DNA from: Saprospiraceae bacterium
GTDB taxonomy: Bacteria > Bacteroidota > Bacteroidia > Chitinophagales > Saprospiraceae
Assembly: GCA_019187225.1 (NCBI GenBank)
Contig: JABAQQ010000012.1
Span: forward strand, 1 to 64,000
Direction: 5' to 3'
DNA length: 64,000 nucleotides
Part shown: piece after piece, positions 1 through 64,000 of the stretch
Layout of the letters: every line of letters starts with the position of its first letter
Numbering within the stretch: the first letter of the stretch is position 1
Position numbers and translations under genes: made by a program
The notes under the pieces: generated by a model
The model's input: only the letters and a program-made list of their open reading frames with translations
What the model was told of the DNA's origin: nothing
Databases searched by the model: none

Positions 1-101
1 GGTTCCGGGTTTTTCCCGGTAAGCCGGGTTACGTGATGGTGACGGAGTATTACCGGAAAGAAAAACGGATGGAGTTCCGTATGGAGAAATTAAATTATTA
101 A
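1..101 (+). CDS. C-terminal end of an unidentified protein (5' truncated)
   Basis: An open frame enters from the left edge (codons in phase with position 3) and ends at the TAA at 99-101. It yields about 32 residues, rich in Tyr, Arg, Lys and Glu, with a basic tail typical of the end of a soluble or secreted protein. There is too little to name a family. The next gene lies 298 bp downstream on the same strand. Confidence 0.5.
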   Translation, partial: FRVFPGKPGYVMVTEYYRKEKRMEFRMEKLNY

Positions 102-167
102 GATGGAGAAAAAGTGTTAAAATAATTATGTTTGCCCTACCGCCGGGCGTTGGCTGTGCATTTTTGA

Positions 168-278
168 GTACGCTACGTTTGTCATCCTGTCGGGAACCGT
201 CCGCTCTAAGGGCGGGTAAACACTGACTTTCCCCTCGTAGAGCGGACGGTTCCCGACAGGATGACAAACGTAGCGTAC
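168..278. repeat. Perfect 40-bp inverted repeat with 31-bp loop
   Basis: Arms 168-207 and 239-278 are exact reverse complements over 40 bp, around a 31-bp loop. It lies in the 298-bp spacer 102-399, where I see no gene. No T run follows the right arm, so it is not a standard intrinsic terminator. The arms contain the pieces TCCTGTCGGGAACCGTCC and its complement. It is one of several long hairpins in the spacers of this window. Confidence 0.9.
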
Positions 279-399
279 ACTGAAATATGCAGTAGAAAGG
301 CTCGACGGTACGGGCAAACCGATTTTATCCCACTGCCTTCCGCGCTCATTTTATTCAGCTTGGTTTCATTTTTGCCGTTCTCAACTTCAACTTTTCCAC

Positions 400-1932
400 A
401 TGAAAAAATGGTTGGCCTTACCACTCATTGGGATACAAGCACTTGCATTACATGCCCAATATCAGATCACAGTTACCCCAATCATATCGGGCACGGCCAC
501 CGTTGCGTATGGCTGCAAAATTCAACCGACCACGGCGCCTGCCTTTGCCCACCGGGACCTTGTCACCTGGGTATTTCCGGACGGGCAATACCGGCAAAAA
601 GAAGTCAAACTGGATTTTCAGAACGTCATAGTAGCCGGGACCGACACGGTACGATGGCGCCCTTATTTTAATCCTTCGACGGTTCCGGATAATATCACCG
701 CTTATGTGGCAAAAAAGGGGGGCACGGGCAATCCTTCTTTAATTGCAAGTTCTACTTCCAGTGACCCCTGGGCTTTAACGACTTCCTTGCCTGCGCCCTT
801 CTATTTCCCACCGGGTCAGAACTGGCAAATCAACAGAACCTGGGAGTTTTCGCCGGTGGATGAAACGTTCCTGGTGTTTTCCCATAAAAATATGAATTTA
901 GACAACTGCGCGGGTATGGACACTCGTTTCAGCCTGTTCCTTGACCCCAACCAGGTGGACTATATGGGTAGTCTTGCGTTCAATAATGAAGCGATCGTAT
1001 CATCCACCACTTCAACCGGAAAAACAGAACTGGAAATATCCGGCCTGAGTAGCAACCTGGCGCACAATCATGTTTTTCTGAAATTAAAATCGAAAACAAT
1101 AAGAGGCGAGCTTATCCGCATAGACGCGGTAAACCATTGTGTGTCGAGCATGGACACCATTCATTTTGCCTTTGAAACGGCGGGAGGACCGCACGACCCG
1201 AACAGGAAAACGGTGAACATCAGCAAAATTTGCTACAACCAACCGGCTATAAAACTGACATACTCGATTCAGTTCCATAACGACGGCGACGGGCCGGTGG
1301 AAAACGTGCGGGTTACCGATGTTTTTGCCCAGGAGTTGGAATCAACAACATTCGGCAACGTGGCGGGCCCCCTTCCCGCCTGGGCGAGCATCGGCATTGA
1401 TGACAATACGCCATTTACCAGGAAAATAACTTTTTACGATCTACAACTGCCCGGATTGAATCAGACGAATCCGATATACGGTTATGATCAAACCACTTTC
1501 AGATTTACGTTTGACATTAATACCAAACCTAATTTCAACCTTCCTTTTATCAATAACGCCGAAGTGTTTTTCTATAACGATACTGTCGCGTTTCCTTTCC
1601 TTTACACAAACGACGAATATGTGTATACGGACTCGATAGATTGTTATGTGTCCGCTTCCGGCATGCCTGCTCCGATTAATCACGTTGTTGTTGCTCCCAA
1701 CCCTTTCCGCGACCGTTCCGATATCACTTTCAACCTCGCTGAAAAAAGCCGCCTGACCATAGACATCTGCGACCTCGACGGCCGCCTGGTCGAAACCATC
1801 GCCTCGGGCGAATACGCCGCAGGCCCCCAACATTTTACGTGGGAAAATGTCGCTGCTCCGCCGGGCGTCTATCTAATGTTTTTGCGCAGTGAAAAAGACT
1901 ACCTTGCGCGACGAATGGTGAAATGCCGATGA
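400..1932 (+). CDS. Secreted protein with T9SS type A sorting domain
   Basis: A 510-residue protein with an N-terminal signal peptide (MKKWLALPLIGIQALALHAQ, cleavage likely after HA). The middle is beta-rich and contains a segment (about residues 265-410) resembling the DUF11/isopeptide-type repeats of adhesins (SIQFHNDGDGPVENVRVTDVF). The last 80 residues form a T9SS sorting domain: the VVVAPNPFRDRSDITFNL motif, then a beta-sandwich with PPGVYLMFL and a basic end. The protein should cross the outer membrane by type IX secretion and be surface-attached or released. Its stop overlaps the start of the CHAT gene, so the two are probably translated together. The particular function is unknown. 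Confidence 0.85.
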   Translation: MKKWLALPLIGIQALALHAQYQITVTPIISGTATVAYGCKIQPTTAPAFAHRDLVTWVFPDGQYRQKEVKLDFQNVIVAGTDTVRWRPYFNPSTVPDNITAYVAKKGGTGNPSLIASSTSSDPWALTTSLPAPFYFPPGQNWQINRTWEFSPVDETFLVFSHKNMNLDNCAGMDTRFSLFLDPNQVDYMGSLAFNNEAIVSSTTSTGKTELEISGLSSNLAHNHVFLKLKSKTIRGELIRIDAVNHCVSSMDTIHFAFETAGGPHDPNRKTVNISKICYNQPAIKLTYSIQFHNDGDGPVENVRVTDVFAQELESTTFGNVAGPLPAWASIGIDDNTPFTRKITFYDLQLPGLNQTNPIYGYDQTTFRFTFDINTKPNFNLPFINNAEVFFYNDTVAFPFLYTNDEYVYTDSIDCYVSASGMPAPINHVVVAPNPFRDRSDITFNLAEKSRLTIDICDLDGRLVETIASGEYAAGPQHFTWENVAAPPGVYLMFLRSEKDYLARRMVKCR

Positions 1933-4670
1933 CATTTGTCAAAAAGAAATCATACCAATGGACACGGGCAATGGCTGTCACAGCCTTTGCCTGTTTCGTA
2001 TTTTGGGCCCTGGCGCAAAAAGCAGCCAATGATGAGCAAGCATTCTCTACCAAAGTCTTGCTCGACCGGCTGCAAATGCTTTACGACCAGGACCGTTATC
2101 CTCAGACAGTATATTTTGCCGATTCCATAGCCGCTGTGTTTGAAAAGAACGGCTGGCGCACCGATTGGTACAAGGTCATCCGCCTGCGAACGATCGCGCA
2201 AAAGGAACACTACGATGCGCGGGCGGCACTCTTGCAACTGCTTCCCACACTTCAAACTCAATCGCTCGACGACAGCATTACCGCAAAACTCTATGGCTTA
2301 GCCGGTTTCGCCAGCCTGAACGCCGGCGACTTCGATCAGGGCGCCTGGTACTACGAGCAGTGTCTCGCAGGTCTGTTACGCCATCGCTGCAAAATGGGCA
2401 TCGGCACCGCCTACATGAACATCGGATACGCGCTTAAAGAGCAGGGCGACTACCGCGCTGCCAGGCAGTATTACCTGACGGCCCTGCCGCTCCTGCGCGC
2501 TGAAGGCAACTTGTGGAATCTCTCCGAATCGCTGATCAACCTCGGCGATATCAGCCGTTACATCTCCGACTACGAAGCCGCCCCTGCATATTACCGTGAA
2601 GCCGTTGAGGTTTACCCGGGCAATGCCTATCGCCTGCCCGAATTACTGGGCTGGACGGCTGCTGACCAGGGTCGTTACCGCGAGGCTCTGGCCTCTTTTA
2701 AGGAATCATGCAGGCAAACGCCCTGCGCTGCCGACGCAGCACGCATCATGGGCCACTGCTACGAGGCGCTGGGCAATTCGGACGAGGCCGACCGCCAGTA
2801 TCGTCTGGCCCTGTCGGGTGCGAAAAACGGTCCTGATTCCGCCCGCGCGCAGTGGTACATCGGCCAAACCCTGCTCCGGCGACGGCAACCCGACGCGGCA
2901 CTCCAAGCCTTCCAACAAGGTCTGCACGGGCTGTTCCCCGGCATTCGCCCGAATGATCCGAGAGATAATCCGGTCGCAGGGTTATCCCCTGATTTTTGGC
3001 CGGCTGCGCTGCTACGCGGCAAAGCCGAGTCGCGACGTGTGTTGTACGCGCAGTCTGGCGACCCCCAACACCTGCAACAAGCCCGCGCCGATGTGTCGGC
3101 TGCCATGGCCGTGCTCGATACCCTGCGCGCCGGTTTGCGCAACGAAGGGTCTGGTCAGGACGCGGTAGACTATACTTACGGCATTTATGAAACCGGCATT
3201 CGGGTGGCATTGGAACTGGACCGCGTCAAACAAGGACAGGGGTATTTGGCCGAGGCTTACGATATTGCCGAACGGGTTAAATCCAATGCGCTGAAAACCA
3301 ATTTATTGGAAAAAGATATCCGGAAAGACATCCGCCTCCCCGACAGTCTGTTATGGCAGGAAAAAGCTGCCTTGTCGGCCATAGCCTTTTGGGAAGAGGC
3401 CGGTCGCCCCGACAGCCTGCTGGCAGCCACCCGTCGCCTCGAACAGATACGGACAAATATTGCAGCACAAATTCCATTGTTGAACAAAGTACGCGCGCAA
3501 ACGCAAACCGTCTCCGTTTCCGCGCTGCAGAACACCCTGCAAAATGGCGAATTGCTGTTGCAATATTTCTGGGGCGACAGTGCGGTAGTGGTTTTCGCCA
3601 TCGGCAAGCAGCAGATGCAGACACACACGATAGCGCGTTCTTCCGCATTGGATCGCATGCTCGACAGCCTTCGGTCTGCACTCGTCAATTGGCAAATCGC
3701 ATACGGCGAATACGCAGCCCGTGCAGCAGTGGTATATCACAGGTTTTGCGCGCCAGCGCTGGAACCTGCGGCAGGTGTGCAACGCCTGATCATCATGCCC
3801 GATGGCCCGCTTTGGGCTGTGCCGTTCGAGGCGCTGACCACTGGCCCGGACGGGCGTTTTTTGCTGGAAAACTGCGCTGTCAGTTACCACTGGTCGGGCG
3901 CTTTGTGGCAACAGTCGCGGACACAGGAGCACCCGAACCGCTCCGATGCGTATGGCGGTTTCGCCCCGCAATACCCCGTTTCGCCGCGCCCGTTGGCCAC
4001 GATGGGCGCCGGATTGGGCGACCTGCCCGAGGCGCGTGCTGCGGTGCAGGCCGCCGGCGCCGACTGGGGTGGCCGGGTATGGCAGGGACCGATGGTGGAC
4101 AAAAGCCTTTTCCAACGCGAGGCCGGTCGCTTCGGCGTTCTGCATTTGGCCATGCACGGCCTTCTGGACAAAAACGACCGCACCCGTACCGGGCTTGTTT
4201 TTCCAGGCGACGGCGACACCCTTCGTTTATTGAACATCCTGGAGATCAGCCTAATGGACTTGTCCGCACAATTGGCAGTTTTATCGGCCTGCAACACAGG
4301 CAGTGGCGTGGTGTATCGCGGTGAAGGCGTGATGAGCCTGTCGCGGGCGTTCGCCCTGGCGGGATGCCCTGCCATTACAGCCAATCTTTGGGAGGTGCCC
4401 AGCCGCGAGACCAACGACATCACAGCAGCTTTTCTCGACCTGCTGCACGACGGCCAACCCAAAGACGCAGCCCTGCGCGCCGCCAAACTCGATTTCCTGA
4501 ACCGCGCCGAGCCGGAGCGCCGCCACCCGTATTTCTGGGCAGGGCAGGTGCTGGTGGGTAACGAGCAACCGCTTCGCCGTTCGCTGCATTGGGGCTGGTG
4601 GGCGTTGGGCATCCTCGTGGTCGCCCTCGGCTGGCTCGGCTGGCGTCGGTGGAGCGGGAGCCGTCGCTAA
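1923..4670 (+). CDS. TPR and CHAT domain protein (caspase-like peptidase fold)
   Basis: A 915-residue protein. After an N-terminal hydrophobic segment (about residues 15-33, signal or anchor), residues 45-470 are TPR-type helical repeats and about 590-880 form a CHAT domain. The catalytic pair is present: His in HLAMHG (H741/H745) and Cys in LSACNTG (C790). A hydrophobic segment (about 893-912) followed by basic residues looks like a C-terminal membrane anchor. CHAT domains are caspase-like cysteine peptidases of conflict and signalling systems; TPRs usually bind the trigger. The start overlaps the upstream gene: ATG at 1923, and a second ATG at 1929 forming an ATGA stop/start overlap, which may be the real start. 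Substrate unknown. Confidence 0.88.
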   Translation: MPMTFVKKKSYQWTRAMAVTAFACFVFWALAQKAANDEQAFSTKVLLDRLQMLYDQDRYPQTVYFADSIAAVFEKNGWRTDWYKVIRLRTIAQKEHYDARAALLQLLPTLQTQSLDDSITAKLYGLAGFASLNAGDFDQGAWYYEQCLAGLLRHRCKMGIGTAYMNIGYALKEQGDYRAARQYYLTALPLLRAEGNLWNLSESLINLGDISRYISDYEAAPAYYREAVEVYPGNAYRLPELLGWTAADQGRYREALASFKESCRQTPCAADAARIMGHCYEALGNSDEADRQYRLALSGAKNGPDSARAQWYIGQTLLRRRQPDAALQAFQQGLHGLFPGIRPNDPRDNPVAGLSPDFWPAALLRGKAESRRVLYAQSGDPQHLQQARADVSAAMAVLDTLRAGLRNEGSGQDAVDYTYGIYETGIRVALELDRVKQGQGYLAEAYDIAERVKSNALKTNLLEKDIRKDIRLPDSLLWQEKAALSAIAFWEEAGRPDSLLAATRRLEQIRTNIAAQIPLLNKVRAQTQTVSVSALQNTLQNGELLLQYFWGDSAVVVFAIGKQQMQTHTIARSSALDRMLDSLRSALVNWQIAYGEYAARAAVVYHRFCAPALEPAAGVQRLIIMPDGPLWAVPFEALTTGPDGRFLLENCAVSYHWSGALWQQSRTQEHPNRSDAYGGFAPQYPVSPRPLATMGAGLGDLPEARAAVQAAGADWGGRVWQGPMVDKSLFQREAGRFGVLHLAMHGLLDKNDRTRTGLVFPGDGDTLRLLNILEISLMDLSAQLAVLSACNTGSGVVYRGEGVMSLSRAFALAGCPAITANLWEVPSRETNDITAAFLDLLHDGQPKDAALRAAKLDFLNRAEPERRHPYFWAGQVLVGNEQPLRRSLHWGWWALGILVVALGWLGWRRWSGSRR

Positions 4671-5096
4671 ATCGTTCTGCCCCGCGTCGGGGTTTTCCTT
4701 TTTATGGTTTTTTCTTACTTGCCGTGTCATTCCGACGCAGGAGGAATCTGTTTAAACAATTGAATGTCAGTTATATCGGTAACGCGGCGTTTACGCCGCC
4801 CGGTTCAAGGGCGTTTACGCCCGAATTTTATTCGAATACGGCCATAAATGGCCTTCAACAGGGCGGCGTAAATGCCGCGCTACCAATTAACGGGACACCC
4901 TCATTTCTGCGTTTCTCCAAATCTCAACATCAAAAATTCAAACAGCCTCCAGGCATTACAAAAAAAATTTCCGGGAAAGGATTTTGGAGGCTCGCATTTT
5001 GGGAAGGGGGCATTATGATAGTATAAGATTCCTGAATCGCTCTGGGATCATTCAGTACCAAACCTCACTTCATAAATTTCAAAAAAGTTTCTTACC
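4671..5096. other. Gene-poor spacer with palindromic element
   Basis: A 426-bp spacer between the CHAT gene and a lipoprotein gene. It holds the 108-bp palindromic element described separately (4778-4885). A short open frame crosses the element but has no credible start or relatives and is not called as a gene. I see no clear TAnnTTTG promoter box. Confidence 0.6.
4778..4885 (+). repeat. 108-bp palindromic element, intergenic copy
   Basis: A unit made of nested palindromes (GGCGTTTACGCC, GGGCGTTTACGCCC, GGCCATAAATGGCC), with the two ends also related to each other in inverted orientation. A copy of exactly the same length, about 70 % identical by hand alignment, lies inside the GSCFA coding sequence at 43204-43311. 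One frame is open through this copy and translates to a peptide matching the GSCFA insertion (AAFTPPGSRAF here, AAVTPPGSGAF there). Confidence 0.85.
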
Positions 5097-5684
5097 ATGA
5101 AAAACATCATTGCCCTGTGCCTTCTGGCCACACTTTTTACCGCTTGTAAAAAAGACAGCGAAGACAGCAACACTTCCGACGCCGAGTATTATTTCATCGG
5201 AAAACTCGACGGCGCGTCCGTCAAATTTGAGATCACCCCTTCCGCATCCACCGAAATGATCATTTCCAACGACGCCAGTATTGACCCGCCGTCCTGCCAG
5301 TTCACCTATGGCTGCGGCATGGGAACCGATTTTGGCGGGTCGAATGAAAAAAGCATAACGGTGAGTTTCCCAAACCTTTATGACGGCGATTGCGGCAATC
5401 AGTTGGTCGCTTTTCCGGAGCTTCTCCCGACCGGCAATTACAATTACGGAGAAAGCACGGGGCAAGTGCAGGTCAATTATTTCGACGGAACCGAAGGCTG
5501 GACAACGATCGGCCCCCTGGAATCGAATGCCGTCTTTGAAATTACGGAAAGCGAAACGGTCTCGGTCGGTCTCGGAACGGCTCAAAAGATCAAGGGCAGG
5601 CTCTCCTGTTCGTTGTACAACGCGGATGGCATCGAAAAGAAGCTGGAAGATGCGACGTTCGTGTTGTCGTATTGGCCGTATTGA
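5097..5684 (+). CDS. Small lipoprotein of unknown function
   Basis: 195 residues with a lipoprotein signal peptide: hydrophobic segment then LFTAC, so Cys17 would be lipidated. The mature part begins with charged and Ser-rich linker residues (KKDSEDSNTSD), then a beta-rich globular domain with a Cys pair (PPSCQFTYGCG). Such small lipoproteins are common in Bacteroidota and usually sit in the outer membrane or face the periplasm. No family recognised. Confidence 0.75.
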   Translation: MKNIIALCLLATLFTACKKDSEDSNTSDAEYYFIGKLDGASVKFEITPSASTEMIISNDASIDPPSCQFTYGCGMGTDFGGSNEKSITVSFPNLYDGDCGNQLVAFPELLPTGNYNYGESTGQVQVNYFDGTEGWTTIGPLESNAVFEITESETVSVGLGTAQKIKGRLSCSLYNADGIEKKLEDATFVLSYWPY

Positions 5685-5789
5685 TTTTGACCCGGCCATA
5701 ACAAAGTTCACAATACTTTTTTAAAACAGGCGGAATCCGAAAAGCCTCGAAAAAGAGTAGGAAAAAAACCAAAAAAAAATTTTTAAGTC

Positions 5790-6737
5790 ATGCCTTTATC
5801 AAATTATGACCCGGGCCAGGAACTCTCTTCCATCAATTTTGCCGGGATGATTGGCGGCCCGTTAACAGCAGCAGTAGATGCCCAAACGCAAGCTGCCTTA
5901 GCCACCGTTGATTTTATCAAAAGCGTCGGTTTCACACCCGATGTGGAAGACGACACAACGGGAGAAATCACGCCGGGTTCGCCCGTGTATGTCACCTTCA
6001 AATATCCCAAGTTAGTGGCACCTTATGTGCCCGGAGTAGAAGGGAGGGTTAAAGAGGTTGACAATACCACCCTTACTAATACCCCATCAGGAACAGGCTA
6101 TGTTGTTGGTGACCTGTTAACACTCGGAACCGGAGGCGCAACAGTAAAGGTCACCGAGGCGACCCAAATTGTTACTTCTGGCAGCACTACCACAGGCGGA
6201 GGGATAAAAAAAGTTCAAATCGTTGAAAAAGGAAGCGGCTATGTGGCAGGGTCGGAAACCGCAACAGGCGGTAGTGGAACCGGTGCGAGTATACCCATTA
6301 AGGTTGAAGATGTGGCCCCGAAGCCCGCCCAATTTGAACAAATGCAGTTGGAAATTCCCATATTGACGATGTTGCCTATCCCCTATTTGAGAATAGATTT
6401 TGTGGAGATTGATTTTAACGCAAAAATCACTTCCATGGAGTACAGAGATCTGACGAGTAAATTCAGTTTCTCCGGCGGCTTTTCATTGACCAACCAAACT
6501 TCAGGCTCGGGTTCATTTTCTGCAAAGAAAATCAATGGTTCTTTTAGCAACACTACAACGGTCGAATTAAAAGTCAATTCGAGCTATCAACAAAGCAACA
6601 AAGAAGGACACAAAATTGACAAAACCTATCAGTTGGGTGTCAAAGTGAGAGCCTCTCAGGATGAAATGCCAGGCGGTATGGAAAAAATTCTGGGTATCCT
6701 CGAAGATGCCATCGTTGCGCAGCCGGTGATTGAATAG
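5790..6737 (+). CDS. DUF2589 domain protein with a glycine-rich insertion
   Basis: 315 residues. The N-terminal part (LSSINFAGMIGGPLTAAVDAQ, then SVGFTPD) and the C-terminal part (IPILTMLPIPYLRIDFVEID, then VRASQDEMPGGMEKILGILE) match DUF2589, a family of unknown function usually near 200 residues. Between them, about residues 83-168 are extra: two Gly/Thr-rich units (GTGYVVGDLLTLGTGG and GSGYVAGSETATGGSGTGA) of a kind common in phage tail-fibre and adhesin proteins. No signal peptide, so probably cytoplasmic. It is the first of three closely spaced genes on this strand. Confidence 0.8.
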   Translation: MPLSNYDPGQELSSINFAGMIGGPLTAAVDAQTQAALATVDFIKSVGFTPDVEDDTTGEITPGSPVYVTFKYPKLVAPYVPGVEGRVKEVDNTTLTNTPSGTGYVVGDLLTLGTGGATVKVTEATQIVTSGSTTTGGGIKKVQIVEKGSGYVAGSETATGGSGTGASIPIKVEDVAPKPAQFEQMQLEIPILTMLPIPYLRIDFVEIDFNAKITSMEYRDLTSKFSFSGGFSLTNQTSGSGSFSAKKINGSFSNTTTVELKVNSSYQQSNKEGHKIDKTYQLGVKVRASQDEMPGGMEKILGILEDAIVAQPVIE

Positions 6738-6857
6738 TAAAAATCTCCAAAGGTGCATTTTGAATTGTCGTATGTACGGCGAAACGCTGTTCCGCTGTGG
6801 TGAATGGCGGCGATTTGAAATGCACCCATCTTTCAACTCCATAACTTCCTAACAACG

Positions 6858-7577
6858 ATGATAACGCTCGATGAATATTTAGGCGCATTGGTATCCAACC
6901 TGTCGCAGGCAAGAGCTTTGGCAGATTTGGAGTCTGCCAGAATTGCCGGGGCTTATGCCGAAAACGCTTTGTTGAAGCATTTTTCAATTCCCCGAATGAA
7001 AATTGAAGAAGTGGAATTGAATGTGCTGGTAGCGATTGATGAAATCATTTGTGACGCGATAGAAGAAGACAAGCCGATAGACAAGAAAAAATTTGCAGCA
7101 TTGACCTATACCACCATTCTGAGTACGCTGGAAGTCGGCGCACTGCCAGCAGATACATCAAAAGACATCAATTCGGAAATTGCCAAACACATTGACAAGT
7201 TGGTATGCAAAGTGACGAAAGAAAATGCGGACGACCTGCTTTATGAATACGCATCCGGCATTTCACAGTTCGTGTTCAAGTATATGAACAGGCTGATGGA
7301 AAATGGAACAATGCCAGGGAAAGACAACAAGGAAAAAATAATGATTTCACACAGACTGACGGAATCGCTGCTACATAATTTGAAGGGTCAGATAAAATTT
7401 GACCCGAACCCAAGCCAGTTGAAGCGGATAAAAGTTACCGTCGAATCGGACAAACTGAAAGAACGGCCTTCCAATTCACTGCTCGTTTTGAAAATGAAAA
7501 TTTCAGAAGAAGGAATGACCTGGGAACGAATCGAAGACAGCGAAGGAAACCTAATAACCAAACTGATGCCTTACTGA
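6858..7577 (+). CDS. Hypothetical protein, DUF2589-cassette gene 2
   Basis: 239 residues, no signal peptide or membrane segment. The first 65 residues look conserved (a helix with SQARALADLESARIAGAYAE, then LLKHFSIPRMKIEEVEL), and the IPRM/VEL motif recalls the LPIPYLRIDFVEID strand of the DUF2589 protein upstream. The middle is helical and the last 50 residues are beta-rich. The gene starts 120 bp after the DUF2589 gene and its stop lies one base before the next start, so it is very likely co-expressed. Function not recognised. Confidence 0.75.
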   Translation: MITLDEYLGALVSNLSQARALADLESARIAGAYAENALLKHFSIPRMKIEEVELNVLVAIDEIICDAIEEDKPIDKKKFAALTYTTILSTLEVGALPADTSKDINSEIAKHIDKLVCKVTKENADDLLYEYASGISQFVFKYMNRLMENGTMPGKDNKEKIMISHRLTESLLHNLKGQIKFDPNPSQLKRIKVTVESDKLKERPSNSLLVLKMKISEEGMTWERIEDSEGNLITKLMPY

Positions 7578-7578
7578 T

Positions 7579-8133
7579 ATGCAGAAATCTTTGATTGATA
7601 CGGTTCATGAACTTAACATCCAGCTGTTTGCAGTGCCTGGCATTGTGGACAAAATCCAGCGTAAAGAAGGTAGCGCGGCGGACGTTTTGGCAAATTGGCT
7701 GAGGAAAACCGAAGAGATTTTGAAAAAATACGGCCATGCGCAATGCGCTGAATTGGCAGGTTTGAGAGGCAAGTTGCTGACACCTGAGTTTGTCGAAATA
7801 CGGGCGACTTTAAAGAAAAAAGAAAGGCTTCGCGCAGCATCCGAAATCATCTATGATGCTCAAAACGCAGTGCTGAAACTGGCTTCGCCGATGGAAGAAA
7901 AACTGCGGGAAGCGAAAGCGATTCTCAACCAAATCTTACTCATCGTCAAGCCTTCAGGGATGCTGGCGTTCGAACCGTCATCCGACTTCAACAATTTTAT
8001 TCAGGGGCTGTGGCTCATGCTTAAAACAAATGAACACGTCGGAGGAGGTATATCAAAAGTACTGACTTTGGTAAGCCAATCCGACGCGATGCGAATGCTA
8101 GCGGAAGAAATTGACATTTCAACGCACACTTGA
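7579..8133 (+). CDS. Hypothetical helical protein, DUF2589-cassette gene 3
   Basis: 184 residues, almost wholly helical, rich in Lys, Glu, Ala and Leu, without signal peptide. Its ATG begins two bases after the TGA of the gene upstream, a spacing that implies translational coupling. I do not recognise a family. Its consistent place behind the DUF2589 gene should be tested in other genomes. Confidence 0.72.
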   Translation: MQKSLIDTVHELNIQLFAVPGIVDKIQRKEGSAADVLANWLRKTEEILKKYGHAQCAELAGLRGKLLTPEFVEIRATLKKKERLRAASEIIYDAQNAVLKLASPMEEKLREAKAILNQILLIVKPSGMLAFEPSSDFNNFIQGLWLMLKTNEHVGGGISKVLTLVSQSDAMRMLAEEIDISTHT

Positions 8134-8180
8134 ACCCTGGAGCCCTTGTTTCTTCATCTTTTTTAACCATTTTTATTACA

Positions 8181-9128
8181 ATGAAAACCAATCCCAGCAT
8201 ATTCGTACGCTACCTTTTTTTCTGCAAAACCCTGTTCTTTTTCAGTGTTTTCTCCCTGCTTTCAGACCCGGCCAATGCTCAATGGGTCGCACTGAACAGC
8301 GGCACGACCAACATCATTGCAGGTATTTACTTTGTGGACGACAACACAGGTTTCGCCGTCGAGTACGGCGGCGGAATCCGGAAAACCACCGACGGCGGGG
8401 CGACCTGGGCACCTCAATTCAGCGGTACGACAGCGATACTTGCCAATGTCTGGTTTACCGACGCCCTTCACGGAATTGTTGTAGGCGACAACAGCACCAT
8501 ACTCCGAACCATTGACGGTGGAGTGAACTGGAACGCCGTTTTTTGCCCGGTAAGCGCGCATTTAAGGGGCCTTTGGTTTGTCAACAACAATGTCGGTTAC
8601 ATATCCGGCGGCGACCCCGGTACCTATGGCGTCGTCCTGAAAACCATTGATGGCGGCGTCTCCTGGACGGATGTTTCGCCAGTCAACCCGCCGGCGGCCA
8701 CGCAAGTGATGCACGGTATCTGTTTTACAACTCCGAACGATGGCTATGCGTGTAACTGGGATGGTTATATCATGCGCACCACCGACGGCGGCTCGACGTG
8801 GACGACGAGCGCGACCCCTGTTTCCAACAACCATTTAATGAATATTTTTTTCACGGATGCCAATAACGGGTATTGCGTTGGCGGAGACTACGATGTCAAT
8901 AATACCAGCGTTATTTTAAAAACCAGCGATGCGGGCGTCACCTGGACGGCAATAAACAATCCACACCCGACCGCGAACTTCCTGCTGAGTGTCAGATTTA
9001 CAGACCCGAATACAGGGTATGTGTCGGGAGGAAACGTGCAGAATAACACCGGAGTTATCCTGAAAACAACGGATGCAGGCGTTACCTGGACGACTGAAAA
9101 CACCGTCCCTACCCCCCCAAACGCTTAG
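8181..9128 (+). CDS. YCF48/BNR-like secreted protein, N-terminal part (frameshifted)
   Basis: Start chosen at ATG 8181, which gives a good signal peptide ending in PANA-Q; an upstream TTG at 8130 in the same frame is less likely. The mature part is a set of BNR/YCF48-type beta-propeller repeats, recognisable by the recurring units KTTDGGATW, RTIDGGVNW, KTIDGGVSW, RTTDGGSTW and KTSDAGVTW. The frame stops at 9126-9128 just after a run of seven C (9112-9118), and the next blade continues in another frame at 9131. Adding one C restores a continuous protein. This is the 5' part of a broken or mis-sequenced gene. Confidence 0.82.
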   Translation: MKTNPSIFVRYLFFCKTLFFFSVFSLLSDPANAQWVALNSGTTNIIAGIYFVDDNTGFAVEYGGGIRKTTDGGATWAPQFSGTTAILANVWFTDALHGIVVGDNSTILRTIDGGVNWNAVFCPVSAHLRGLWFVNNNVGYISGGDPGTYGVVLKTIDGGVSWTDVSPVNPPAATQVMHGICFTTPNDGYACNWDGYIMRTTDGGSTWTTSATPVSNNHLMNIFFTDANNGYCVGGDYDVNNTSVILKTSDAGVTWTAINNPHPTANFLLSVRFTDPNTGYVSGGNVQNNTGVILKTTDAGVTWTTENTVPTPPNA

Positions 9129-9130
9129 CC

Positions 9131-10024
9131 GTGCTTTCCCTGCCGAGTCCGGCTGTCGGTTATGTTTGCGGGTTGGACGGTGTCATTTTGAAAATATCAG
9201 ACAGCACAGATTCTTGCGATTGTCCGGCCAACCTCGTCCAAAATCCCGGCTTTTCCGACGGAGCCTTTCCGGGCGAGTTGAGTTTTGCCGGCAGCACCAA
9301 TAACTGGGCAGCCGCCGCAGGCACGCCCGACCTGAGCGCGAGCATCCCTTATTGCGACCCGAAGGGTATCCAGATGTGGGGCAGTCAGGATGTAGGCGAG
9401 GCGATATGTCAAACCGGGCTCAACCTTGTACCGGGAAAAACCTACACTGTCAGGTTTTCAGCACATTTCTACCTCGACCCTAACCTGCCGCCGCCAGCCG
9501 TACAATTCGTTCAATTCGGCTTTTATGCTTCCAATGGTTGCGTCAATCCATTTCCCACTTGCACGGGTTGCGAAACTATCGGAACAAGCGTAAAAATCAA
9601 CAACACGCTGTACCAGACCTTTTCCCTTCCGAATTGGTCGCCTGTTGGCGGATCATATAATACGCTGATTGTAAAAGCCCTGAATACCAACAATTACCCT
9701 TTGATTGCATTCGGGCGTATCGACAACATCTGCATTCAGGAAGACAGCGTGGTCGCAACCCACGACCTGCTCCGATCAGACGGCTTTCGCATCTTTCCCA
9801 ATCCTAACTCGGGTTCCTTCAGCGTCGAATTGCCTGAACCAGCCAAATCGGACGTAACACTTCGCCTCATTGGTCTCGCGGGGCAAGTGTTGATGGAACG
9901 ACAAATCGAGCAGGGCAGCACACAGCAAACCATGCAAGCAGATATTTTGCCGGCGGGTTTGTACTTCCTGCAGGTCATTTCCGAAGGAAAAGTATCGGCA
10001 GTAGAGAAATTCATGAAGCAATAG
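9131..10024 (+). CDS. YCF48/BNR-like secreted protein, C-terminal part with T9SS sorting domain
   Basis: The 3' part of the gene above. It opens with the end of a propeller blade (SPAVGYVCGLDGVILKI), follows with a beta-sandwich domain that begins NLVQNPGFSDG (as in carbohydrate-binding-like modules), and ends in a T9SS type A sorting domain (FRIFPNPNSGSFSVELP ... GLYFLQV ... basic end). The GTG at 9131 is only the first possible start after the frameshift and is unlikely to be used. If the frameshift is real, the exported protein loses its sorting signal and the gene is inactive; if it is an assembly error, the intact protein has about 614 residues. Confidence 0.8.
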   Translation: MLSLPSPAVGYVCGLDGVILKISDSTDSCDCPANLVQNPGFSDGAFPGELSFAGSTNNWAAAAGTPDLSASIPYCDPKGIQMWGSQDVGEAICQTGLNLVPGKTYTVRFSAHFYLDPNLPPPAVQFVQFGFYASNGCVNPFPTCTGCETIGTSVKINNTLYQTFSLPNWSPVGGSYNTLIVKALNTNNYPLIAFGRIDNICIQEDSVVATHDLLRSDGFRIFPNPNSGSFSVELPEPAKSDVTLRLIGLAGQVLMERQIEQGSTQQTMQADILPAGLYFLQVISEGKVSAVEKFMKQ

Positions 10025-10047
10025 AGGACGTATCATAAACACACTTT

Positions 10048-11217
10048 TTAACCAAAACACTCAATCACATTCACCCCCGGCTCCCCCAGCCACGTTGCCG
10101 CCTGCAATTTTTCCAGGGGGATTTTTCCGATCCAGTACCGCGCCGTGCCGGACACGTAGCGTTCCGATATTTCCGAAAAATCGCTTTCCGCCACCTGACC
10201 TTCGTGTTCGTGGCGAACATAAACCGTTAATTCCGTGTCCTTTGTGTCGAAAAAAGTCCCATTCTGACCGAACTTGCGGTACTCGTATTTGTACCGGTAG
10301 CGCAATGCCGAAATATCGGACAAGACCGCGCAGCCGGTCGGTTTGTCGCCCGCACCCTTGCCCACGAATACCTGCCGCTCGGAAAAGGCACTTTCGAGCG
10401 TGACGGCATTGTATTCGTGTTTCACACCTTCGTAGCGGTGGCCTTTGGGCACGAAACGCGGCAGGCACCAGGCGGCGACTTTATCGTTGTCGCGGAAACA
10501 ACGCGCCACCAATTTCAGCACGCTGCCGCGACTTTTAGCAAACCCAATGTCGAAATCATTGAGCCGGTGAATGCCGAAATGCAGCACACGTTCCGGCTGA
10601 ACGAACACCCCGAAAGCGTGCAGCAACAGGATGCACAATTTGAATTTCGGATCGAAACCTTCCACGTCGAGCGTCGGGTCGCTTTCGGCAAAACCGTGGG
10701 CCTGTGCAAACTTCAATGCTTCGCCGAACGTAAGGTTTTCCTCAAAAATTTTGGTCAAAATGAGGTTCGTCGTGCCGTTGAAAATGCCTTCGACCGAGGT
10801 CAGCAGGTCGTTGTCGTAGTATTCTTCCAGATTGCGGATGATAGGAATGCTCGCGCAACAGGCGCCTTCATAGAGAAAGGGCGCGCCTGTTTTTTGCTGC
10901 AGGGCGTACAATTCCGGCAACCGGTGAGCGATCATTTTTTTATTGGCCGACACGACGGCCTTGCCCCGTGACAATGCGTCCGACACGATGTCGAACGCTG
11001 CTTCCGCGTCGTCTATGAGTTCCACCACCACATCCACTTCCGGATCGTCGAGGATGTCCGCCGGATTGGTCGTGAAAAAATGCGCCGGCACGGGGCGCTG
11101 TTTGTCCGGATGTTTGATGCATATCCGCTTGATGTCGGCGCGGACGCCTTTGGTTTCGTGCAATACTTTCCAAAGGCCCTGGCCGACGCAGCCGAAGCCG
11201 AAGAGTCCGAGTTTCAT
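10048..11217 (-). CDS. hom: Homoserine dehydrogenase
   Basis: 389 residues. Reduces aspartate semialdehyde to homoserine with NAD(P)H, the branch point to threonine and methionine. The N-terminal nucleotide-binding motif is GLFGFGCVGQG (residues 4-14), followed by the SANKKM motif and the catalytic-domain motif EGIFNGTTNLIL. The C terminus is shorter than in forms with a standard ACT domain, and no aspartokinase is fused. It is downstream of the cystathionine gamma-synthase-type gene on the same strand, with a 167-bp gap containing a long hairpin, so the SAM riboswitch upstream may control both. Confidence 0.93.
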   Translation of the reverse strand: MKLGLFGFGCVGQGLWKVLHETKGVRADIKRICIKHPDKQRPVPAHFFTTNPADILDDPEVDVVVELIDDAEAAFDIVSDALSRGKAVVSANKKMIAHRLPELYALQQKTGAPFLYEGACCASIPIIRNLEEYYDNDLLTSVEGIFNGTTNLILTKIFEENLTFGEALKFAQAHGFAESDPTLDVEGFDPKFKLCILLLHAFGVFVQPERVLHFGIHRLNDFDIGFAKSRGSVLKLVARCFRDNDKVAAWCLPRFVPKGHRYEGVKHEYNAVTLESAFSERQVFVGKGAGDKPTGCAVLSDISALRYRYKYEYRKFGQNGTFFDTKDTELTVYVRHEHEGQVAESDFSEISERYVSGTARYWIGKIPLEKLQAATWLGEPGVNVIECFG

Positions 11218-11231
11218 ACTTTTTTAGCGGG

Positions 11232-11307
11232 AATGAATTTGATGCGGGGCGCGTGAAAAAATTTTTTCGTAAAAAAATTTTTTCACGCGCCCCGCATCAA
11301 ATTCATT
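11232..11307. repeat. Perfect 36-bp hairpin with 4-nt loop
   Basis: Arms 11232-11267 and 11272-11307 are exact reverse complements over 36 bp around a 4-base loop. The inner ends are A6T6 tracts and the outer part is GC-rich (GCGGGGCGCG). It lies between the cystathionine gamma-synthase-type gene and hom, just before the hom start. A transcript from either strand would fold into a very stable stem, which could attenuate hom, stop transcription or direct processing. Confidence 0.88.
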
Positions 11308-11381
11308 TACAAGGTTTTGTGTGTGAAGGAATAAGGGATGTCTGTCCCTGTTTTTGTAACGCATTCGACTCTATCGACGCG

Positions 11382-11412
11382 CGTTTACGAAACCTTCAAG
11401 GTTTCGTAAACG
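11382..11412. repeat. 31-bp palindrome covering a stop codon
   Basis: A palindrome with 15-bp arms around one central base (outer part CGTTTACGAAACC). It contains the stop codon of the cystathionine gamma-synthase-type gene, and its minus strand encodes that protein's last residues, VYETLKVS. It could serve as the stem of a terminator. Confidence 0.8.
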
Positions 11413-12587
11413 TGCGAATCGGCCAACTGCCAACTGCCACTGCCCACTGCCTCCAGTCCCCGACGCACATCGTCTACCAGGTCGGCGGCGCCTTCGATTC
11501 CGCAGGAGAGCCGGATAAGCGAATCGCGCACACCCGCAGCATGGCGCTTTTCGCGGGGAATGCTTTTGTGGGTCATCGTGGCCGGGTGACAGATCAGGCT
11601 TTTGACACCGCCGAGGCTTTCAGCGAGCTGGAACAGCCTGGTACTGGTTGCGAAAGCGCGGGCGGCTTCTTCGGTGTCGTCTTTAAGCGTGAAAGAGACC
11701 ACACCGCCGCCGAGTCCGCGCTGCTGGCGGGCGGCGATCGCGTGGTTTTTGTGTGTCGGCAGACCGGGATAGAAGACTTCGGCGACGGCCTCGTGTTCCG
11801 AAAGCGCGCGGGCGACGGCGAGCGCATTGTGCGAATGCGCTTCCACGCGCAGCGGCAGAGTCTCGATGCCCCGGATGGTCAGCCAGCTGTCCCAGGGGCC
11901 GAGGATGCCGCCGCTGGCGTTTTGGATGAATTTGAGGCGGTCGCCCAGTTCTTCGTCCTGCACGGCCAGCAGACCGGCGATCACGTCGGAGTGGCCGGCG
12001 AGGTACTTCGTGGCTGAGTGGATGACGATGTCGGCGCCGAGTTCGAGCGGACGCTGAAGGGCGGGGCTGGCGAAAGTATTGTCCACCACCACGAGCGCGC
12101 CGGCAGCGTGTGCGAAACGGCTGATCTCCTCGATGTCGGAGATTTTCAGCGTCGGATTGGTCGGCGTTTCGAGCCAGACAAGACGTGTCTTCGGCGACAA
12201 CACTTCGAGGATGTTGTGCGCGTCGGTGGTATCCACGTAGTGGACTTTGACCCCGAATTTCTGATAGACGTGGGTGAACAGGCGGAACGAACCGCCGTAA
12301 ATGTCGTCCACGGCGACGATCTCGTCGCCGGCTTCGAGCAATTTGAGCACGCAATCAATGGCGGCTAAACCGGACGCGAAGGCGAGGCCGCGACGTCCGT
12401 GTTCGAGTTTAGCGATCAGGTTTTCCAGCACTTGACGGGTCGGATTGTTCGAGCGGGCGTAGTCGAATCCCTTGTGTTCGCCCGGCGCTTCCTGCACGAA
12501 TGTGGCGGTCTGGTAAACCGGTACGGAGATGGCCCCTGTGAGCGGGTCAATGGGGAGTGAATGGAGAATTCTGGTAATTTCCTGCAT
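11385..12587 (-). CDS. metB: Cystathionine gamma-synthase/lyase-type PLP enzyme
   Basis: 400 residues of the Cys/Met-metabolism PLP family (fold type I). The PLP lysine is in SATKYLAGHSDV, with other family motifs YARSNNPTRQVLE, DDIYGGSFRL and HPATMTHKSIP. The family covers cystathionine gamma-synthase, lyase and methionine gamma-lyase; the SAM-I riboswitch upstream favours a biosynthetic role in methionine formation. The last 20 residues (from about GSGSWQLAD) are not family sequence: they are encoded by a GCAGTGG-type tandem repeat and a palindrome (11382-11459), so the original stop appears to have been lost and the tail made from repeat DNA. Confidence 0.9.
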   Translation of the reverse strand: MQEITRILHSLPIDPLTGAISVPVYQTATFVQEAPGEHKGFDYARSNNPTRQVLENLIAKLEHGRRGLAFASGLAAIDCVLKLLEAGDEIVAVDDIYGGSFRLFTHVYQKFGVKVHYVDTTDAHNILEVLSPKTRLVWLETPTNPTLKISDIEEISRFAHAAGALVVVDNTFASPALQRPLELGADIVIHSATKYLAGHSDVIAGLLAVQDEELGDRLKFIQNASGGILGPWDSWLTIRGIETLPLRVEAHSHNALAVARALSEHEAVAEVFYPGLPTHKNHAIAARQQRGLGGGVVSFTLKDDTEEAARAFATSTRLFQLAESLGGVKSLICHPATMTHKSIPREKRHAAGVRDSLIRLSCGIEGAADLVDDVRRGLEAVGSGSWQLADSHVYETLKVS

Positions 12588-12673
12588 TTTTCCAGTGTTT
12601 TTAATGGTGAAACCAAGAAAAACTTACCGAAAAAGCCGGTTGCCGGGTGTTGTGTGCTGCTTGCCCTTGGGAT

Positions 12674-12778
12674 GGTTGTTGGTTGTTGGTTGTCGGTTAT
12701 TGGTTAATGGTTATTAGAGAACTTGAAACTAAAAAAGTCCAACTAACCAATAACCAACAACCAATAACCAATAACCAA
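12674..12778. repeat. Tandem-unit hairpin, GGTTATT/GGTTGTT type
   Basis: Left part 12674-12716 is a run of imperfect 7-bp units of the type GGTTGTT/GGTTATT; right part 12740-12778 is the complement (AATAACC/AACAACC). The spacer is about 23 bp. It lies between the riboswitch terminator and the start of the cystathionine gamma-synthase-type gene, so it would be in that gene's 5' leader. Confidence 0.8.
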
Positions 12779-12781
12779 AAT

Positions 12782-12810
12782 AAAAATCCCCTCCGGCAAG
12801 CCGGAAGGGA
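12782..12810 (-). terminator. Intrinsic terminator of the SAM riboswitch
   Basis: Read on the minus strand: a GC-rich stem (TCCCTTCCGG, loop, CCGGAGGGGA) followed directly by a T run. It lies just downstream of the aptamer and about 195 bp before the gene, as expected for an expression platform that stops transcription when SAM is bound. Confidence 0.8.
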
Positions 12811-12848
12811 CAATTTCTTGCGCAGGGAAATTGGCTGTTGCCTTCCGA

Positions 12849-12962
12849 CTTATCTGTCCCGAAAGCATTCGGGACGGAATTGGCACCTTAATCACATTTG
12901 CGCTAAACGCAATCAGGTTGCCAAGGCTTCAACGGGCCGGTCCCTCTGCCTTTCTGGATAAG
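12849..12962 (-). ncRNA. SAM-I (S-box) riboswitch aptamer
   Basis: On the minus strand the SAM-I core is clear: P1 strands CTTATC and GATAAG at the two ends, the conserved AGAGGGACCGGCCC segment, the GAAGCC..GGCAACC segment, the GGTGCCAATTCC segment, and a P4-type stem (GTCCCGAATGC, CTTTCGGGAC). It is followed by a terminator (12782-12810) and the cystathionine gamma-synthase-type gene. A likely promoter box on the same strand is CACCTTTG (complement of 13006-13013), one base off TAnnTTTG. SAM binding should reduce expression of the methionine genes downstream. Confidence 0.95.
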
Positions 12963-13130
12963 TCTGCCCCGGCTCGCACCGGGACTGTTTTTAAATGAAC
13001 TGGCGCAAAGGTGGGCAAATGCGGGGGAGAGAAAAAAGAGGGGGTGGAAATTTTAGGGAAAATTTAACAAAAAGGCAACGCGTGGCGTCATGTTTTATGA
13101 GCCATCGGCGGCGTCAAAAAATCAAAACTA

Positions 13131-13164
13131 TTTGTGTTTTATCGAATTCATTTTGTTATATTTG
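13131..13164 (+). promoter_or_regulatory. Bacteroidota-type promoter of dinD
   Basis: TATATTTG (13157-13164) fits the -7 box TAnnTTTG, with TTTG at 13131-13134 as a -33 box (gap 22, slightly long). Transcription would begin near 13170, just upstream of the dinD start codons at 13182 and 13194. I saw no obvious LexA-type palindrome. Confidence 0.6.
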
Positions 13165-13181
13165 CGTCGAAAACCAACAAA

Positions 13182-14042
13182 ATGAACAATTTTATGTCAA
13201 AACAACTTCCCGACGCTCCCCAACCCGTTTTCGAACAAATCAAACGCACCGATGAAAATGGCGTCGAATACTGGTCGGCCAGAGATTTGGCTAAAGTGCT
13301 CGAATACTCCGAATACCGGCACTTTTTACCTGCTATCGAACGGGCAAAAGAAGCCTGCCAAAACAGCGGCCACAACCTTGCCGACCATTTCGAGGATATC
13401 CTCGAAATGGTCGAAATCGGTTCAAAAGCGCAACGCCAAATTGAAAGCGTCAAACTCTCCCGCTACGCTTGCTACCTCATCGTCCAAAACGCTGACCCCG
13501 GCAAAGAAGTGGTGGCGCTCGGCCAGACCTACCTCGCCGTCCAGACGCGCTTGCAGGAAATCCGGCAAATGGAGGAATACAATCGCCTGAACTCCGAAGA
13601 AGAAAAACGCCTCTTTCTCCGCAACGAATTGCGCCGCCACAACAATCAACTCGCCGATGCCGCCAAAGATGCAGGCGTGATAGACCCCGTTGACTACGCC
13701 GTTTTTCAAAACTTTGGCTACCAGGGGCTCTACGGCGGTCTCGATGCCAAAGCCATCCATCTCCGAAAAAATCTCAAAAAAAGCCAGTACATCCTCGACC
13801 ACATGGGCAGCACCGAACTGGCCGCCAACCTCTTCCGCGCCACTCAAACAGAAGAAAAACTCCGCCGCGAAAACATCAGGGGCAAGTCAAAGGCCAATCA
13901 GACCCATTTTGAAGTGGGCAAAAAGGTGCGCCAGACCATCAAAGAGCTGGGCGGTACTATGCCGGAGGATTTGCCTGCGGAGGAGAGTATTAAAAAGTTG
14001 GGGGGCGCGAAGAGGAGGAAGATTGAAGGAAAATCAAAATGA
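13182..14042 (+). CDS. dinD: DNA damage-inducible protein D (DinD)
   Basis: About 286 residues, highly similar to E. coli DinD throughout: a Bro-N-like N-terminal part (YWSARDLAKVLEYSEYRHF) and the conserved stretches LSRYACYLIVQNADP, FQNFGYQGLYGGLD, DHMGSTELAANLFRATQTEE and VRQTIKELGGTMPE. DinD is SOS-induced in E. coli and inhibits RecA-mediated strand exchange. The frame is open from 13134, but ATG 13182 (or 13194) follows the promoter and matches family length. The last 15 residues are basic. It stands alone, convergent with sucA, with three bases between the two stops. Confidence 0.93.
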   Translation: MNNFMSKQLPDAPQPVFEQIKRTDENGVEYWSARDLAKVLEYSEYRHFLPAIERAKEACQNSGHNLADHFEDILEMVEIGSKAQRQIESVKLSRYACYLIVQNADPGKEVVALGQTYLAVQTRLQEIRQMEEYNRLNSEEEKRLFLRNELRRHNNQLADAAKDAGVIDPVDYAVFQNFGYQGLYGGLDAKAIHLRKNLKKSQYILDHMGSTELAANLFRATQTEEKLRRENIRGKSKANQTHFEVGKKVRQTIKELGGTMPEDLPAEESIKKLGGAKRRKIEGKSK

Positions 14043-14045
14043 CTC

Positions 14046-16787
14046 TTACCCCCCAAACGCCCCTTCCACCACTTCCCCCTGCTCCTTCTCATGCGCTTTC
14101 GGAAAGCCCGTCGCCGGCGAAGCGGCAGCGCGGCGGCTTACGCATTTCCAGCCGTATTCCGGTTGATTGACAGCGAGATGGCTCCAGGCGCCCATATTGC
14201 GCGGCTCCTCCTGAACCCACACGAGTTCGGCTTTGGCGTATTTTTTCAACAAGGTGTCGAACTGTTTTTTCGGGAAGGGATAGATCTGCTCTAAGCGGAC
14301 GATGGCCACGTCAGCGCGTTGCTCCTCTTGTTGTTTTTTCAACAGGTCGTAGTAGATCTTGCCGGAGCAAACAACCAGGCGTTTTACCTTTTTGGCGTCG
14401 ACGTTGGCATCGTCTATCAGTTCGCGGAAGCGGTTACCGGTTTCCAGTTCGCTGATCTCCCCTAAGTTGTACGGTGCGCGCAGGCCCGATTTGGGCGACA
14501 TGACGATGAGGGGTTTGCGGAAAGGCCGCGCCTGCTGGCGGCGCAGCAGGTGGAAAAAGTTGGAAGCCGATGTTACGTTGGCAATGGTCACGTTGTTCTC
14601 CGCGCAGCCTTGCAGGAAGCGTTCGAGGCGGGCGCTGGAGTGTTCGGGCCCCTGGCCTTCGTAGCCGTGCGGCAGCAACATCACGAGGCCGCTCATGCGC
14701 TGCCATTTGGCTTCGGCGGCGAAAATGAACTGGTCAATGATGGTGCCCGCGCCGTTGGCGAAGTCGCCGAACTGGGCTTCCCAGATCACCAACGCTTCGG
14801 GAGTGGAGAGCGAATAACCGTATTCGAAGCCGAGCACGGCGTATTCGCTCAGCAGCGAGTTGTAGATGCGGAATTTTCCCTGTTTGTCGGAAAGCCCGTC
14901 CAAACGGTTGATCTCCTTATAGTTGTTGGCATCAATGACGCAGGCGTGGCGGTGGCTGAAGGTGCCGCGTTTCACGTCCTGGCCGCTCATGCGCACGTCG
15001 CGGCCTTCGAGCAGCAGCGAGCCGTAGGCCATGAGTTCGCCGAGTTGCCAGTCAATTTTGCCGGTGGCGATGAGTTGTTTTTTCGCCTCGTTGAGTTTGG
15101 CGATCTGCGGGATGGGCGTGAATCCTTCGGGGAAAGTGGTCAGGTGGTTCAGCAATTGATCTATCACCGGACGCGGGATACCCGTGTCGGGACTTTCCTG
15201 AAAGTCCTTGTCGTCGGTCGTTTTTTTCAGCGCCTTCCAGTGGAGTTCCGGTTCCTGGTAAGTGTAAGGCAGCGGTTTTTGGCGCACGTTGTCGAGGCGG
15301 GCCTGCAGGTCGGCGCGGAATTTCACTTCCATGTCTTTGGCTAATTGCTCGTCCACGTCGCCGCGCGCGATGAGTTTCTGGTTGTAAAGGGTACGCGGAT
15401 CGGGGTGTTTTTCGATGATCTTCCACATTTCCGGCTGGGTAAAACGCGGTTCGTCGCTTTCGTTGTGGCCATGGCGGCGGTAGCACACGAGGTCAATGAA
15501 TACGTCGGTGTTGAAAGCCTGGCGGTATTCGATGGCCAGTTCGGCTACGAATACGCAAGCTTCGGGGTCGTCGCCGTTGACGTGGAAAATGGGCGCCTGC
15601 ACCACATCGGCCACGCTGGTGGAGTAGGTCGAAGAGCGCGCGTCTTCCCAACTCGTGGTGAAGCCGATCTGGTTGTTGATCACGAGGTGCACCGTTCCGC
15701 CGGTGTTGTACCCATCGAGGCTCATCATCTGGATCACTTCGTACACGATGCCCTGACCGGCCAGCGCCGCGTCGCCGTGGATCAGGATGGGCAACACGCG
15801 GTCGTAGTTGTCGGTGTAAAGGATATCGAGTTTGGCGCGGCTGAAACCCTCCACCACGGGATCCACCGCTTCGAGGTGGCTGGGGTTGGGCAGGAGTTTG
15901 ACGTAGACTTTTTTGCCGTTGAGCGCCTCCGTTTGGGAGGAATAACCCTGGTGGTATTTCACGTCGCCGGAGCCGAAACTCTGGTCGGGGATCGTTTTGT
16001 CCTCGAAGGCGCTGAAGATCTGCTCGTAGGTTTTGCCCACGATGTTGCACAAAACGTTGAGGCGGCCGCGGTGCGCCATGCCGATCACGACCTCTTCCAC
16101 GGGCGTTTCGGTTTCGGCGGCGCGGTTGATCATGGCGTCGAGCGCAGCGATGGTCGCTTCACCGCCTTCGAGTCCGAAGCGTTTTTGACCCACAAATTTG
16201 GTCGCCAGGAATTGTTCGAAGCCCACCGCGCCGTTGAGTTTTTCCAGAATCCGCTTCTTTTTTCCGATGGAAAAACCGTAGTCGGGTGCAAGGTTGCGGC
16301 CTTCGATTTTTTTGCGCAGCCATTCGCGTTTTTCCTTGTCGAATACGTCGGTGAACTCGAAGCCGATGTTGCCGCAGTACAGCAGTTTGAGGCGGTCCAC
16401 GATCTCGCGCAGGGTCGCGTTGGACATTCCAAGTTCGAAACCGGCGGCAAAACGGGTATCCAGGTCGGCCTCTGAGAGGCCGTAATCGGTCAGGTCGAGC
16501 CGCGGCTTGCGGTCTTTGCGTTTTTTGATGGGGTTGGTCGTGGAAAGCGTGTGCCCCCGGTCGCGGTAGCCGTGGATCAGGCCGACAACGGCGAATTCTT
16601 TGGCCAGCTCCGCCCCCGATGGAAGGGGAGACGTCTCACTGCCATTGCCGGAGGTCAGAGCGAAGTCGAAGCCTTTGAAAAATGCCTGCCAGTCGGCCTC
16701 CACCGAAGCCGGATCGGCGAGCCAGGAGCGGTAGAGGGAGTCAATATATTGCGGATGCGCGTTAAATACGGCGGATTGGTCTGTCAT
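14046..16787 (-). CDS. sucA: 2-oxoglutarate dehydrogenase E1 component
   Basis: 913 residues, the usual length for this thiamine-diphosphate enzyme. It decarboxylates 2-oxoglutarate and passes the succinyl group to the E2 lipoyl domain in the TCA cycle. Motifs: N-terminal E2-binding segment (FNAHPQYIDSLYRSWLADP), GMAHRGRLNVL, HGDAALAGQGIVYE, the cofactor region DVFIDLVCYRRHGHNE, and the C-terminal WVQEEPRNMGAW. The E2 gene is not in the window. The last 20 residues are Gly/Glu-rich and poorly conserved. Confidence 0.95.
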   Translation of the reverse strand: MTDQSAVFNAHPQYIDSLYRSWLADPASVEADWQAFFKGFDFALTSGNGSETSPLPSGAELAKEFAVVGLIHGYRDRGHTLSTTNPIKKRKDRKPRLDLTDYGLSEADLDTRFAAGFELGMSNATLREIVDRLKLLYCGNIGFEFTDVFDKEKREWLRKKIEGRNLAPDYGFSIGKKKRILEKLNGAVGFEQFLATKFVGQKRFGLEGGEATIAALDAMINRAAETETPVEEVVIGMAHRGRLNVLCNIVGKTYEQIFSAFEDKTIPDQSFGSGDVKYHQGYSSQTEALNGKKVYVKLLPNPSHLEAVDPVVEGFSRAKLDILYTDNYDRVLPILIHGDAALAGQGIVYEVIQMMSLDGYNTGGTVHLVINNQIGFTTSWEDARSSTYSTSVADVVQAPIFHVNGDDPEACVFVAELAIEYRQAFNTDVFIDLVCYRRHGHNESDEPRFTQPEMWKIIEKHPDPRTLYNQKLIARGDVDEQLAKDMEVKFRADLQARLDNVRQKPLPYTYQEPELHWKALKKTTDDKDFQESPDTGIPRPVIDQLLNHLTTFPEGFTPIPQIAKLNEAKKQLIATGKIDWQLGELMAYGSLLLEGRDVRMSGQDVKRGTFSHRHACVIDANNYKEINRLDGLSDKQGKFRIYNSLLSEYAVLGFEYGYSLSTPEALVIWEAQFGDFANGAGTIIDQFIFAAEAKWQRMSGLVMLLPHGYEGQGPEHSSARLERFLQGCAENNVTIANVTSASNFFHLLRRQQARPFRKPLIVMSPKSGLRAPYNLGEISELETGNRFRELIDDANVDAKKVKRLVVCSGKIYYDLLKKQQEEQRADVAIVRLEQIYPFPKKQFDTLLKKYAKAELVWVQEEPRNMGAWSHLAVNQPEYGWKCVSRRAAASPATGFPKAHEKEQGEVVEGAFGG

Positions 16788-16798
16788 TGCAAAAAATC

Positions 16799-16875
16799 AG
16801 GTTGATGAAGGTTGATGAGGGTTGATGAGGGTTGATATAAAAGCGCATCAACCTTTATCAACCCTCATCAACCTT
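16799..16875. repeat. Tandem-unit hairpin, GGTTGATGA type
   Basis: Four 9-10 bp units (GGTTGATGA/GGGTTGATGA) at 16799-16836, then the complement at 16847-16875 (ATCAACCCTCATCAACCTT). It lies just upstream of the sucA start codon. A related arrangement occurs at 63470-63530. Confidence 0.85.
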
Positions 16876-16913
16876 TTCAAATTGTAATGTTGTTACGGGT
16901 TTAACCGGGAGCG

Positions 16914-16921
16914 CAAAGGTA
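16914..16921 (-). promoter_or_regulatory. Candidate -7 box of the sucA promoter
   Basis: The plus strand reads CAAAGGTA, so the minus strand has TACCTTTG, matching TAnnTTTG. It is 127 bp before the sucA start codon, with the GGTTGATGA hairpin in the predicted leader. Confidence 0.55.
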
Positions 16922-17007
16922 ACGCCGGAAACGATGGCAGGGTTTGAAAAAGAAATCAAAGGAGAGAAAATTTTTCAACCTTTTTCATTTTTTCCGCATA
17001 GAAACAC

Positions 17008-17015
17008 TACCTTTG
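17008..17015 (+). promoter_or_regulatory. Candidate -7 box of the rpsT promoter
   Basis: TACCTTTG, an exact TAnnTTTG box, about 60 bp before the rpsT start codon, preceded by a T-rich stretch where a -33 box would lie. Confidence 0.6.
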
Positions 17016-17074
17016 CCCGCCCAAAATGAAAAACCACCTGTTTTTTCAACATACAGCACATTTTTGCTCAAAAT

Positions 17075-17329
17075 ATGGCACATCACAAGTCCGCCCTGAA
17101 ACGCATCCGCCAAAACGAAAAGCGCCGCCTGCAAAACCGCTATTACAAAAAATCGGCACGTACGGCTATCAAAAACCTGCGCGACCTGAAAGACAAGGCC
17201 GAAGCTGCATCGTTTTTGCCGAAAGTCATCAGCATGATTGACAAACTGGCAAAACGCGGCAACATCCACCGCAACAAAGCCGCTAACCTGAAAAGTGGCC
17301 TCACGAAACACGTGAACGCGCTGGCCTGA
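17075..17329 (+). CDS. rpsT: 30S ribosomal protein S20
   Basis: 84 residues, starting MAHHKSALKRIRQNEKRR and ending with NIHRNKAANLKSGLTKHVNAL, the family's characteristic basic helices. S20 binds 16S rRNA early in 30S assembly. It is a single-gene unit with its own promoter box (17008) and a strong terminator (17416). Confidence 0.97.
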   Translation: MAHHKSALKRIRQNEKRRLQNRYYKKSARTAIKNLRDLKDKAEAASFLPKVISMIDKLAKRGNIHRNKAANLKSGLTKHVNALA

Positions 17330-17333
17330 ACCA

Positions 17334-17402
17334 TTGGGCAGTGGCAGTGGCAGTGGCAGTGGCAGGTTTACCCGCCGAAGCCCTGGCGAAGAAGGCGGAG
17401 GC
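17334..17402. repeat. GCAGTG tandem repeat plus CCCGCCGAAGCC palindrome
   Basis: Several tandem copies of the 6-bp unit GCAGTG/GGCAGT, followed by a palindrome-like unit (GTTTACCCGCCGAAGCC then GGCGAAGAAGGCGG). The same pair of modules occurs after the OmpH-like gene (47007-47056), and the second module also follows the kmo minisatellite (27243-27275). The GCAGTGG module forms part of the tail of the cystathionine gamma-synthase-type gene. Confidence 0.8.
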
Positions 17403-17415
17403 AGCATCAACAACG

Positions 17416-17455
17416 ACAAAAAGTGTATCCCGTGACCGCGAGATACACTTTTTGT
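17416..17455 (+). terminator. Intrinsic terminator after rpsT
   Basis: A 14-bp perfect stem (ACAAAAAGTGTATC at 17416-17429, its complement at 17442-17455), with the right arm ending in TTTTTGT. It could work on both strands. Confidence 0.8.
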
Positions 17456-17491
17456 GTTTGCGTTCTTTGCTTCACTTGACCCAAAATTGTA

Positions 17492-17564
17492 AATGGGTTT
17501 TCAACCCGCCCTGTTTTAAAATTTTCCGAGAAAATTTTAAAACAGGGCGGGTTGAAAACCCATT
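17492..17564. repeat. Perfect 34-bp hairpin with 5-nt loop
   Basis: Arms 17492-17525 and 17531-17564 are exact reverse complements over 34 bp, with inner AAAATTTT and outer GGGTTTTCAACCCGCCC. It ends 15 bp before the PaaE-type gene starts and would lie in its leader or just upstream. Confidence 0.9.
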
Positions 17565-17579
17565 CCCCTATAACGAGAT

Positions 17580-18647
17580 ATGACCAAATTCTATCCTCTG
17601 AAAGTCCGCGACATCCGACGCGAAACGCCCGACACCGTATCGGTTGCCTTCGAAGTGCCAGAGGCACTGCGCGATACGTTTCGGTTTAACCAGGGACAGC
17701 ATTTGACCCTGCGCACCGAGATCCACGGCGAAGAAGTGCGCCGCGCCTACTCCATTTGCACTGCACCGCACGAAAACGACCTGCGGGTCGCCATCAAAAA
17801 AGTAGAAGGCGGCATGTTCGGCACCTTCGCCTCGGAGCGGCTCAAAGTAGGCGATACGCTGGAATCCATGCCGCCGCTGGGACATTTTTACGCGGAATTG
17901 AACCCTGAAAACCGCAATCTCTACGTCGCTTTCGCTGCCGGCAGCGGCATCACGCCCGTGATGTCTATCCTGAAAACGACGCTCGTGCAGGAACCGCACA
18001 GCCGGTTCATCCTCTTCTACGGCAACCGGGGGTTCGACCACATCATTTTCCGCGAACAATTGGAGCACCTCAAAAACCTGTATCCCGACCGCCTGGCCGT
18101 GCACCACGTTCTGAGTCGCGAATCTTTGGGCAGCGACCTGTTCAACGGGCACATTGACGGCGAAAAATGCCGCTCCTACGCCCGCCTGTTGTTCCGCGCC
18201 GAAGACGTGGACGCTTACTTTCTCTGCGGGCCGGAGGAAATGATCTTCAGTGTAAAAGAGGCATTGGAAAAACTCGGCGTCGCTCCCAAAAGAATTCATT
18301 TCGAACTGTTTACCACTTCGGGCGCCAAAAAGCAACCCGCAACGGGAGCGGCAAAAAAAGAATCTTTCGACGCTTCCGTAACCGTCATTCAGGACGGCGC
18401 CCAGTTCGATTTTATGCTCACGTCCGACGGCAGCACCCTACTCGACGCGGCCATGCGCGCGGGCGCCGACCTGCCTTTTTCCTGCAAAGGCGGCGTATGC
18501 AGCACTTGCAAGGCCAAAGTTCTGGAAGGTGAAGTGGAAATGGAAGTCAATTACGGCCTCGAACCCGACGAAGTAGCGGCAGGCTACGTGCTCACCTGCC
18601 AGTCGCACCCGAAAACAAAACGGGTGGTGGTTAGTTTTGATGCCTAA
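17580..18647 (+). CDS. paaE: PaaE-type ferredoxin reductase (FAD, NAD(P)H, 2Fe-2S)
   Basis: 355 residues. Domain order: FAD-binding barrel with RRAYSICTAP, NAD(P)-binding domain with AAGSGITPVMS and YFLCGPEEMI, a linker, then a plant-type 2Fe-2S ferredoxin domain with SCKGGVCSTCKAKV plus a later Cys (VLTCQSHP). This is the architecture of PaaE, the reductase of phenylacetyl-CoA epoxidase. No paaABCD genes are nearby, so it may serve another oxygenase or act as a general electron donor. The next gene starts at or near its end. Confidence 0.85.
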   Translation: MTKFYPLKVRDIRRETPDTVSVAFEVPEALRDTFRFNQGQHLTLRTEIHGEEVRRAYSICTAPHENDLRVAIKKVEGGMFGTFASERLKVGDTLESMPPLGHFYAELNPENRNLYVAFAAGSGITPVMSILKTTLVQEPHSRFILFYGNRGFDHIIFREQLEHLKNLYPDRLAVHHVLSRESLGSDLFNGHIDGEKCRSYARLLFRAEDVDAYFLCGPEEMIFSVKEALEKLGVAPKRIHFELFTTSGAKKQPATGAAKKESFDASVTVIQDGAQFDFMLTSDGSTLLDAAMRAGADLPFSCKGGVCSTCKAKVLEGEVEMEVNYGLEPDEVAAGYVLTCQSHPKTKRVVVSFDA

Positions 18648-18657
18648 AAAGAAAACC

Positions 18658-19071
18658 ATGCAATACTGGCTCGTCAAATCCGAACCCGACACCTACAGTT
18701 TTCAGCAACTCGAAAAAGACGGGAAAACGCGCTGGGATGGGGTGCGCAATTACCAGGCGCGCAACAACCTCCGCGCCATGAAGACCGGCGATATTTGTTT
18801 GTTCTATCATTCTAATATCGGACTGGAAGTGGTCGGCATCGCCAAAGTGGTGAAGGAACACTACCCCGACCCTACGGCGGAAAAAGGCGACTGGTCAGCG
18901 GTGGATCTGGGGCCTGTAAAGGCATTTAAGCGCCCCGTCTCTCTTGTCGAGATCAAAAATCACCCGGCTTTGCAACAGCTCTTATTGGTGCGCAACGCCC
19001 GTTTGTCGGTAATGCCCGTTTCGTTCGACGAATTTTCCGTCATCCTTCAGTTGGGAGAGACGCAACTTTGA
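18658..19071 (+). CDS. EVE domain protein
   Basis: About 137 residues from ATG 18658, which gives the typical family start MQYWLVKSEPDTYSF; an ATG at 18637 in the same frame overlaps the upstream gene. Motifs WDGVRNYQARNNLRAMK and FYHSN are typical of EVE domains (PUA-like fold), which bind modified bases in DNA or RNA. Here it is a single-domain, thymocyte-nuclear-protein-1-like form. Confidence 0.9.
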   Translation: MQYWLVKSEPDTYSFQQLEKDGKTRWDGVRNYQARNNLRAMKTGDICLFYHSNIGLEVVGIAKVVKEHYPDPTAEKGDWSAVDLGPVKAFKRPVSLVEIKNHPALQQLLLVRNARLSVMPVSFDEFSVILQLGETQL

Positions 19072-19098
19072 GCCCTCAAACCTTCAAACCCATACAAT

Positions 19099-19707
19099 AT
19101 GTTTGTCTATTCCTCCGGGCGCGGTTATCGTGCCCGATTCAACGGCGGCGGCGGTATCGGCTGCCTGATATTCGGCATCATCGGGATGGTGGCCGCTTTT
19201 TTCATTTTGAAAGGGTTGTTCACACTGCTCTACTGGGCTTCGCCGGTTTTGTTCGTCCTGGCGCTCGTCATCAACTGGCGCGCCGTCGTGGATACGCTGA
19301 AAAACTGGCTGAAAACCATGGAGACCAATCCCGTCGGCGGTCTTCTGATAGCAGCGCTGGCGGTGTTGTTGTTTCCCGTGTTTGCGCTGTACCTGTTTGT
19401 GAAATCATTAGGGTACAGGAAAATAGAACAAATGCAACGTGAGTTCAGGGCAAACGAGCCCTCAGCGGGCGAATTCGCGGAATTTGAAGAATTGGAAAGC
19501 ACGCCCAAAGGCGGTGCAAAAGAAGAAGCGCCTATGGAACCTTTGGTGCTGCCAGACAAAGAGCCCGAACCGGAAAGCAGTAAAAAACAAAAATTACAGG
19601 ATAAGGGTCAACAAGCAAAAGCAGGCTCGAAAAAAAATGAACCTCAACCTTCCCACCCCGATGAGGCCCAAAAACCGGACAATCCCTATGACAAATTATT
19701 TGAATGA
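19099..19707 (+). CDS. Hypothetical membrane protein with charged C-terminal tail
   Basis: 202 residues. About three hydrophobic segments (residues 20-42, 45-62 and 77-102), with a Gly-rich basic N terminus (SGRGYRARFNGGGGIG). The last 90 residues are hydrophilic, rich in Glu, Lys, Pro and Gln, probably disordered and cytoplasmic. No family recognised. It follows the EVE gene by 27 bp on the same strand. Confidence 0.72.
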   Translation: MFVYSSGRGYRARFNGGGGIGCLIFGIIGMVAAFFILKGLFTLLYWASPVLFVLALVINWRAVVDTLKNWLKTMETNPVGGLLIAALAVLLFPVFALYLFVKSLGYRKIEQMQREFRANEPSAGEFAEFEELESTPKGGAKEEAPMEPLVLPDKEPEPESSKKQKLQDKGQQAKAGSKKNEPQPSHPDEAQKPDNPYDKLFE

Positions 19708-19805
19708 ACTGCTCCCGGTTAATGTTACACGATGGGCTTTTTGCATAGAATCACGGCGGGTTACCGGAAGATATTTTCAAAAAATGATAAAATACAGATA
19801 ATACG

Positions 19806-19836
19806 TTTGGATTTATCTGCCGAAACAATATCTTTG
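19806..19836 (+). promoter_or_regulatory. Consensus Bacteroidota promoter (TTTG-N19-TATCTTTG)
   Basis: TTTG at 19806-19809 and TATCTTTG at 19829-19836, separated by 19 bp. This is the best match to the Bacteroidota -33/-7 consensus in the window. No protein gene follows, but an intrinsic terminator does about 95 bp later. Confidence 0.7.
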
Positions 19837-19842
19837 CATGAG

Positions 19843-19968
19843 CATTAATGCTTCTCGGCTTAATCTGATTCCCGTCCTTAAAGCAACAAAGCCAAAGATG
19901 AACAGGTATCCCCACAAAAGAAACAAGAACTCCTTCTCCGCACGCCGCGGTGAGGAGTTTTTTATTTT
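19843..19968 (+). ncRNA. Candidate small RNA of about 120 nt
   Basis: Predicted from the promoter above (start near 19843) to an intrinsic terminator (AACTCCT at 19928-19934 pairing with AGGAGTT at 19953-19959, then a T-rich run). An open frame from ATG 19838 exists, but that ATG would lie upstream of the predicted transcript start and the frame runs on into repeat sequence, so a non-coding RNA is more likely. No Rfam family recognised. Confidence 0.45.
19928..19968 (+). terminator. Intrinsic terminator of the candidate small RNA
   Basis: A 7-bp outer stem (AACTCCT/AGGAGTT) around a GC-rich inner part that can pair further, followed by TTTTTATTTT. Confidence 0.7.
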
Positions 19969-20074
19969 AAGTAGCCGGGCATTGGATTTTAGACATTGGA
20001 CATCAGACTAAATGATTGGTTTCCAAGGTCTAATAGTCCAACGTCCAATGTCAAACTATTTTGTCCACATATTT
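19965..20074 (+). repeat. 110-bp palindromic GGACTATTAGAC-type element, copy A
   Basis: An interspersed element. Reversed, it matches 54636-54745 with about nine differences over 110 positions (hand alignment). Internally it is an imperfect hairpin of ACATTGGA/TCCAATGT units. A more distant relative, made of the same TTGGACTAT units, is at 45117-45245. Confidence 0.85.
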
Positions 20075-20105
20075 AACACCGGAGATCCAATATCATTAGC
20101 AAAAG

Positions 20106-20278
20106 GTAAAAACTTAGGCAGGGGCAGCGCCCCGAAAAATTTGTTGCAGAAAGACCGATATTATTTCGAGGAGGGGCAGCGCCCCGGAATATGTTTCGGG
20201 GCGCTGCCCCTCCATAGTGGATTTTGTTCATAAATCACTACAAATCTTTCGGGGCGCTGCCCCTGCCTAAGTTTTTAC
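20106..20278. repeat. Nested hairpin with four GGGGCAGCGCCCC-type cores
   Basis: Outer arms 20106-20137 and 20247-20278 are exact reverse complements over 32 bp. An inner pair (about 20170-20186 and 20195-20212) repeats the same GGGGCAGCGCCCC core in inverted orientation. The whole could fold as a long cruciform with an inner stem. Confidence 0.88.
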
Positions 20279-20583
20279 GCAGGGCGGGTTTCCCTTTTGG
20301 ATTAAAAATGCGATAAAAAGTAATTTTAGTCGTATAAAAAATCATCATAAGTGTTTGACATCTAATTATTGGGGGGGGTAGTTACACTAAAAAGTATCCT
20401 GATTTCCTGTCGAATTTGTCCTTGCAGGACTTTGAAGGCATGTTTACATTTATTCCGTAAATGCTGTGAGAATTAAAATATTGAGAGTCGGGGGCGTCGG
20501 CCCGGGATTTGGCCAACCACAATGCTGAACCTCGGTAAAGTACCCGTTACGGCACCCATGATTCGCACTAAAACTGTCGCTTT

Positions 20584-22683
20584 ATGCCCTTAAGTCAGCC
20601 ACTGACGACTATCCAACGCGAATTGCGCGAACAAATGGCAGACGACCTCGCCGCCGCGCTGTTGCGTTTGAAAGAACTTCTCCCCGATTTTTCTGAAAAG
20701 CAGGAAGATGTGATTGCATTGTTGGGCAGGCTGAACGATTCCAATAAAAAGCAAATACGGAACCTGATCTCAAACAAAGAGCACCAACGGGAACAAGACC
20801 GCATTCGATCGGACTTCTATCAATTGGTACAAGGTTTAGAACTTATTGATTTTGAAGAAGTTGCTGCCAAAAAACCGCGTGCTGGAGGTAAATCCACACC
20901 CAAAACAGGCAGCGTCCTGTATCGGATACCCCAACGAATGTCCCTTCAAAAATCCAGCCGTTGTGTGGTGCGCGTCGCATTGGATGAAGACGCGATCATT
21001 GAGAACATTACCCTCGACGAATATGTGCAATTGCGCTCGTGCGTGGAAGTGTCCAACGCGATGGAGGCTCAGCTGCTCGATCCTTCCGGTCAAAATTTCT
21101 TTATCACTTCGCCCAACAACACCCGCCAATTGGTGCGCGATACCGGATATACGGAGTGGTTGTTTTACGTCACTCCTTTGCATGAAGGGACGCATCAACT
21201 CGTCGTAAAGGTTTCGATACTTGAAAATGTGCCCGACATCGGCCTCATACCGCGCGAAGTGACCCTCGAAGAAACGGTGCAGATCGTAACCGAGTCCACC
21301 GACTCCGCCGGCGAGCCGGCGCTGAAACCCACAGGTATTTCATTTGCCCTGCAAGCGGCCGGGACAGATGCCGCTTCCCTGCGAAATGCCATTCCCCCCG
21401 CGATAGACGCGGATACACCTGCCGGCGATCGCAAACAATCGGACATCCCGGCGGCTATTCCACCTGCGGTTACAAAAAACGCCAGTCAGATTTCGCTCCT
21501 CCTGATTGCCGGGGTGGCTGCCCTTTTGGCTTACCTGAACGGCTTGTTGCCCTTTCAGGATGATTGGCCCGCCCCGGCCGTTAACCTTCCTCATACCCGT
21601 GGGGTATATGTGATCGTCCACTCCCCCTCGGACACCGCTGTGGAAGCATTCGCTGTTTCCAGAAAAAAAATTGCTTTGCAACGCCTGACCCAGGGTATTT
21701 GGGGGACTTATATCTCCGTTCCAAATGATCCTGCCGGGAACTTCGAAATTTCTTACCTTGGGAACAGGGCAAGGCAGATCTGGTATGATCCCCTGCTGAA
21801 GGACACAAACGATCTGTTCGTGACGATGCCTTCAGACACTTCAGGATGCGGTTTCTACACAAGCGTTGACACCGTCATCCGCCCCGCCGAGCGCTGGCAA
21901 TTCATTTGGCAAAGATCGCCTTTAGATACCGTCGTCTTTAAAAAGGTGCATGCTTTGAGCAACACCACCTTTTTCGTTCCGCTCGCCGGGTGGTGCGAGG
22001 CATTTAATGCCCTGAACCACAAGCCTGGTGTTTTGATGACCCATGGCAGTGAAAGCCCGGTAATCCCACCCAAACCGTCGGGCTCTCGGCGACAGGACAC
22101 TCCCACCGGCCCCGTGCACTTTTCCACCACCCATGTCAGATTGCTTTTTAGCCGGCCTGTATCGCTCAGCAGTATCCGGGTTAATGATCATGCGGTCACG
22201 CGTTATACAGACTTTGATTTTTCAGATGACCCTTCCAGGAAAACAGGCGCCGACTTTTTTATCACTCAATCCACAGCGGATGGGGTGAATGACAAGGCAA
22301 AAAATTACAGGATTGAAGTTGTCAGTGCCGATTGTGACTGCGTTGCGAAAACCAGGGCAATCGAACCTGCCATCCGGGATACGATCATATGCCGGCTTAA
22401 ACCGCCTCCCCCATCCCCACCGAAATCAACTGTAAATGTATCGCTGGCCATTTCACCCAAATGGGCTGCTCACCTGGAAGACCTGGAGATCACAATAGAC
22501 GGCGCGCACTTCTCCAACAATCTTCAAATGAAAAATGGGAAAGTAAACCTTGAACTGAAACAAAGCGAACAACCCCGCACCATTTGTCTTCAGTTTTTAA
22601 ACGGAGTGAAATCCGGAAAGCCTTTCGTAATAGGGTGTTACAACGTCCCTGTCAAACCAAATTTAAAATTGGCATTTCAATAG
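20584..22683 (+). CDS. EAD11-like membrane protein (predicted conflict-system component)
   Basis: 699 residues. Residues about 1-85 resemble effector-associated domain 11 (helical, with EDVIALLGRLNDSNKKQIRNL then EHQREQDRIRSDFYQLV), a death-like adaptor domain of predicted bacterial conflict systems. About 108-215 is a beta-sandwich-like domain (VLYRIPQRMSLQKSSRCVV ... LLDPSGQNFF). One membrane segment lies at about 302-321 (SLLLIAGVAALLAYLNG). The rest is a large beta-rich, probably extracytoplasmic part with Pro-rich linkers. No effector (protease, TIR, nuclease) is next to it, so partners must be encoded elsewhere. The domain call is from memory of the family. Confidence 0.65.
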   Translation: MPLSQPLTTIQRELREQMADDLAAALLRLKELLPDFSEKQEDVIALLGRLNDSNKKQIRNLISNKEHQREQDRIRSDFYQLVQGLELIDFEEVAAKKPRAGGKSTPKTGSVLYRIPQRMSLQKSSRCVVRVALDEDAIIENITLDEYVQLRSCVEVSNAMEAQLLDPSGQNFFITSPNNTRQLVRDTGYTEWLFYVTPLHEGTHQLVVKVSILENVPDIGLIPREVTLEETVQIVTESTDSAGEPALKPTGISFALQAAGTDAASLRNAIPPAIDADTPAGDRKQSDIPAAIPPAVTKNASQISLLLIAGVAALLAYLNGLLPFQDDWPAPAVNLPHTRGVYVIVHSPSDTAVEAFAVSRKKIALQRLTQGIWGTYISVPNDPAGNFEISYLGNRARQIWYDPLLKDTNDLFVTMPSDTSGCGFYTSVDTVIRPAERWQFIWQRSPLDTVVFKKVHALSNTTFFVPLAGWCEAFNALNHKPGVLMTHGSESPVIPPKPSGSRRQDTPTGPVHFSTTHVRLLFSRPVSLSSIRVNDHAVTRYTDFDFSDDPSRKTGADFFITQSTADGVNDKAKNYRIEVVSADCDCVAKTRAIEPAIRDTIICRLKPPPPSPPKSTVNVSLAISPKWAAHLEDLEITIDGAHFSNNLQMKNGKVNLELKQSEQPRTICLQFLNGVKSGKPFVIGCYNVPVKPNLKLAFQ

Positions 22684-22709
22684 GTATCCTCTGTGCAGTG
22701 TTTGTTTAG

Positions 22710-23243
22710 TCAGCCTTTGTTTCCACTTTTTCCCTCTTTTTTGCCCAACGACTCCCGAATATGGACGATGTTGGCAATAATAAGTATGTTGAACGAGAAA
22801 GCAAGTAATACTTCGGCCGAAACGAAAACCTGGGCACTGGTCGAGCGCGGAAAAATATCGCCAAAACCAACGGTCGTAAAAGTGGCGATACTGAAATAAA
22901 TGAACGTCACAAATTCATCCAGTATGGTCTGCTTTTGCTGAATCCCGAGGAAAGCGGTGTTATCAATCCGGAACAGACAGTAAAAATCCACCGCGAAGGA
23001 TAAAATGATGAGCAAAACATAGTACAGGATAAACGACAGAAATTCGTGGTAGAAAAATTCCGTATCAAGCGTTTTGCGAATGCGCCCGAACGTCAGGATG
23101 ACAAAGTATACGGATTTGCCGATCGTCAGCAGAAACAACACCAATTCATTAGCGCCAGGCCCCACCCGTTCAAAGTAATCGAGCAGAAATACGATCACTC
23201 CAATCAGGATAACTGCAATGGGTTGGATAACCGATTTCAACAT
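22710..23243 (-). CDS. Two-pore-helix potassium channel family protein
   Basis: 177 residues. Hydrophobic segments at about 6-22, 35-53, 69-88 and 137-158, with the pore loop and the K+ selectivity filter TVGFGD at residues 124-129. No cytoplasmic RCK/TrkA-N regulatory domain, so the gating signal is not obvious. The basic C terminus is short. Convergent with the EAD11-like gene. Confidence 0.88.
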   Translation of the reverse strand: MLKSVIQPIAVILIGVIVFLLDYFERVGPGANELVLFLLTIGKSVYFVILTFGRIRKTLDTEFFYHEFLSFILYYVLLIILSFAVDFYCLFRIDNTAFLGIQQKQTILDEFVTFIYFSIATFTTVGFGDIFPRSTSAQVFVSAEVLLAFSFNILIIANIVHIRESLGKKEGKSGNKG

Positions 23244-23266
23244 AAGATTCAGATTCTCAGTACATT

Positions 23267-24358
23267 CTACTGTTTACACTCCGCCACCGCAATCTTCGAA
23301 TCCGCCGTGCCGTAGTACAGCAGCCATCTGTCTTTGTGCCACACCATCCCTTCGAGGAAGCACACGTTGTTGACCTGGCCGGTCTTTTCGTAATCGCGGT
23401 CGGGCGCCATCAGGTAGCGGTCGGCGCGGGCGGCAAGTTTTTCAGGCTTCGAATCCGAAAAGAGCGCCTGTCCGACGGCATAGGTCATGTCCGGGAGCGA
23501 TTTGTCGCCGGTACCGGCATCGTTGGCGCTGTTGTACAAGAGCAATATGCCTTCCTTGCGCAGCAGCGCGAAAGGGCCGGGCTCCACTAATTTGCTGTCG
23601 AAAAAGCCCGGGCGCGGCTTCAGAATGGAGATCAGTTTGCCTTTTTTATCCGTCACCGGTTTCCAGGAGATCAGGTCGTCGGAAGTGGCCAGGAAAATAT
23701 CCGTATCGCCCCAGTACATGTAATATTTGCCTTTGATCTTCCGCGCGACGACTTCGCTGCCCACCAGTTCGCACACGACAGCGCCCGACTTTGACCAGGT
23801 GTCGCGGTATTTTCCGCTGCCGAAAGCGAGACCGTGTTTTTGCCACATCACGAGGTTGCGCGAGGAGGCCACGCAGAGGCGGGCGGTTTTGCCGTCGTAA
23901 GCGGTATAGGTCATCACGTAGGTACTGTCGTCGCGTTTCACCACGCGCGGATCTTCGCAACCGCCTTCCCATTCGTAGACGTTCAGCGAATCATTGTCCG
24001 GATACAGCACCGGGATCGGATTTCTGCGAAACTGCAATCCGTCGCGGCTTTTAGCCAAACCGATGCGCGAGGTGCCGGCGTATTTGCCGATAAGGTCTTC
24101 AGCCCGGTAGAGCATCCACACCCAACCGTCTTTCACCACGGCAGCGGGATTGAACACATCCTTTTCCTCCCATTTCAGGTTTTGTTTGCGCACGGGACAA
24201 AAGAACTGAGCCTTGCCGTCCGGCTCGAGGACGGGGTTGTAGTCGTCAAGTTTGACGGCGGGCCGGAGCATCCAGGCGTCTTTGCCGGAGGTGTTCTGAC
24301 CAAGGGTAATTGCCGGCAAAAGACTGATAATCAGAGCGAAAAATGCATTTTTTTTCAT
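23267..24358 (-). CDS. Secreted GH130-like glycoside hydrolase/phosphorylase
   Basis: 363 residues with an N-terminal signal peptide (ends ITLGQ). The five-bladed propeller family GH130 is indicated by FNPAAVVKDGWVWMLYRAED, SRIGLAKSRDGLQF, EGGCEDPRVV and GTADSKIAVAE. The family acts on mannosides, by phosphorolysis in the cytoplasm or hydrolysis when exported; the signal peptide favours a periplasmic hydrolase. It lies 16 bp downstream of a sugar permease on the same strand, so uptake of the released sugar is likely. Confidence 0.88.
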   Translation of the reverse strand: MKKNAFFALIISLLPAITLGQNTSGKDAWMLRPAVKLDDYNPVLEPDGKAQFFCPVRKQNLKWEEKDVFNPAAVVKDGWVWMLYRAEDLIGKYAGTSRIGLAKSRDGLQFRRNPIPVLYPDNDSLNVYEWEGGCEDPRVVKRDDSTYVMTYTAYDGKTARLCVASSRNLVMWQKHGLAFGSGKYRDTWSKSGAVVCELVGSEVVARKIKGKYYMYWGDTDIFLATSDDLISWKPVTDKKGKLISILKPRPGFFDSKLVEPGPFALLRKEGILLLYNSANDAGTGDKSLPDMTYAVGQALFSDSKPEKLAARADRYLMAPDRDYEKTGQVNNVCFLEGMVWHKDRWLLYYGTADSKIAVAECKQ

Positions 24359-24374
24359 AAACTACTTTCAGAGT

Positions 24375-25691
24375 TCAATTTTGAGTTTGAATACGGTACC
24401 CCTTCATCACATACCACACCACATAAGCGAAACAAACAAACGGCACCAGCAACGCCATTTTCATGCCGCCTGCGCCCGACAATAACCCCGCAATCGGCGG
24501 CATCACCGCACCGCCTACAATGGCCATGATGACGAGCGAAGAAGCCAGCTTGCTTTCCGCCGGGGGTAACCCTTTGGTCGCCAGGGCAAAAATGGTCGGG
24601 AACATGATGCTCTGGCAGAAATACGTCAGCATCAGACACACGATGGCGGTGAGACCGCCGGTAGCGAAAGCCAGCGCGACGAGGCCGACAGCGGCGACGC
24701 AATACCACAGCAGTACCTTGCGCGGCTCCGTTCTGCTCATCAGGTAGGTGCCAAGAAACCGCCCCAGCATAAAAAGTACCAATGCAAAAGAAGCGTGAAA
24801 ACCGGCGATCTGCTCCGGCGTCATGCCTTCCGCCACCCGGTACAGGCTGTTCACGATGCCGAGGTGTTCGTCTTTGGCGAAGTCTATTTTAAAATCCACA
24901 AAATAACCCCACAAAGTCGCCTGGGCGCCCACATTGGCGAACTGGGCCAAAACGCCAAGGCTCAGGTGCCGGTATTTACCCAGAAGGTCGAAAATGCCCA
25001 CTTTGCCTTCAGCCAATTCTTCTTCTCTCCCCACCTCGGGCATTTTTGTAAATGCAAACAACACGGCCACTGCCGCCACAATCGCAGCCACCGCCAGATA
25101 CGGCCCCTGCACCGACAATGCCTCCTCCACCCGCGCGGCTTGTATTTGCTCCGCCGTCATGGTCGCCAGTACTTCCGGGGTGTATTCTTTTTTGGAAAAA
25201 ATAAACAAACTGCCGATGACAGGCCCCAGGATGATGCTGATGCCGTTGAACGACTGCGCGAAATTGATGCGCCACTCTGCGTCTTTTTTATCGCCCAAAA
25301 CGGTCACGTACAGGTTGGCTGCCGTTTCCAGAAATGCCAGGCCCGAAGCAATGGTGAACAGGGCAAAGAGGAAAAAGGCATATACCCGGATATCCGCTGC
25401 CGGATAAAACAGCAGCGCACCGCCGGCATATAAGAGCAAACCGGCCAAAATGCCGCGTTTGTAGCCCCATTTGCGCATAAAAATGCCCGCCGGGATGGCC
25501 ATCACAAAATAACCGAAATAAAAGGCCGAGTCCACAATGCCCGCCTGCCAGCGTTTCAGGTCGAGCGCGAACTGAAAGTGCCGGATGAGCGAACCGTTGA
25601 GGCTGTTGGCGATGCCCCACAGGAAAAAAAGGCTGCAAACCAAGGCGAAAGGGATCAGGTAGGGGTTTCGATTGGCAGAAGTTGCATTCAT
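24375..25691 (-). CDS. FHS-family sugar:H+ symporter (MFS)
   Basis: About 438 residues from ATG 25691 (MNATSANRNPYLIP); the frame is open further upstream but that part is not hydrophobic and not family-like. Twelve membrane segments are expected; motifs SLFFLWGIANSLNGSLIRHF and AIPAGIFMRKWGYKRGI are typical of the L-fucose/glucose-galactose permease group. The specific sugar is not clear; the partner GH130 gene suggests a mannose-containing source. Confidence 0.9.
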   Translation of the reverse strand: MNATSANRNPYLIPFALVCSLFFLWGIANSLNGSLIRHFQFALDLKRWQAGIVDSAFYFGYFVMAIPAGIFMRKWGYKRGILAGLLLYAGGALLFYPAADIRVYAFFLFALFTIASGLAFLETAANLYVTVLGDKKDAEWRINFAQSFNGISIILGPVIGSLFIFSKKEYTPEVLATMTAEQIQAARVEEALSVQGPYLAVAAIVAAVAVLFAFTKMPEVGREEELAEGKVGIFDLLGKYRHLSLGVLAQFANVGAQATLWGYFVDFKIDFAKDEHLGIVNSLYRVAEGMTPEQIAGFHASFALVLFMLGRFLGTYLMSRTEPRKVLLWYCVAAVGLVALAFATGGLTAIVCLMLTYFCQSIMFPTIFALATKGLPPAESKLASSLVIMAIVGGAVMPPIAGLLSGAGGMKMALLVPFVCFAYVVWYVMKGYRIQTQN

Positions 25692-25800
25692 GGAAAAAGG
25701 CCGGTATTTTCGTACAGGGGGCAAGATTAGTAAAAGATTGCCGCTGAACGGCCAGGATTTTTTTCTTTTGCTGCGCCAAACCATTTAACGGACAATTACA

Positions 25801-27231
25801 ATGACAAATCAAAACGCATCGCAACAAAAAGCCATCGTCGTCGGCGCCGGTCTTGTCGGCTCCTTATGGGCCGTTTTTCTCGCCCGGCGCGGTTACCAGG
25901 TCGAGGTGTACGAACGCCGCCCCGATATGCGCGCTGCCGGGTACTCCGGCGGGCGCTCCATCAATCTCGCTATGAGCGAGCGCGGCTGGAAAGCCGTCGA
26001 ACAGGCCGGCATCCGCGAAAAAATTGAAAAAGTCGCCATTCCCATGCCGGGCCGGATGATGCATTCGGTAGCGGGCGAGATGACGTTCCAACCTTACGGC
26101 AAGGAAGGCCAGGCCATCTATTCTGTGTCGCGCGGTGGACTGAACTTAGAATTGCTGAACATCGCCGCTTCCTTCCCAAATGTTCAGTTCTTTTTCGACC
26201 ACCGCTGCGTCGAGGTAGACCTGGAAAATCCCGTCATTACTTTCGAGGATATGAAAACCAATGCGCTGAAAACAGTGGAAGCGCCGCTGATCTTCGCTGC
26301 CGACGGCGCTTTCAGCGCGGTGCGCTATGCACTGCAACGCACCGATCGCTTCAACTACACGCAGTTCTACCTCGAACACGGCTACAAGGAGCTGACCATT
26401 CCGCCGAATGCCGACGGCAGTCACCGGATGCAGCAAAATGCCCTGCACATCTGGCCACGCGGCAATTTTATGCTGATCGCCCTGCCCAACGCCGACGGCA
26501 GTTTTACCTGCACCCTTTTTCTGCCCTTCGAGGGAGAAGTTGCTTTCGAAAAAATAAAAACCGACGCCGACGTGTCTGCTTTTTTCCAACAATATTTTCC
26601 CGACGCCGTGCCGCTGATGCCGACGCTGATAAAAGATTTTTGGCAAAATCCGACTTCCTCGCTCGTGACGGTCAAATGCGCGCCCTGGCAATGGCAAAGC
26701 CGCATCCTGCTCATCGGCGATGCCGCGCATGCCATTGTGCCGTTCTACGGGCAAGGCATGAACGCGGGTTTCGAGGACTGCACCATCCTCGCCGCGATGC
26801 ACGACGAAATGGGCGGCGATTGGCAGCACATCCTCCCGGAATTCGCCCGGCGCCGTAAGGCCGACGGCGACGCCATCGCCGAACTCGCACAGCGCAATTT
26901 CATCGAAATGAGGGACTTAGTGGCCGATCCGAAATTTTTGCTGCGCAAAAAGATCGCCGCCCGTTTGCACGAGCAACACCCCGATTTTCTGCCGGTGTAT
27001 TCGATGGTCACCTTCAGCAATACGCCCTACCACATCGCCCTGCGCGAAGACGACGCTCAGAACGATCTGTTCCGGCAAATTCTGAGTTTGGACAATGTTG
27101 AAAACGAGTGGGACGGAGCAGGCGTGGAACAGGTGTTCAAACGGTGGACGGTAGACGGTGGACGGTGGACGGTGGACGGTGGACGGTGGACGGTAGACGG
27201 TGGACAGTGGACGGTAGACGGTAGACGGTAG
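25801..27231 (+). CDS. kmo: Kynurenine 3-monooxygenase with repeat-encoded C-terminal tail
   Basis: 476 residues. A flavoprotein that hydroxylates kynurenine in tryptophan breakdown toward NAD precursors. FAD-binding motif VVGAGLVGSLWAV (about 13-25), GGRSINLAMSERGW, and the second flavin motif LLIGDAAHAIVPFYGQGMNA. Family sequence ends near residue 447. The remaining 29 residues are tandem WTVDGGR units encoded by a GGTGGACGGTAGAC minisatellite, so the tail is translated repeat DNA. Other kynurenine genes are not in the window. Confidence 0.93.
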   Translation: MTNQNASQQKAIVVGAGLVGSLWAVFLARRGYQVEVYERRPDMRAAGYSGGRSINLAMSERGWKAVEQAGIREKIEKVAIPMPGRMMHSVAGEMTFQPYGKEGQAIYSVSRGGLNLELLNIAASFPNVQFFFDHRCVEVDLENPVITFEDMKTNALKTVEAPLIFAADGAFSAVRYALQRTDRFNYTQFYLEHGYKELTIPPNADGSHRMQQNALHIWPRGNFMLIALPNADGSFTCTLFLPFEGEVAFEKIKTDADVSAFFQQYFPDAVPLMPTLIKDFWQNPTSSLVTVKCAPWQWQSRILLIGDAAHAIVPFYGQGMNAGFEDCTILAAMHDEMGGDWQHILPEFARRRKADGDAIAELAQRNFIEMRDLVADPKFLLRKKIAARLHEQHPDFLPVYSMVTFSNTPYHIALREDDAQNDLFRQILSLDNVENEWDGAGVEQVFKRWTVDGGRWTVDGGRWTVDGGQWTVDGRR

Positions 27232-27275
27232 ACGGTAGACGGCTTACCCGCCGAAGCCTCGGCGAAGGCGGGTGG
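27140..27275. repeat. GACGGTGGACGG minisatellite and CCCGCCGAAGCC palindrome
   Basis: Tandem 7-bp units (GGTGGAC/GGTAGAC) at 27140-27241, followed by an inverted module CCCGCCGAAGCC / GGCGAAGGCGGG at 27246-27272. The first part is translated as the end of kmo. A short complementary stretch lies on the other side of moxR (28427-28451). The same unit forms the hairpin at 55562-55713. Confidence 0.88.
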
Positions 27276-27299
27276 ACGGTCTCTGTATTCCACCCTCCT

Positions 27300-28334
27300 C
27301 TACCGCGGCACCTCGATCTTTTTCACAATTTCATCCAGCACTTCGCGCGTGGTGTAGCCCTCCATTTCGCGCTCCGGGGTGAGGATAACGCGGTGGTTGA
27401 GCGCCGGAAAAGAGACATAGCGAATGTCGTCGGGCGTCACAAAATTGCGGCCCGCCATGGCGGCAACCGCTTTGGCGGTTTTCATCAGGGCGAGCGAAGC
27501 GCGGGGACTGGCGCCGAGGAAAAGATCGGCATTGTTGCGGGTGCTATGCACGATGGCGGCGATGTAGTCGAGCAATTCTTCGCGGATGTATACCTGCTCG
27601 ATCAGCCGCTGCGAATCGGCAATTTCAGCGGGAGTGATGACCGGCTCGACGGTTTCGCGCAAGACTCCTGAAAAGTCGTTTTTGAAACGGCGCAGGATGG
27701 ATTGTTCTTCTTCCAGACTCGGATATTCCAGGATGATCTTGAACAAAAAACGGTCGAGTTGCGCCTCCGGGAGTTTGTATGTACCTTCCTGCTCGATGGG
27801 GTTTTGGGTGGCGATGACGAAAAAAGGCGCTTCCATGAAATACGTAGTGCCGTCTACCGTCACCTGTTTTTCTTCCATGACCTCGAACAGGGCCGCCTGG
27901 GTTTTAGCCGGGGCGCGGTTGATCTCGTCTATCAGCACCACATTGGAAAAAATGGGCCCGGATTTGAAGTTGAAATCCGATGTTTTCATATTGAACACCG
28001 GCGTACCCACCACGTCGGCCGGCATGAGGTCGGGTGTGAACTGGATGCGGCTGAAACCCGTGTCGATGGTCCGGGCCAGCAATTTGGCGGTCAGCGTTTT
28101 GGCGATGCCTGGAACGCCTTCCAGTAACACATGACCTCCGGTGAACAGGGCGATCAACAATTGGTCGAGCATTTCCTCCTGACCCACGATTACCCGGCTG
28201 ATCTGCGCTTTCACGCGTTCGGCGCGCAGCATGACAGGCGCGACGTCCACTTGACGGTCGTCCACAGACGAATGTTCGGCTGCGCCATTGTCGGCTTCAG
28301 GTTGTTCGGGAATAATTTCTTCGTTTTCAGACAT
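27300..28334 (-). CDS. MoxR-type AAA ATPase
   Basis: 344 residues. Acidic N-terminal tail (about 35 residues), then a MoxR AAA domain: Walker A GVPGIAKT, Walker B VVLIDEINRAPAKTQAALFEVMEEKQ, sensor 1 VIATQNPIEQEGTY, and a C-terminal lid domain. MoxR ATPases act as chaperone-like partners of VWA proteins or membrane complexes. The DUF4350 gene upstream on the same strand is a common partner; no DUF58 gene is nearby. Confidence 0.93.
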   Translation of the reverse strand: MSENEEIIPEQPEADNGAAEHSSVDDRQVDVAPVMLRAERVKAQISRVIVGQEEMLDQLLIALFTGGHVLLEGVPGIAKTLTAKLLARTIDTGFSRIQFTPDLMPADVVGTPVFNMKTSDFNFKSGPIFSNVVLIDEINRAPAKTQAALFEVMEEKQVTVDGTTYFMEAPFFVIATQNPIEQEGTYKLPEAQLDRFLFKIILEYPSLEEEQSILRRFKNDFSGVLRETVEPVITPAEIADSQRLIEQVYIREELLDYIAAIVHSTRNNADLFLGASPRASLALMKTAKAVAAMAGRNFVTPDDIRYVSFPALNHRVILTPEREMEGYTTREVLDEIVKKIEVPR

Positions 28335-28426
28335 ATAGAAAAGTCATTAAGAGTCATTGGGAGAAATTGGAGTAATTATGAGGTAGTTTTTCACCCGGTT
28401 CCGATGGAAAGAGTTACATTTGAAGA

Positions 28427-28451
28427 GACCGTCTACTGTCTACCGTCCACG
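28427..28451. repeat. Short GTCTACCGTCCAC minisatellite fragment
   Basis: Four 7-bp units, complementary to the kmo-end minisatellite, about 1.2 kb away on the other side of moxR. It lies between moxR and the DUF4350 gene. A second small fragment, GTCATTAAGAGTCATTGG, lies at 28343-28360 near the moxR start. Confidence 0.7.
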
Positions 28452-28457
28452 GCCCCC

Positions 28458-29771
28458 TCATTTCGCTTTTTTCCAGAACCGCTCCATAGCGAGGTGCAAA
28501 TTTACCATCATTTCTTCGGTCGGCTGGTATTGAACGGCAGCGGTATATTGGGTAAAAATATCGCGGACCTGAGATTCCGGCACTTCAGATACTGCGGCCA
28601 AGCGTTGGAAAAAGTCGTGATCCGTATGCGGTCTGAGTGTTTCGTGGTCGAGGTGCGCGAGCAGGCCATAGCGTTCGCGGATTTGGGCGATGAAAAGTTT
28701 CATGCTTTGGATGCACAGTCCCTGGTAATTTTTTTCCCGGAAATGCAGGTTGGCGATGGTGCTGATGAATTCATAGGATGAGTTTTCATTTTTCGGCAGT
28801 ACCGGAATGACGCGCTGGCGGCGTTTGGCCCGAAAGATCAGCCAGGTCAGGGCCAGACCGGCCACAAGGTACCACGCCCAGGCCAGGGCCGGTTGTTTCA
28901 GGATGTACGACAAGGGATGCTCTTCGTCGAGCGTGCGGGAAAATGCGCTGCGGTTGCGGCGGCGCGCGACGGCCTCCGGTACACGGCTCATGGCATCCCA
29001 GTAAATATCGCCTTCCCTGAGCCAGGAAAGCACTCCTTCGAGGTAAAGGCGTGTACCGGTGCGAAGCAGGCTGTAGTTGCTGAAAACCAGCGGATTGGTG
29101 TGCAGCAAAAAATACCCTTGGCCATAGGGGTACCGGGCGAAATTGACGAGTGAATCGTTTACGTACCCGAGCGGATGATGTGGCAAAGGGGGGCAGAAAT
29201 ATTGCCCTGCGATAAAATGCCAGTTGTAAGAAACAGGTTGGTTTTGCCGGGCATAGTGAAAAATTGCGACTTCAGGAGCAGCCATTTTGGGTTCGCGCAG
29301 GGTCATGCGCACCAATGTGTCGGAGAAATAACTATAATCATTCCACTCCGCTTCCGGGCATTCCCGGTAATAAAGTTTGAACATCAGGTCGAAGGGTATC
29401 GTCTTGCTTGCTAAGAAGACGGTATTGCCCGCTTCCACGAAGCGGAGCAAATGTTCCGTGCTCGCCGAATCCATATACATCGCCTCGCCGATAAAAATGT
29501 AATTGCTGCCGCCGGTGGAGTCGAGGGGAAGTTCGCGGATGATGCTGCTCTGAATGTCTTTCAGTTGTTTGCCCGGAAAATACTTTTCGAGCAACCGGTG
29601 TACGATCTGGGTGCCGTAGGGTTCGGCATTGGTTTCCCGGTATGCCTTTTTCGACCACGAATCGCTCCAATCGAATTTGGGTTGGCCCGATTCGTAGGTA
29701 AAATAGAACGCCGCTGCCAACAGGATAAGGGCAAGAAGGGCGATGATAAGTGGCGTTCTGTTGGAAGACAT
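28458..29771 (-). CDS. DUF4350 domain membrane protein
   Basis: About 437 residues from ATG 29771 (MSSNRTPLIIALLALI); the longer open frame upstream is not family-like. One N-terminal membrane segment (7-24), a periplasmic DUF4350 region of Rossmann-like type with the conserved GTQIVHRLLEKYFP and NYIFIGEAMYMD stretches, a second membrane segment at about 300-318 (LAWAWYLVAGLALTWLIF), and a cytoplasmic C-terminal domain. Usually found with MoxR, as here. Role unknown. Confidence 0.83.
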   Translation of the reverse strand: MSSNRTPLIIALLALILLAAAFYFTYESGQPKFDWSDSWSKKAYRETNAEPYGTQIVHRLLEKYFPGKQLKDIQSSIIRELPLDSTGGSNYIFIGEAMYMDSASTEHLLRFVEAGNTVFLASKTIPFDLMFKLYYRECPEAEWNDYSYFSDTLVRMTLREPKMAAPEVAIFHYARQNQPVSYNWHFIAGQYFCPPLPHHPLGYVNDSLVNFARYPYGQGYFLLHTNPLVFSNYSLLRTGTRLYLEGVLSWLREGDIYWDAMSRVPEAVARRRNRSAFSRTLDEEHPLSYILKQPALAWAWYLVAGLALTWLIFRAKRRQRVIPVLPKNENSSYEFISTIANLHFREKNYQGLCIQSMKLFIAQIRERYGLLAHLDHETLRPHTDHDFFQRLAAVSEVPESQVRDIFTQYTAAVQYQPTEEMMVNLHLAMERFWKKAK

Positions 29772-29803
29772 GTTAAAGGAGGAAGGCAAAGTAATGAGAG
29801 GAT

Positions 29804-29967
29804 TCAGACCTCCGCCAGGAGTTTTTCGATATTCAGCACGATACCCGGCATGATATCGAGATCGTCCGACCTTCGTCCACTTCGTAGATGAGGTAATCCG
29901 GTACGGTTGCCGATACTTTGGCCTTTTTCGCGCGAGATGTCGCCGATGCTGCTGCTTCCACTTGCAT
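29804..29967 (-). pseudogene. Small Uma2-like remnant, frameshifted (tentative)
   Basis: On the minus strand, ATG 29967 opens a frame reading AKKAKVSATVPDYLIYEVDEG, which resembles short proteins that accompany Uma2 genes in Bacteroidota. That frame then leaves sense, while another frame continues with SDDLDIMPGIVLNIEKLLAEV to a stop at 29804; this resembles the end of Uma2 proteins (compare EDVLPGFEFDLGLLK in the Uma2 gene at 37.8 kb). One frame change near 29865-29885 would join them. It lies in the 318-bp spacer between the cyclophilin and DUF4350 genes. Confidence 0.4.
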
Positions 29968-30033
29968 AGGAGTGATTTTTCAACAAAAGTAAAGATTGGC
30001 AGCCGGATCCGCAAATGGGTTGATGGGTTTGCG

Positions 30034-30089
30034 GGTTAACGGGCTGACGGGTTAACGGGTCAACCCATTAACCCGTCAGCCCGTTAACC
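30034..30089. repeat. GGGTTAACGGGCTGAC hairpin
   Basis: 22-bp arms 30034-30055 and 30068-30089 are reverse complements, preceded by related GGGTTGATGGGTTTGC units. The right arm touches the stop codon of the cyclophilin gene (30090-30092), so it lies at the very 3' end of that transcript. Confidence 0.85.
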
Positions 30090-30974
30090 TTATTTTATCA
30101 CCCGCATTTTCATTTTCACATCCTGTACGGGCCGGTCGCCGGGCGCAGTTTTTACGGCGGCAATTTTGTCGATCACGTCCAGGCCCTTGATGACGCGGCC
30201 AAATACCGTGTAGTCGCGGTCGAGGAAGGGGGTGCCGCCGAGGGTCATGTATTCCTTGCGTTGTTCGGGGGTATAGTGGAAGCCTTTCTGCATCTCGATC
30301 TGGTTGAGCATTTCTTCCTTCACGGGGCCACCGCCTTGAACAATGTAGAATTGAGAACCGGACGATTTTTTCTCCGGGTTGTTGGTACGGGCTGCCGCCA
30401 GTGCGCCTTTGACGTGGCATAGCGTATCTACAAATTCGGCGGGGATCTGGTAACTCGGGCCGCCCATGCCGAGCGGCTGGCCGGCGGGCGCGTTGCGCGA
30501 TTGCGGGTCGCCGCCCTGGATCATGAAGCCGTTGATAACGCGGTGAAAGAGCAGGTCGTTGTAGTAGCCTTCTTCGGCGAGTTTGATGAAGTTGTCGCGG
30601 TGTTTGGGCGTGGCGTTGAAAAGTTCGGCGGTCATGGTGCCGAATTCGGTTTCGATTTCCACGAGGCAGCGTTCGGGTGCGGTGATCTGTACCATTTGTT
30701 TTTTAATGACTGTTTTTGAACCTTTTGTGGCTTTGAGCGTGACTTCGTAATTGCCGCTGTGGGTGTAGCGGTGTTTCGGATTGGCTTCTGTGGAGGTGGC
30801 GCCATCGCCGAAATCCCAGGCGTAGGAATCGGCTTTCAGCGAATTGTTGGTGAAGGCTACTTCCACGGGCGCGACGAGTTTGCCGGTCGGCACGGTAAAG
30901 TTGGCGACAGGTTTGACGGCGCAGGAAGCGAACGCGAGGGCGGCGAGGAGTGTGGGGAAAATGAGTTTTTGCAT
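30090..30974 (-). CDS. PKD-cyclophilin lipoprotein (peptidylprolyl isomerase)
   Basis: 294 residues. Lipoprotein signal peptide with lipobox FASC (Cys18). Residues about 22-100 form a PKD domain (YAWDFGDGATSTEANPKHRY), an Ig-like fold common on exported proteins. Residues about 105-290 form a cyclophilin-type isomerase with FHRVINGFMIQGGDP and GSQFYIVQGG. It should assist folding in the periplasm or at the outer membrane. The fusion of PKD with cyclophilin is not the usual E. coli arrangement. Confidence 0.9.
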   Translation of the reverse strand: MQKLIFPTLLAALAFASCAVKPVANFTVPTGKLVAPVEVAFTNNSLKADSYAWDFGDGATSTEANPKHRYTHSGNYEVTLKATKGSKTVIKKQMVQITAPERCLVEIETEFGTMTAELFNATPKHRDNFIKLAEEGYYNDLLFHRVINGFMIQGGDPQSRNAPAGQPLGMGGPSYQIPAEFVDTLCHVKGALAAARTNNPEKKSSGSQFYIVQGGGPVKEEMLNQIEMQKGFHYTPEQRKEYMTLGGTPFLDRDYTVFGRVIKGLDVIDKIAAVKTAPGDRPVQDVKMKMRVIK

Positions 30975-31086
30975 GATTGTTTATGTGTTGATGTGGTGAT
31001 TGGGGGATTTGAGGGGGCAAAAATGGGAATTTCCGCCCTCAACCAATAATCAAATAACCAACCTTTAATAACGCAAGTCCCTCGCG

Positions 31087-32628
31087 TTATTTCACCCTCC
31101 CCAATCCCGCTTTCGCCTGCGCGTGCAAACTCGCGGCATACTCCTCCGGTTTCATGCCAAGGCAGCGCTGGAAAGCCGCGCGGGCGTTGGCAACGTCTTT
31201 TTGCGCTTCGTACAGCAGTCCGAGTTGGAGCGCGGCATTGCAGGCGAAATACCAGGGGTCTTTGGCGCCGTTGTCCATCGTTTGGGTGTAGAGGCGAATG
31301 GCGTCCCGGCTTTTGCCCAGGAGGTGGGTAATACGGCCGAGACGGTAGGTGTATTCGAGGTTTTTTTTGCGGTCGGCAGCGTAATCGTCGGCGTTGTTTT
31401 TCAGCAGCTCGTAGGCGCGCTGGTAGTAGCCGCCGTCGAAGAGCAGGCGGGCCTCGAGCAGGCGCTGGTCGGGCATTTCGCCGGAGTCGGCTTCACGGAG
31501 CGCCGCTTTGTCGCCTTCGCTGTTGGAAGCGCCTTTGATTTTGGCATAACGCATGTAGGTGCGGTAGCCGTTGTCGTTGTCGAGGGAGAGGTGGTACCAG
31601 GCGAGTTTTTGGTAAGCTTCCTTGATGCCGTTCTCGCCTTTAAAGTGGTTGACAAAAGCCTCGATGGCTTTGTTGGCATCGGAATCGAGGCGGCGGAGTT
31701 TGGCGAGGCCAAGCAGGTAATTCCGGTAGTGGAAAGGCGCGTACTGATGCCCGGCCGGGCTTCCCTCCAGCAATCGGATGGCTTCGTCGTTCTGGCCGGT
31801 ACGCATGGCAACGGTGGCCATGGCATAAGCGGCAAGTGGGTTGGTTTTGGGTGTTAATTTACTGTTTTTCAAAGTATTCCACGCGATGTCGCCGCGGTTG
31901 TTCAGGTACAACTGGAGAAATGCGTACACCACGACGGTTTCATCCTCAAAAATAAAATCGTTCTTTTGGGAAAAGGCGAGGGCTTCTTCCAGTTCGCGCA
32001 TACCTTGTTCCATGCTGCCGTCCATACCGCCCAGCGTTTTCACCGCCCAGCGGTATTCTTCGGGCACATTGCCGATGAGCGCGTGCATGATCCCAAGGCT
32101 TTTTTTGTTGGGGGTAAAGCCGGGGAAGCGGCGCCGGTTTTCTTCCAGCAGCGCATATGCCTGTTTGATGTCGCTCATGCCGGTGAGAAAATCGCCGTAG
32201 CGGCTTCGGGTGATGGCCCATTGCAGGCGTATTTCGGCCTGGGTGTAGAGGTACCAGGGAGAATTCGAGGGGCCGCGCGCGATCTTGTCCAGGTGCGGCT
32301 CCATGTTTTTGGCCAGGCGCTGGTATTCGGCCTTGTTGTCGTTGACAAAGACGGTGAAAAAATCGAGGTAGTTCTCCAAATAGACGGCCATCAGGTTGTC
32401 CGGTTCGCTGCGCTGCATGGCGTCCAGTACCGTGCGCGCTTCCGCAAAGCGCAGGCTGGTCACTTTGCGGTAAGCATCCCTGGCGGAAAGGGAGAAATCG
32501 AAATATTTGGCTGCAATAAGATCGCAGGGTGGCAGGGTTGCAAAGTTGCAAAGTCCGGGTTTCGGGCCGGCGCTGGCAGAGCAGGTGAAAAGGCAAACGC
32601 CGAGGAATATCAATGCGTGTTTTTTCAT
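31087..32628 (-). CDS. Secreted TPR-type protein
   Basis: About 513 residues from ATG 32628 (MKKHALIFLGVCLFTC), which gives a signal peptide ending SASA-G; the longer open frame overlaps the divergent rhomboid gene. The rest is helical repeats of the TPR type throughout. No catalytic domain seen. A -7 box TACCTTTG (complement of 32649-32656) lies just upstream. The role is unknown; such proteins act as scaffolds in the periplasm. Confidence 0.82.
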   Translation of the reverse strand: MKKHALIFLGVCLFTCSASAGPKPGLCNFATLPPCDLIAAKYFDFSLSARDAYRKVTSLRFAEARTVLDAMQRSEPDNLMAVYLENYLDFFTVFVNDNKAEYQRLAKNMEPHLDKIARGPSNSPWYLYTQAEIRLQWAITRSRYGDFLTGMSDIKQAYALLEENRRRFPGFTPNKKSLGIMHALIGNVPEEYRWAVKTLGGMDGSMEQGMRELEEALAFSQKNDFIFEDETVVVYAFLQLYLNNRGDIAWNTLKNSKLTPKTNPLAAYAMATVAMRTGQNDEAIRLLEGSPAGHQYAPFHYRNYLLGLAKLRRLDSDANKAIEAFVNHFKGENGIKEAYQKLAWYHLSLDNDNGYRTYMRYAKIKGASNSEGDKAALREADSGEMPDQRLLEARLLFDGGYYQRAYELLKNNADDYAADRKKNLEYTYRLGRITHLLGKSRDAIRLYTQTMDNGAKDPWYFACNAALQLGLLYEAQKDVANARAAFQRCLGMKPEEYAASLHAQAKAGLGRVK

Positions 32629-32648
32629 CGTGTAATCGGAAAGATGCG

Positions 32649-32697
32649 CAAAGGTAAGGGGTATAAAAACGTTCGATACCGGACTTTGATACATTTG
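32649..32697. promoter_or_regulatory. Divergent -7 boxes for the TPR and rhomboid genes
   Basis: On the minus strand TACCTTTG (complement of 32649-32656) precedes the TPR gene start by 20 bp. On the plus strand TACATTTG (32690-32697) lies 50 bp before the rhomboid start. Both match TAnnTTTG. Confidence 0.55.
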
Positions 32698-32746
32698 TCC
32701 ATCTTTGCGTTGCCCGAAAACCGAGTTTGTACCACAACCACGCAAC

Positions 32747-33865
32747 ATGACATCACCGGACGACACCCGCGAATTTTCCGCCGAAGAAAATGCCCATAAG
32801 GCCCAACACACTGAAAATCATACGCCAACAGAGCCTGAGCCTTCGACCTGGCAAAGCGGCTGGGCTACGCTCCTCATCATCGGCCTGAACGTCGCCGTTT
32901 TCCTTCTAATGGCCGTCAGCGGCGTCAACATCATGCTACCGGAGACGCAGGACCTGATCGCCTGGGGCGCCAACTTCAAACCGCTTACGCTCGACGGTCA
33001 ATGGTGGCGCCTGCTGACCAATTGTTTTTTGCACATCGGCGTATTGCACCTGGCCGTGAATATGTATTCCCTGTTCAGCGTCGGCGTATTGCTGGAAAAC
33101 ATGCTCGGCAGGGCGCAATATGTCATCGCTTACCTTGTGTGCGGTTTAGCCGGAAGCGCCGCCAGCTTGTGGTGGAATGAGGCGACAGTGAGCGCCGGCG
33201 CTTCGGGCGCGATCTTCGGTATGTTCGGCTTGTTCTACGGCTGGGTCACCACCTCGCACCGGCTCTCGTCGGCGGAAAAAAAGGCGCAACTCGCCAGCGC
33301 GGGTACTTTCCTGGCTTTCAACCTGTTCATGGGTTTGAGCGGGAAAATTGACAACGCGGCCCACCTCGGCGGTCTGGCGGCGGGCATCGTCATCGGACTG
33401 CTGGTGAGCAAATGGCACGGCGCCGGCGCCTGGCGCCCGGTACTGGCCGGGAGTGCGATCGCCCTGGCGCTGGCAGCTGTTCTGATCGGCAATTCGACCA
33501 ACGACGTAAAGGCATTTCAGAAAAAAATGGAAGAGTTTTCCGGTATCGAAGAATCGGTGTTGCAACAATGGGCGTCGGCCCAAACGGTGGCCAACGCATC
33601 CAATTCTGCTCAGATGTACGAAGCTTGCACCGTTGAATGGGACAAAGCCATGGCCATCGCCCGCGAAGTAGAAGGCTATAAACTGCCGGAAAACATGCAT
33701 GCTTTTACCGTCCTGTTGGTGGACTTTTGCGAAAAACGCGGCGCCTTGCTGCGCCTGCTGCAACAAGCGACCACAAATAATTCCATCGAAGTGCAAAGTG
33801 CCATTGACTCTCTGAACACCGAACTGGAAAAAGTGAATGCGCAGATGGAGAGTTTGACGGATTAA
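32747..33865 (+). CDS. Rhomboid-family intramembrane serine protease
   Basis: About 372 residues from ATG 32747 (MTSPDDTREFSAEEN). A charged cytoplasmic N-terminal tail, then a six-segment rhomboid core: WWRLLTNCFLHIGVLHLAVNMYSL, catalytic Ser in GASGAIFG (Ser153) and the catalytic His in the AAHLGGLAAG segment. The last 120 residues are a soluble helical domain not present in minimal rhomboids. Rhomboids cleave membrane proteins within the bilayer; the substrate is unknown. Confidence 0.92.
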   Translation: MTSPDDTREFSAEENAHKAQHTENHTPTEPEPSTWQSGWATLLIIGLNVAVFLLMAVSGVNIMLPETQDLIAWGANFKPLTLDGQWWRLLTNCFLHIGVLHLAVNMYSLFSVGVLLENMLGRAQYVIAYLVCGLAGSAASLWWNEATVSAGASGAIFGMFGLFYGWVTTSHRLSSAEKKAQLASAGTFLAFNLFMGLSGKIDNAAHLGGLAAGIVIGLLVSKWHGAGAWRPVLAGSAIALALAAVLIGNSTNDVKAFQKKMEEFSGIEESVLQQWASAQTVANASNSAQMYEACTVEWDKAMAIAREVEGYKLPENMHAFTVLLVDFCEKRGALLRLLQQATTNNSIEVQSAIDSLNTELEKVNAQMESLTD

Positions 33866-33964
33866 GAAGGTAAATGCCGAAGAAGGAAATAAAGGAAATC
33901 CATCGGGGGGCGTCGGAGACACGATGATGCTTTGCGCCAGCCGGGACATGTGGTCTTTTATAAC

Positions 33965-34092
33965 ATTTCCCGCAGATACAATATTTCCCGCAGATACAAT
34001 ATTTCCCGCAGATACAATATTTCCCGCAGATACAATATTTCCCGCAGATTTTCGCAGATTTTGATCTCAATCTGCGAAAATCTGCGGGAAAT
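33965..34092. repeat. 18-bp tandem repeat closed by a 24-bp hairpin
   Basis: Four full 18-bp units (ATTTCCCGCAGATACAAT) start at 33965, 33983, 34001 and 34019. A fifth, changed unit at 34037 begins a hairpin with 24-bp perfect arms (34037-34060, 34069-34092). It lies between the convergent rhomboid and citrate synthase genes, where a two-way terminator could be useful. Confidence 0.92.
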
Positions 34093-34117
34093 GGTTCTAA
34101 GTCGCCTGCAATCAGAC

Positions 34118-35446
34118 TCAATTACCGACTACCACGCTATACTCCTTCGCTAAGTAGTTTTTTACCCAATCGGTGGTGACCGACTTGGGGCGTTCGAGCG
34201 GAAGACCCAGCGCGCGGGCCCAGCATTGAGCGGCGAGCACACCGAGGGTGCGGCTCACGCCGAACAGGACTGTGTAATAATTGTACTGCGTGAGTCCGTA
34301 ATGGATGAGGACTGCGCCGGAATGCGCATCCACGTTCGGCCAGGGATTTTTCACTTTACCGAGGCTGCTGAGGATGGGCGGCACCACATCAAATATCTTC
34401 CAGACGATTTTCACCAGATCGCTGTCCTGCACGTTGTCTTCGCAGAACTGCCGCTGCGCCATGAAGCGCGGGTCGGGTTTGCGGAGCACGGCGTGGCCAT
34501 ATCCGGGGATGACGCGACCGCTGGTGAGGGTACTTTTCACGTATTCCGCGATCTGCTCGCGACTGGGTTTGGAAGTACCCAACGTATCCACCATTTTTTG
34601 GATCCAACGTATCACTTCCTGGTTGGCAAGACCGTGCAAGGGGCCGGCCAGCGCGTTCATCGCGGCGCTGAGTGAGAGATATGGATCGCTGAGGGTAGAA
34701 CCGACGAGTTGGGTAGTATGCGCCGAGGCGTTGCCGCCTTCGTGGTCGGCGTGGATGGTCAGGAACAAGCGCATGTATTCTTTGAAGCCCTCATCGTCGT
34801 AGCCGAGCATGTGCGCGAAATTGGCGCCCCAATCGAGCGAAATGTCCGGCAGGATTTGTTCACCCTTGTGGTATACGCGGCGGAATATATAGGCGGCTAC
34901 ACGCGGGAGGCGCGCGACGAGATTCATCGTATCCTCATAGGTGGCGTCCCAATATTCGGATTTGTTCATGCCCGTCGTGTAACGCTGAGCGAACACGCTG
35001 GTATTCTGCATGGCCATGATCCCGACCGATAGTTGGGTCATGGGGTGTGCATCTGCCGGCAGCGTATCAATGGCGCGGAAAACGTGTTCCGGCACATTGG
35101 CGCGGCGCACCCATGCTTCGGTGAGCCATTTGACCTGATCTTTGCCTGGAATCTCCCCCACCAGCATCAGCCAGAACAAGCCTTCGGGTAAAGGTTCCTT
35201 GCCGCCAGTTGCGCGGGGCAATTTTTCGCGCAGTTCGGGGATGGAATACCCCCGGAAACGGATGCCTTCTTCTGCATCGAGCAACGACGGCTCCCAGATC
35301 ATACAGGTGATGTCACGCATGCCGCCGTACACCTGGTCGAGTACTACATCATCTACCTTTTTGTCGCCGTGTTCTTTCAGCAATTCTTTGACTTCCTTAG
35401 AGAGGGCTTGAGCTTTGTCGTAAAATAGTGCTTTTAATGGATCCAT
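34118..35446 (-). CDS. gltA: Citrate synthase (mitochondrial-type)
   Basis: About 442 residues from ATG 35446 (MDPLKALFYDKAQAL). Catalytic His/Asp regions are visible: ALAGPLHGLANQEV, GRVIPGYGHAVLRKPDPR and the C-terminal VDAHSGAVLIHYGL. The sequence, with the GMRDITCMIWEPSLLDAEEGIRFRGYSIPE stretch in two parts, follows the eukaryotic (Si) type rather than the common E. coli type. It condenses acetyl-CoA and oxaloacetate, and with SucA is the second TCA-cycle enzyme of the window. Confidence 0.93.
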   Translation of the reverse strand: MDPLKALFYDKAQALSKEVKELLKEHGDKKVDDVVLDQVYGGMRDITCMIWEPSLLDAEEGIRFRGYSIPELREKLPRATGGKEPLPEGLFWLMLVGEIPGKDQVKWLTEAWVRRANVPEHVFRAIDTLPADAHPMTQLSVGIMAMQNTSVFAQRYTTGMNKSEYWDATYEDTMNLVARLPRVAAYIFRRVYHKGEQILPDISLDWGANFAHMLGYDDEGFKEYMRLFLTIHADHEGGNASAHTTQLVGSTLSDPYLSLSAAMNALAGPLHGLANQEVIRWIQKMVDTLGTSKPSREQIAEYVKSTLTSGRVIPGYGHAVLRKPDPRFMAQRQFCEDNVQDSDLVKIVWKIFDVVPPILSSLGKVKNPWPNVDAHSGAVLIHYGLTQYNYYTVLFGVSRTLGVLAAQCWARALGLPLERPKSVTTDWVKNYLAKEYSVVVGN

Positions 35447-35547
35447 ACAATAGAGAGCGTCTGGAGGGTTAAGGGCAATGTTTGAGCGTAAAGGTATAAG
35501 TTTCGGGGTATTTATAGGGAAAACAGTCGGAAAAGGGTTTGGTTGCT

Positions 35548-37647
35548 TCAATACGCCCCAAAATATCTTCTCATAAACCACTCCGCTGCCAGCAGTCCTG
35601 CCAGCAGGGCAAAAATCCATTTCAGGTTGATGAGCGGGTTTGTTTTGGTCGTCTGATACAGCACCGGTTTCACCGTCTGATTCGCCTTGATTTTTTCCGC
35701 GATGCTGGCCATCTCTGCCGGAAAAACCGTTTCTCCGCCGTATTGCGCGCTGAGTTGTCGCAACACCGCATGGTTGGCCGTAGTCTCGAACAATTCCAAC
35801 TGAATGGGTTGAACGCTGAATTTACCTTCGAACACGAGATTCTGACCGTTGAAATTGGTGGTGGCTTTGAAAGTGTAGTTACCCACCGGTAAAATACCCG
35901 CATTGAGCGAGTAGGCCTTGCCTAATTTGTTGAACGTATAGGTAAACTCCTTGCCGTCGCGATTGCGGATGCTCATGGCGACATCGGGGTCGTTGGTCAG
36001 TTCGTAGTTGTCGTTGTACAGCTCGGCGCCAAAGGTCACCGGCTCGTTTTCGTAAAAAATGTTCTTGTCAAGATTGACGCGGAACTTGCGTTTGTCTTCT
36101 TTCAACGAAAGGTATTGGACGGATTTGCCCACCAGTTCGTTGAAAATATCGTGGTTTTGGTGTTGCAAATAGTCGAACAAACGCCAGCGCCACAGACCTT
36201 CACCCAGAAAAATTCCCGTCTTGATGCCGTTCGTTTCACCGAAAGCCAGCAGCGGCTGCTCCGTGTCCACCTTTCCGATGCGCTTCCACAGCAATACCTG
36301 CGCCTGCGGCGTCGCGGAAAAATTGCCGAAAGCAGAAGTGAGGGGATTGAATTTGGGCAATTCCTGCAATACGTCGGGATTCAGCGTAAAGGCAGCGAAC
36401 TGAGCGGCGACTTTGCCCTGCACGTCGTCGCTTTGTTTGCCATCGCTTTGAACGCTGACAAGCCCCTGCGCCTTCGACAAGGCAGTATAGCCCGTCTGCA
36501 TTCCTGCGATAAAAAGGCGGGGAATGCGCTTCTCGTTCAGGGTGTTCAGCACACCCGTGAGGTCGTTCGCAGCAGAAGGCAGGTTGTGCAGCACCACAAA
36601 ATCGTATTTCACCACATCCAGACCGGGATCGCCGGCCATAGCGACGGACACCTGGTAGTTTTTGTTGTTTTCCAGGGTCTGCCGGATCGCGGAAATATCG
36701 GGGTGAGGGCTGTTGGCCAGCAGGAGGATTTTCTGGCGGGCGTCGAGCACGTCAATAAAAATCTCCTTCCGGTTGTTGGCCGTGGAAGCCTCGCCCGGCA
36801 ATGCCGCGACACTGATCAGGTACTGCACCACACCGGGTTGGTCGGCTTCGATCTGCACTTCCCTGGTCGTAAAAAAGTCATTGCCTGCCACCGCAACCGG
36901 GATGCTCTGGAGTGCGCGCACCTGGTCGCCATCTATCCTTCCGATGTTCAGAACAGTCTGTTGTCCGGCGCAATTCGTGGCTGCCACATCTACCTGGAGG
37001 GTAAATTTGTCGCCCAGGTAAGCGATCTTATTGTGAAAAACGCGTTTGACGAGCAGGTCTTTCCTGGGCGTCGTGTCACCTAAGGCCACGGTGTAGACGG
37101 GCGCGGCGAGTTGCGCATCCGAATAGGCAGGGTTGCTGCCTTCGTTGTATATGCCATCGGAGGCGACGACGACCGCGCCGAGGTTCTGGCCACCGTAGAG
37201 GTCGTAGACGCCGCGCAGCAATTCCGACAGGTTGGTGACTTTGTCCCTGAATTCAAAATTCACGCCTTCGCGCACCTGGTCGCCGAAAGCCAGTTCGTGC
37301 ACTTCGTATTCTCCGGCCAGCGCCTCGCGGAGGCTTTGCCAGTTGTGTTTGTACTGTTCCAACACATCCGCCGGCAGGTCGGCGGCGGCGCTTTCCGACT
37401 GGTCCTGCGCCAGCACTACAATGGGCTTTTTCGTCTCGGTCAAAAGACTTTTCAGGAGCGGCGACAACAACAGCGCACTGAGTATGGTAATGACGAGCCA
37501 GCGCAATACGCCCAGCCAGCGGTGCAGCCGGGGCGCTTGTTCGCGGAAGGTCGTGTCGCGGTAATACAACAGCAAAGCATAGCCCAATCCCAGCAACGCG
37601 CAAAAAATCAGGAACCAGGCGGGATATTGAAACGAAAGGTCGAGCAT
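35548..37647 (-). CDS. VWA/BatA-like membrane protein
   Basis: About 699 residues from ATG 37647 (MLDLSFQYPAWFLIF); ATG 37662, five codons upstream, overlaps a CATTAAGGGTCATT repeat. Two N-terminal membrane segments (about 8-28 and 43-66), then a VWA-like region in which the metal site reads DQSES, then ALGDTTPRKD, a glutamine-amidotransferase-like alpha/beta region, an Ig-like region and a final membrane segment (about 675-692). It resembles large exported VWA proteins of Bacteroidota; the role is unknown. It is not adjacent to the MoxR gene at 27 kb. Confidence 0.8.
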   Translation of the reverse strand: MLDLSFQYPAWFLIFCALLGLGYALLLYYRDTTFREQAPRLHRWLGVLRWLVITILSALLLSPLLKSLLTETKKPIVVLAQDQSESAAADLPADVLEQYKHNWQSLREALAGEYEVHELAFGDQVREGVNFEFRDKVTNLSELLRGVYDLYGGQNLGAVVVASDGIYNEGSNPAYSDAQLAAPVYTVALGDTTPRKDLLVKRVFHNKIAYLGDKFTLQVDVAATNCAGQQTVLNIGRIDGDQVRALQSIPVAVAGNDFFTTREVQIEADQPGVVQYLISVAALPGEASTANNRKEIFIDVLDARQKILLLANSPHPDISAIRQTLENNKNYQVSVAMAGDPGLDVVKYDFVVLHNLPSAANDLTGVLNTLNEKRIPRLFIAGMQTGYTALSKAQGLVSVQSDGKQSDDVQGKVAAQFAAFTLNPDVLQELPKFNPLTSAFGNFSATPQAQVLLWKRIGKVDTEQPLLAFGETNGIKTGIFLGEGLWRWRLFDYLQHQNHDIFNELVGKSVQYLSLKEDKRKFRVNLDKNIFYENEPVTFGAELYNDNYELTNDPDVAMSIRNRDGKEFTYTFNKLGKAYSLNAGILPVGNYTFKATTNFNGQNLVFEGKFSVQPIQLELFETTANHAVLRQLSAQYGGETVFPAEMASIAEKIKANQTVKPVLYQTTKTNPLINLKWIFALLAGLLAAEWFMRRYFGAY

Positions 37648-37655
37648 GGAGAAAA

Positions 37656-37676
37656 TAGTCATTAAGGGTCATTGGG
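37656..37676. repeat. GTCATTAAGGGTCATTGGGG fragment
   Basis: Two CATTAAGGGT/CATTGGGGA units at the start of the VWA-like gene. The same unit occurs at 28343-28360 and in the hairpin at 57932-58008. Confidence 0.6.
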
Positions 37677-37806
37677 GACGCAAATTTCAGGAAATTGTTG
37701 TGAAACGAAGGCCATGCTTTCGACTGAAAACGCTTCAGGGCCTCCCGGAGAACCGGAAGAACCGGGATATTTGCAAAATAATGACAATTTGGACGCCTCC
37801 TGTTCT

Positions 37807-38433
37807 TTACTTTAGTAATCCCAGATCGAACTCAAACCCCGGCAATACATCTTCCCCGCTGAGTTTTGCGGTGAAATCCGTTACAACCTGAATGCTGCCA
37901 TCGGCGCGGTAGATGTATGCTTTTTGTTCCGAAGGATCAATCAACCAGGCAAGGCGCACGCCGTTGGCGATCCAGGTCTTGGTCATTTTTTCTTTCAAGC
38001 GGGCAAGCCGGTCGGTATCGGAGCGCAACTCCACGACGAATTCAGGGACGACGCGGGCAAAGTTCTTGCGCTCTTTGGGAGAGAGCCGTTCCACCTGTTC
38101 GTTGGAAACCCAGGCGGTATCGGCGGCACGGGTAGAGCCGTCGGGAAGTTTGAAGCCGGTGGAGGGGCCAAAAGACAAGCCTTTACCCCGGCTTTTTACA
38201 TAATTGCGAAGCTCACTGGCTATTTCCAGTTCAAAATGGCCGGAGTCAAAGTGTGCGGGAGGCATAATAAGAAGCGTTCCATCCGGCTCGAGTTCCACTT
38301 GCAGTTCCGGGTTTTCCTGGCAGAAAATCTCGAATTCGGCATCGGTCATCCTCTGAGACGGGATGATTTCCACACTGCCGTTAAAGGGCAATTCGACGTG
38401 GATGGTTGGATTAGTGTCAGTGTTCGTGTCCAT
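37807..38433 (-). CDS. Uma2 family protein (PD-(D/E)XK nuclease fold)
   Basis: 208 residues. Uma2 features: MTDAEFEIFCQENPELQVEL in the N-terminal part, SFGPSTGFKLPDGSTRAADTAWVS with the acidic residue, and VPEFVVELRSDTDRLARLKEKM with the E-x-R and Lys. The family has a restriction-endonuclease-like fold but no settled function and is amplified in cyanobacteria and Bacteroidota. It stands alone, divergent from the amidohydrolase gene. Confidence 0.9.
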   Translation of the reverse strand: MDTNTDTNPTIHVELPFNGSVEIIPSQRMTDAEFEIFCQENPELQVELEPDGTLLIMPPAHFDSGHFELEIASELRNYVKSRGKGLSFGPSTGFKLPDGSTRAADTAWVSNEQVERLSPKERKNFARVVPEFVVELRSDTDRLARLKEKMTKTWIANGVRLAWLIDPSEQKAYIYRADGSIQVVTDFTAKLSGEDVLPGFEFDLGLLK

Positions 38434-38524
38434 ATCGCCCGCAAGTTAGGCTTTTTTATCCGGAAAAATCAACCGGATATTTGAGCCGTTCCAATAACTT
38501 GCCGTCTGCAATTATCTGATCTTT

Positions 38525-40249
38525 ATGAAATTTACCACTCTGATTGTTCTCTCATTGCTCGCAGCGATCACACCTATTGCCTGCACCACCAATTCTCCAT
38601 CCAATATCCCCGATCTCCTGCTACTCAACGGCAACTTCTTCACCGCCGACTCGCTCCGCCCGCAAGCAACGGCCGTGGCCGTCGCTGGCGACCGCATCCT
38701 CGCGGTTGGTTCTGACGAAGAAATCAAAAAACTGGCCGGCGACAAAACGGAGATCATTGATTTGCAGGGCGCATTCGGCATGCCGGGATTTATCGAAGGG
38801 CACGGGCACTTCGCGGGGCTGGGCCAAAGTCTGCTGAATCTGAACCTGATGACCACGCGAAGCTGGCAGGAGATCGCCGGTTTAGTGGCTGAAAAAGCCG
38901 AAACCACAGCCCCGGGCGAATGGATCGAAGGCCGGGGCTGGCACCAGGAAAAATGGACGGTTTCGCCCGGCTCCACCGTGAACGGCTATCCTTACCACTT
39001 CGCACTGGATTCCGCTGCGCCCAACAACCCGGTCGTGCTTTACCACGCCAGCGGACACGGTCTCATCGCCAATACCCAAGCCATGCAACTTGCCGGTATC
39101 TCCCGCGAAACCGGCGACCCCATCGGCGGACGCATCGTGCGCGACGCAAAAGGCAATGCCGTGGGCGTATTCGAGGAAAATGCAATGAATCTGATCGAAA
39201 AGCCTCTACTGGATTGGAAAAACCGCCGCACCGAGGCCGAAAAAATCGCGGCATTTGAAAAGATCGTCCAACTCGCATCGCAGGAATGCTTAGCCAAAGG
39301 CATCACGTCGTTCCAGGATGCGGGCAGCGACTTTTGGGAGATCGGCCAGTACCGCCGCCTCGCCGAAGCGAGCCAACTGCCGCTCCGATTATGGGTCATG
39401 ATCAGCCAACCCAAATCTTCGGAGCTTTCCAAACTCGCCGCTTTTCCCCAGATCGGTCTCGGAAACGGCCACCTGACCGTCCGCGCCGTGAAAGCGTACC
39501 TCGATGGCGCGCTCGGTTCCTACGGCGCCTGGTTGCTCGCTCCTTACGCCGACAAACCCGATTCCTACGGCCAGAACGTCACACCCACCGACAGCATCGC
39601 TGCGGTGGCTGCCGCCTGCAAACAATACGGCCTTCAATGCTGTGTCCACGCCATCGGTGACCGCGCCAACCGCGAAGTGCTCGATATTTTTGAAAAAACC
39701 GCGGACGGTAAACCAACAACAGGAAACCAACTTCGCTGGCGCATCGAGCACAGTCAACACATTGATCCTCAGGACATTCCCCGATTTCGTCAACTCGGCG
39801 TCATCGCCGCTATGCAAGGTATTCACTGCACGAGCGACGCGCCGTTCGTGGTCAAACGCCTCGGCACGGAGCGCGCCCGCACCGGCGCCTACGCCTGGCG
39901 CAGCCTGCTCGATGCCGGCGCGCTTATTGCCAACGGCACGGATGCGCCGGTGGAGGATGTAAACCCGCTGCCTTGTTTGTACGCGACTATCACGCGCTTA
40001 CGCACCGATTCGGGCCTGGAATTTTTTCCCGAACAAAAAATGACCCGTGAGGAGGCGTTGCTTTCCTACACCCTCTGGAATGCCTGGGCCGCATTTGAGG
40101 AAAAGGAAAAAGGCTCTCTCACCCCGGGCAAATACGCCGATGTCGCAATTTTGAACAAAGACCTCTTGCGCTGTGCGCCGGAAGAAATCCTGCAGGCGAA
40201 AGTGACAAAGACGATTGTCGGCGGGAAGGTTTTGTACAACGCGAAATAG
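38525..40249 (+). CDS. YtcJ-like amidohydrolase lipoprotein
   Basis: 574 residues with a lipoprotein signal (TPIAC, Cys20). Amidohydrolase_3 features: the HGH metal motif in MPGFIEGHGHFAGLG, then HAIGDRANREVLD, the IEHSQHIDPQDIPRFRQLGV segment, and GTDAPVEDVNPL near the end. The family hydrolyses C-N bonds of varied substrates; the specific substrate is not clear. Lipidation suggests a periplasmic place. Confidence 0.9.
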   Translation: MKFTTLIVLSLLAAITPIACTTNSPSNIPDLLLLNGNFFTADSLRPQATAVAVAGDRILAVGSDEEIKKLAGDKTEIIDLQGAFGMPGFIEGHGHFAGLGQSLLNLNLMTTRSWQEIAGLVAEKAETTAPGEWIEGRGWHQEKWTVSPGSTVNGYPYHFALDSAAPNNPVVLYHASGHGLIANTQAMQLAGISRETGDPIGGRIVRDAKGNAVGVFEENAMNLIEKPLLDWKNRRTEAEKIAAFEKIVQLASQECLAKGITSFQDAGSDFWEIGQYRRLAEASQLPLRLWVMISQPKSSELSKLAAFPQIGLGNGHLTVRAVKAYLDGALGSYGAWLLAPYADKPDSYGQNVTPTDSIAAVAAACKQYGLQCCVHAIGDRANREVLDIFEKTADGKPTTGNQLRWRIEHSQHIDPQDIPRFRQLGVIAAMQGIHCTSDAPFVVKRLGTERARTGAYAWRSLLDAGALIANGTDAPVEDVNPLPCLYATITRLRTDSGLEFFPEQKMTREEALLSYTLWNAWAAFEEKEKGSLTPGKYADVAILNKDLLRCAPEEILQAKVTKTIVGGKVLYNAK

Positions 40250-40261
40250 CTTTCCGCATAT

Positions 40262-41410
40262 TTAAAAATCTACTTCCAGGAGAGCCTTCAATTGCCGCTC
40301 ATTCACACTTTCAGGCACCAAACGGAACAAGATATTGCGCAAGCCGGCCAACCAGGGTTGACTCAGTTGGGCAATTTTTCCGAGCCGCCACGAATTGTTT
40401 ACAACGAAATGGACGCGTTCCATTCGCCGGCGCTCGAAGGCAACGAAAGCCTCAGCGGGATCGGTATTTTTCCCCAACTCGTCGGCCAGCACGACCGCGT
40501 CTTCGATGGCCTGGCAGGCGCCCTGGCCCAGGTTGGGTGTGGTAGCGTGGGCGGCGTCTCCGATGAGTACGATGTTGCCGAATGCGAATTTGCTGATCGG
40601 TTTCAGGTCAATGATGTCGCCCCAGATCAGGTCGTGGTCGCGTGTGTTTTCCAGAATATCCCTGACCGGTTGGTGAAAACGGCAAAAAACCTGCTGCAGA
40701 TCGGCTACTTTGAAGATGCTCCTGACCGGATCGTTTTGCGGGGCATCGACACACGCGAACCAGTAGACCTTATCGCCTGCCAGCGGGACGATGCCAAAGC
40801 GCCCGTCCGGGCCCCAGGTTTCAGAAGCGACATAAAGCCCCTTTAACGATGGCGGTGTTTCCACTACTGCCCGCCAACAGGTATAACCGGCATAACGCTG
40901 CTCCGAATCGGGCAGCAATTGCCGGCGAATAGCGGAATGAATGCCTTCGGCGACCACCAGATAATCCGTCCGGTGTGTAGAACCGTCGGCAAAACGAACT
41001 TCGAGGCCGCCATCGCTCAGCCGCTCGAAACCGGCAGCGCGTTTGCCGGTTTGCACCTGACCCGGTTCCAGTTCAGCCAGCAGCGCTTCATGCAATTCGG
41101 CCCTGTGAATGGCGAAATTATGCAGTCCATACTTTTGTCCGATCTTTGCAGCATCGGCGGAAGTGATGACGCGTCCTTGTTGGTCGAAGATGCTGAAAGT
41201 GGGCAATAACTTGCCTCTTGCAATGATCTTTTCAGCGATACCGAGGTGTTGGTAACCTTTGACAGCGTTGGCAGCCAGCAGCAGCCCTGCACCGAGCGGT
41301 TTAATTGCGGGCGCAGCTTCGAAAACCGTTGCCTGGATACCTTTTTGTTTCAAAGCAATGGCGGTGCTGAGTCCGGCGATGCCGCCGCCCAGAATGGTGT
41401 ATTGTTTCAT
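40262..41410 (-). CDS. FAD-dependent monooxygenase (PHBH-like)
   Basis: About 382 residues from ATG 41410 (MKQYTILGGGIAGLSTAIAL), which puts the FAD motif GGGIAGLS at residues 8-15; the longer frame overlaps the divergent AraC gene. Second flavin motif IVLIGDAAHATTPNLGQGACQAIEDA is typical of aromatic hydroxylases of group A. Substrate unknown. It is transcribed away from an AraC-type regulator with 97 bp between the starts, a common regulator/target arrangement. Confidence 0.9.
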   Translation of the reverse strand: MKQYTILGGGIAGLSTAIALKQKGIQATVFEAAPAIKPLGAGLLLAANAVKGYQHLGIAEKIIARGKLLPTFSIFDQQGRVITSADAAKIGQKYGLHNFAIHRAELHEALLAELEPGQVQTGKRAAGFERLSDGGLEVRFADGSTHRTDYLVVAEGIHSAIRRQLLPDSEQRYAGYTCWRAVVETPPSLKGLYVASETWGPDGRFGIVPLAGDKVYWFACVDAPQNDPVRSIFKVADLQQVFCRFHQPVRDILENTRDHDLIWGDIIDLKPISKFAFGNIVLIGDAAHATTPNLGQGACQAIEDAVVLADELGKNTDPAEAFVAFERRRMERVHFVVNNSWRLGKIAQLSQPWLAGLRNILFRLVPESVNERQLKALLEVDF

Positions 41411-41470
41411 AAACCTGTTTTTTAATTGCTGAAGCAAAGGTCGCGGCAAATGCATCGCCCGGCTGTCGTA

Positions 41471-41502
41471 ATTTGCGCCAGAAAAAGTGCAAATCGCGCC
41501 AG
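41471..41502. promoter_or_regulatory. Two GCGCCAG direct repeats, 21 bp apart (candidate AraC operator)
   Basis: GCGCCAG at 41475-41481 and 41496-41502, both within longer similar stretches (ATTTGCGCCAG, CAAATCGCGCCAG), in the divergent promoter region. A 21-bp offset equals two helical turns, typical of AraC-family half-sites. Confidence 0.45.
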
Positions 41503-41507
41503 TAAGC

Positions 41508-42524
41508 ATGGAAAAACCCAATATCTGGGCGGGAATGCCCCTCATTCGGAACATTTTCCTGGCGGCAGTGAGTAAAGGCGCCGACCTTTCTGAACTGTGC
41601 CGCGCCATTGGTGTTACGCCCGAAACGCTCGACCGCCCCGATGCTTTTGTGGATCTCGATCAAAGCATCGAGGCCTGGAAAGCGGCCATTCGCACCACAG
41701 GCGACTCTTTCCTGGGTTTGCACATGGGCGAAGTGACTTCGCCCGGGCTGGCCGGGATATTGGGATTTTTGATGGAAACAAGTCCCGACCTGCTCAACGC
41801 TTTTACCCATGCCACCCAGTTCAATGGCTATATTTCCAACATGACCGTTTTTACGCTGGAAGTACGGGGCGATGAGTTTTTCTACTTTGCGGAGCCTTTG
41901 GAAGTATGGAACAACGCCTCACCGGAAACCGCCAGGCAGGTGGTGGACCATTCCGCCGCCGCTTTTGTGCACCTGACCAAATTGCTTTCCGGTAAAACCA
42001 AATACCCGCTCCGGGTCTCGATGCGCTATCCGCGCCCTCAGGATACCCGCGAATACCTGCGGGTTTTGAAAACCGAACCTTTGTTCAACCAAACCTGCAA
42101 CTGCCTCGTCTACCGGCTGCGCGACATGCACCTGCCGGTCATTGGACACAATCCGCAACTCAACCAAATGTTCCGGGAATTATTGGAAAAAGAAATCGCT
42201 AAAACGAAACAACGCGCCACTTTTACCAACGAAGTACGCCGTGTCATCCTGCAAAATTTCTCCTCCACCATGCCTCAACTGAACGACGTGGTGGAGTACC
42301 TGCATGTGACGCCCCGCACCCTCCAGCGCAAACTCCAGGAGGAGGGCACTTCGTTTCAGCACATTGCCGAGTCGGTGAAATCTGAACTGGCCATCGGTCT
42401 GCTGAAAAACCGCTCGCTGACGGTCAACGAGGTGGCTTACCGGCTGGGCTATACCGAGCCGAGCGTATTCCGCCGGGCGTTCAAGAAATGGACGGGGGTG
42501 AGCCCGAAATCGTACCCGAAGTGA
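41508..42524 (+). CDS. AraC family transcriptional regulator
   Basis: About 338 residues from ATG 41508 (MEKPNIWAGMPLIRN). N-terminal arabinose-binding-like domain of the OruR/ArgR-like group (LGLHMGEVTSPGLAGILGFLMETSP), then a C-terminal double helix-turn-helix with LNDVVEYLHVTPRTLQRKL and VNEVAYRLGYTEPSVFRRAFKKWTG. Likely controls the divergent flavin monooxygenase. Confidence 0.92.
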   Translation: MEKPNIWAGMPLIRNIFLAAVSKGADLSELCRAIGVTPETLDRPDAFVDLDQSIEAWKAAIRTTGDSFLGLHMGEVTSPGLAGILGFLMETSPDLLNAFTHATQFNGYISNMTVFTLEVRGDEFFYFAEPLEVWNNASPETARQVVDHSAAAFVHLTKLLSGKTKYPLRVSMRYPRPQDTREYLRVLKTEPLFNQTCNCLVYRLRDMHLPVIGHNPQLNQMFRELLEKEIAKTKQRATFTNEVRRVILQNFSSTMPQLNDVVEYLHVTPRTLQRKLQEEGTSFQHIAESVKSELAIGLLKNRSLTVNEVAYRLGYTEPSVFRRAFKKWTGVSPKSYPK

Positions 42525-42624
42525 TGTTGTGATGTACAGGGCGGATGGCCCGGAGAAGGATTTGACGGCAAGAAACTGGACGGATAAGACGTGCTGCCAG
42601 GATTTGAATTGGCATTAGAAGAGT

Positions 42625-43725
42625 TCAAATTGCCCGATTGACAAACCGTTGGAAATACACTTCCTCCTCGCCAAAATCCAACGCGGTCCATTCCTTTTTC
42701 AAGTTTTCAATCGCCTCCAGCTGTGCCCGCGCAAATGCCCGGTGCTCCTCCGAAGCGGGGTTGAATGGCCGGTGTCGCGCCGCCGCCACAATTTTTCCGA
42801 TCCGTTCGTTCAGTCTTTTTGTGTCTTCCGAAAAAAAAGTGCCTGCGAAAAAATTCCAGATGTATTGCACTGCCACTTCGGAAGGATGCACCATGTCCGC
42901 CGCATAAAAGCGGTAATCGCGCAGATCGTCGAGCAGGAGTTCGTAGGCGGGGAAATAATGCGCAAAGTCGAGCCGGCGGCATATCTCGTCGCAGGCCAAC
43001 ACAAGGGTCGCTTTACTGCGCTGGCTGGCCACTGCGCCGCTGCGCAGGTGCCGAACGGGGCTGACGGTCAAAACCACCTGTAAATCAGCATTTTTTGATT
43101 TTATTTTTTGTAAAATGCCGATCGTACTCTCCGCGATTTCGGTCACCGACAGGCGGCGTTCCTGAAACAAAGCGGCCGACATTTTATGGTTGTTGGCGAC
43201 CACAGGTAGCGCGGCTTTCAGGCCGCCCTGGCCAAGGTCATTTATGGCCGACCCTACCCGTGTTGCGGGCCTGAACGCCCCCGAACCGGGCGGCGTAACT
43301 GCAGCGCTACCCATGTCGCGCAGCATAAACACATCTGCCGTACCGAAAGTGAGCAACAGGCGGTTCGCTTTTTTCAGAAACGCCACAGCATCAGCATATG
43401 CCGCGTTGATACCTGCCAGGGTTTCTTCTTTTCCGGGTTTTGAAAAACGCCCGTGGTGCTCCCAACTGTGCCACAGTCCTGCGTTTTCAAAAATTTCCTG
43501 TTCTGTAAAAAATTGATTTTCGTTAAAAAGCCTTTCCAAACCGGAGACAATAGATGCGGGGTTATAAACAATCCCAGACGGATTGGTCAGTGTGGGGAAT
43601 TTATAACCAGCCAATTGGTTGCCGATGTGTTCGGTAAAACACGAACCGATCAGCATCAAATGTTCCGAATGACTGATACCGAATGGTGCCGGTTGCACTT
43701 TTAACGCGGTACGGAAGGTCTCCAT
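42625..43725 (-). CDS. GSCFA family protein with in-frame palindromic element
   Basis: About 366 residues from ATG 43725 (METFRTALKVQPAPFG); the frame opens upstream only with a TTG. The name-giving motif appears as LIGSCFTEHIGN. Other conserved stretches: WHSWEHHGRFS, LLTFGTADVFML, NNHKMSAALFQERRLS, LTVSPVRHLRSGAVASQRSKA and FPAYELLLDDLRDYRFYAADMVHPS. The GTADVF and NNHKM parts are normally almost adjacent; here about 36 extra residues lie between them, encoded by the palindromic element (43204-43311). The family is SGNH-hydrolase-like, function unknown. Confidence 0.9.
   Translation of the reverse strand: METFRTALKVQPAPFGISHSEHLMLIGSCFTEHIGNQLAGYKFPTLTNPSGIVYNPASIVSGLERLFNENQFFTEQEIFENAGLWHSWEHHGRFSKPGKEETLAGINAAYADAVAFLKKANRLLLTFGTADVFMLRDMGSAAVTPPGSGAFRPATRVGSAINDLGQGGLKAALPVVANNHKMSAALFQERRLSVTEIAESTIGILQKIKSKNADLQVVLTVSPVRHLRSGAVASQRSKATLVLACDEICRRLDFAHYFPAYELLLDDLRDYRFYAADMVHPSEVAVQYIWNFFAGTFFSEDTKRLNERIGKIVAAARHRPFNPASEEHRAFARAQLEAIENLKKEWTALDFGEEEVYFQRFVNRAI
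43204..43311 (-). repeat. 108-bp palindromic element, copy within the GSCFA gene
   Basis: Same length as the intergenic copy at 4778-4885 and about 70 % identical, with the ends best conserved and the middle ten bases unrelated. It is oriented so that the GSCFA frame is the one open in the intergenic copy. 108 bp is 36 codons, so the downstream frame is kept. Confidence 0.85.
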
Positions 43726-43759
43726 ATTTGACAAATAAATAAAATCCCGGCAAACTTGC

Positions 43760-43767
43760 TACTTTTG
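43760..43767 (+). promoter_or_regulatory. Candidate -7 box
   Basis: TACTTTTG, matching TAnnTTTG, 21 bp before ATG 43789. It lies in the short divergent region after the GSCFA start. Confidence 0.5.
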
Positions 43768-43788
43768 GCGCTCATTTTAAGCCCAAAC

Positions 43789-45114
43789 ATGAGTTTCTTT
43801 AACCGCCTTTTCGGTTCAGATAAAAATATTCAGGCGCCCGACATCCCGTTTGGCCGTTATACCGACGCGTACAAAACCGACCTGCAGCAACGGGCGTTTG
43901 ACCGCTCGCTCGAACTGTTTGATGAAGGCAGGCATTTAGAAGCCTACGAAGCGTTCATGTCATATCTGAAAGACAATCAGGCAGATAACATCGAATGGCG
44001 GAAAAAAGACGACACCCTCGAATTTGAATTCTGGCAAGGCTCCCAGCACATCACAGGGACGGCGACAGCCGAAAAAGTGAAGGCGGAAAGCCGGATCGCC
44101 CGGGCCGACGACCTGAACGTAGGTTTCCTGAGACGCCTTATGGAAGCCAATTTCAATTTGAAATTCAGCCGCTTCGCCCTTGCCCCCGACAATATTCTGA
44201 CCATTTTGTTCGATACGCACGTAACCGACGGTTCGCCATACAAGCTGCTCTATGCTCTGCGCGAACTCGCCATCCATGCCGACAAACAGGACGACTTGTT
44301 GCTCGACGAATTCAAAACCCTGAGTCCGGTGCAGGAACGCACCTACGGCGATATCCCCGAGGCGGAAAAAGAGGTGAAATACAACTTCCTCCACCGTAAA
44401 ATCGAAGAAGTGTTCGCCGAAATGGACAAAGCCAAACCCGACCCCAACACCTATCCCGGCACCTTCGCCTACTTGTTGCTGTCGCTGGCATTCAAACTGG
44501 ATTATCTCGTTCGACCCGAAGGTTTTATGATGGACACACTGGAGCGAATCCATGGCATTTATTTTGCCAAAAACGACCGCACACCGCAAGTGAAAGTCAC
44601 CAGTATCCGGAAGGAGTTGCATAAACTCCTTGACCGGCCCAAAGAGGCATTGTTTAAGGAAATGTACCGCACGCGCAGCACATTCGGCATCAACCCGGCG
44701 GTCAACCACGACAGCATCGTGAGCCTCATCGAAGGTGAATTGCCCAATATGGAGTGGCCCCTTCAACAAAATTACGAAGCGCTGGCCCTGGCGGTGCCGC
44801 AATATGTGGCGGGCTTTGCCTTGTTCCATTACGCGCCTCCGAAACCCGACCGTGAGTTGTTCCACTTGTTTTTCCAGATCATGGAGCCGGCGTTTTTCAG
44901 CGGCCTGGGTTTTAACGTTCCTTATGCGGGTGCGAACGGAAGTCTGAACCGCAGTGAGATCACCAAAAGGATCAAGAACATCGCCGAGCGCAACCGGAGC
45001 CATTTTCCATACCTGCGACCACAGGTCGAACGGCTGGATTTTGCCTCGCCGGTGTTGTTTGCCAGGTCTTACTTGCTGATGATAAAAGAATTGAATTTGA
45101 CCAAAGACGTATAG
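43789..45114 (+). CDS. Hypothetical protein with a possible YbjN-like domain
   Basis: About 441 residues from ATG 43789 (MSFFNRLFGSDKNIQAPD); the ATG upstream at 43756 lies before the promoter box. No signal peptide. Residues about 65-180 have the alpha/beta layout of YbjN/CesT-like chaperone folds (FSRFALAPDNILTILFDTHV and a following helix). The C-terminal half is helical with a few conserved-looking Tyr/Phe-rich stretches. A family is not recognised with certainty. The next gene, a protease, also ends in a possible YbjN-like domain. Confidence 0.7.
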   Translation: MSFFNRLFGSDKNIQAPDIPFGRYTDAYKTDLQQRAFDRSLELFDEGRHLEAYEAFMSYLKDNQADNIEWRKKDDTLEFEFWQGSQHITGTATAEKVKAESRIARADDLNVGFLRRLMEANFNLKFSRFALAPDNILTILFDTHVTDGSPYKLLYALRELAIHADKQDDLLLDEFKTLSPVQERTYGDIPEAEKEVKYNFLHRKIEEVFAEMDKAKPDPNTYPGTFAYLLLSLAFKLDYLVRPEGFMMDTLERIHGIYFAKNDRTPQVKVTSIRKELHKLLDRPKEALFKEMYRTRSTFGINPAVNHDSIVSLIEGELPNMEWPLQQNYEALALAVPQYVAGFALFHYAPPKPDRELFHLFFQIMEPAFFSGLGFNVPYAGANGSLNRSEITKRIKNIAERNRSHFPYLRPQVERLDFASPVLFARSYLLMIKELNLTKDV

Positions 45115-45116
45115 GG

Positions 45117-45245
45117 ATGTTGGACTATTAGACGTTGGACTATTGGACTGTTGGACTTTGGATTTTTATGTTGCTAAAGCCAATCAGTCCAATAGTCCAA
45201 CAGTCCAAGGTCCAATATCCGATGCCAAAGAGTCCAATGTCATAA
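45117..45245. repeat. TTGGACTAT tandem-unit hairpin
   Basis: 9-bp units (TTGGACTAT/TTGGACTGT) on the left, then complementary units (ATAGTCCAA/CAGTCCAAG) on the right, around a 25-bp centre. It spans the whole gap between the YbjN-like gene and the trypsin-like gene. Related by unit to the elements at 19965 and 54636. Confidence 0.88.
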
Positions 45246-46331
45246 ATGAGCGATTTCGTAGAAACATTCCGCAACATTATCGTCCAGATCGCCACTCCCA
45301 ACAGTACAGGCACGGGTTTCTACCTGCGCGACCGAGGACTGATCGTCACCAACCATCATGTAGTCGAGGGCAGTCGTGCAGTGGTGGTGGAAGGTGCGAA
45401 ATTTTCCAAACAGCTTTCCCGTGTCCGGTATACGGATCAACGGTACGATCTGGCATTTCTGGAAGGCCCCAAAGAACCGGTCGATCTGCCGGAAGTACGC
45501 CTCGGTGTGGGCAAGACCCTGCGTGAACGCGATCCGGTGACGGCGATCGGTCATCCTTTCGGGCTGAAATTTTCGGTTAAAAGCGGCATCGTTTCCAATA
45601 CGCGCGAAGTGATGAACGGTATTCCTTACCTGCATATTGACGCAGCGCTCAACCCCGGCAATTCGGGCGGCCCGCTGGTGGACAACGACGGCGAGATCGT
45701 GGGCATCAATACTTTCGTGATCCGCGACGGCGACAATACGGGCTTTTCATTACCAGTTAATTTTCTGGAGGAATCGCTCGACGGCTATCAGAAACTCGAT
45801 ACCGACAATGCCTGCCGTTGCCCGGCTTGTATGAATATTGTGACCGAAAAAACCGTGGAAAACGGCTTTTGCTCCTTTTGCGGCAACAAAGTGGAACTTC
45901 CCTCTGCCGTAGATGAATACGTGCCGTCGGGCGTTGCCAAAACCATCGAAGCGCTCATTGCCCGCATTGGTCACGACGTATCGCTCAGCCGCTGTGGACC
46001 CAACGCCTGGGAGATCAGGCAGGGCAGTGCCAAGATCATCATTACCTACCACGATAAATCGGGCCTGATGTCCGCCGACGCGGTGTTGTGCCAGTTGCCC
46101 AAGGAAAACATCAAGCGACTTTATGAATACCTGCTCCGTGAAAATTACCGGAACGAGGCGCTTACGCTCAGCGTACACGACCAGGACATCGTTCTTTCGC
46201 TGCTCATTTTCGATCGCTACCTCAACGAAGAAACCGGTCAGCAAATGCTGCAAAACCTTTTTGAAAAGGCGGATCACTACGACAATATCCTGGTAGAAGA
46301 ATACGGGGCGACGTGGAAGGTGGAGGAGTGA
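45246..46331 (+). CDS. Trypsin-like protease with zinc ribbon and YbjN-like C terminus
   Basis: 361 residues, no signal peptide, so cytoplasmic. Residues 10-175 form a DegP-type serine protease with triad His38 (TNHHVV), Asp68 (RYDLA) and Ser140 (NPGNSGGPL). Residues 188-215 form a zinc ribbon (Cys190/192/195 and Cys209/212). Residues about 230-355 look like a YbjN/CesT-type alpha/beta domain. There is no PDZ domain. This architecture suggests regulated proteolysis of a bound partner, perhaps the YbjN-like protein encoded next door (inference). Confidence 0.85.
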   Translation: MSDFVETFRNIIVQIATPNSTGTGFYLRDRGLIVTNHHVVEGSRAVVVEGAKFSKQLSRVRYTDQRYDLAFLEGPKEPVDLPEVRLGVGKTLRERDPVTAIGHPFGLKFSVKSGIVSNTREVMNGIPYLHIDAALNPGNSGGPLVDNDGEIVGINTFVIRDGDNTGFSLPVNFLEESLDGYQKLDTDNACRCPACMNIVTEKTVENGFCSFCGNKVELPSAVDEYVPSGVAKTIEALIARIGHDVSLSRCGPNAWEIRQGSAKIIITYHDKSGLMSADAVLCQLPKENIKRLYEYLLRENYRNEALTLSVHDQDIVLSLLIFDRYLNEETGQQMLQNLFEKADHYDNILVEEYGATWKVEE

Positions 46332-46357
46332 ACAAGTATTTTTTTGCCATCACCACT

Positions 46358-46408
46358 TACTTTTGTCCCGGTTTTTATCCAAATACTCAAATACTCAAAT
46401 ACTCAATT
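46358..46408 (+). promoter_or_regulatory. -7 box and ATACTCAAA tandem repeat before the OmpH-like gene
   Basis: TACTTTTG at 46358-46365 fits the -7 box. It is followed at 46380-46406 by about three tandem 9-bp units (ATACTCAAA) ending a few bases before the start codon at 46411, so the repeats would lie in the 5' leader. Confidence 0.55.
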
Positions 46409-46410
46409 TG

Positions 46411-47007
46411 ATGAAAAATCTCCCGTTCATTCTCAATATCATCCTGTTTGCCCTCGTCGGGCATTTGTATTATTTGAACCTGAAAAAACCGCAATCTGCT
46501 GAACAACAGGCAATTCTGCCACCGGCATCCCAGGCTGGCGGGGTGAAGATCGCCTGGGTCAATGCCGATACGCTTAACGAAAAATACGAGTGGCTGAAAC
46601 AGCAAAAGGCAACCATCGAACAGCGCCTGCGCAATGCCGAAAGCAGTCTGCAAGCCAAAGAAGAAGCCCTGATGCGCGACGCATCGGCCCTACAGGAAAA
46701 ATATGCCACCGGCAATATGACCCAGGCTGATGCCGAAAAAGAACAATCTGCCCTTATGCAGCGCGGTCAAAAATTGGAAGAAGAAAAAGCCCGGCTCAGT
46801 AAGTCGCTTGCCGATGATCAGAAAAAAGCACTCGATAATCTGTATTCCAACCTGGAAGCGAAACTCAAAGAGATTTCCGGCCAAATCGGCTACGATTATA
46901 TCCTTTCCTACCAACGCGGTGCCCAGATTCTGTTGGCCAACGACAGCCTCGACATTACCAGACAAGTGCTGCAGATGCTGAATGCCAAGGAAGAAAAGAA
47001 ACAGTAG
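46411..47007 (+). CDS. OmpH/Skp family protein
   Basis: About 198 residues from ATG 46411 (MKNLPFILNIILFALVG). One N-terminal hydrophobic segment (5-20), then KIAWVNADTLNEKYEW, typical of the OmpH start, a long coiled coil (about 60-150), and a C-terminal small domain (YDYILSYQRGAQILLANDSLDIT). Skp-like proteins hold unfolded outer-membrane proteins in the periplasm. Here the N-terminal segment lacks a clear cleavage site and may stay as an anchor. Confidence 0.88.
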   Translation: MKNLPFILNIILFALVGHLYYLNLKKPQSAEQQAILPPASQAGGVKIAWVNADTLNEKYEWLKQQKATIEQRLRNAESSLQAKEEALMRDASALQEKYATGNMTQADAEKEQSALMQRGQKLEEEKARLSKSLADDQKKALDNLYSNLEAKLKEISGQIGYDYILSYQRGAQILLANDSLDITRQVLQMLNAKEEKKQ

Positions 47008-47056
47008 CAGTGGCAGGTTTACCCGCCGTAGCCTTGGCGAAATCGGGAGGCAGTGG
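47007..47056. repeat. GCAGTGGCAG unit plus CCCGCCGTAGCC palindrome
   Basis: The same two modules as after rpsT (17334-17402): GCAGTGGCAGGTTTACCCGCC followed by GGCGAAATCGGGAGGCAGTGG. They begin at the stop codon of the OmpH-like gene. Confidence 0.8.
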
Positions 47057-47087
47057 AGAGATAAATCAACATCAAGGTTTCTGAAAA

Positions 47088-47615
47088 ATGGCCATCATAT
47101 TACAACAAGCGACGCCGGGCGATATCCTGCGCATCGGGAAATTGGCACATCGCATCTGGCGGGCACACTATCCGCCTGTTATAGGAGAAAAACAGGTGGA
47201 ATATATGCTCGAACTGATCTATTCCCCGGAAGCGCTCCAGCGACAAATGGAAGAAGGCCAGTTGTTCCAACTGGTTGTGGATGGAGAGGAAGTACTTGGA
47301 TTCATTTCAATCAGCCATCGGGGCGAAGGGCGGTATTTCCTGCATAAGTTTTACTTAGACAATGAAAAGCGTGGTCGCGGACTGGGAAAGATCGTCTTTG
47401 AAAGCCTGCTTGACCATTATCCGGACTTACGCGAATTGCGTCTCACCGTGAACCGCCAGAACTTCAAGAGCATCAACTTTTATTTCAAGATCGGTTTCAG
47501 CATTGAAAAATGTGTTGACATTCCCATCGGCGAGGGCTATGTCATGAATGATTTCCAAATGCTTTGGCGCCACGGGATGCGGTGTAACCTCCCGGACGGA
47601 ACAAGTGTCAGGTAG
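47088..47615 (+). CDS. GNAT family N-acetyltransferase
   Basis: 175 residues. Acetyl-CoA-binding motif in FYLDNEKRGRGLGKIVFESLL (R/Q-x-x-G-x-G/A type) and NRQNFKSINFYFKIGF at the C-terminal strand. The substrate is not clear. The last 12 residues (CNLPDGTSVR) are encoded by the left part of a hairpin repeat (47598-47630) and may be repeat-derived. It precedes a metalloprotease-like gene by 17 bp. Confidence 0.9.
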   Translation: MAIILQQATPGDILRIGKLAHRIWRAHYPPVIGEKQVEYMLELIYSPEALQRQMEEGQLFQLVVDGEEVLGFISISHRGEGRYFLHKFYLDNEKRGRGLGKIVFESLLDHYPDLRELRLTVNRQNFKSINFYFKIGFSIEKCVDIPIGEGYVMNDFQMLWRHGMRCNLPDGTSVR

Positions 47616-47630
47616 ACAAACACCTGTTCC
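47598..47630. repeat. GGAACAAGTGT hairpin
   Basis: GGAACAAGTGT and AACACCTGTTCC form an imperfect stem across the end of the GNAT gene; the GNAT stop lies in its loop. Confidence 0.6.
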
Positions 47631-47632
47631 CT

Positions 47633-48409
47633 ATGCGTTTCTTCGCACTATTTACCCTTGGCTTTTTTCTGCTTTTCCCCTCCGGCTCCTTTTTTGCCCA
47701 AACGGAAATTTCTATCGTTCACCCGAAATTCACGCTGCATGGTGCGCCGGAAGACAGTGCATTGTTATACCCCCGCCTGACAGCGGGCGTGGATGCCGTA
47801 GAGCAATTTTTCGGCCAGCCTTTTTCCCGAAAATTTGATGTGTATGTATTTCCCCATCGCGCCAGCCTGGACAAGCAATGGCAACAGGATTGGGGCGATC
47901 CCACTTTTCAGTCGGCTTGCTGGATGGTGGCGAGCGGCGTTGCCCACCGCCTCGATATTCTTTCTCCCCGGGTATGGGCGACGGAAGCCTGCGAACACAA
48001 GGCTGCCGATACGCTGGCCTTGCGGCGCTTGCTCCAGCACGAACTCGTACACGTTTACCACGGCCAGCACAATCCGAAGCCCGATTTCAACGGAATGGAT
48101 GAAATGGGCTGGTGGATCGAGGGCTTGGCTGTATATGCTTCGGAACAATTGGACAGCGCCAGGCTGGCCGGGCTGCGGGAGTTAATAGACAAAAATGCTG
48201 TGCCACAAACGCTTCAAAAATTTTGGAGTGGAAAACATAAGTACGGCCTTTCCGGGTCTGTGGCGGCCTGGCTGGACCAGACTTACGGCCGGTCAGTGGT
48301 TGTACAACTCCTTTCCTGCACCGGCACTGACCAAGCGATGTCGGTTCTTAAAACTGATGAAGCGACCGTCCTCGATCGTTGGCAAAAGTTCTGGTCGGCA
48401 CACCATTAG
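47633..48409 (+). CDS. Secreted HExxH metalloprotease-like protein
   Basis: 258 residues with a signal peptide (ends SFFAQ). The zinc-peptidase motif HELVH is at residues 136-140, followed by WWIEGLAVYAS, where Glu163 is the likely third ligand (gluzincin pattern). It fits the peptidase MA-like superfamily. The role is unknown. Confidence 0.85.
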   Translation: MRFFALFTLGFFLLFPSGSFFAQTEISIVHPKFTLHGAPEDSALLYPRLTAGVDAVEQFFGQPFSRKFDVYVFPHRASLDKQWQQDWGDPTFQSACWMVASGVAHRLDILSPRVWATEACEHKAADTLALRRLLQHELVHVYHGQHNPKPDFNGMDEMGWWIEGLAVYASEQLDSARLAGLRELIDKNAVPQTLQKFWSGKHKYGLSGSVAAWLDQTYGRSVVVQLLSCTGTDQAMSVLKTDEATVLDRWQKFWSAHH

Positions 48410-48466
48410 AGACACCATTGGCAAGCTTGCAGCGACCACCTACCTTCGCCACCCAAAACACATGCT

Positions 48467-49360
48467 ATGTCGCCTGCAGAGCACAAAACGCGCGCTTATC
48501 TCTCACTTGCAGCCATCTGCATTATCTGGGGTACAACCTATACCGCCATAAAGTATGCCGTGCGCGACTTTCCGCCTTATCTGCTCGTCGGCATTCGCCA
48601 GACGTCGGCGGGGCTGCTATTGCTGGGACTGGCACTGGCGGGCGGGAAACTGATTTGGCCTGGCAGGCCGTATGCCATGCGGCAGGCGCTTACCGGAGTC
48701 GCTACTATTACCGGTGGCAATGGCTTCATTACATGGGGAATGCAGTACGTCTCGTCGGGATTGGCAGCGATCATTGGCTCGCTCACGCCGGTCATGGTAG
48801 TGCTGATCTCGCTGGCCTGGCGCAGTCCGGAGCGGATCAACCCCCGCATGATCGCGGGCGTTTTGATGGGTTTTGGAGGCCTCGGAATTATCTTCAACGA
48901 CGGCTGGCAGGATTTTTTAAAGCCCGAATACCGCTGGGGTATCGCCGGCTGTTTCGCTTCTTGTTTCACCTGGTCGCTTGGCACCGTAATGGCCAAGCGC
49001 TGGAATTCGCCGGAGGTGCCTCCTTTGCTCAACGCCGGTATGCAGATCACCGCCGGCGGTTTGGGAGGATTTATACTGAGCGTACTGTTCGACAAAAGCC
49101 ATACGATCCATCACACAGCGGAGAGTTGGATTTCTATGCTGTATCTCATCACCATTGGTTCGGCCCTGGCATTCACGTTGTATATGTACGCCTTGAAACA
49201 TCTGAGCGCGACGGTTTCTTCACTTTATACCTACATCAATCCGATGGTGGCGATCGTGCTGGGCTGGGCGCTGCTCGGCGAATCGCTCACAACCGGAACG
49301 ATCTTAGGGATGACCGTCACGATAACAGGTGTCTGGCTGGTCAACCGCGGAGCGCGGTAA
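48467..49360 (+). CDS. EamA/DMT family transporter
   Basis: 297 residues with ten hydrophobic segments in two EamA halves (IIWGTTYTAIKYAVRDFPP in the first, ASCFTWSLGTVMAKRW at the start of the second, and LYTYINPMVAIVLGWALLGE). Exporter of amino acids or other metabolites in known members; the substrate here is unknown. Confidence 0.92.
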   Translation: MSPAEHKTRAYLSLAAICIIWGTTYTAIKYAVRDFPPYLLVGIRQTSAGLLLLGLALAGGKLIWPGRPYAMRQALTGVATITGGNGFITWGMQYVSSGLAAIIGSLTPVMVVLISLAWRSPERINPRMIAGVLMGFGGLGIIFNDGWQDFLKPEYRWGIAGCFASCFTWSLGTVMAKRWNSPEVPPLLNAGMQITAGGLGGFILSVLFDKSHTIHHTAESWISMLYLITIGSALAFTLYMYALKHLSATVSSLYTYINPMVAIVLGWALLGESLTTGTILGMTVTITGVWLVNRGAR

Positions 49361-49400
49361 TCCGAAATCCGCAATCCGCAATCATCAATCGTCAATCCCC
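49358..49400. repeat. ATCCGCAATC tandem units at convergent gene ends
   Basis: Units of about 8-9 bp (AATCCGAAATCCGCAATCCGC, then ATCATCAATCGTCAAT) fill the short gap between the convergent EamA and hemolysin-like genes and overlap both ends. Confidence 0.65.
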
Positions 49401-50702
49401 CTCCCCCAACGCTCCTTCCACCAACTTCACTCTCAATTGGGTCAGAATATTTTGTTTGCGATTGAGTATGGTGACTTCGTATTTATCGAGGACAAAAGTT
49501 TCGTTGCCCGGCGGTATCCTTCCGAAGCGATTGAGAATAAAGCCATTCAGCGTATTGTATTGCCGGTTTTCGGTGAAGGGGAACGGAAGAAAATTGTTCA
49601 CATCGTGAAGTGGTGCAATACCTGAGATGGTAAATGAGCCGTCGTCGTTTTTCACTACGGGATCGGTTTCTTCGTCGTATTCGTCGCGGATCTCGCCCAC
49701 GAGTTCTTCCAGAATATCTTCCATGGCGAGCAATCCCTCCGTACCGCCGTATTCGTCAATGACGATCCCGATGTGGATGCGTTTGCTTTGAAAATCTTTG
49801 AGCACGCGGTTGAGCCTTGCCGAATTGTAAACGTATTGCACCGGTCGCAACATGTCTTTCAGGTTCCAGTTGGGGTTTTGCACATGCGCCTTAAAAACGT
49901 CCTTGGCAAACACGATACCCAACATGTTGTCAATATCATCTTCATAGACCGGAATCCGCGAGTAACCGCTCTCCAGCAATTCCTTGATGATCTCCTCTTT
50001 GGGTGTGTCAATTTCCAGGGCAAAAATGCTTTTGCGCGGCACCATCACCTGTTGTGCCGTCAGGTCGGAAAAGTCGAAAGCCTTTTGGATGATCTGGAAA
50101 TTGTCTTCTTTGATGGCGCCGCTTTTCTGGCTTTGTTTAACCAAAAGACGCAATTCCTCCGCGCTGTGCGCTTCGTGTTCGTCTACCGGCTGGATACCGA
50201 TGGATTTCAGGATAAAATTGGAAAAACCGTTCAGCAGCCAGATGGCCGGACGAAAGAGCAAGAAAAACACCCGCATCGGCAGCGACACCGCCAGGGTTGT
50301 CTCTTCCGGCTTGCGAATGGCAATGGATTTGGGCGCCAGTTCGCCAAAAACGATGTGCAATACCGTGATCAGTGCGAATGCCACCGGCAAAGCGATTTGG
50401 TGCGCCAGGTCTTCCGACAGTTCCAATCCGACCAGGTGAAAAAGCGTTACCAACAATTTTGACACCACCGGCTCGCCGATCCAGCCCAGGCCCAGGCTCG
50501 CCAGCGTAATGCCGAGTTGGGTGGCCGACAGGTATGCGTCCAAATGGTTCAAAATATTTTGCGCCACGCCTGCCAGGCGATTGCCTTTTTGCGCCCGCAA
50601 TTCGATCTGCGAGTACCGGACTTTGACGATGGCAAATTCAGCCGCCACGAAAAAGCCGTTTAATGCCACCAGAAACAGGGTAAGGAGTATATCGAAAGCC
50701 AT
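49392..50702 (-). CDS. Hemolysin family / CorC-type CBS protein
   Basis: 436 residues. Residues 1-190 form the DUF21 (CNNM) membrane domain with four hydrophobic segments and ATQLGITLASLGLGWIGEP; about 200-330 hold two CBS domains (VMVPRKSIFALEID); the last 85 residues form the CorC_HlyC small domain (DEYGGTEGLLAMEDILEELVGEI, GFILNRFGRIPP). Related proteins take part in magnesium efflux or cobalt resistance. No neighbour clarifies this one. Confidence 0.92.
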   Translation of the reverse strand: MAFDILLTLFLVALNGFFVAAEFAIVKVRYSQIELRAQKGNRLAGVAQNILNHLDAYLSATQLGITLASLGLGWIGEPVVSKLLVTLFHLVGLELSEDLAHQIALPVAFALITVLHIVFGELAPKSIAIRKPEETTLAVSLPMRVFFLLFRPAIWLLNGFSNFILKSIGIQPVDEHEAHSAEELRLLVKQSQKSGAIKEDNFQIIQKAFDFSDLTAQQVMVPRKSIFALEIDTPKEEIIKELLESGYSRIPVYEDDIDNMLGIVFAKDVFKAHVQNPNWNLKDMLRPVQYVYNSARLNRVLKDFQSKRIHIGIVIDEYGGTEGLLAMEDILEELVGEIRDEYDEETDPVVKNDDGSFTISGIAPLHDVNNFLPFPFTENRQYNTLNGFILNRFGRIPPGNETFVLDKYEVTILNRKQNILTQLRVKLVEGALGEGD

Positions 50703-50933
50703 TGAGCCGGGTTTGTTTCACGGAATTGTGCAAAAAACTGAAAAAATCAAATGCCGATGGGGAAAAAGGACATTTTTTTGAAACCTGCCGCCCTGGGATG
50801 CAAAGCTGCATTTTCCTGAAACCGTCTTTTTGTCAAACTTTCGCCAACTTTGCCGTTCCATTGTTGGTTTAAAAAAGGTTTCATTTTCCAATATTCTGCA
50901 TCCAACCCTTTCACGCTTTTTTACCGCTTATAC

Positions 50934-52004
50934 ATGAAACGCAGCAAAATCGCCGGCATCGGCTACTACGTCCCCGAACGCATCGTGACCAACAACGAAC
51001 TGACCGCCGTGATGGACACCACCGACGAGTGGATCCAGGAACGCACCGGCATCCTCGAGCGTCGCTATGGCAAAAAACACCAGGAAACGACTTCTTCTAT
51101 GGGCGCCGCAGCAACCCGAATCGCCTGCGAGCGCGCAGGCATCGCTCCGGAAGAAATAGACTTCATCATTTTTGCCACCCTCAGCCCCGACTACTATTTC
51201 CCCGGCTGCGGCGTGCTGCTCCAACGCGAACTCGGTATCACCCACAAGGAAGTGGGCGCACTCGACGTGCGCAACCAATGCAGCGGCTTCGTATATGCAC
51301 TGAGTATCGCCGACCAGTTCGTCAAAACCGGTATGTATAAAAACGTGCTCGTCGTCGGTTCCGAAATGCACTCGATGGGCCTCGATTTCAGCACCCGCGG
51401 GCGCAACGTGACGGTCATCTTCGGCGATGGAGCAGGTGCAGTCATCATACAACCCACCGACGATCCCCATCGGGGGATTTTGACTTCCAAACTGCATTCC
51501 AACGGCACCTATGCCGAGAAACTCGCTTTCATTAATCCCGGCTCACACGGAGGGTATCATTTCAAAAAATTGGGCGAAGAAGTGGATTTTGGTTATCCGC
51601 CGGATGACACCTACGGCGAAATATTCCTGACGCCGAAAATGAAGGATGAAGGACTTTATTACCCCAATATGGAAGGGCAGTTCGTTTTCAAAATGGCCGT
51701 GCAAAAATTTCCCGAAGTCATACACGAGGCGCTGAACGAAGCAGGGCTGAAACCATCTGACATCAACATGCTCATTCCGCACCAGGCCAACCTCCGCATC
51801 AGCCAGTTCGTACAAAAAATACTCGGTCTGCGCGACGACCAGGTGTGGAACAACATCCAGAAATTCGGAAACACAACGGCTGCTTCGGTCCCGATCGCCC
51901 TGTGTGAAGCCTATGAAGCGGGGAGGGTAAAGGAAGGCGACCTGGTATGCCTGGCAGCATTCGGAAGCGGGTTCACCTGGGCAAGTGCCCTGATCCGGTG
52001 GTAA
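50934..52004 (+). CDS. fabH: Beta-ketoacyl-ACP synthase III
   Basis: About 356 residues from ATG 50934 (MKRSKIAGIGYYVPER). Catalytic triad visible: Cys116 in RNQCSGFVYAL, His283 in IPHQANLRI and Asn313 in FGNTTAAS. It starts fatty-acid synthesis by joining acetyl-CoA (or branched acyl-CoA) and malonyl-ACP. It is not in a fab operon here, so it may be a second, specialised copy. Confidence 0.92.
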   Translation: MKRSKIAGIGYYVPERIVTNNELTAVMDTTDEWIQERTGILERRYGKKHQETTSSMGAAATRIACERAGIAPEEIDFIIFATLSPDYYFPGCGVLLQRELGITHKEVGALDVRNQCSGFVYALSIADQFVKTGMYKNVLVVGSEMHSMGLDFSTRGRNVTVIFGDGAGAVIIQPTDDPHRGILTSKLHSNGTYAEKLAFINPGSHGGYHFKKLGEEVDFGYPPDDTYGEIFLTPKMKDEGLYYPNMEGQFVFKMAVQKFPEVIHEALNEAGLKPSDINMLIPHQANLRISQFVQKILGLRDDQVWNNIQKFGNTTAASVPIALCEAYEAGRVKEGDLVCLAAFGSGFTWASALIRW

Positions 52005-52008
52005 AGGC

Positions 52009-52929
52009 TTACAATTTCCCGATGAATTCCGCCATCTTTTTCCTTCCCGCTTCGTCGGGCAATTTCCCGAATCCGGCGCCCATATTGTCCGCCAGGTGTT
52101 CGGGATTAGAAGTGCCGGGGATTACGCAGGTCACGGCAGGGTGCGAAAGGATAAATTTCAGGAAAAACTGCGCCCAGCTTTTGATGTCGTAATCGGCGGC
52201 CCATTCCGGCAGTTCTTTACCTTTCACGGCGCTGAACAGGGAGCCTTTTTCAAAAGGCTCGTTGATGATGACGGACACGCCCTTTTCCTGCGCGGTTTTG
52301 AGCAGGCTGGTTTCGGCATTGCGCACGCGGATGGAGTAATTAAACTGCACAAAATCAATTTTTTCCGACCGGATGATCTTTTCCAATTGTTCGTGTGCCG
52401 TAACTGTGTAATGCGTAATACCGATGTAACGGACTTTGCCTTCATCTTTCCATTTCCTGAGCGTTTTCAGGTGGGTTTGCCAATCCATCAGATTGTGTAT
52501 CTGCATCAGATCCATCGTGGTGCGGCGCATTTTGCGCAAAGAAGCCTGCATTTGACGGATGCCTTCCTGTTCGCCGGTGGTCCACACTTTGGTGGCGTAA
52601 AAGAATTTGTCGGCAAGGCCCATGGCGGTTGCCCGATCTCCGACCACTTCTTCTGAGTTGCCGTACATGGGCGAGGAATCAATGACCTTGCCGCCGTGTT
52701 CGGCCATGCGTTTGAGCACTTCGCCGAGCGGTTTCCGTTCTTCTTCCGACTTGCCTACATCGAATTGAATCCAGGTTCCCAGCCCCACAACGGGGAGCAT
52801 CTCATTGCCGGAGGAAAGAATGCGGCGTTTCAGCATGGTTTTGTTTTGAAACATGAAGGGAAGTGTCGCAGCCACGCCGGTATAGCCGGCCAGTTTCAGG
52901 AGATCGCGGCGGGAGAGGGTGTTTTTCAT
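52009..52929 (-). CDS. Tat-signal aldo/keto reductase
   Basis: 306 residues. N-terminal twin-arginine signal SRRDLLKLAGYTG, then a hydrophobic segment. The reductase barrel has the tetrad Asp/Tyr (VIDSSPMYGNSEE), Lys (FFYATKVW) and His (MDLMQIHN). The Tat signal suggests export in folded form with bound cofactor. Substrate unknown. Confidence 0.9.
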   Translation of the reverse strand: MKNTLSRRDLLKLAGYTGVAATLPFMFQNKTMLKRRILSSGNEMLPVVGLGTWIQFDVGKSEEERKPLGEVLKRMAEHGGKVIDSSPMYGNSEEVVGDRATAMGLADKFFYATKVWTTGEQEGIRQMQASLRKMRRTTMDLMQIHNLMDWQTHLKTLRKWKDEGKVRYIGITHYTVTAHEQLEKIIRSEKIDFVQFNYSIRVRNAETSLLKTAQEKGVSVIINEPFEKGSLFSAVKGKELPEWAADYDIKSWAQFFLKFILSHPAVTCVIPGTSNPEHLADNMGAGFGKLPDEAGRKKMAEFIGKL

Positions 52930-52975
52930 AGCGTCGTTTTTTAAGGCAAATCTATCCCATAACAGCGTAAAAGCA

Positions 52976-54487
52976 TCATCCGCATCCAGGCAATTCTACC
53001 ACAAATCTGCTCCCTTTCCCTTCCTCGCTTTCTACCCGGATATGCCCGCCGTGTTGCCGCACTACATTGGCCACGTAATTCAGTCCCAATCCATGCCCTT
53101 TTATATTGTGAATATCACCCACCGGTACGCGGAAGAATTTCTCGAAGACCTTCGGCAGGTATTCCGAAGCGATACCGATACCGTTGTCCTGAACGGTCAG
53201 TTTTATGGTGTCATTTTGATTGTGACAAAGCATCACTTTTATTGCCGGCGCCTCTTTCCTTCTGTATTTCAATGCATTGTCCAGCAAATTGAACACCACG
53301 CTGGTCAGGTGCAAGCGGTCGCCATTCACCCGGAACGGACCATCGCCCTCGATTTTGAAATGAATGGTTGCGCCGACACTTTCAGCCTGCAGGTGCATGG
53401 CGGTCAATACCTGGCGTACCAATTCGGCCAGGTCGAGCGGCTCCAATTGGAGATGCAGTTGTTTTTCTTCGAACATGGACAAGCGCAAAACTTTGTCTAC
53501 CAGCAAGGTGAGGCGTTCGAGTTCGAGTTTGGCAATATCAAGGTATTCGCGCGCTTGTTCGGGTTTTTTCAGCACGTCAAAATCGCTCAGCGCTTCGAGT
53601 GTCACGCCCACTGTGGTAATGGGAGTCTTCAGTTCGTGGGTGATGTTGCCGATAAAGTCGTTTTTTAGCGCAGTCAGCCGCTGTTGTTGTCGCAAACTTT
53701 TGTAAATCAGTCCGAAGGCCGTCGCCGTGACACCGAACAGGAGCAGAGAGAACAAGAGGTGCGGCAATATTTTTTTGAATAGATAACCTTCAAAGGAAGG
53801 GAATTCGGCTGTGTAAAAACGGTGTGTCAGAACGCCGGAAAAAGCGGGTTCTGTCCGAAGATAAGCATCGTCGGGAATCTCCGGAGTCTCTGAGATGAGC
53901 AATCGGAAATCAAGCGGAATGGACGCTTTTGCCAATGCTTCCCGGTATGCAAGACGAAGCGAATCAGTCGGGATCGTGTCTTTGGCGACCTTAAAAACAA
54001 AGCGCTGCCGCCCGCCCGCCGGAGGCGGTATTTTTGAGATCAATCGGCCGAAGTGCGGTTCATCGGGAGTGATACTATCACTTGTGGTCACGATGATTTG
54101 CACCTGTTCGAAACCCATCGAGTCAGGATGCGTAACATTTGCCCTGGTTTTTAGCGAAATAATACTTTGCGCATCTTTTCGGAATTGCCACTGCTTCATT
54201 GGCGGCGATTCAGGGTCGCGCGGCAATTCGGGTACCACAAACTGTCTGGGCAATACGGGAGGCAAGGCGCTGTCGGGATAAAGGTGACTTTCTGCCAGAT
54301 TGCGCCGCACAAGGGTATCCTGCAACGCCATCACCGTTTTTTGGAAAATATAATCCGCTTCCTGCCGGAAATTCTCACGCTGTTCCCGCCACACCTTTTG
54401 CAACCACAACGCCTGGAACACTACCAGGAGAGCCAGGCTGCTGAAAATGAGCCAAAGGAAAGGGTGATGCTTGCGTAACAACGGCAT
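52976..54487 (-). CDS. Sensor histidine kinase
   Basis: 503 residues. Membrane segments at about 12-30 and 240-262 enclose a periplasmic sensing region of about 210 residues, without HAMP. HisKA with phospho-acceptor His284 (GNITHELKTPITT), then HATPase with the N box NLLDNALKYRR, G1 DNGIGI and G2 GHGLGL. No response regulator is next to it. A minus-strand TACATTTG (complement of 54495-54502) is right at the start codon. Confidence 0.92.
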   Translation of the reverse strand: MPLLRKHHPFLWLIFSSLALLVVFQALWLQKVWREQRENFRQEADYIFQKTVMALQDTLVRRNLAESHLYPDSALPPVLPRQFVVPELPRDPESPPMKQWQFRKDAQSIISLKTRANVTHPDSMGFEQVQIIVTTSDSITPDEPHFGRLISKIPPPAGGRQRFVFKVAKDTIPTDSLRLAYREALAKASIPLDFRLLISETPEIPDDAYLRTEPAFSGVLTHRFYTAEFPSFEGYLFKKILPHLLFSLLLFGVTATAFGLIYKSLRQQQRLTALKNDFIGNITHELKTPITTVGVTLEALSDFDVLKKPEQAREYLDIAKLELERLTLLVDKVLRLSMFEEKQLHLQLEPLDLAELVRQVLTAMHLQAESVGATIHFKIEGDGPFRVNGDRLHLTSVVFNLLDNALKYRRKEAPAIKVMLCHNQNDTIKLTVQDNGIGIASEYLPKVFEKFFRVPVGDIHNIKGHGLGLNYVANVVRQHGGHIRVESEEGKGSRFVVELPGCG

Positions 54488-54531
54488 GATAGCACAAATG
54501 TAGGGGCTTTCACCTCCCGCGCGTCCTGCAA

Positions 54532-54568
54532 TTAACCTTAATTAACCTTATATCAAGGTCGGTTAACC
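54532..54568. promoter_or_regulatory. Three phased TTAACC direct repeats (candidate response-regulator site)
   Basis: TTAACC at 54532-54537, 54542-54547 and 54563-54568: offsets of 10 and 21 bp, close to whole helical turns. OmpR-type regulators often bind such direct repeats. They lie 22 bp before the plus-strand -7 box and also upstream of the kinase gene. Confidence 0.45.
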
Positions 54569-54635
54569 TCCCGGCATGAGGGAGGACTCTACTTTTGCCG
54601 CATTCTTTTGATTTTAGATTGACGATTACATGATT

Positions 54636-54745
54636 TAAGTATATGGACAAAATAGATTGACATTGGACGTTGGACTATTAGACATTGGAAATCAATCATT
54701 TAGTCTGATTTCCAATGTCCAAAATCCAACGTCCGGCTACTTAAA
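54636..54745 (-). repeat. 110-bp palindromic GGACTATTAGAC-type element, copy B
   Basis: Reverse-oriented copy of the element at 19965-20074, about nine differences in 110 positions. It would lie in the long leader of the GLPGLI gene. Confidence 0.85.
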
Positions 54746-54829
54746 AATGTTGATGGACTATGAGAACATCTAAAATCAACAATCAGGTAATCGTCAATCT
54801 AAAATCAAAAAAAACAAAAATATCGTGCC

Positions 54830-55561
54830 ATGAAAATCAACGTTTTATTCTTATTTTTCGTGCTTTTTCTACCCCTCGCAGCCCTTGCCCAGAGCAACGA
54901 AGGCATTATCCGGTTCGAGGAAAAAGTCAACGTACACCGCTCGCTGCCACCCGATGCGGAGGATATGAAAGCCATGATCCCCGAATTCAGGATACATCAA
55001 AGCGAGCTGCTTTTCAACCCCACCGAAAGCCTCTATCGCAATGTGGAAGAGGAGGAAGAAGACGATACGGATGCAGGGGGCGGTGGCATCGTGATGCGCA
55101 TACAGCGCCCTGAAGCGACGTTCTACCGCAATTTCGTTGCGCACCGGAAGGTGGATTTCCGCGAGTTTTTTGGCAAAAATTATCTCATCGAGGATACTCT
55201 CGCGGGTGGCAACTGGAAAATGACCGGACAGACCAAACAAGTGCTCGGCTACAACTGCATCAGTGCCACCACCACCGACACAGTGCGCAAACGCGAGATA
55301 ACCGCCTGGTTCACTGATGCGCTCTCCCTCTCCTCAGGCCCCTCGCAATTCGGTCAGCTGCCGGGAATGATCCTCGAAGTAGACATCAACAACGGAGAAA
55401 TCGTGATCGCAGCAAAAAAAGTAGAGTTTAAAAAACTCAAAAAAGGTGATCTCGAAGCACCCAAAAAAGGCGAAAAGATCACCGAGGCCGAATTCCAGAA
55501 ACTTATGGCCGAACGTTTGCGGGAAAACGGCGGCAGACCAATGCGTATCATACGAAATTGA
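54830..55561 (+). CDS. GLPGLI family protein
   Basis: 243 residues with a signal peptide (ends ALAQ). The name motif appears as GQLPGMILEVD. A Met/Lys/Glu-rich acidic loop lies near residues 80-95. GLPGLI proteins are exported proteins of Bacteroidota with unknown function. The stop codon runs directly into the GACGGTGG minisatellite. The divergent kinase may control it (inference). Confidence 0.9.
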   Translation: MKINVLFLFFVLFLPLAALAQSNEGIIRFEEKVNVHRSLPPDAEDMKAMIPEFRIHQSELLFNPTESLYRNVEEEEEDDTDAGGGGIVMRIQRPEATFYRNFVAHRKVDFREFFGKNYLIEDTLAGGNWKMTGQTKQVLGYNCISATTTDTVRKREITAWFTDALSLSSGPSQFGQLPGMILEVDINNGEIVIAAKKVEFKKLKKGDLEAPKKGEKITEAEFQKLMAERLRENGGRPMRIIRN

Positions 55562-55713
55562 CGGTGGACGGTGGACGGTGGACGGTAGACGGTGGACGGT
55601 GGACGGTGGACGGTGGACGGTGCATGGTCTCCCGGCATTTTGGTTCGACAAGATGACGACCTTAAAAATTGCCAGAGTACCCCGTCTACCGTCCACCGTC
55701 TACCGTCCACCGT
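55562..55713. repeat. GGTGGACGGTGGAC minisatellite hairpin between convergent genes
   Basis: Eight or nine 7-bp units (GGTGGAC/GGTAGAC) at 55562-55623, a 58-bp spacer, then the complementary units at 55682-55713. The left arm touches the GLPGLI stop and the right arm touches the stop of the convergent lipoprotein gene. Confidence 0.92.
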
Positions 55714-56906
55714 TAAAGAATCGCGCGATTCCGGCGCAGTTCATCTCTCAGATCAGGCTTCAGGCGCTCCGCTGCCTGCACCAGCAAGTCTTCGTCGCGG
55801 GGGAAGGGTTGGGGACTGTTGCCAATACGGCGTTTGGAGCTTTCACTCAGCGCGCGGCGGTCGCCGGTGTACGTGGAAGCGTAGTTTTCAAACAGTATTT
55901 CCGTGCTCAGTTCATGGGAGTCAAGGCGGGTGTTCCGGTACGCATCGTAGATTTCCACCACACCGGTCAGCCGGGCCGCTTTGGTTTGGTAGACCTCCAG
56001 GACATTGGCGTGAATACATACTTTACGCGGCACTTTGATGTCGTTGCCAAGCGAATCTTTTTTGACATTCCCCCTGGAATCGAGCACATAATCCCACCCG
56101 TCCTGAATTTCTTTTTCGTCCACATACGCGCGTTCGTGCACCCGCTCGGGGCTGATATCCACCTGACGGATCCTGAAAACAGCCTTGTAGTCGTACTGCA
56201 CCCCAGGCTCGGCTTCGAAATAAAACGCTTTCCATTCACTGTCGAGTTCGTATTTCCCGATGGTCATCACCCGATCAACGAAAGTGCGGGGCAACACTTT
56301 GTCCGATTGGTTTTTCACCTCGAACAAGACGTAGGAAGTGCCGAGGTCGCGCGCGGTGTTACGCAGTTGGTCGGCATCCCGGAAATTGCGGTAGTATTTC
56401 GTCTGGAGTTCCTGCAAAGCGCGAAACGCCTCGCGGGCGGCAAGTTTGTCGCCCTTTTCACCCTTGGCGATCAATTCCTGCGCCCGGTTGTACAGGTATT
56501 CGGCGGCCTTGGCGCGGCTGTCGCGTTCGAGTGCGGCCACGTCGAGAAAATCGAATTTAGCCCGGTAGCCGTCTTTGGACACCAGCGGCGTGAGCGGCGA
56601 TATCTTGCGCTGGCGGGCAGCCATGTCGCGATGGATCGCGTTGATGCGTTCCCAGTTCTCCGCTCGGCCATCGGCCATTAAATGCTGTACTGTAGCCAGG
56701 TCGCGCGCCTGCGCTTTGCGAAAAGCCGCTTCCAGTCCTTGCACGAGTTCGGTTTTTTTCTTCGTTTTGCCGCGCAATTTGCGCACACAAAACTCGATGG
56801 CGCCGTCGTAATCGCCGTTTTCGACAAATTTTTGGGCAGTTTGACAAGAGGTCAGCACAAAAGCCAACAGGAAAAGAGGGACAAGGATGCGGGTCTGAGC
56901 GTTCAT
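55713..56906 (-). CDS. Lipoprotein of unknown function
   Basis: 397 residues. Lipoprotein signal with LTSC (Cys21). N-terminal helices with a TPR-like hint (FVENGDYDGAIEFCVRKL), a helical middle, then a beta-rich domain (VYQTKAARLTGVVEIYDAYRNTRLDSHEL). No family recognised. Probably attached to the outer membrane. Confidence 0.8.
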   Translation of the reverse strand: MNAQTRILVPLFLLAFVLTSCQTAQKFVENGDYDGAIEFCVRKLRGKTKKKTELVQGLEAAFRKAQARDLATVQHLMADGRAENWERINAIHRDMAARQRKISPLTPLVSKDGYRAKFDFLDVAALERDSRAKAAEYLYNRAQELIAKGEKGDKLAAREAFRALQELQTKYYRNFRDADQLRNTARDLGTSYVLFEVKNQSDKVLPRTFVDRVMTIGKYELDSEWKAFYFEAEPGVQYDYKAVFRIRQVDISPERVHERAYVDEKEIQDGWDYVLDSRGNVKKDSLGNDIKVPRKVCIHANVLEVYQTKAARLTGVVEIYDAYRNTRLDSHELSTEILFENYASTYTGDRRALSESSKRRIGNSPQPFPRDEDLLVQAAERLKPDLRDELRRNRAIL

Positions 56907-56911
56907 AATAT

Positions 56912-57003
56912 TTGACAGGATTTACAGGAATTACAGGATTTATAAGATTGACAGAATCTAAAAGATTCAGCTATTATCATGTCAATCCTGCCAATCCTGT
57001 CCA
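56912..57003. repeat. ACAGGATTT tandem-unit hairpin
   Basis: 9-bp units (GACAGGATTTACAGGAATTACAGG in two pieces) on the left and complementary units (TCAATCCTGCCAATCCTGTCC) on the right. It lies upstream of the lipoprotein gene and of murQ, in their divergent region. Confidence 0.8.
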
Positions 57004-57124
57004 TTTTTGCCCGAAAGATGCGCGCCTTCCCCGATGCTCCGCTTTTAAAAGATGTTATGGGTTTTGCAAAATTTGTTAAAATCCAAAATGGATTGTAAAC
57101 GCTTGTAAATCAAGTTTAAAAGAG

Positions 57125-57931
57125 ATGGAAAAAGTAACCGAAAGCCCTTCCCCTTACCGCCATCTGGAACGCATGAGCGTCCGCGAACTGCTCACAAACA
57201 TCAATGCGGAAGACCAGACCGTACCGCTGGCAGTAGCCAAAGCCATCCCTCAGATCGAGGTTTTGGTGGAATCCATCGTGCCGAAAATGCGCGAGGGAGG
57301 GCGGCTGTTCTACATTGGCGCCGGCACGAGCGGCCGGCTCGGCGTAGTGGACGCTTCGGAGATCCCTCCTACCTTCGGCGCGCCGCCGGAGTGGGTCGTA
57401 GGGCTCATTGCCGGGGGCGACCAAGCCATCCGCAAAGCCGTGGAAGGCGCCGAAGACAGCGAAACACAAGCCTGGATGGATTTGAAAGTGTGGCAGATCG
57501 ACGATTTGGATACGGTGGTCGGTATTGCAGCATCCGGCACCACCCCTTATGTGATCCACGGCCTTCGCGCCTGCCGGGAGCACGGCATCACCACCGGCTG
57601 CATCACCTGCAATCCCGGCGCGCCGGTGCTGGCCGAAGCCGACTTTCCCATCCTCGCCGTCGTGGGGCCGGAATTTGTGACCGGCAGCACCCGTATGAAG
57701 GCTGGTACCGCTCAAAAACTCATTTTGAACATGATCTCCACGTCCGTGATGATCCGGCTCGGCAGGGTACAAGACAATAAAATGGTGGATATGCAACTGA
57801 GCAACAACAAGTTGGTGGATCGCGGCACCAAAATGATCGTGCAGGCAACCGGGCTGGAATACGACGCCGCACAGAAATTGTTGTTGCGGTTCGGGAGCGT
57901 ACGGGAGGCGTTGCGGGCGTACGGATCGTAA
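57125..57931 (+). CDS. murQ: N-acetylmuramic acid 6-phosphate etherase
   Basis: 268 residues, the usual length for a short MurQ. It removes the lactyl ether of MurNAc-6-P, giving GlcNAc-6-P during cell-wall recycling. SIS-domain motifs FYIGAGTSGRLGVVDASE, IAASGTTPYV and GPEFVTGSTRMKAGTAQK are clear. It is convergent with murF, so two wall-related genes meet here. Confidence 0.95.
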   Translation: MEKVTESPSPYRHLERMSVRELLTNINAEDQTVPLAVAKAIPQIEVLVESIVPKMREGGRLFYIGAGTSGRLGVVDASEIPPTFGAPPEWVVGLIAGGDQAIRKAVEGAEDSETQAWMDLKVWQIDDLDTVVGIAASGTTPYVIHGLRACREHGITTGCITCNPGAPVLAEADFPILAVVGPEFVTGSTRMKAGTAQKLILNMISTSVMIRLGRVQDNKMVDMQLSNNKLVDRGTKMIVQATGLEYDAAQKLLLRFGSVREALRAYGS

Positions 57932-58008
57932 TTAAGGGTCATTAGGGGGCATTAATGCCCCTAATAATGACTCTTTAATGCCCCCTAATGACCCCTAATT
58001 ACTCTTAA
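57932..58008. repeat. CATTAGGGG tandem-unit hairpin across the murQ/murF junction
   Basis: Units GGTCATTAGGGGGCATTA on the left and their complement (TTAATGCCCCCTAATGACC) on the right, with a further inner pair. It begins right after the murQ stop and covers the murF stop (57995-57997), so both transcripts would end in the hairpin. Confidence 0.9.
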
Positions 58009-59320
58009 TAATCTCCTCCAACCGCATCCCCCGCGAGCCTTTGATCAGGATCAGGCAATGTTCAAATTGCCGGTCGTGAAACCACTTTTTCGCTGCCATC
58101 GTATCGGGGAAGTGCAAGGCGCCGAATTTTTTGTAATGCGTACGGCCGAATTCCGGGCCGACGAGCGCCAGCACATCGGGGTTCTGCCGGGCAGCGAAGC
58201 GAAGGATGGCCTCGTGTTCTTTCAGGCTTTCTGCACCCAGTTCGAGCATATCGCCCAGGATCGCCACTTTCCGCTCACCGGGCATGGCGCGCAGACTTTC
58301 GAGGGCGGGCCGCATGCTCGAAGGATTGGCGTTGTAAGCGTCGAGGAAAATGGTATTGGAGCCGCGATGCAGCAGTTGGGAGCGGTTGTTGGATGGTACG
58401 TAGGCTTCAAGGGCGGCCTTGATCTTTTCAGGCGGCACTTTAAAATAAATACCGAGCGCGATGGCCGTCATGACGTTGTTAAAATTATGTCGGCCAATGA
58501 GTTGCGTCTGAACTTCCACCACTTCACCCGTCTCGTCGGAAAGGAAAGCGGCCCGGATGAACGGCGCTTCGCCGGTGAGCATGACGTTGATCGTTTCTTC
58601 ATCTTCCTTTGCCATCAGGCTTTCTGTGCGCGCATAGCCGATCTTTCGCGGATGGCGGCGGGTCATAGCGCCGAGGTATTTCTCCGAAAGATTCACAAAC
58701 ACCCAACCCTTGTGCCGGGCGAGGAAGCGGTACAGTTCGCCTTCGGCTTTTTTCACGCCTTCGAGGCTGCCGAAACCCTCCAGGTGTTCTTTTCCGATGT
58801 TGGTCAGCAAACCGTGTGTGGGGCGGGCGATTTGGCACAACAGATCAATATCGCCGGGTTGGTTGGTGCCCATTTCGATGACCGCGACTTCAGTATTGGC
58901 AGGCATGGCAAGCAACGTAAGCGGCACGCCGATGTGGTTGTTGAGGTTTCCTTTGGTGTAGTGGCAGGGATAATTTCCGGCCAACACGTTGGCTACCAGT
59001 TCCTTGGTCGTTGTTTTGCCGTTGGAGCCGCCGATGGCGATCACCGGGATGTCGAATTGATTGCGGTGGTATGTCGCCAGTTCCTGCAAAGCTTTCAGGA
59101 CATCCGGCACGAGCAGGAAACGATCGCCCACTTTATATTCGGGATTGTCAATCACGGCGCAGGCGGCGCCTTTTTCCAAAGCCTGCGCGGCGAATTTGTT
59201 GCCGTCGAAATTGTCGCCTTTGAGCGCAAAAAAGATACAGCCCGGCGTCAGTTGACGTGTGTCGGTACTGACAACGCGGTGCTGACGGTAAATGGCGTAG
59301 AGTTCCGGTATGGAAGTCAT
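57995..59320 (-). CDS. murF: UDP-MurNAc-tripeptide--D-Ala-D-Ala ligase
   Basis: About 441 residues from ATG 59320 (MTSIPELYAIYRQHR). Adds D-Ala-D-Ala in peptidoglycan precursor synthesis. Motifs: DTRQLTPGCIFFALKGDNFDG, the ATP loop GGSNGKTTTKE, GNLNNHIGVPLTLL, EMGTNQPGDI and DAYNANPSSM. The start overlaps none of its neighbours. Confidence 0.95.
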   Translation of the reverse strand: MTSIPELYAIYRQHRVVSTDTRQLTPGCIFFALKGDNFDGNKFAAQALEKGAACAVIDNPEYKVGDRFLLVPDVLKALQELATYHRNQFDIPVIAIGGSNGKTTTKELVANVLAGNYPCHYTKGNLNNHIGVPLTLLAMPANTEVAVIEMGTNQPGDIDLLCQIARPTHGLLTNIGKEHLEGFGSLEGVKKAEGELYRFLARHKGWVFVNLSEKYLGAMTRRHPRKIGYARTESLMAKEDEETINVMLTGEAPFIRAAFLSDETGEVVEVQTQLIGRHNFNNVMTAIALGIYFKVPPEKIKAALEAYVPSNNRSQLLHRGSNTIFLDAYNANPSSMRPALESLRAMPGERKVAILGDMLELGAESLKEHEAILRFAARQNPDVLALVGPEFGRTHYKKFGALHFPDTMAAKKWFHDRQFEHCLILIKGSRGMRLEEIIKSN

Positions 59321-59351
59321 AGATGGAGCATTACAAACGGCGGCGAAGTTC

Positions 59352-60491
59352 CTACTTCCCACGCAATTCTGCTACTTTTTGCTCGGCGGGGGTGATGATG
59401 GCGGGGATGATGTTGTCTAAAAGCGATTCCGGGGATTCGTAGCGATACAATTGCAAAACCGATTTGTAAACTGCAATGCTCTCAAACATTCCGTACTCTT
59501 TTTGTTTTGCTAAAATAATAGGAACAACCGGCAATGAAGGCGCGAATGGCACGATGGCATATAGTTCCTGAGGTATGCTTTTGGCATCTGTAATATCCGC
59601 TATCACGAATTTCGACATTTTGGCAAGAAGTGAGACTGTTTCAGTAAGGCTTCGATTCTCCGTATTTTCAAAATCAAAAACAATAGGCAGGTAATTCCGC
59701 TGCCGCAATTCGTCTTTCAGCGCGTCCAGCACCTTTTTTCGCTCCTCCGTGAAGCGTCCCAGTATCAGCACAGCCTTTGAGGTGATGGTCTCGATGACGT
59801 CGCGGATTTTCTCGTTGTTCAGCATCAGGTAGATGAACTGGGCGACTTCGAGGTCGTCGACGGTGATTTCGGGCTGGTCAGGTGGAGTTATAAGTAGATT
59901 TTCTTGGTATGTTTCAATCTTGACAATATCCCAAACTGCAACTCCATAAATCCCAACATTACTAAGAATTGTTTTTGTGAGATTGGTTTTAATTAATACT
60001 GCACCTTCTAAATCAGAAGCAAAAATTTGAGATTCAGAAAGGTCTGCATCTCTGAAATTCGCCCCTTTAAAGATTGACCGGCTTATTCTCAGGTTTCTTA
60101 AATTAGCAAAGCTAAAATCGGCAAGTTCAAAATCGGTATTATAAATAAACGTTTCAAGAATTTTTGCTTTGGAAAGATCGGAACGAGCGAATCGAGCTCC
60201 TTGAATATTTGATTTATACAATGAAGATCCACTCAAATCAGAACTATTCAATACAGACGAACTTAAATTTGAATAAGAAAAATCTGTATTTGATAAATTG
60301 CAAGCATGAAACCATGTTTCTTCTAAGTTTGATTTTGAGAAACTTGATTTAGAAAAGTTTGCTTGGAAAAACCTTTTACCTCGCAAATCAATATTACTAA
60401 AATCCGGTTCCACCTCTGGTTTCTCAACGCGCCACTTATTCCACACTTCCACGCCTCGATTGAGTATTTTCAAGTGTTCCGGGTTTGCCAT
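59352..60491 (-). CDS. Pentapeptide-repeat protein with TIR-like C-terminal domain
   Basis: About 379 residues from ATG 60491 (MANPEHLKILNRGVEVW); the frame is open upstream but not family-like. Residues about 30-185 are pentapeptide repeats (A(D/N)LXX type; NFSKSSFSKSNLEE, DLSGSSLYKSNIQG), which form a right-handed beta-helix. Residues about 225-375 form an alpha/beta domain (SKAVLILGRFTEERKKVLD, PIVFDFENTENRSLTETV, FVIADITDAKSIPQELYAIVP) of the TIR-like/nucleotide-binding type. Local base use is more AT-rich in the repeat part than in neighbours. Confidence 0.78.
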   Translation of the reverse strand: MANPEHLKILNRGVEVWNKWRVEKPEVEPDFSNIDLRGKRFFQANFSKSSFSKSNLEETWFHACNLSNTDFSYSNLSSSVLNSSDLSGSSLYKSNIQGARFARSDLSKAKILETFIYNTDFELADFSFANLRNLRISRSIFKGANFRDADLSESQIFASDLEGAVLIKTNLTKTILSNVGIYGVAVWDIVKIETYQENLLITPPDQPEITVDDLEVAQFIYLMLNNEKIRDVIETITSKAVLILGRFTEERKKVLDALKDELRQRNYLPIVFDFENTENRSLTETVSLLAKMSKFVIADITDAKSIPQELYAIVPFAPSLPVVPIILAKQKEYGMFESIAVYKSVLQLYRYESPESLLDNIIPAIITPAEQKVAELRGK

Positions 60492-60534
60492 GGTGCGGTG
60501 GTGGGTTTTGATTTTTGATTTGGAAAAACTTTGG

Positions 60535-60553
60535 TATTTTTGACACAAATATA
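60535..60553. promoter_or_regulatory. Overlapping divergent -7 boxes
   Basis: TATTTTTG on the plus strand (60535-60542) before the small gene at 60562, and TATATTTG on the minus strand (complement of 60546-60553) before the pentapeptide gene. They lie four bases apart, so the two promoters probably compete. Confidence 0.6.
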
Positions 60554-60561
60554 AACGAAAA

Positions 60562-60762
60562 ATGACCGAACGGGAACGCGCCGAACTTTTGCAAGAACGT
60601 GAAATATTGGTCACGTTGCTGGATTTTCACACGAAACACCGCGCCCGCATCGGAATGACCGACCGAGAGTTCGAGGAGTATGCCAACGCCGTCCTCGACC
60701 GGCTATTGGAAATCAAAAAAGCGTTGGAAGAAGCCTACAACACAGGAGAAGAATCATGGTAA
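60562..60762 (+). CDS. Small hypothetical protein 1
   Basis: 66 residues, helical, highly charged (MTERERAELLQEREILVTLL), no signal peptide. Its stop overlaps the start of the next gene (ATGGTAA), so the two are coupled. It is divergent from the pentapeptide gene with facing promoters. Function unknown. Confidence 0.7.
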   Translation: MTERERAELLQEREILVTLLDFHTKHRARIGMTDREFEEYANAVLDRLLEIKKALEEAYNTGEESW

Positions 60763-61022
60763 CAAAATATGCGCTCGTCCAGAATGTCGTCAACCGCTTG
60801 ACCGACGACCCTACTTTTCGCACGTTTTTTACGCTCTATCTCATGGCGGAGGGAGAAGCGGAGCGCAACCGCCTTGATGAGCGGTTTTGGAAGGAAGCCG
60901 ACCAACTGCCCGAGCCCGAGCAACAACTGCTGCGCGCTGAATTGACCCGTTGTTTTTTGCGCCTGCCGATGTTGACCAACAATCTTTTGGAACGCGCTTC
61001 GACGGCATCGGCAGCACCATAA
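60756..61022 (+). CDS. Small hypothetical protein 2
   Basis: 88 residues, helical, charged; no family recognised. It overlaps the gene before it by seven bases. The pair might be a partner module of the divergent pentapeptide/TIR-like gene, or a toxin-antitoxin-like pair; nothing in the sequence decides this. Confidence 0.68.
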   Translation: MVTKYALVQNVVNRLTDDPTFRTFFTLYLMAEGEAERNRLDERFWKEADQLPEPEQQLLRAELTRCFLRLPMLTNNLLERASTASAAP

Positions 61023-61064
61023 AGTCACTAAATCTTTGTGATTCCGGGAAAGTAAAAAATACAA

Positions 61065-61155
61065 CGGGTCGCCCGGCTTTCACGCCGAACGACCCGTATG
61101 TACGCCGGAAGTCCGTTCCGGCACTGCTACACGCCGGAACGGAATTCCGGCGTAC
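61065..61155. repeat. GTACGCCGGAA hairpin between small gene and rny
   Basis: Main arms 61100-61122 and 61133-61155 pair over 23 bp with one mismatch; a smaller stem (ACGGGTCG at 61065-61072 with 61090-61097) precedes it. The right arm ends two bases before the rny stop codon, so it is at the 3' end of rny. Confidence 0.88.
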
Positions 61156-61157
61156 GT

Positions 61158-62825
61158 TTATCGCGCATATGCCACCGCCCGCTTCTCCCGGATCACCGTC
61201 ACGCGGATCTGCCCCGGATACTGCATTTCGTCCTGTATCTTTTGCGAGATCATGAACGACAGGTCGTCGGCGTATTGGTCGGTCACTTTGTCGGCTTCGA
61301 CGATGACGCGCAGCTCGCGGCCGGCCTGCATGGCGAAGGCTTTGGCGACGCCATCGTAGCTCATGGCGAGGTCTTCGAGTTCGCCGATGCGCTTGAGGTA
61401 GTTTTCGAGTATCTCGCGGCGGGCGCCGGGGCGGGCGCCGGAGATAGCGTCACAAGCCTGGATGATGGGCGAGATGATGTTGTTCATCTCGATCTCGTCG
61501 TGGTGCGCGCCCACAGCGTTGATGATGACGGGGTGTTCGCCGTATTGCTCGCACATTTTCATGCCGACGAGCGCGTGCGAGAGTTCGGTTTCTTCTTCCG
61601 CCACTTTACCGATATCGTGGAGCAGGCCGGCGCGTTTGGCCATTTTGATCTGCTTCGGGTTGAGGCCGAGTTCGGCGGCCATGATGGAGCAGAGTTCGGC
61701 GGTCTCGATGCTGTGTTTCAGGAGGTTCTGGCCGTAGGAAGAGCGGAAACGCATGCGGCCCACCATACGCGTGAGGGCGGGGTTGAGGCCGTGAATGCCG
61801 AGTTCGATGACGGTGCGTTCACCGATCTCGATGATCTGCTCTTCGAGTTGTTTGCGGACTTTGGCCACCACTTCCTCGATGCGCTGCGGGTGGATGCGGC
61901 CGTCGGCCACGAGGCGCTGGAGTGAGAGGCGCGCTACTTCGCGGCGGATGGGGTCGAAAGAAGAGATGACGATGGCTTCGGGCGTGTCGTCCACGATGAC
62001 TTCGACGCCGGTGGCCGATTCGAGGGCGCGGATGTTGCGGCCTTCGCGTCCGATGATCTGGCCTTTCATCTCGTCGTTTTCGAGGTTGAAAACGGAGACC
62101 GTATTTTCGATGGTAAATTCGGCGGCCATGCGCTGGATCGTCTGGATGACGATCTTTTTCGCCTCTTTCGAGGCGTTGAGTTTAGCCTGGCTTACAGCGT
62201 CTTTCACGATGGCCATCACCTCGGTTTCGCTTTTGGCGCGCACGGCTTCGAGTAATTGGTCTTTGGCGTCCTGCTGGCTGAGTTTGGCGATGTTTTCCAA
62301 CGCCTTGATGCGCTCTTCGTTGGCGGCGTCCAGTTCTTCCTTTTTCTTGGCAACGATCTTCAACTGCTTATCGAGATTATCACGCAGGGTACTGAGTTCG
62401 AGTTCGCGGTTGTCGAGTTCGCTTTTACGGGCCTCCACTTCATCTACCCTGGCCTGAAACAAATCCTGTTCGACTTTCAAATCCTTTTGCTGGGACAAAA
62501 CCTCCATTTCCAGCTCCTTCATTTTCAATTGGTGTTGTGTCTTCTCTGCCTCTAAATCCTGTCGCATCTGGGCGTACCGCTCTTTGGCTTCCTGGATCTT
62601 TTGTTGTTTGATGCGCTCGTTTTCCGCTTCCGCTTTGCCTACGATCTTTTCTGCTTTAACCGCCGCTTCGTCTTCGATGCGTTTTGCGGTAAGGCGGGCT
62701 TCCTGAATAGCGAGGTCAGCCTGGCGGTTGCTTTCTTCCACGCGCTTCTTGTTGTTTTGGGAAGCGAAGAAATAAGCGATAACGCCACCTATGACCAACC
62801 CTATGAGTCCTATTGCTATTTCCAT
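61158..62825 (-). CDS. rny: Ribonuclease Y
   Basis: 555 residues, slightly longer than the usual 520. N-terminal membrane segment ([19 protein letters not shown]), long coiled coil (about 25-200), KH domain ([27 protein letters not shown]), then HD domain ([18 protein letters not shown]). The end [10 protein letters not shown] is typical. It is an endoribonuclease that starts mRNA decay at the membrane. Same strand as zapA and pheT, in the order common to Bacteroidota. Confidence 0.95.
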
Positions 62826-62904
62826 ATTGTGTTGTCAATTAAGTGGTTAATGTTGTGTGCGTGACCCCGCTGGAGCGGGGAGTATTTTTCGTTTTGAAAT
62901 GCGC

Positions 62905-63040
62905 GTAGAAGCTGTCTCATAAGTCGGTGATTTGTTTAATTGTGGATTTGGTTATTGCATTACACCCTTATAACCAAGAGTGTCTTCAAATAAACAAATC
63001 CACAATTAAACAAATCACCGACTTATGAGACGGCCTCTAC
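62905..63040. repeat. 136-bp MITE-like element with 46-bp inverted ends
   Basis: Ends 62905-62950 and 62995-63040 are reverse complements in 44 of 46 positions, around 44 bp of unrelated sequence. The end sequence contains GTCTCATAAGTCGG, similar in style to the ends of some IS elements (family-level memory only). No convincing target-site duplication. It lies between zapA and rny. Confidence 0.85.
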
Positions 63041-63069
63041 TGCGATGGCGACAACAAAAAAGGAAAAAT

Positions 63070-63348
63070 TCACACCGTTTCCAACCGCTTGTCGGCGGAT
63101 TTCGATGCGGCGAGGCGGGTAAAGGCGCGATGCAATTCGACGGCGTAAGTGAGCAGCGCCATAGCGAGGCAGTCCTGGTTATCTTTTGATGGCTGGGCGG
63201 TTTTGAAAGCCGCCGTTTTATCGTTGATTTCCTTTGCCAGCCGGTGTACGAGCGCCTCGTCTGCCGCATTGATCTTGAGCAAATAGGGTCGTCCGGCTAT
63301 CAGGACGGTAACTGGTATGGAATGATATGCTTGCTGCTCGGTTGCCAT
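63070..63348 (-). CDS. zapA: Cell division protein ZapA
   Basis: 92 residues. ZapA binds FtsZ and bundles its filaments at the division ring. N-terminal beta domain (IPVTVLIAGRPYLLKINAADE), then a helix of the coiled-coil type (LAMALLTYAVELHRAFTRL). The place between pheT and rny is the usual one in this phylum. Confidence 0.9.
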   Translation of the reverse strand: MATEQQAYHSIPVTVLIAGRPYLLKINAADEALVHRLAKEINDKTAAFKTAQPSKDNQDCLAMALLTYAVELHRAFTRLAASKSADKRLETV

Positions 63349-63469
63349 GTCGGATTAAGTTGAATGTGTTAAATCTGGAAAAAAGCCAATGTGCCATAAA
63401 CGATGCCACATTCAGCGTGTTATCAGGTTATCACATTCTTTTCAAAAACCGCGCCTTTTTACCCAAAAT

Positions 63470-63530
63470 GGTTGATAAAAGTTGATAAGAGTTTATGAAG
63501 TTGATAGAGATTTATCCACTTTTATCAACC
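63470..63530. repeat. GGTTGATAA tandem-unit hairpin
   Basis: Units GGTTGATAAAAGTTGATAAG and their complement (ACTTTTATCAACC), related to the hairpin before sucA. It lies in the 203-bp gap between pheT and zapA. Confidence 0.75.
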
Positions 63531-63551
63531 TTGTAACCTTTTACCCCCCCT

Positions 63552-64000
63552 TTACCCCTTCCTTATCGTCGCTTTCAAATTATTTTCAAATGCCTGCTGC
63601 AGTTGCTGCATGAGGCTGTCAATTTCTTTTTCTTGTAAGGTTTTTTCCGGGTCTTCAAAAATAAAACTCACGGCACAGGACTTTTTTCCGGCGCCGAGTT
63701 TTTGTTCGTCTTCGAATACGTCGAACAAATTAACCGACGATAACAACTTTTTGGCTGTTTTGTTAGCCAACTGCCGGATGTCGGCGAAGGTCACGCTCCG
63801 GTCGAGCACCAGCGCCAGGTCGCGCCGCACGGTGGGGAAGCGATTGAGTTCGGCGAATTGTATCTTATTGTTTGCCACTGCTTTCAGCACATTATCAAAG
63901 TTGATATCGGCAAAAAATACGGCGTTTTTAACGTCCATTTTTTTCAGAACCGCAGACTGCACGGCGCCAAAGGTCACTATTTCCTGCGGACCACGGTGGT
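63552..64000 (-). CDS. pheT: Phenylalanine--tRNA ligase beta subunit, C-terminal end (5' truncated)
   Basis: The frame enters from the right edge and reads GPQEIVTFGAVQSAVLKKMDV, the typical stretch before the anticodon-binding FDX-ACB domain (ELNRFPTVRRDLALVLDRSVTFADI ... FEDPEKTLQEKEIDSLM). About 149 residues are visible, ending at 63552. A start near 63977 would only be internal. Confidence 0.93.
   Translation of the reverse strand, partial: HRGPQEIVTFGAVQSAVLKKMDVKNAVFFADINFDNVLKAVANNKIQFAELNRFPTVRRDLALVLDRSVTFADIRQLANKTAKKLLSSVNLFDVFEDEQKLGAGKKSCAVSFIFEDPEKTLQEKEIDSLMQQLQQAFENNLKATIRKG

Follow-up and report, generated by a model that had tools for sequence, protein, structure and literature searches.

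The window analysed in this work, i.e. a stretch of 64,000 nucleotides from a Saprospiraceae bacterium (GenBank assembly GCA_019187225.1, contig JABAQQ010000012.1, positions 1 to 64,000), contains a GSCFA-family gene bearing a palindromic element in frame and an intergenic copy of the same element (Table 1). The genome to which the window belongs (7.18 Mb, 73 contigs) is referred to below as the own genome, or G000. The data are genome sequences, mostly MAGs. When the window was searched against Rfam at gathering thresholds, only the SAM riboswitch and the DUF805b RNA were found, and nothing at the element.

Table 1. Features of the window (window positions)
Feature	Position	Strand	Remark
GSCFA-family gene bearing the element	42625..43734	-	369 codons, TTG start
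Palindromic REP-dimer-like element in the GSCFA gene	43205..43311	-	107 bp, in frame
5' terminal hairpin arm with GGTAG foot	43288..43311	-	element positions 1-24
3' terminal hairpin arm ending in CTACC (inverted foot)	43205..43228	-	element positions 84-107
Intergenic copy of the element	4778..4884	+	same frame also open
AATTAACGGGACACCCTC	4885..4902	+	apparently what is left of one end of a second unit with TIRs, which carries near-identical copies in the own genome
DUF805b cis-regulatory RNA	5727..5763	+	Rfam RF02914, 50.1 bits
SAM riboswitch	12847..12964	-	Rfam RF00162, 89.1 bits
Array of 7-bp units (GACGGTG/GACGGTA)	27112..27251		
18-bp tandem repeat	33959..34049		TACAATATTTCCCGCAGA type
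Array of 7-bp units (GACGGTG/GACGGTA)	55532..55650		

The element and its host gene

The preliminary description had taken two stretches of 108 bases for copies of one repeat, and the comparison bears this out: aligned without gaps, they are identical at 78 of 108 positions, against a mean of about 27.5 (standard deviation 4.6) over every placement in the window; the highest unrelated placement reaches 50. Used as a blastn query, the gene copy finds the intergenic copy at an E-value of 6.2e-14 with 75 % identity. The repeat is thus real, its extent having been set slightly too wide since the element proper measures 107 bp. Consensus ends are GGTAGC...GCTACC, and the palindromes are nested on both strands; long hairpins are predicted on both strands of both window copies. 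The frame in which the element is read in the gene (GGT-AGC) is also open in the intergenic copy, as had been stated. In the gene, the element and the next base encode GSAAVTPPGSGAFRPATRVGSAINDLGQGGLKAALP, and a predicted peptide spanning the insert would include stretches such as GAFRPATR and VGSAINDLGQGGLK.

The Pfam GSCFA match is split at the element into two parts (43306-43659 and 42847-43203, profile 118/119). No match split at that site was found in the other genomes searched, among which the match of G015 ends at a contig edge and G017 has two separate full matches. The insert is absent from all aligned relatives, i.e. 30 loci from 30 of the 32 other genomes with a match (G015, G027 and the second G017 gene having been left out of the alignment) and 19 of 19 named records; none carries the 36 residues. 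The preliminary description had named an old insertion of the family and a lack of further genomic copies as outcomes that would overturn it; what was found is relatives without the insert and a multicopy repeat. It had also set the distance between the two flanking motifs at 36 residues. The element does separate these motifs in frame, and the net gain is about 34 residues since most relatives have about two residues at the site. At this very position, the loop of two near relatives, G007 and G009, is of another kind and exceeds the others by 10 residues.

The structure of the window GSCFA protein, predicted by AlphaFold2 together with 15 relatives, has a mean pLDDT of 77.4. Values below 50 are found at residues 142-176, i.e. 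the insert, which comes after a strand at 134-138, and likewise at 1-6, 89-96 and 273-275. Such values are as expected of a disordered loop, and denote low confidence rather than proof of disorder. Codon bias is positive both before and after the insert; like the stop-free frame, it is at most supportive of a possible translation of the insert.

Architecture and distribution of the repeat family

Seventy-eight full copies were examined, 16 from the own genome and 62 from sister genomes, copies having been fetched from 12 of the 14 element-bearing sisters. Their 5' feet read GGTA (62/78) or GGTG (12/78), four starts being different, and their 3' feet TACC (63/78) or CACC (14/78), with one different end. 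Apart from two copies of 140 and 145 bp, lengths range from 99 to 117 bp. The GTAG/GTGG tetranucleotide at the foot of the palindrome is that of GTAG REPs and REPINs, and the two inverted REPs, which have their tags outside and can form one long hairpin, correspond to a head-head dimer.

Covariation was assessed on an alignment of 44 of the 78 full copies (A3), in which four hairpins with TTTA/TTCA-type loops are visible. Standard pairs occupy 95.2 % of the 835 cells of these local hairpins, and in 18 of 19 pairs some copy has both partners changed; with slid partners pairing falls to 27-46 %, and none of 500 shuffles reaches the observed level. For the stem formed between the two arms, 95.0 % of 1188 cells are paired and 18 of 27 pairs are doubly changed (slid controls, 33-44 %). 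Part of the excess over the slid versions is built in, since both structures were drawn from these same copies. Stem letters vary between genomes and the architecture is constant; even within one genome, the outer stems of both arms may differ around a nearly identical interior (L154 versus L172). Double-foot mini-palindromes of 28 bp also occur in the own genome. At L119 (G000:C21, 2501-2829), two of them, separated by about 300 bp, have inner flanks that match in inverted orientation (GATACATTAGTC...), an arrangement resembling a 329-bp composite.

The whole own genome was searched by blastn with each window copy and with a covariance model, R1, built from 13 copies (alignment A1). Full or partial copies, 28-bp minis included, were located at about 23 places, and the repeat accordingly has further copies beyond the two first described. 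This number is below the more than 100 copies per genome usual for REPs (PMC2817692); according to the available text of PMC3733652, families of 20-100 units or fewer exist, so that more than 100 is usual and not defining. The genes neighbouring the copies are unrelated to each other, and 8 of the 23 places lie within 11 bp of a neighbouring stop codon, or supply one, as judged by ORF prediction. At L108 (G000:C10:42877), an 834-codon gene whose product has a secretion-tail domain ends at a TAG provided by the GGTAG foot.

At an E-value of at most 0.001, R1 matches 15 of the 42 congeneric genomes, own included, with 4-45 strand-matches per genome in the 14 sisters; the nearest relatives in the SprA-like protein tree, G007 and G009, have no match at E 0.001. 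R1 also matches an unrelated palindrome, L228 (34.9 bits, E 1.8e-5), and genomes with weak matches only, such as G014 (best E 1.1e-4), are therefore doubtful. A second covariance model, R2, built from 44 copies, was run on 149 genomes of the order; at E 1e-4 it matched, besides the own genome, only G170, which lies outside the genus. The two sequences fetched from G170 lack GGTAG feet, and this genome was thus not counted. The E-values of both models are rough. From these matches, the element appears to be patchily spread and its family nearly confined to one genus of the order searched.

Two arrangements were seen among sister copies. At L180 (G043:C119), copies are in tandem, one every 321 bp. 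Several sister copies are centred in a further short palindrome, i.e. TTGAGTT/AACTCAA, ATGGAGGT/ACCTCCAT or TTCAGGC/GCCTGAA (at L180 and at L345 and L346, the flanks of the copies beside the RAYT-A gene described below), which perhaps reflects a target preference or a longer element.

Insertions in conserved genes and an inverted copy

In-frame insertions in conserved genes, a trait of Rickettsia palindromic elements (RPEs), were found in GSCFA, PabB, BirA and SprA-like genes. The in-gene coverage scan was run without a coding-score filter, which misses the G056 copy. Insertions checked against orthologs comprise 6 of the 78 copies (2 own, 4 sister) and a G052 copy outside the 78. All are 2 mod 3 long (107, 107, 116, and 110 bp in each of four orthologs), as survival alone would give, and all use the GGT-AGC frame. 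Among the 78, at least one strand offers an open frame in 27 of the 34 copies whose length is 2 mod 3, in 0 of the 26 with 1 mod 3 and in 9 of the 18 with 0 mod 3, these being observed counts of frames that the architecture alone may open.

The PabB copy of the own genome (C10:203572) lies between YLDSN and GWECL of a chorismate-binding enzyme that scores 317.5 bits with the NCBIfam pabB model (cut-off, 328.4). The 29 aligned PabB relatives have a loop of variable length at this site and no such insert (36 of 40 genomes with a match). In G050, the BirA copy directly precedes the IKWPND motif and is absent from the other 29 aligned loci; the same BirA loop holds in G052 (L299) a different, tandem-repeat insert made of short GTCATTGGGTCATTC-like repeats. 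The insertion sites in GSCFA (two genomes), PabB and BirA are thus loops of varying length in relatives. Three coverage cases of the N-terminal kind (histidine kinase, L110; class II tRNA synthetase, L173; FGGY kinase, L177) were excluded from the insertions since the true starts are probably downstream of the element. L169 had no Pfam match.

The SprA-like protein has about 1236 residues and is a weak NCBIfam match. Among the 39 genomes of the genus with a match, it runs through an insert in four (G010, G041, G052 and G056) and lies outside the insert only in the others. In a tree of the 30 aligned loci, the four form a clade (support, 98/96). The G052 element is reversed: its core agrees with those of the other three at 43-45 of 56 positions when flipped and at 27-30 of 56 when not, and the other three agree with each other at 37-40 core positions unflipped. 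Each of the three orthologs, compared with 82 other copies, matches the flipped G052 copy best. A single insertion, inherited and turned once in the G052 line, would account for this pattern; reinsertion of a similar copy at the same site in G052 is less likely. All four copies are open in both orientations. More generally, both strands are open in 6 of 6 gene-borne copies among the 78; of the remaining 2-mod-3 copies that have an open frame, 8 of 21 share this trait (p 0.010, or 0.039 with the three orthologs counted once).

This inherited, inverted insert, open both ways, is the most unusual part of the material. Together with the both-strand openness of gene-borne copies, it suggests a speculative and rather unlikely extension, in which RAYT-linked palindromes would be reversible coding modules: they would enter in frame, be readable either way and turn over in situ when their inverted arms recombine, so that the protein loop would have two alternative sequences and act as a slow, or even phase-variation-like, switch. 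The flipping mechanism is, in this proposal, conjectural.

A candidate transposase and a probable origin of the insertion

RAYT-A is the Y1 gene of G010 that is bounded by two full copies of the element differing at 1 of 124 bases; its orthologs in G046 and G043 are also bounded on both sides by full copies. The arrangement termed REPtron, i.e. a RAYT flanked by copies, is thus found in the lineage in three genomes. Near G044:C472 and the decayed RAYT-A gene of G056 there are also arms or copies resembling the element, and a 26-bp double-foot repeat is present beside the RAYT-A fragment of G047, at a contig edge; no copy was found in the flank examined of G044:C589. The nearest NCBIfam model to RAYT-A is that of the REP-associated tyrosine transposase, at 59.7 and 58.6 bits, under the cut-off of 80. 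Its motifs are NHVH/NHCH/NHGH, WQ and Y[IL]KQN(P/A), with NHGH in G046 at the place of the expected HUH motif. RAYT-A orthologs of at least 52 % identity occur in 6 of 42 genomes, all within the 15 bearing the element (Fisher p 0.00095), a cut that was chosen after viewing the list and retains the fragmentary G047 and G056 orthologs. The association is weaker for relatives at E 1e-5 with no identity cut (11 of 15 element-bearing versus 10 of 27 other genomes).

At E 1e-5, nothing in the own genome matches RAYT-A. Its three Y1_Tnp genes were considered as movers and discarded, no element copy adjoining them; another RAYT of this genome (C24) scores 95.6 bits against the NCBIfam cut-off of 80, and no copy was found beside it. 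Among the first sister Y1 loci retrieved (L204-L233), R1 matches were obtained at two: L208 scores 18.7 bits, and L228 was rejected, having no GGTAG feet and a different palindrome. The element-bounded transposase surfaced only among weaker Y1 matches. Another Y1 gene, L342 (G046:C29), has on each side a 24-bp double-foot palindrome whose sequence is not that of the element, the two being identical (2102-2125 and 2897-2920), and may represent a second REPtron-like type in the genus.

We consider it probable (about 0.82) that the insert is a non-autonomous element of REP/REPIN type belonging to this uncultured genus and associated with RAYT-A, a bare copy of which lies in a loop of the GSCFA protein. 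Two inverted GTAG-footed REPs, with a structured spacer between them, make up a palindrome, mostly 99-117 bp long, which RAYT-A, as a REP-type Y1/HUH transposase, would mobilise as single-stranded DNA; going by the association in sister species, RAYT-A probably moves the element. Since the own genome lacks RAYT-A, its copies may be old, may have moved in trans or may have spread otherwise. For none of the copies was an exact empty site or a target duplication delimited. A bare copy would have landed in the GSCFA loop in the lineage of the window's genome, small changes of the target keeping the frame, and the protein would thereby have gained its loop of about 34 residues. In our proposal, the insertion owes its survival to a length of 2 mod 3 and to the absence of stops from its GGT-AGC frame.

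Alternatively, a DDE transposase could move a TIR-bearing MITE whose interior is the palindrome. In the own genome, the five copies that most resemble the intergenic one, itself included (91-98 % identity), do show ends of a small TIR-bearing unit, ...GCGTTCATC on the left in three and AATTA...ACACCCTC on the right in four, and the window copy at 4778 retains the right TIR end. Both GAGG(G/C)TGTC-type ends are complete in one copy only, on C61, and with the patterns used no TIR end was detected at the GSCFA and PabB copies or at L107, L108, L111, L112, L113 and L115. The unit, with ends GAGG(G/C)TGTC(T/C)CATAA, encloses the copy at L106 (C61, 2484-2634) and interrupts the one at L122 (G000:C16, 2532-2689), where it measures about 158 bp and has no palindrome; unit and palindrome are therefore separable. 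As it is the palindrome that bounds RAYT-A in sister genomes, we regard the MITE explanation as improbable, and the TIR unit may rather be a second route of spread in the own genome, on which the palindrome seems to hitch-hike. Far less credible is an old insertion of the GSCFA family that resembles the repeat by chance or low complexity: the longer loop of G007 and G009 shares an 8-mer (AGCGCGGC) with the element end, but the 36 residues occur in no aligned relative and the 107 bases are about 75 % identical to a multicopy repeat. A relic test of the G009 loop against the element gives a borderline shuffle p of 0.04-0.05.

Two further explanations accept the repeat and differ on its consequences; both appear unlikely, to about the same degree. 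The insert might inactivate its hosts, the GSCFA (and PabB) genes of the MAG being pseudogenes that stay open by chance. An open frame is weak evidence against this, since the frame of the element is often open by architecture alone, and the window GSCFA protein departs from 2 of the 55 columns that are invariant in the other 15 aligned rows. It agrees at the remaining 53, however, with positive codon bias on either flank; inserts sit at variable-length loops in GSCFA, PabB and BirA, and the SprA-like insertion is still open in four species. These observations are compatible with a protein that may have retained its function. Otherwise the element might be no selfish repeat but one kept by selection, either as a functional RNA or DNA hairpin (terminator, mRNA stabiliser or protein-binding site) or because it makes a useful linker in proteins. 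The strong covariation of the stems and the frequent proximity to stop codons would suit a selected hairpin, but stem upkeep is expected of a transposase substrate too, and the patchy distribution, which leaves out the nearest relatives, the change of stem letters under a constant architecture and the unrelatedness of neighbouring genes all argue against it.

The RAYT-associated REP dimer favoured here has much in common with known systems. In the available text of Di Nocera et al. 2013 (PMC3733652), GTAG REPs have a GTAG tag at the hairpin foot and may form head-head dimers of two inverted copies with the tags outside; their spacers may hold stem-loops, they are intergenic, often next to stop codons, with the tag giving TAG, some copies lie in frame within genes, and they are associated with RAYTs. 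All of these traits are found here. Compared with that account, our element has two covarying TTTA-type hairpins in the spacer of most aligned copies, is nearly restricted to one genus of the order searched at low copy number, and has an insertion traced through a clade, inversion included. Double-foot REPs are described by Quentin et al. 2018 (PMC6006769), in whose accessible part subclass 2.4, abundant in Bacteroidetes and Cyanobacteria, has 5' GT[AG]G and 3' C[TC]AC feet like ours, and REPs occur in frame within tnpA_REP genes. The claim of the preliminary description that no such element was described for the phylum must accordingly be withdrawn. Unlike those REPs as described, ours usually measures 99-117 bp with four hairpins and is inserted in GSCFA, PabB, BirA and SprA-like genes; the subclass motifs are given as NH[IFV]H, WQ and YIxNNP, of which RAYT-A has WQ but Y[IL]KQN(P/A) instead of YIxNNP. 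Pseudomonas REPINs, in what is available of Bertels and Rainey 2011 (PMC3116915), are likewise inverted REP doublets with a spacer (spacings of 71 and 110 bp) that are predicted to form one hairpin and are studied as a mobile unit; extragenic space was considered there, whereas some copies here are in frame in genes.

The resemblance to RPEs first pointed out is correct as regards a dispersed palindrome in frame in a gene, but the name GTAG-type REP dimer or REPIN, accompanied in sister species by a REP-type transposase, suits the element better. RPE palindromes of about 150 bp also lie in frame in unrelated genes with open frames (accessible parts of PMC10969869 and PMC3733652). As far as the latter goes, RPE-4 and RPE-6 are CGTC repeats, Bacteroidetes are among the hosts of CGTC repeats, and these apparently have no dedicated transposase; the tag here is GTAG, and the likeness drawn here is one of description. 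RPEs thus serve as an analogy and not as demonstrated kin. A literature search covering titles and abstract openings, with subscription papers largely outside its scope, returned no account of such elements in Saprospiraceae and no in-place inversion of a REP dimer.

The in-frame carriage of REP-type elements is hereby extended, in Bacteroidota, to conserved genes beyond the transposase itself, and a candidate transposase, RAYT-A, is named. The natural series of empty, inserted, inherited and inverted sites lets one ask how a mobile hairpin joins a protein, and the inversion without closure of the frame makes it testable whether palindromes stay open both ways because they flip.
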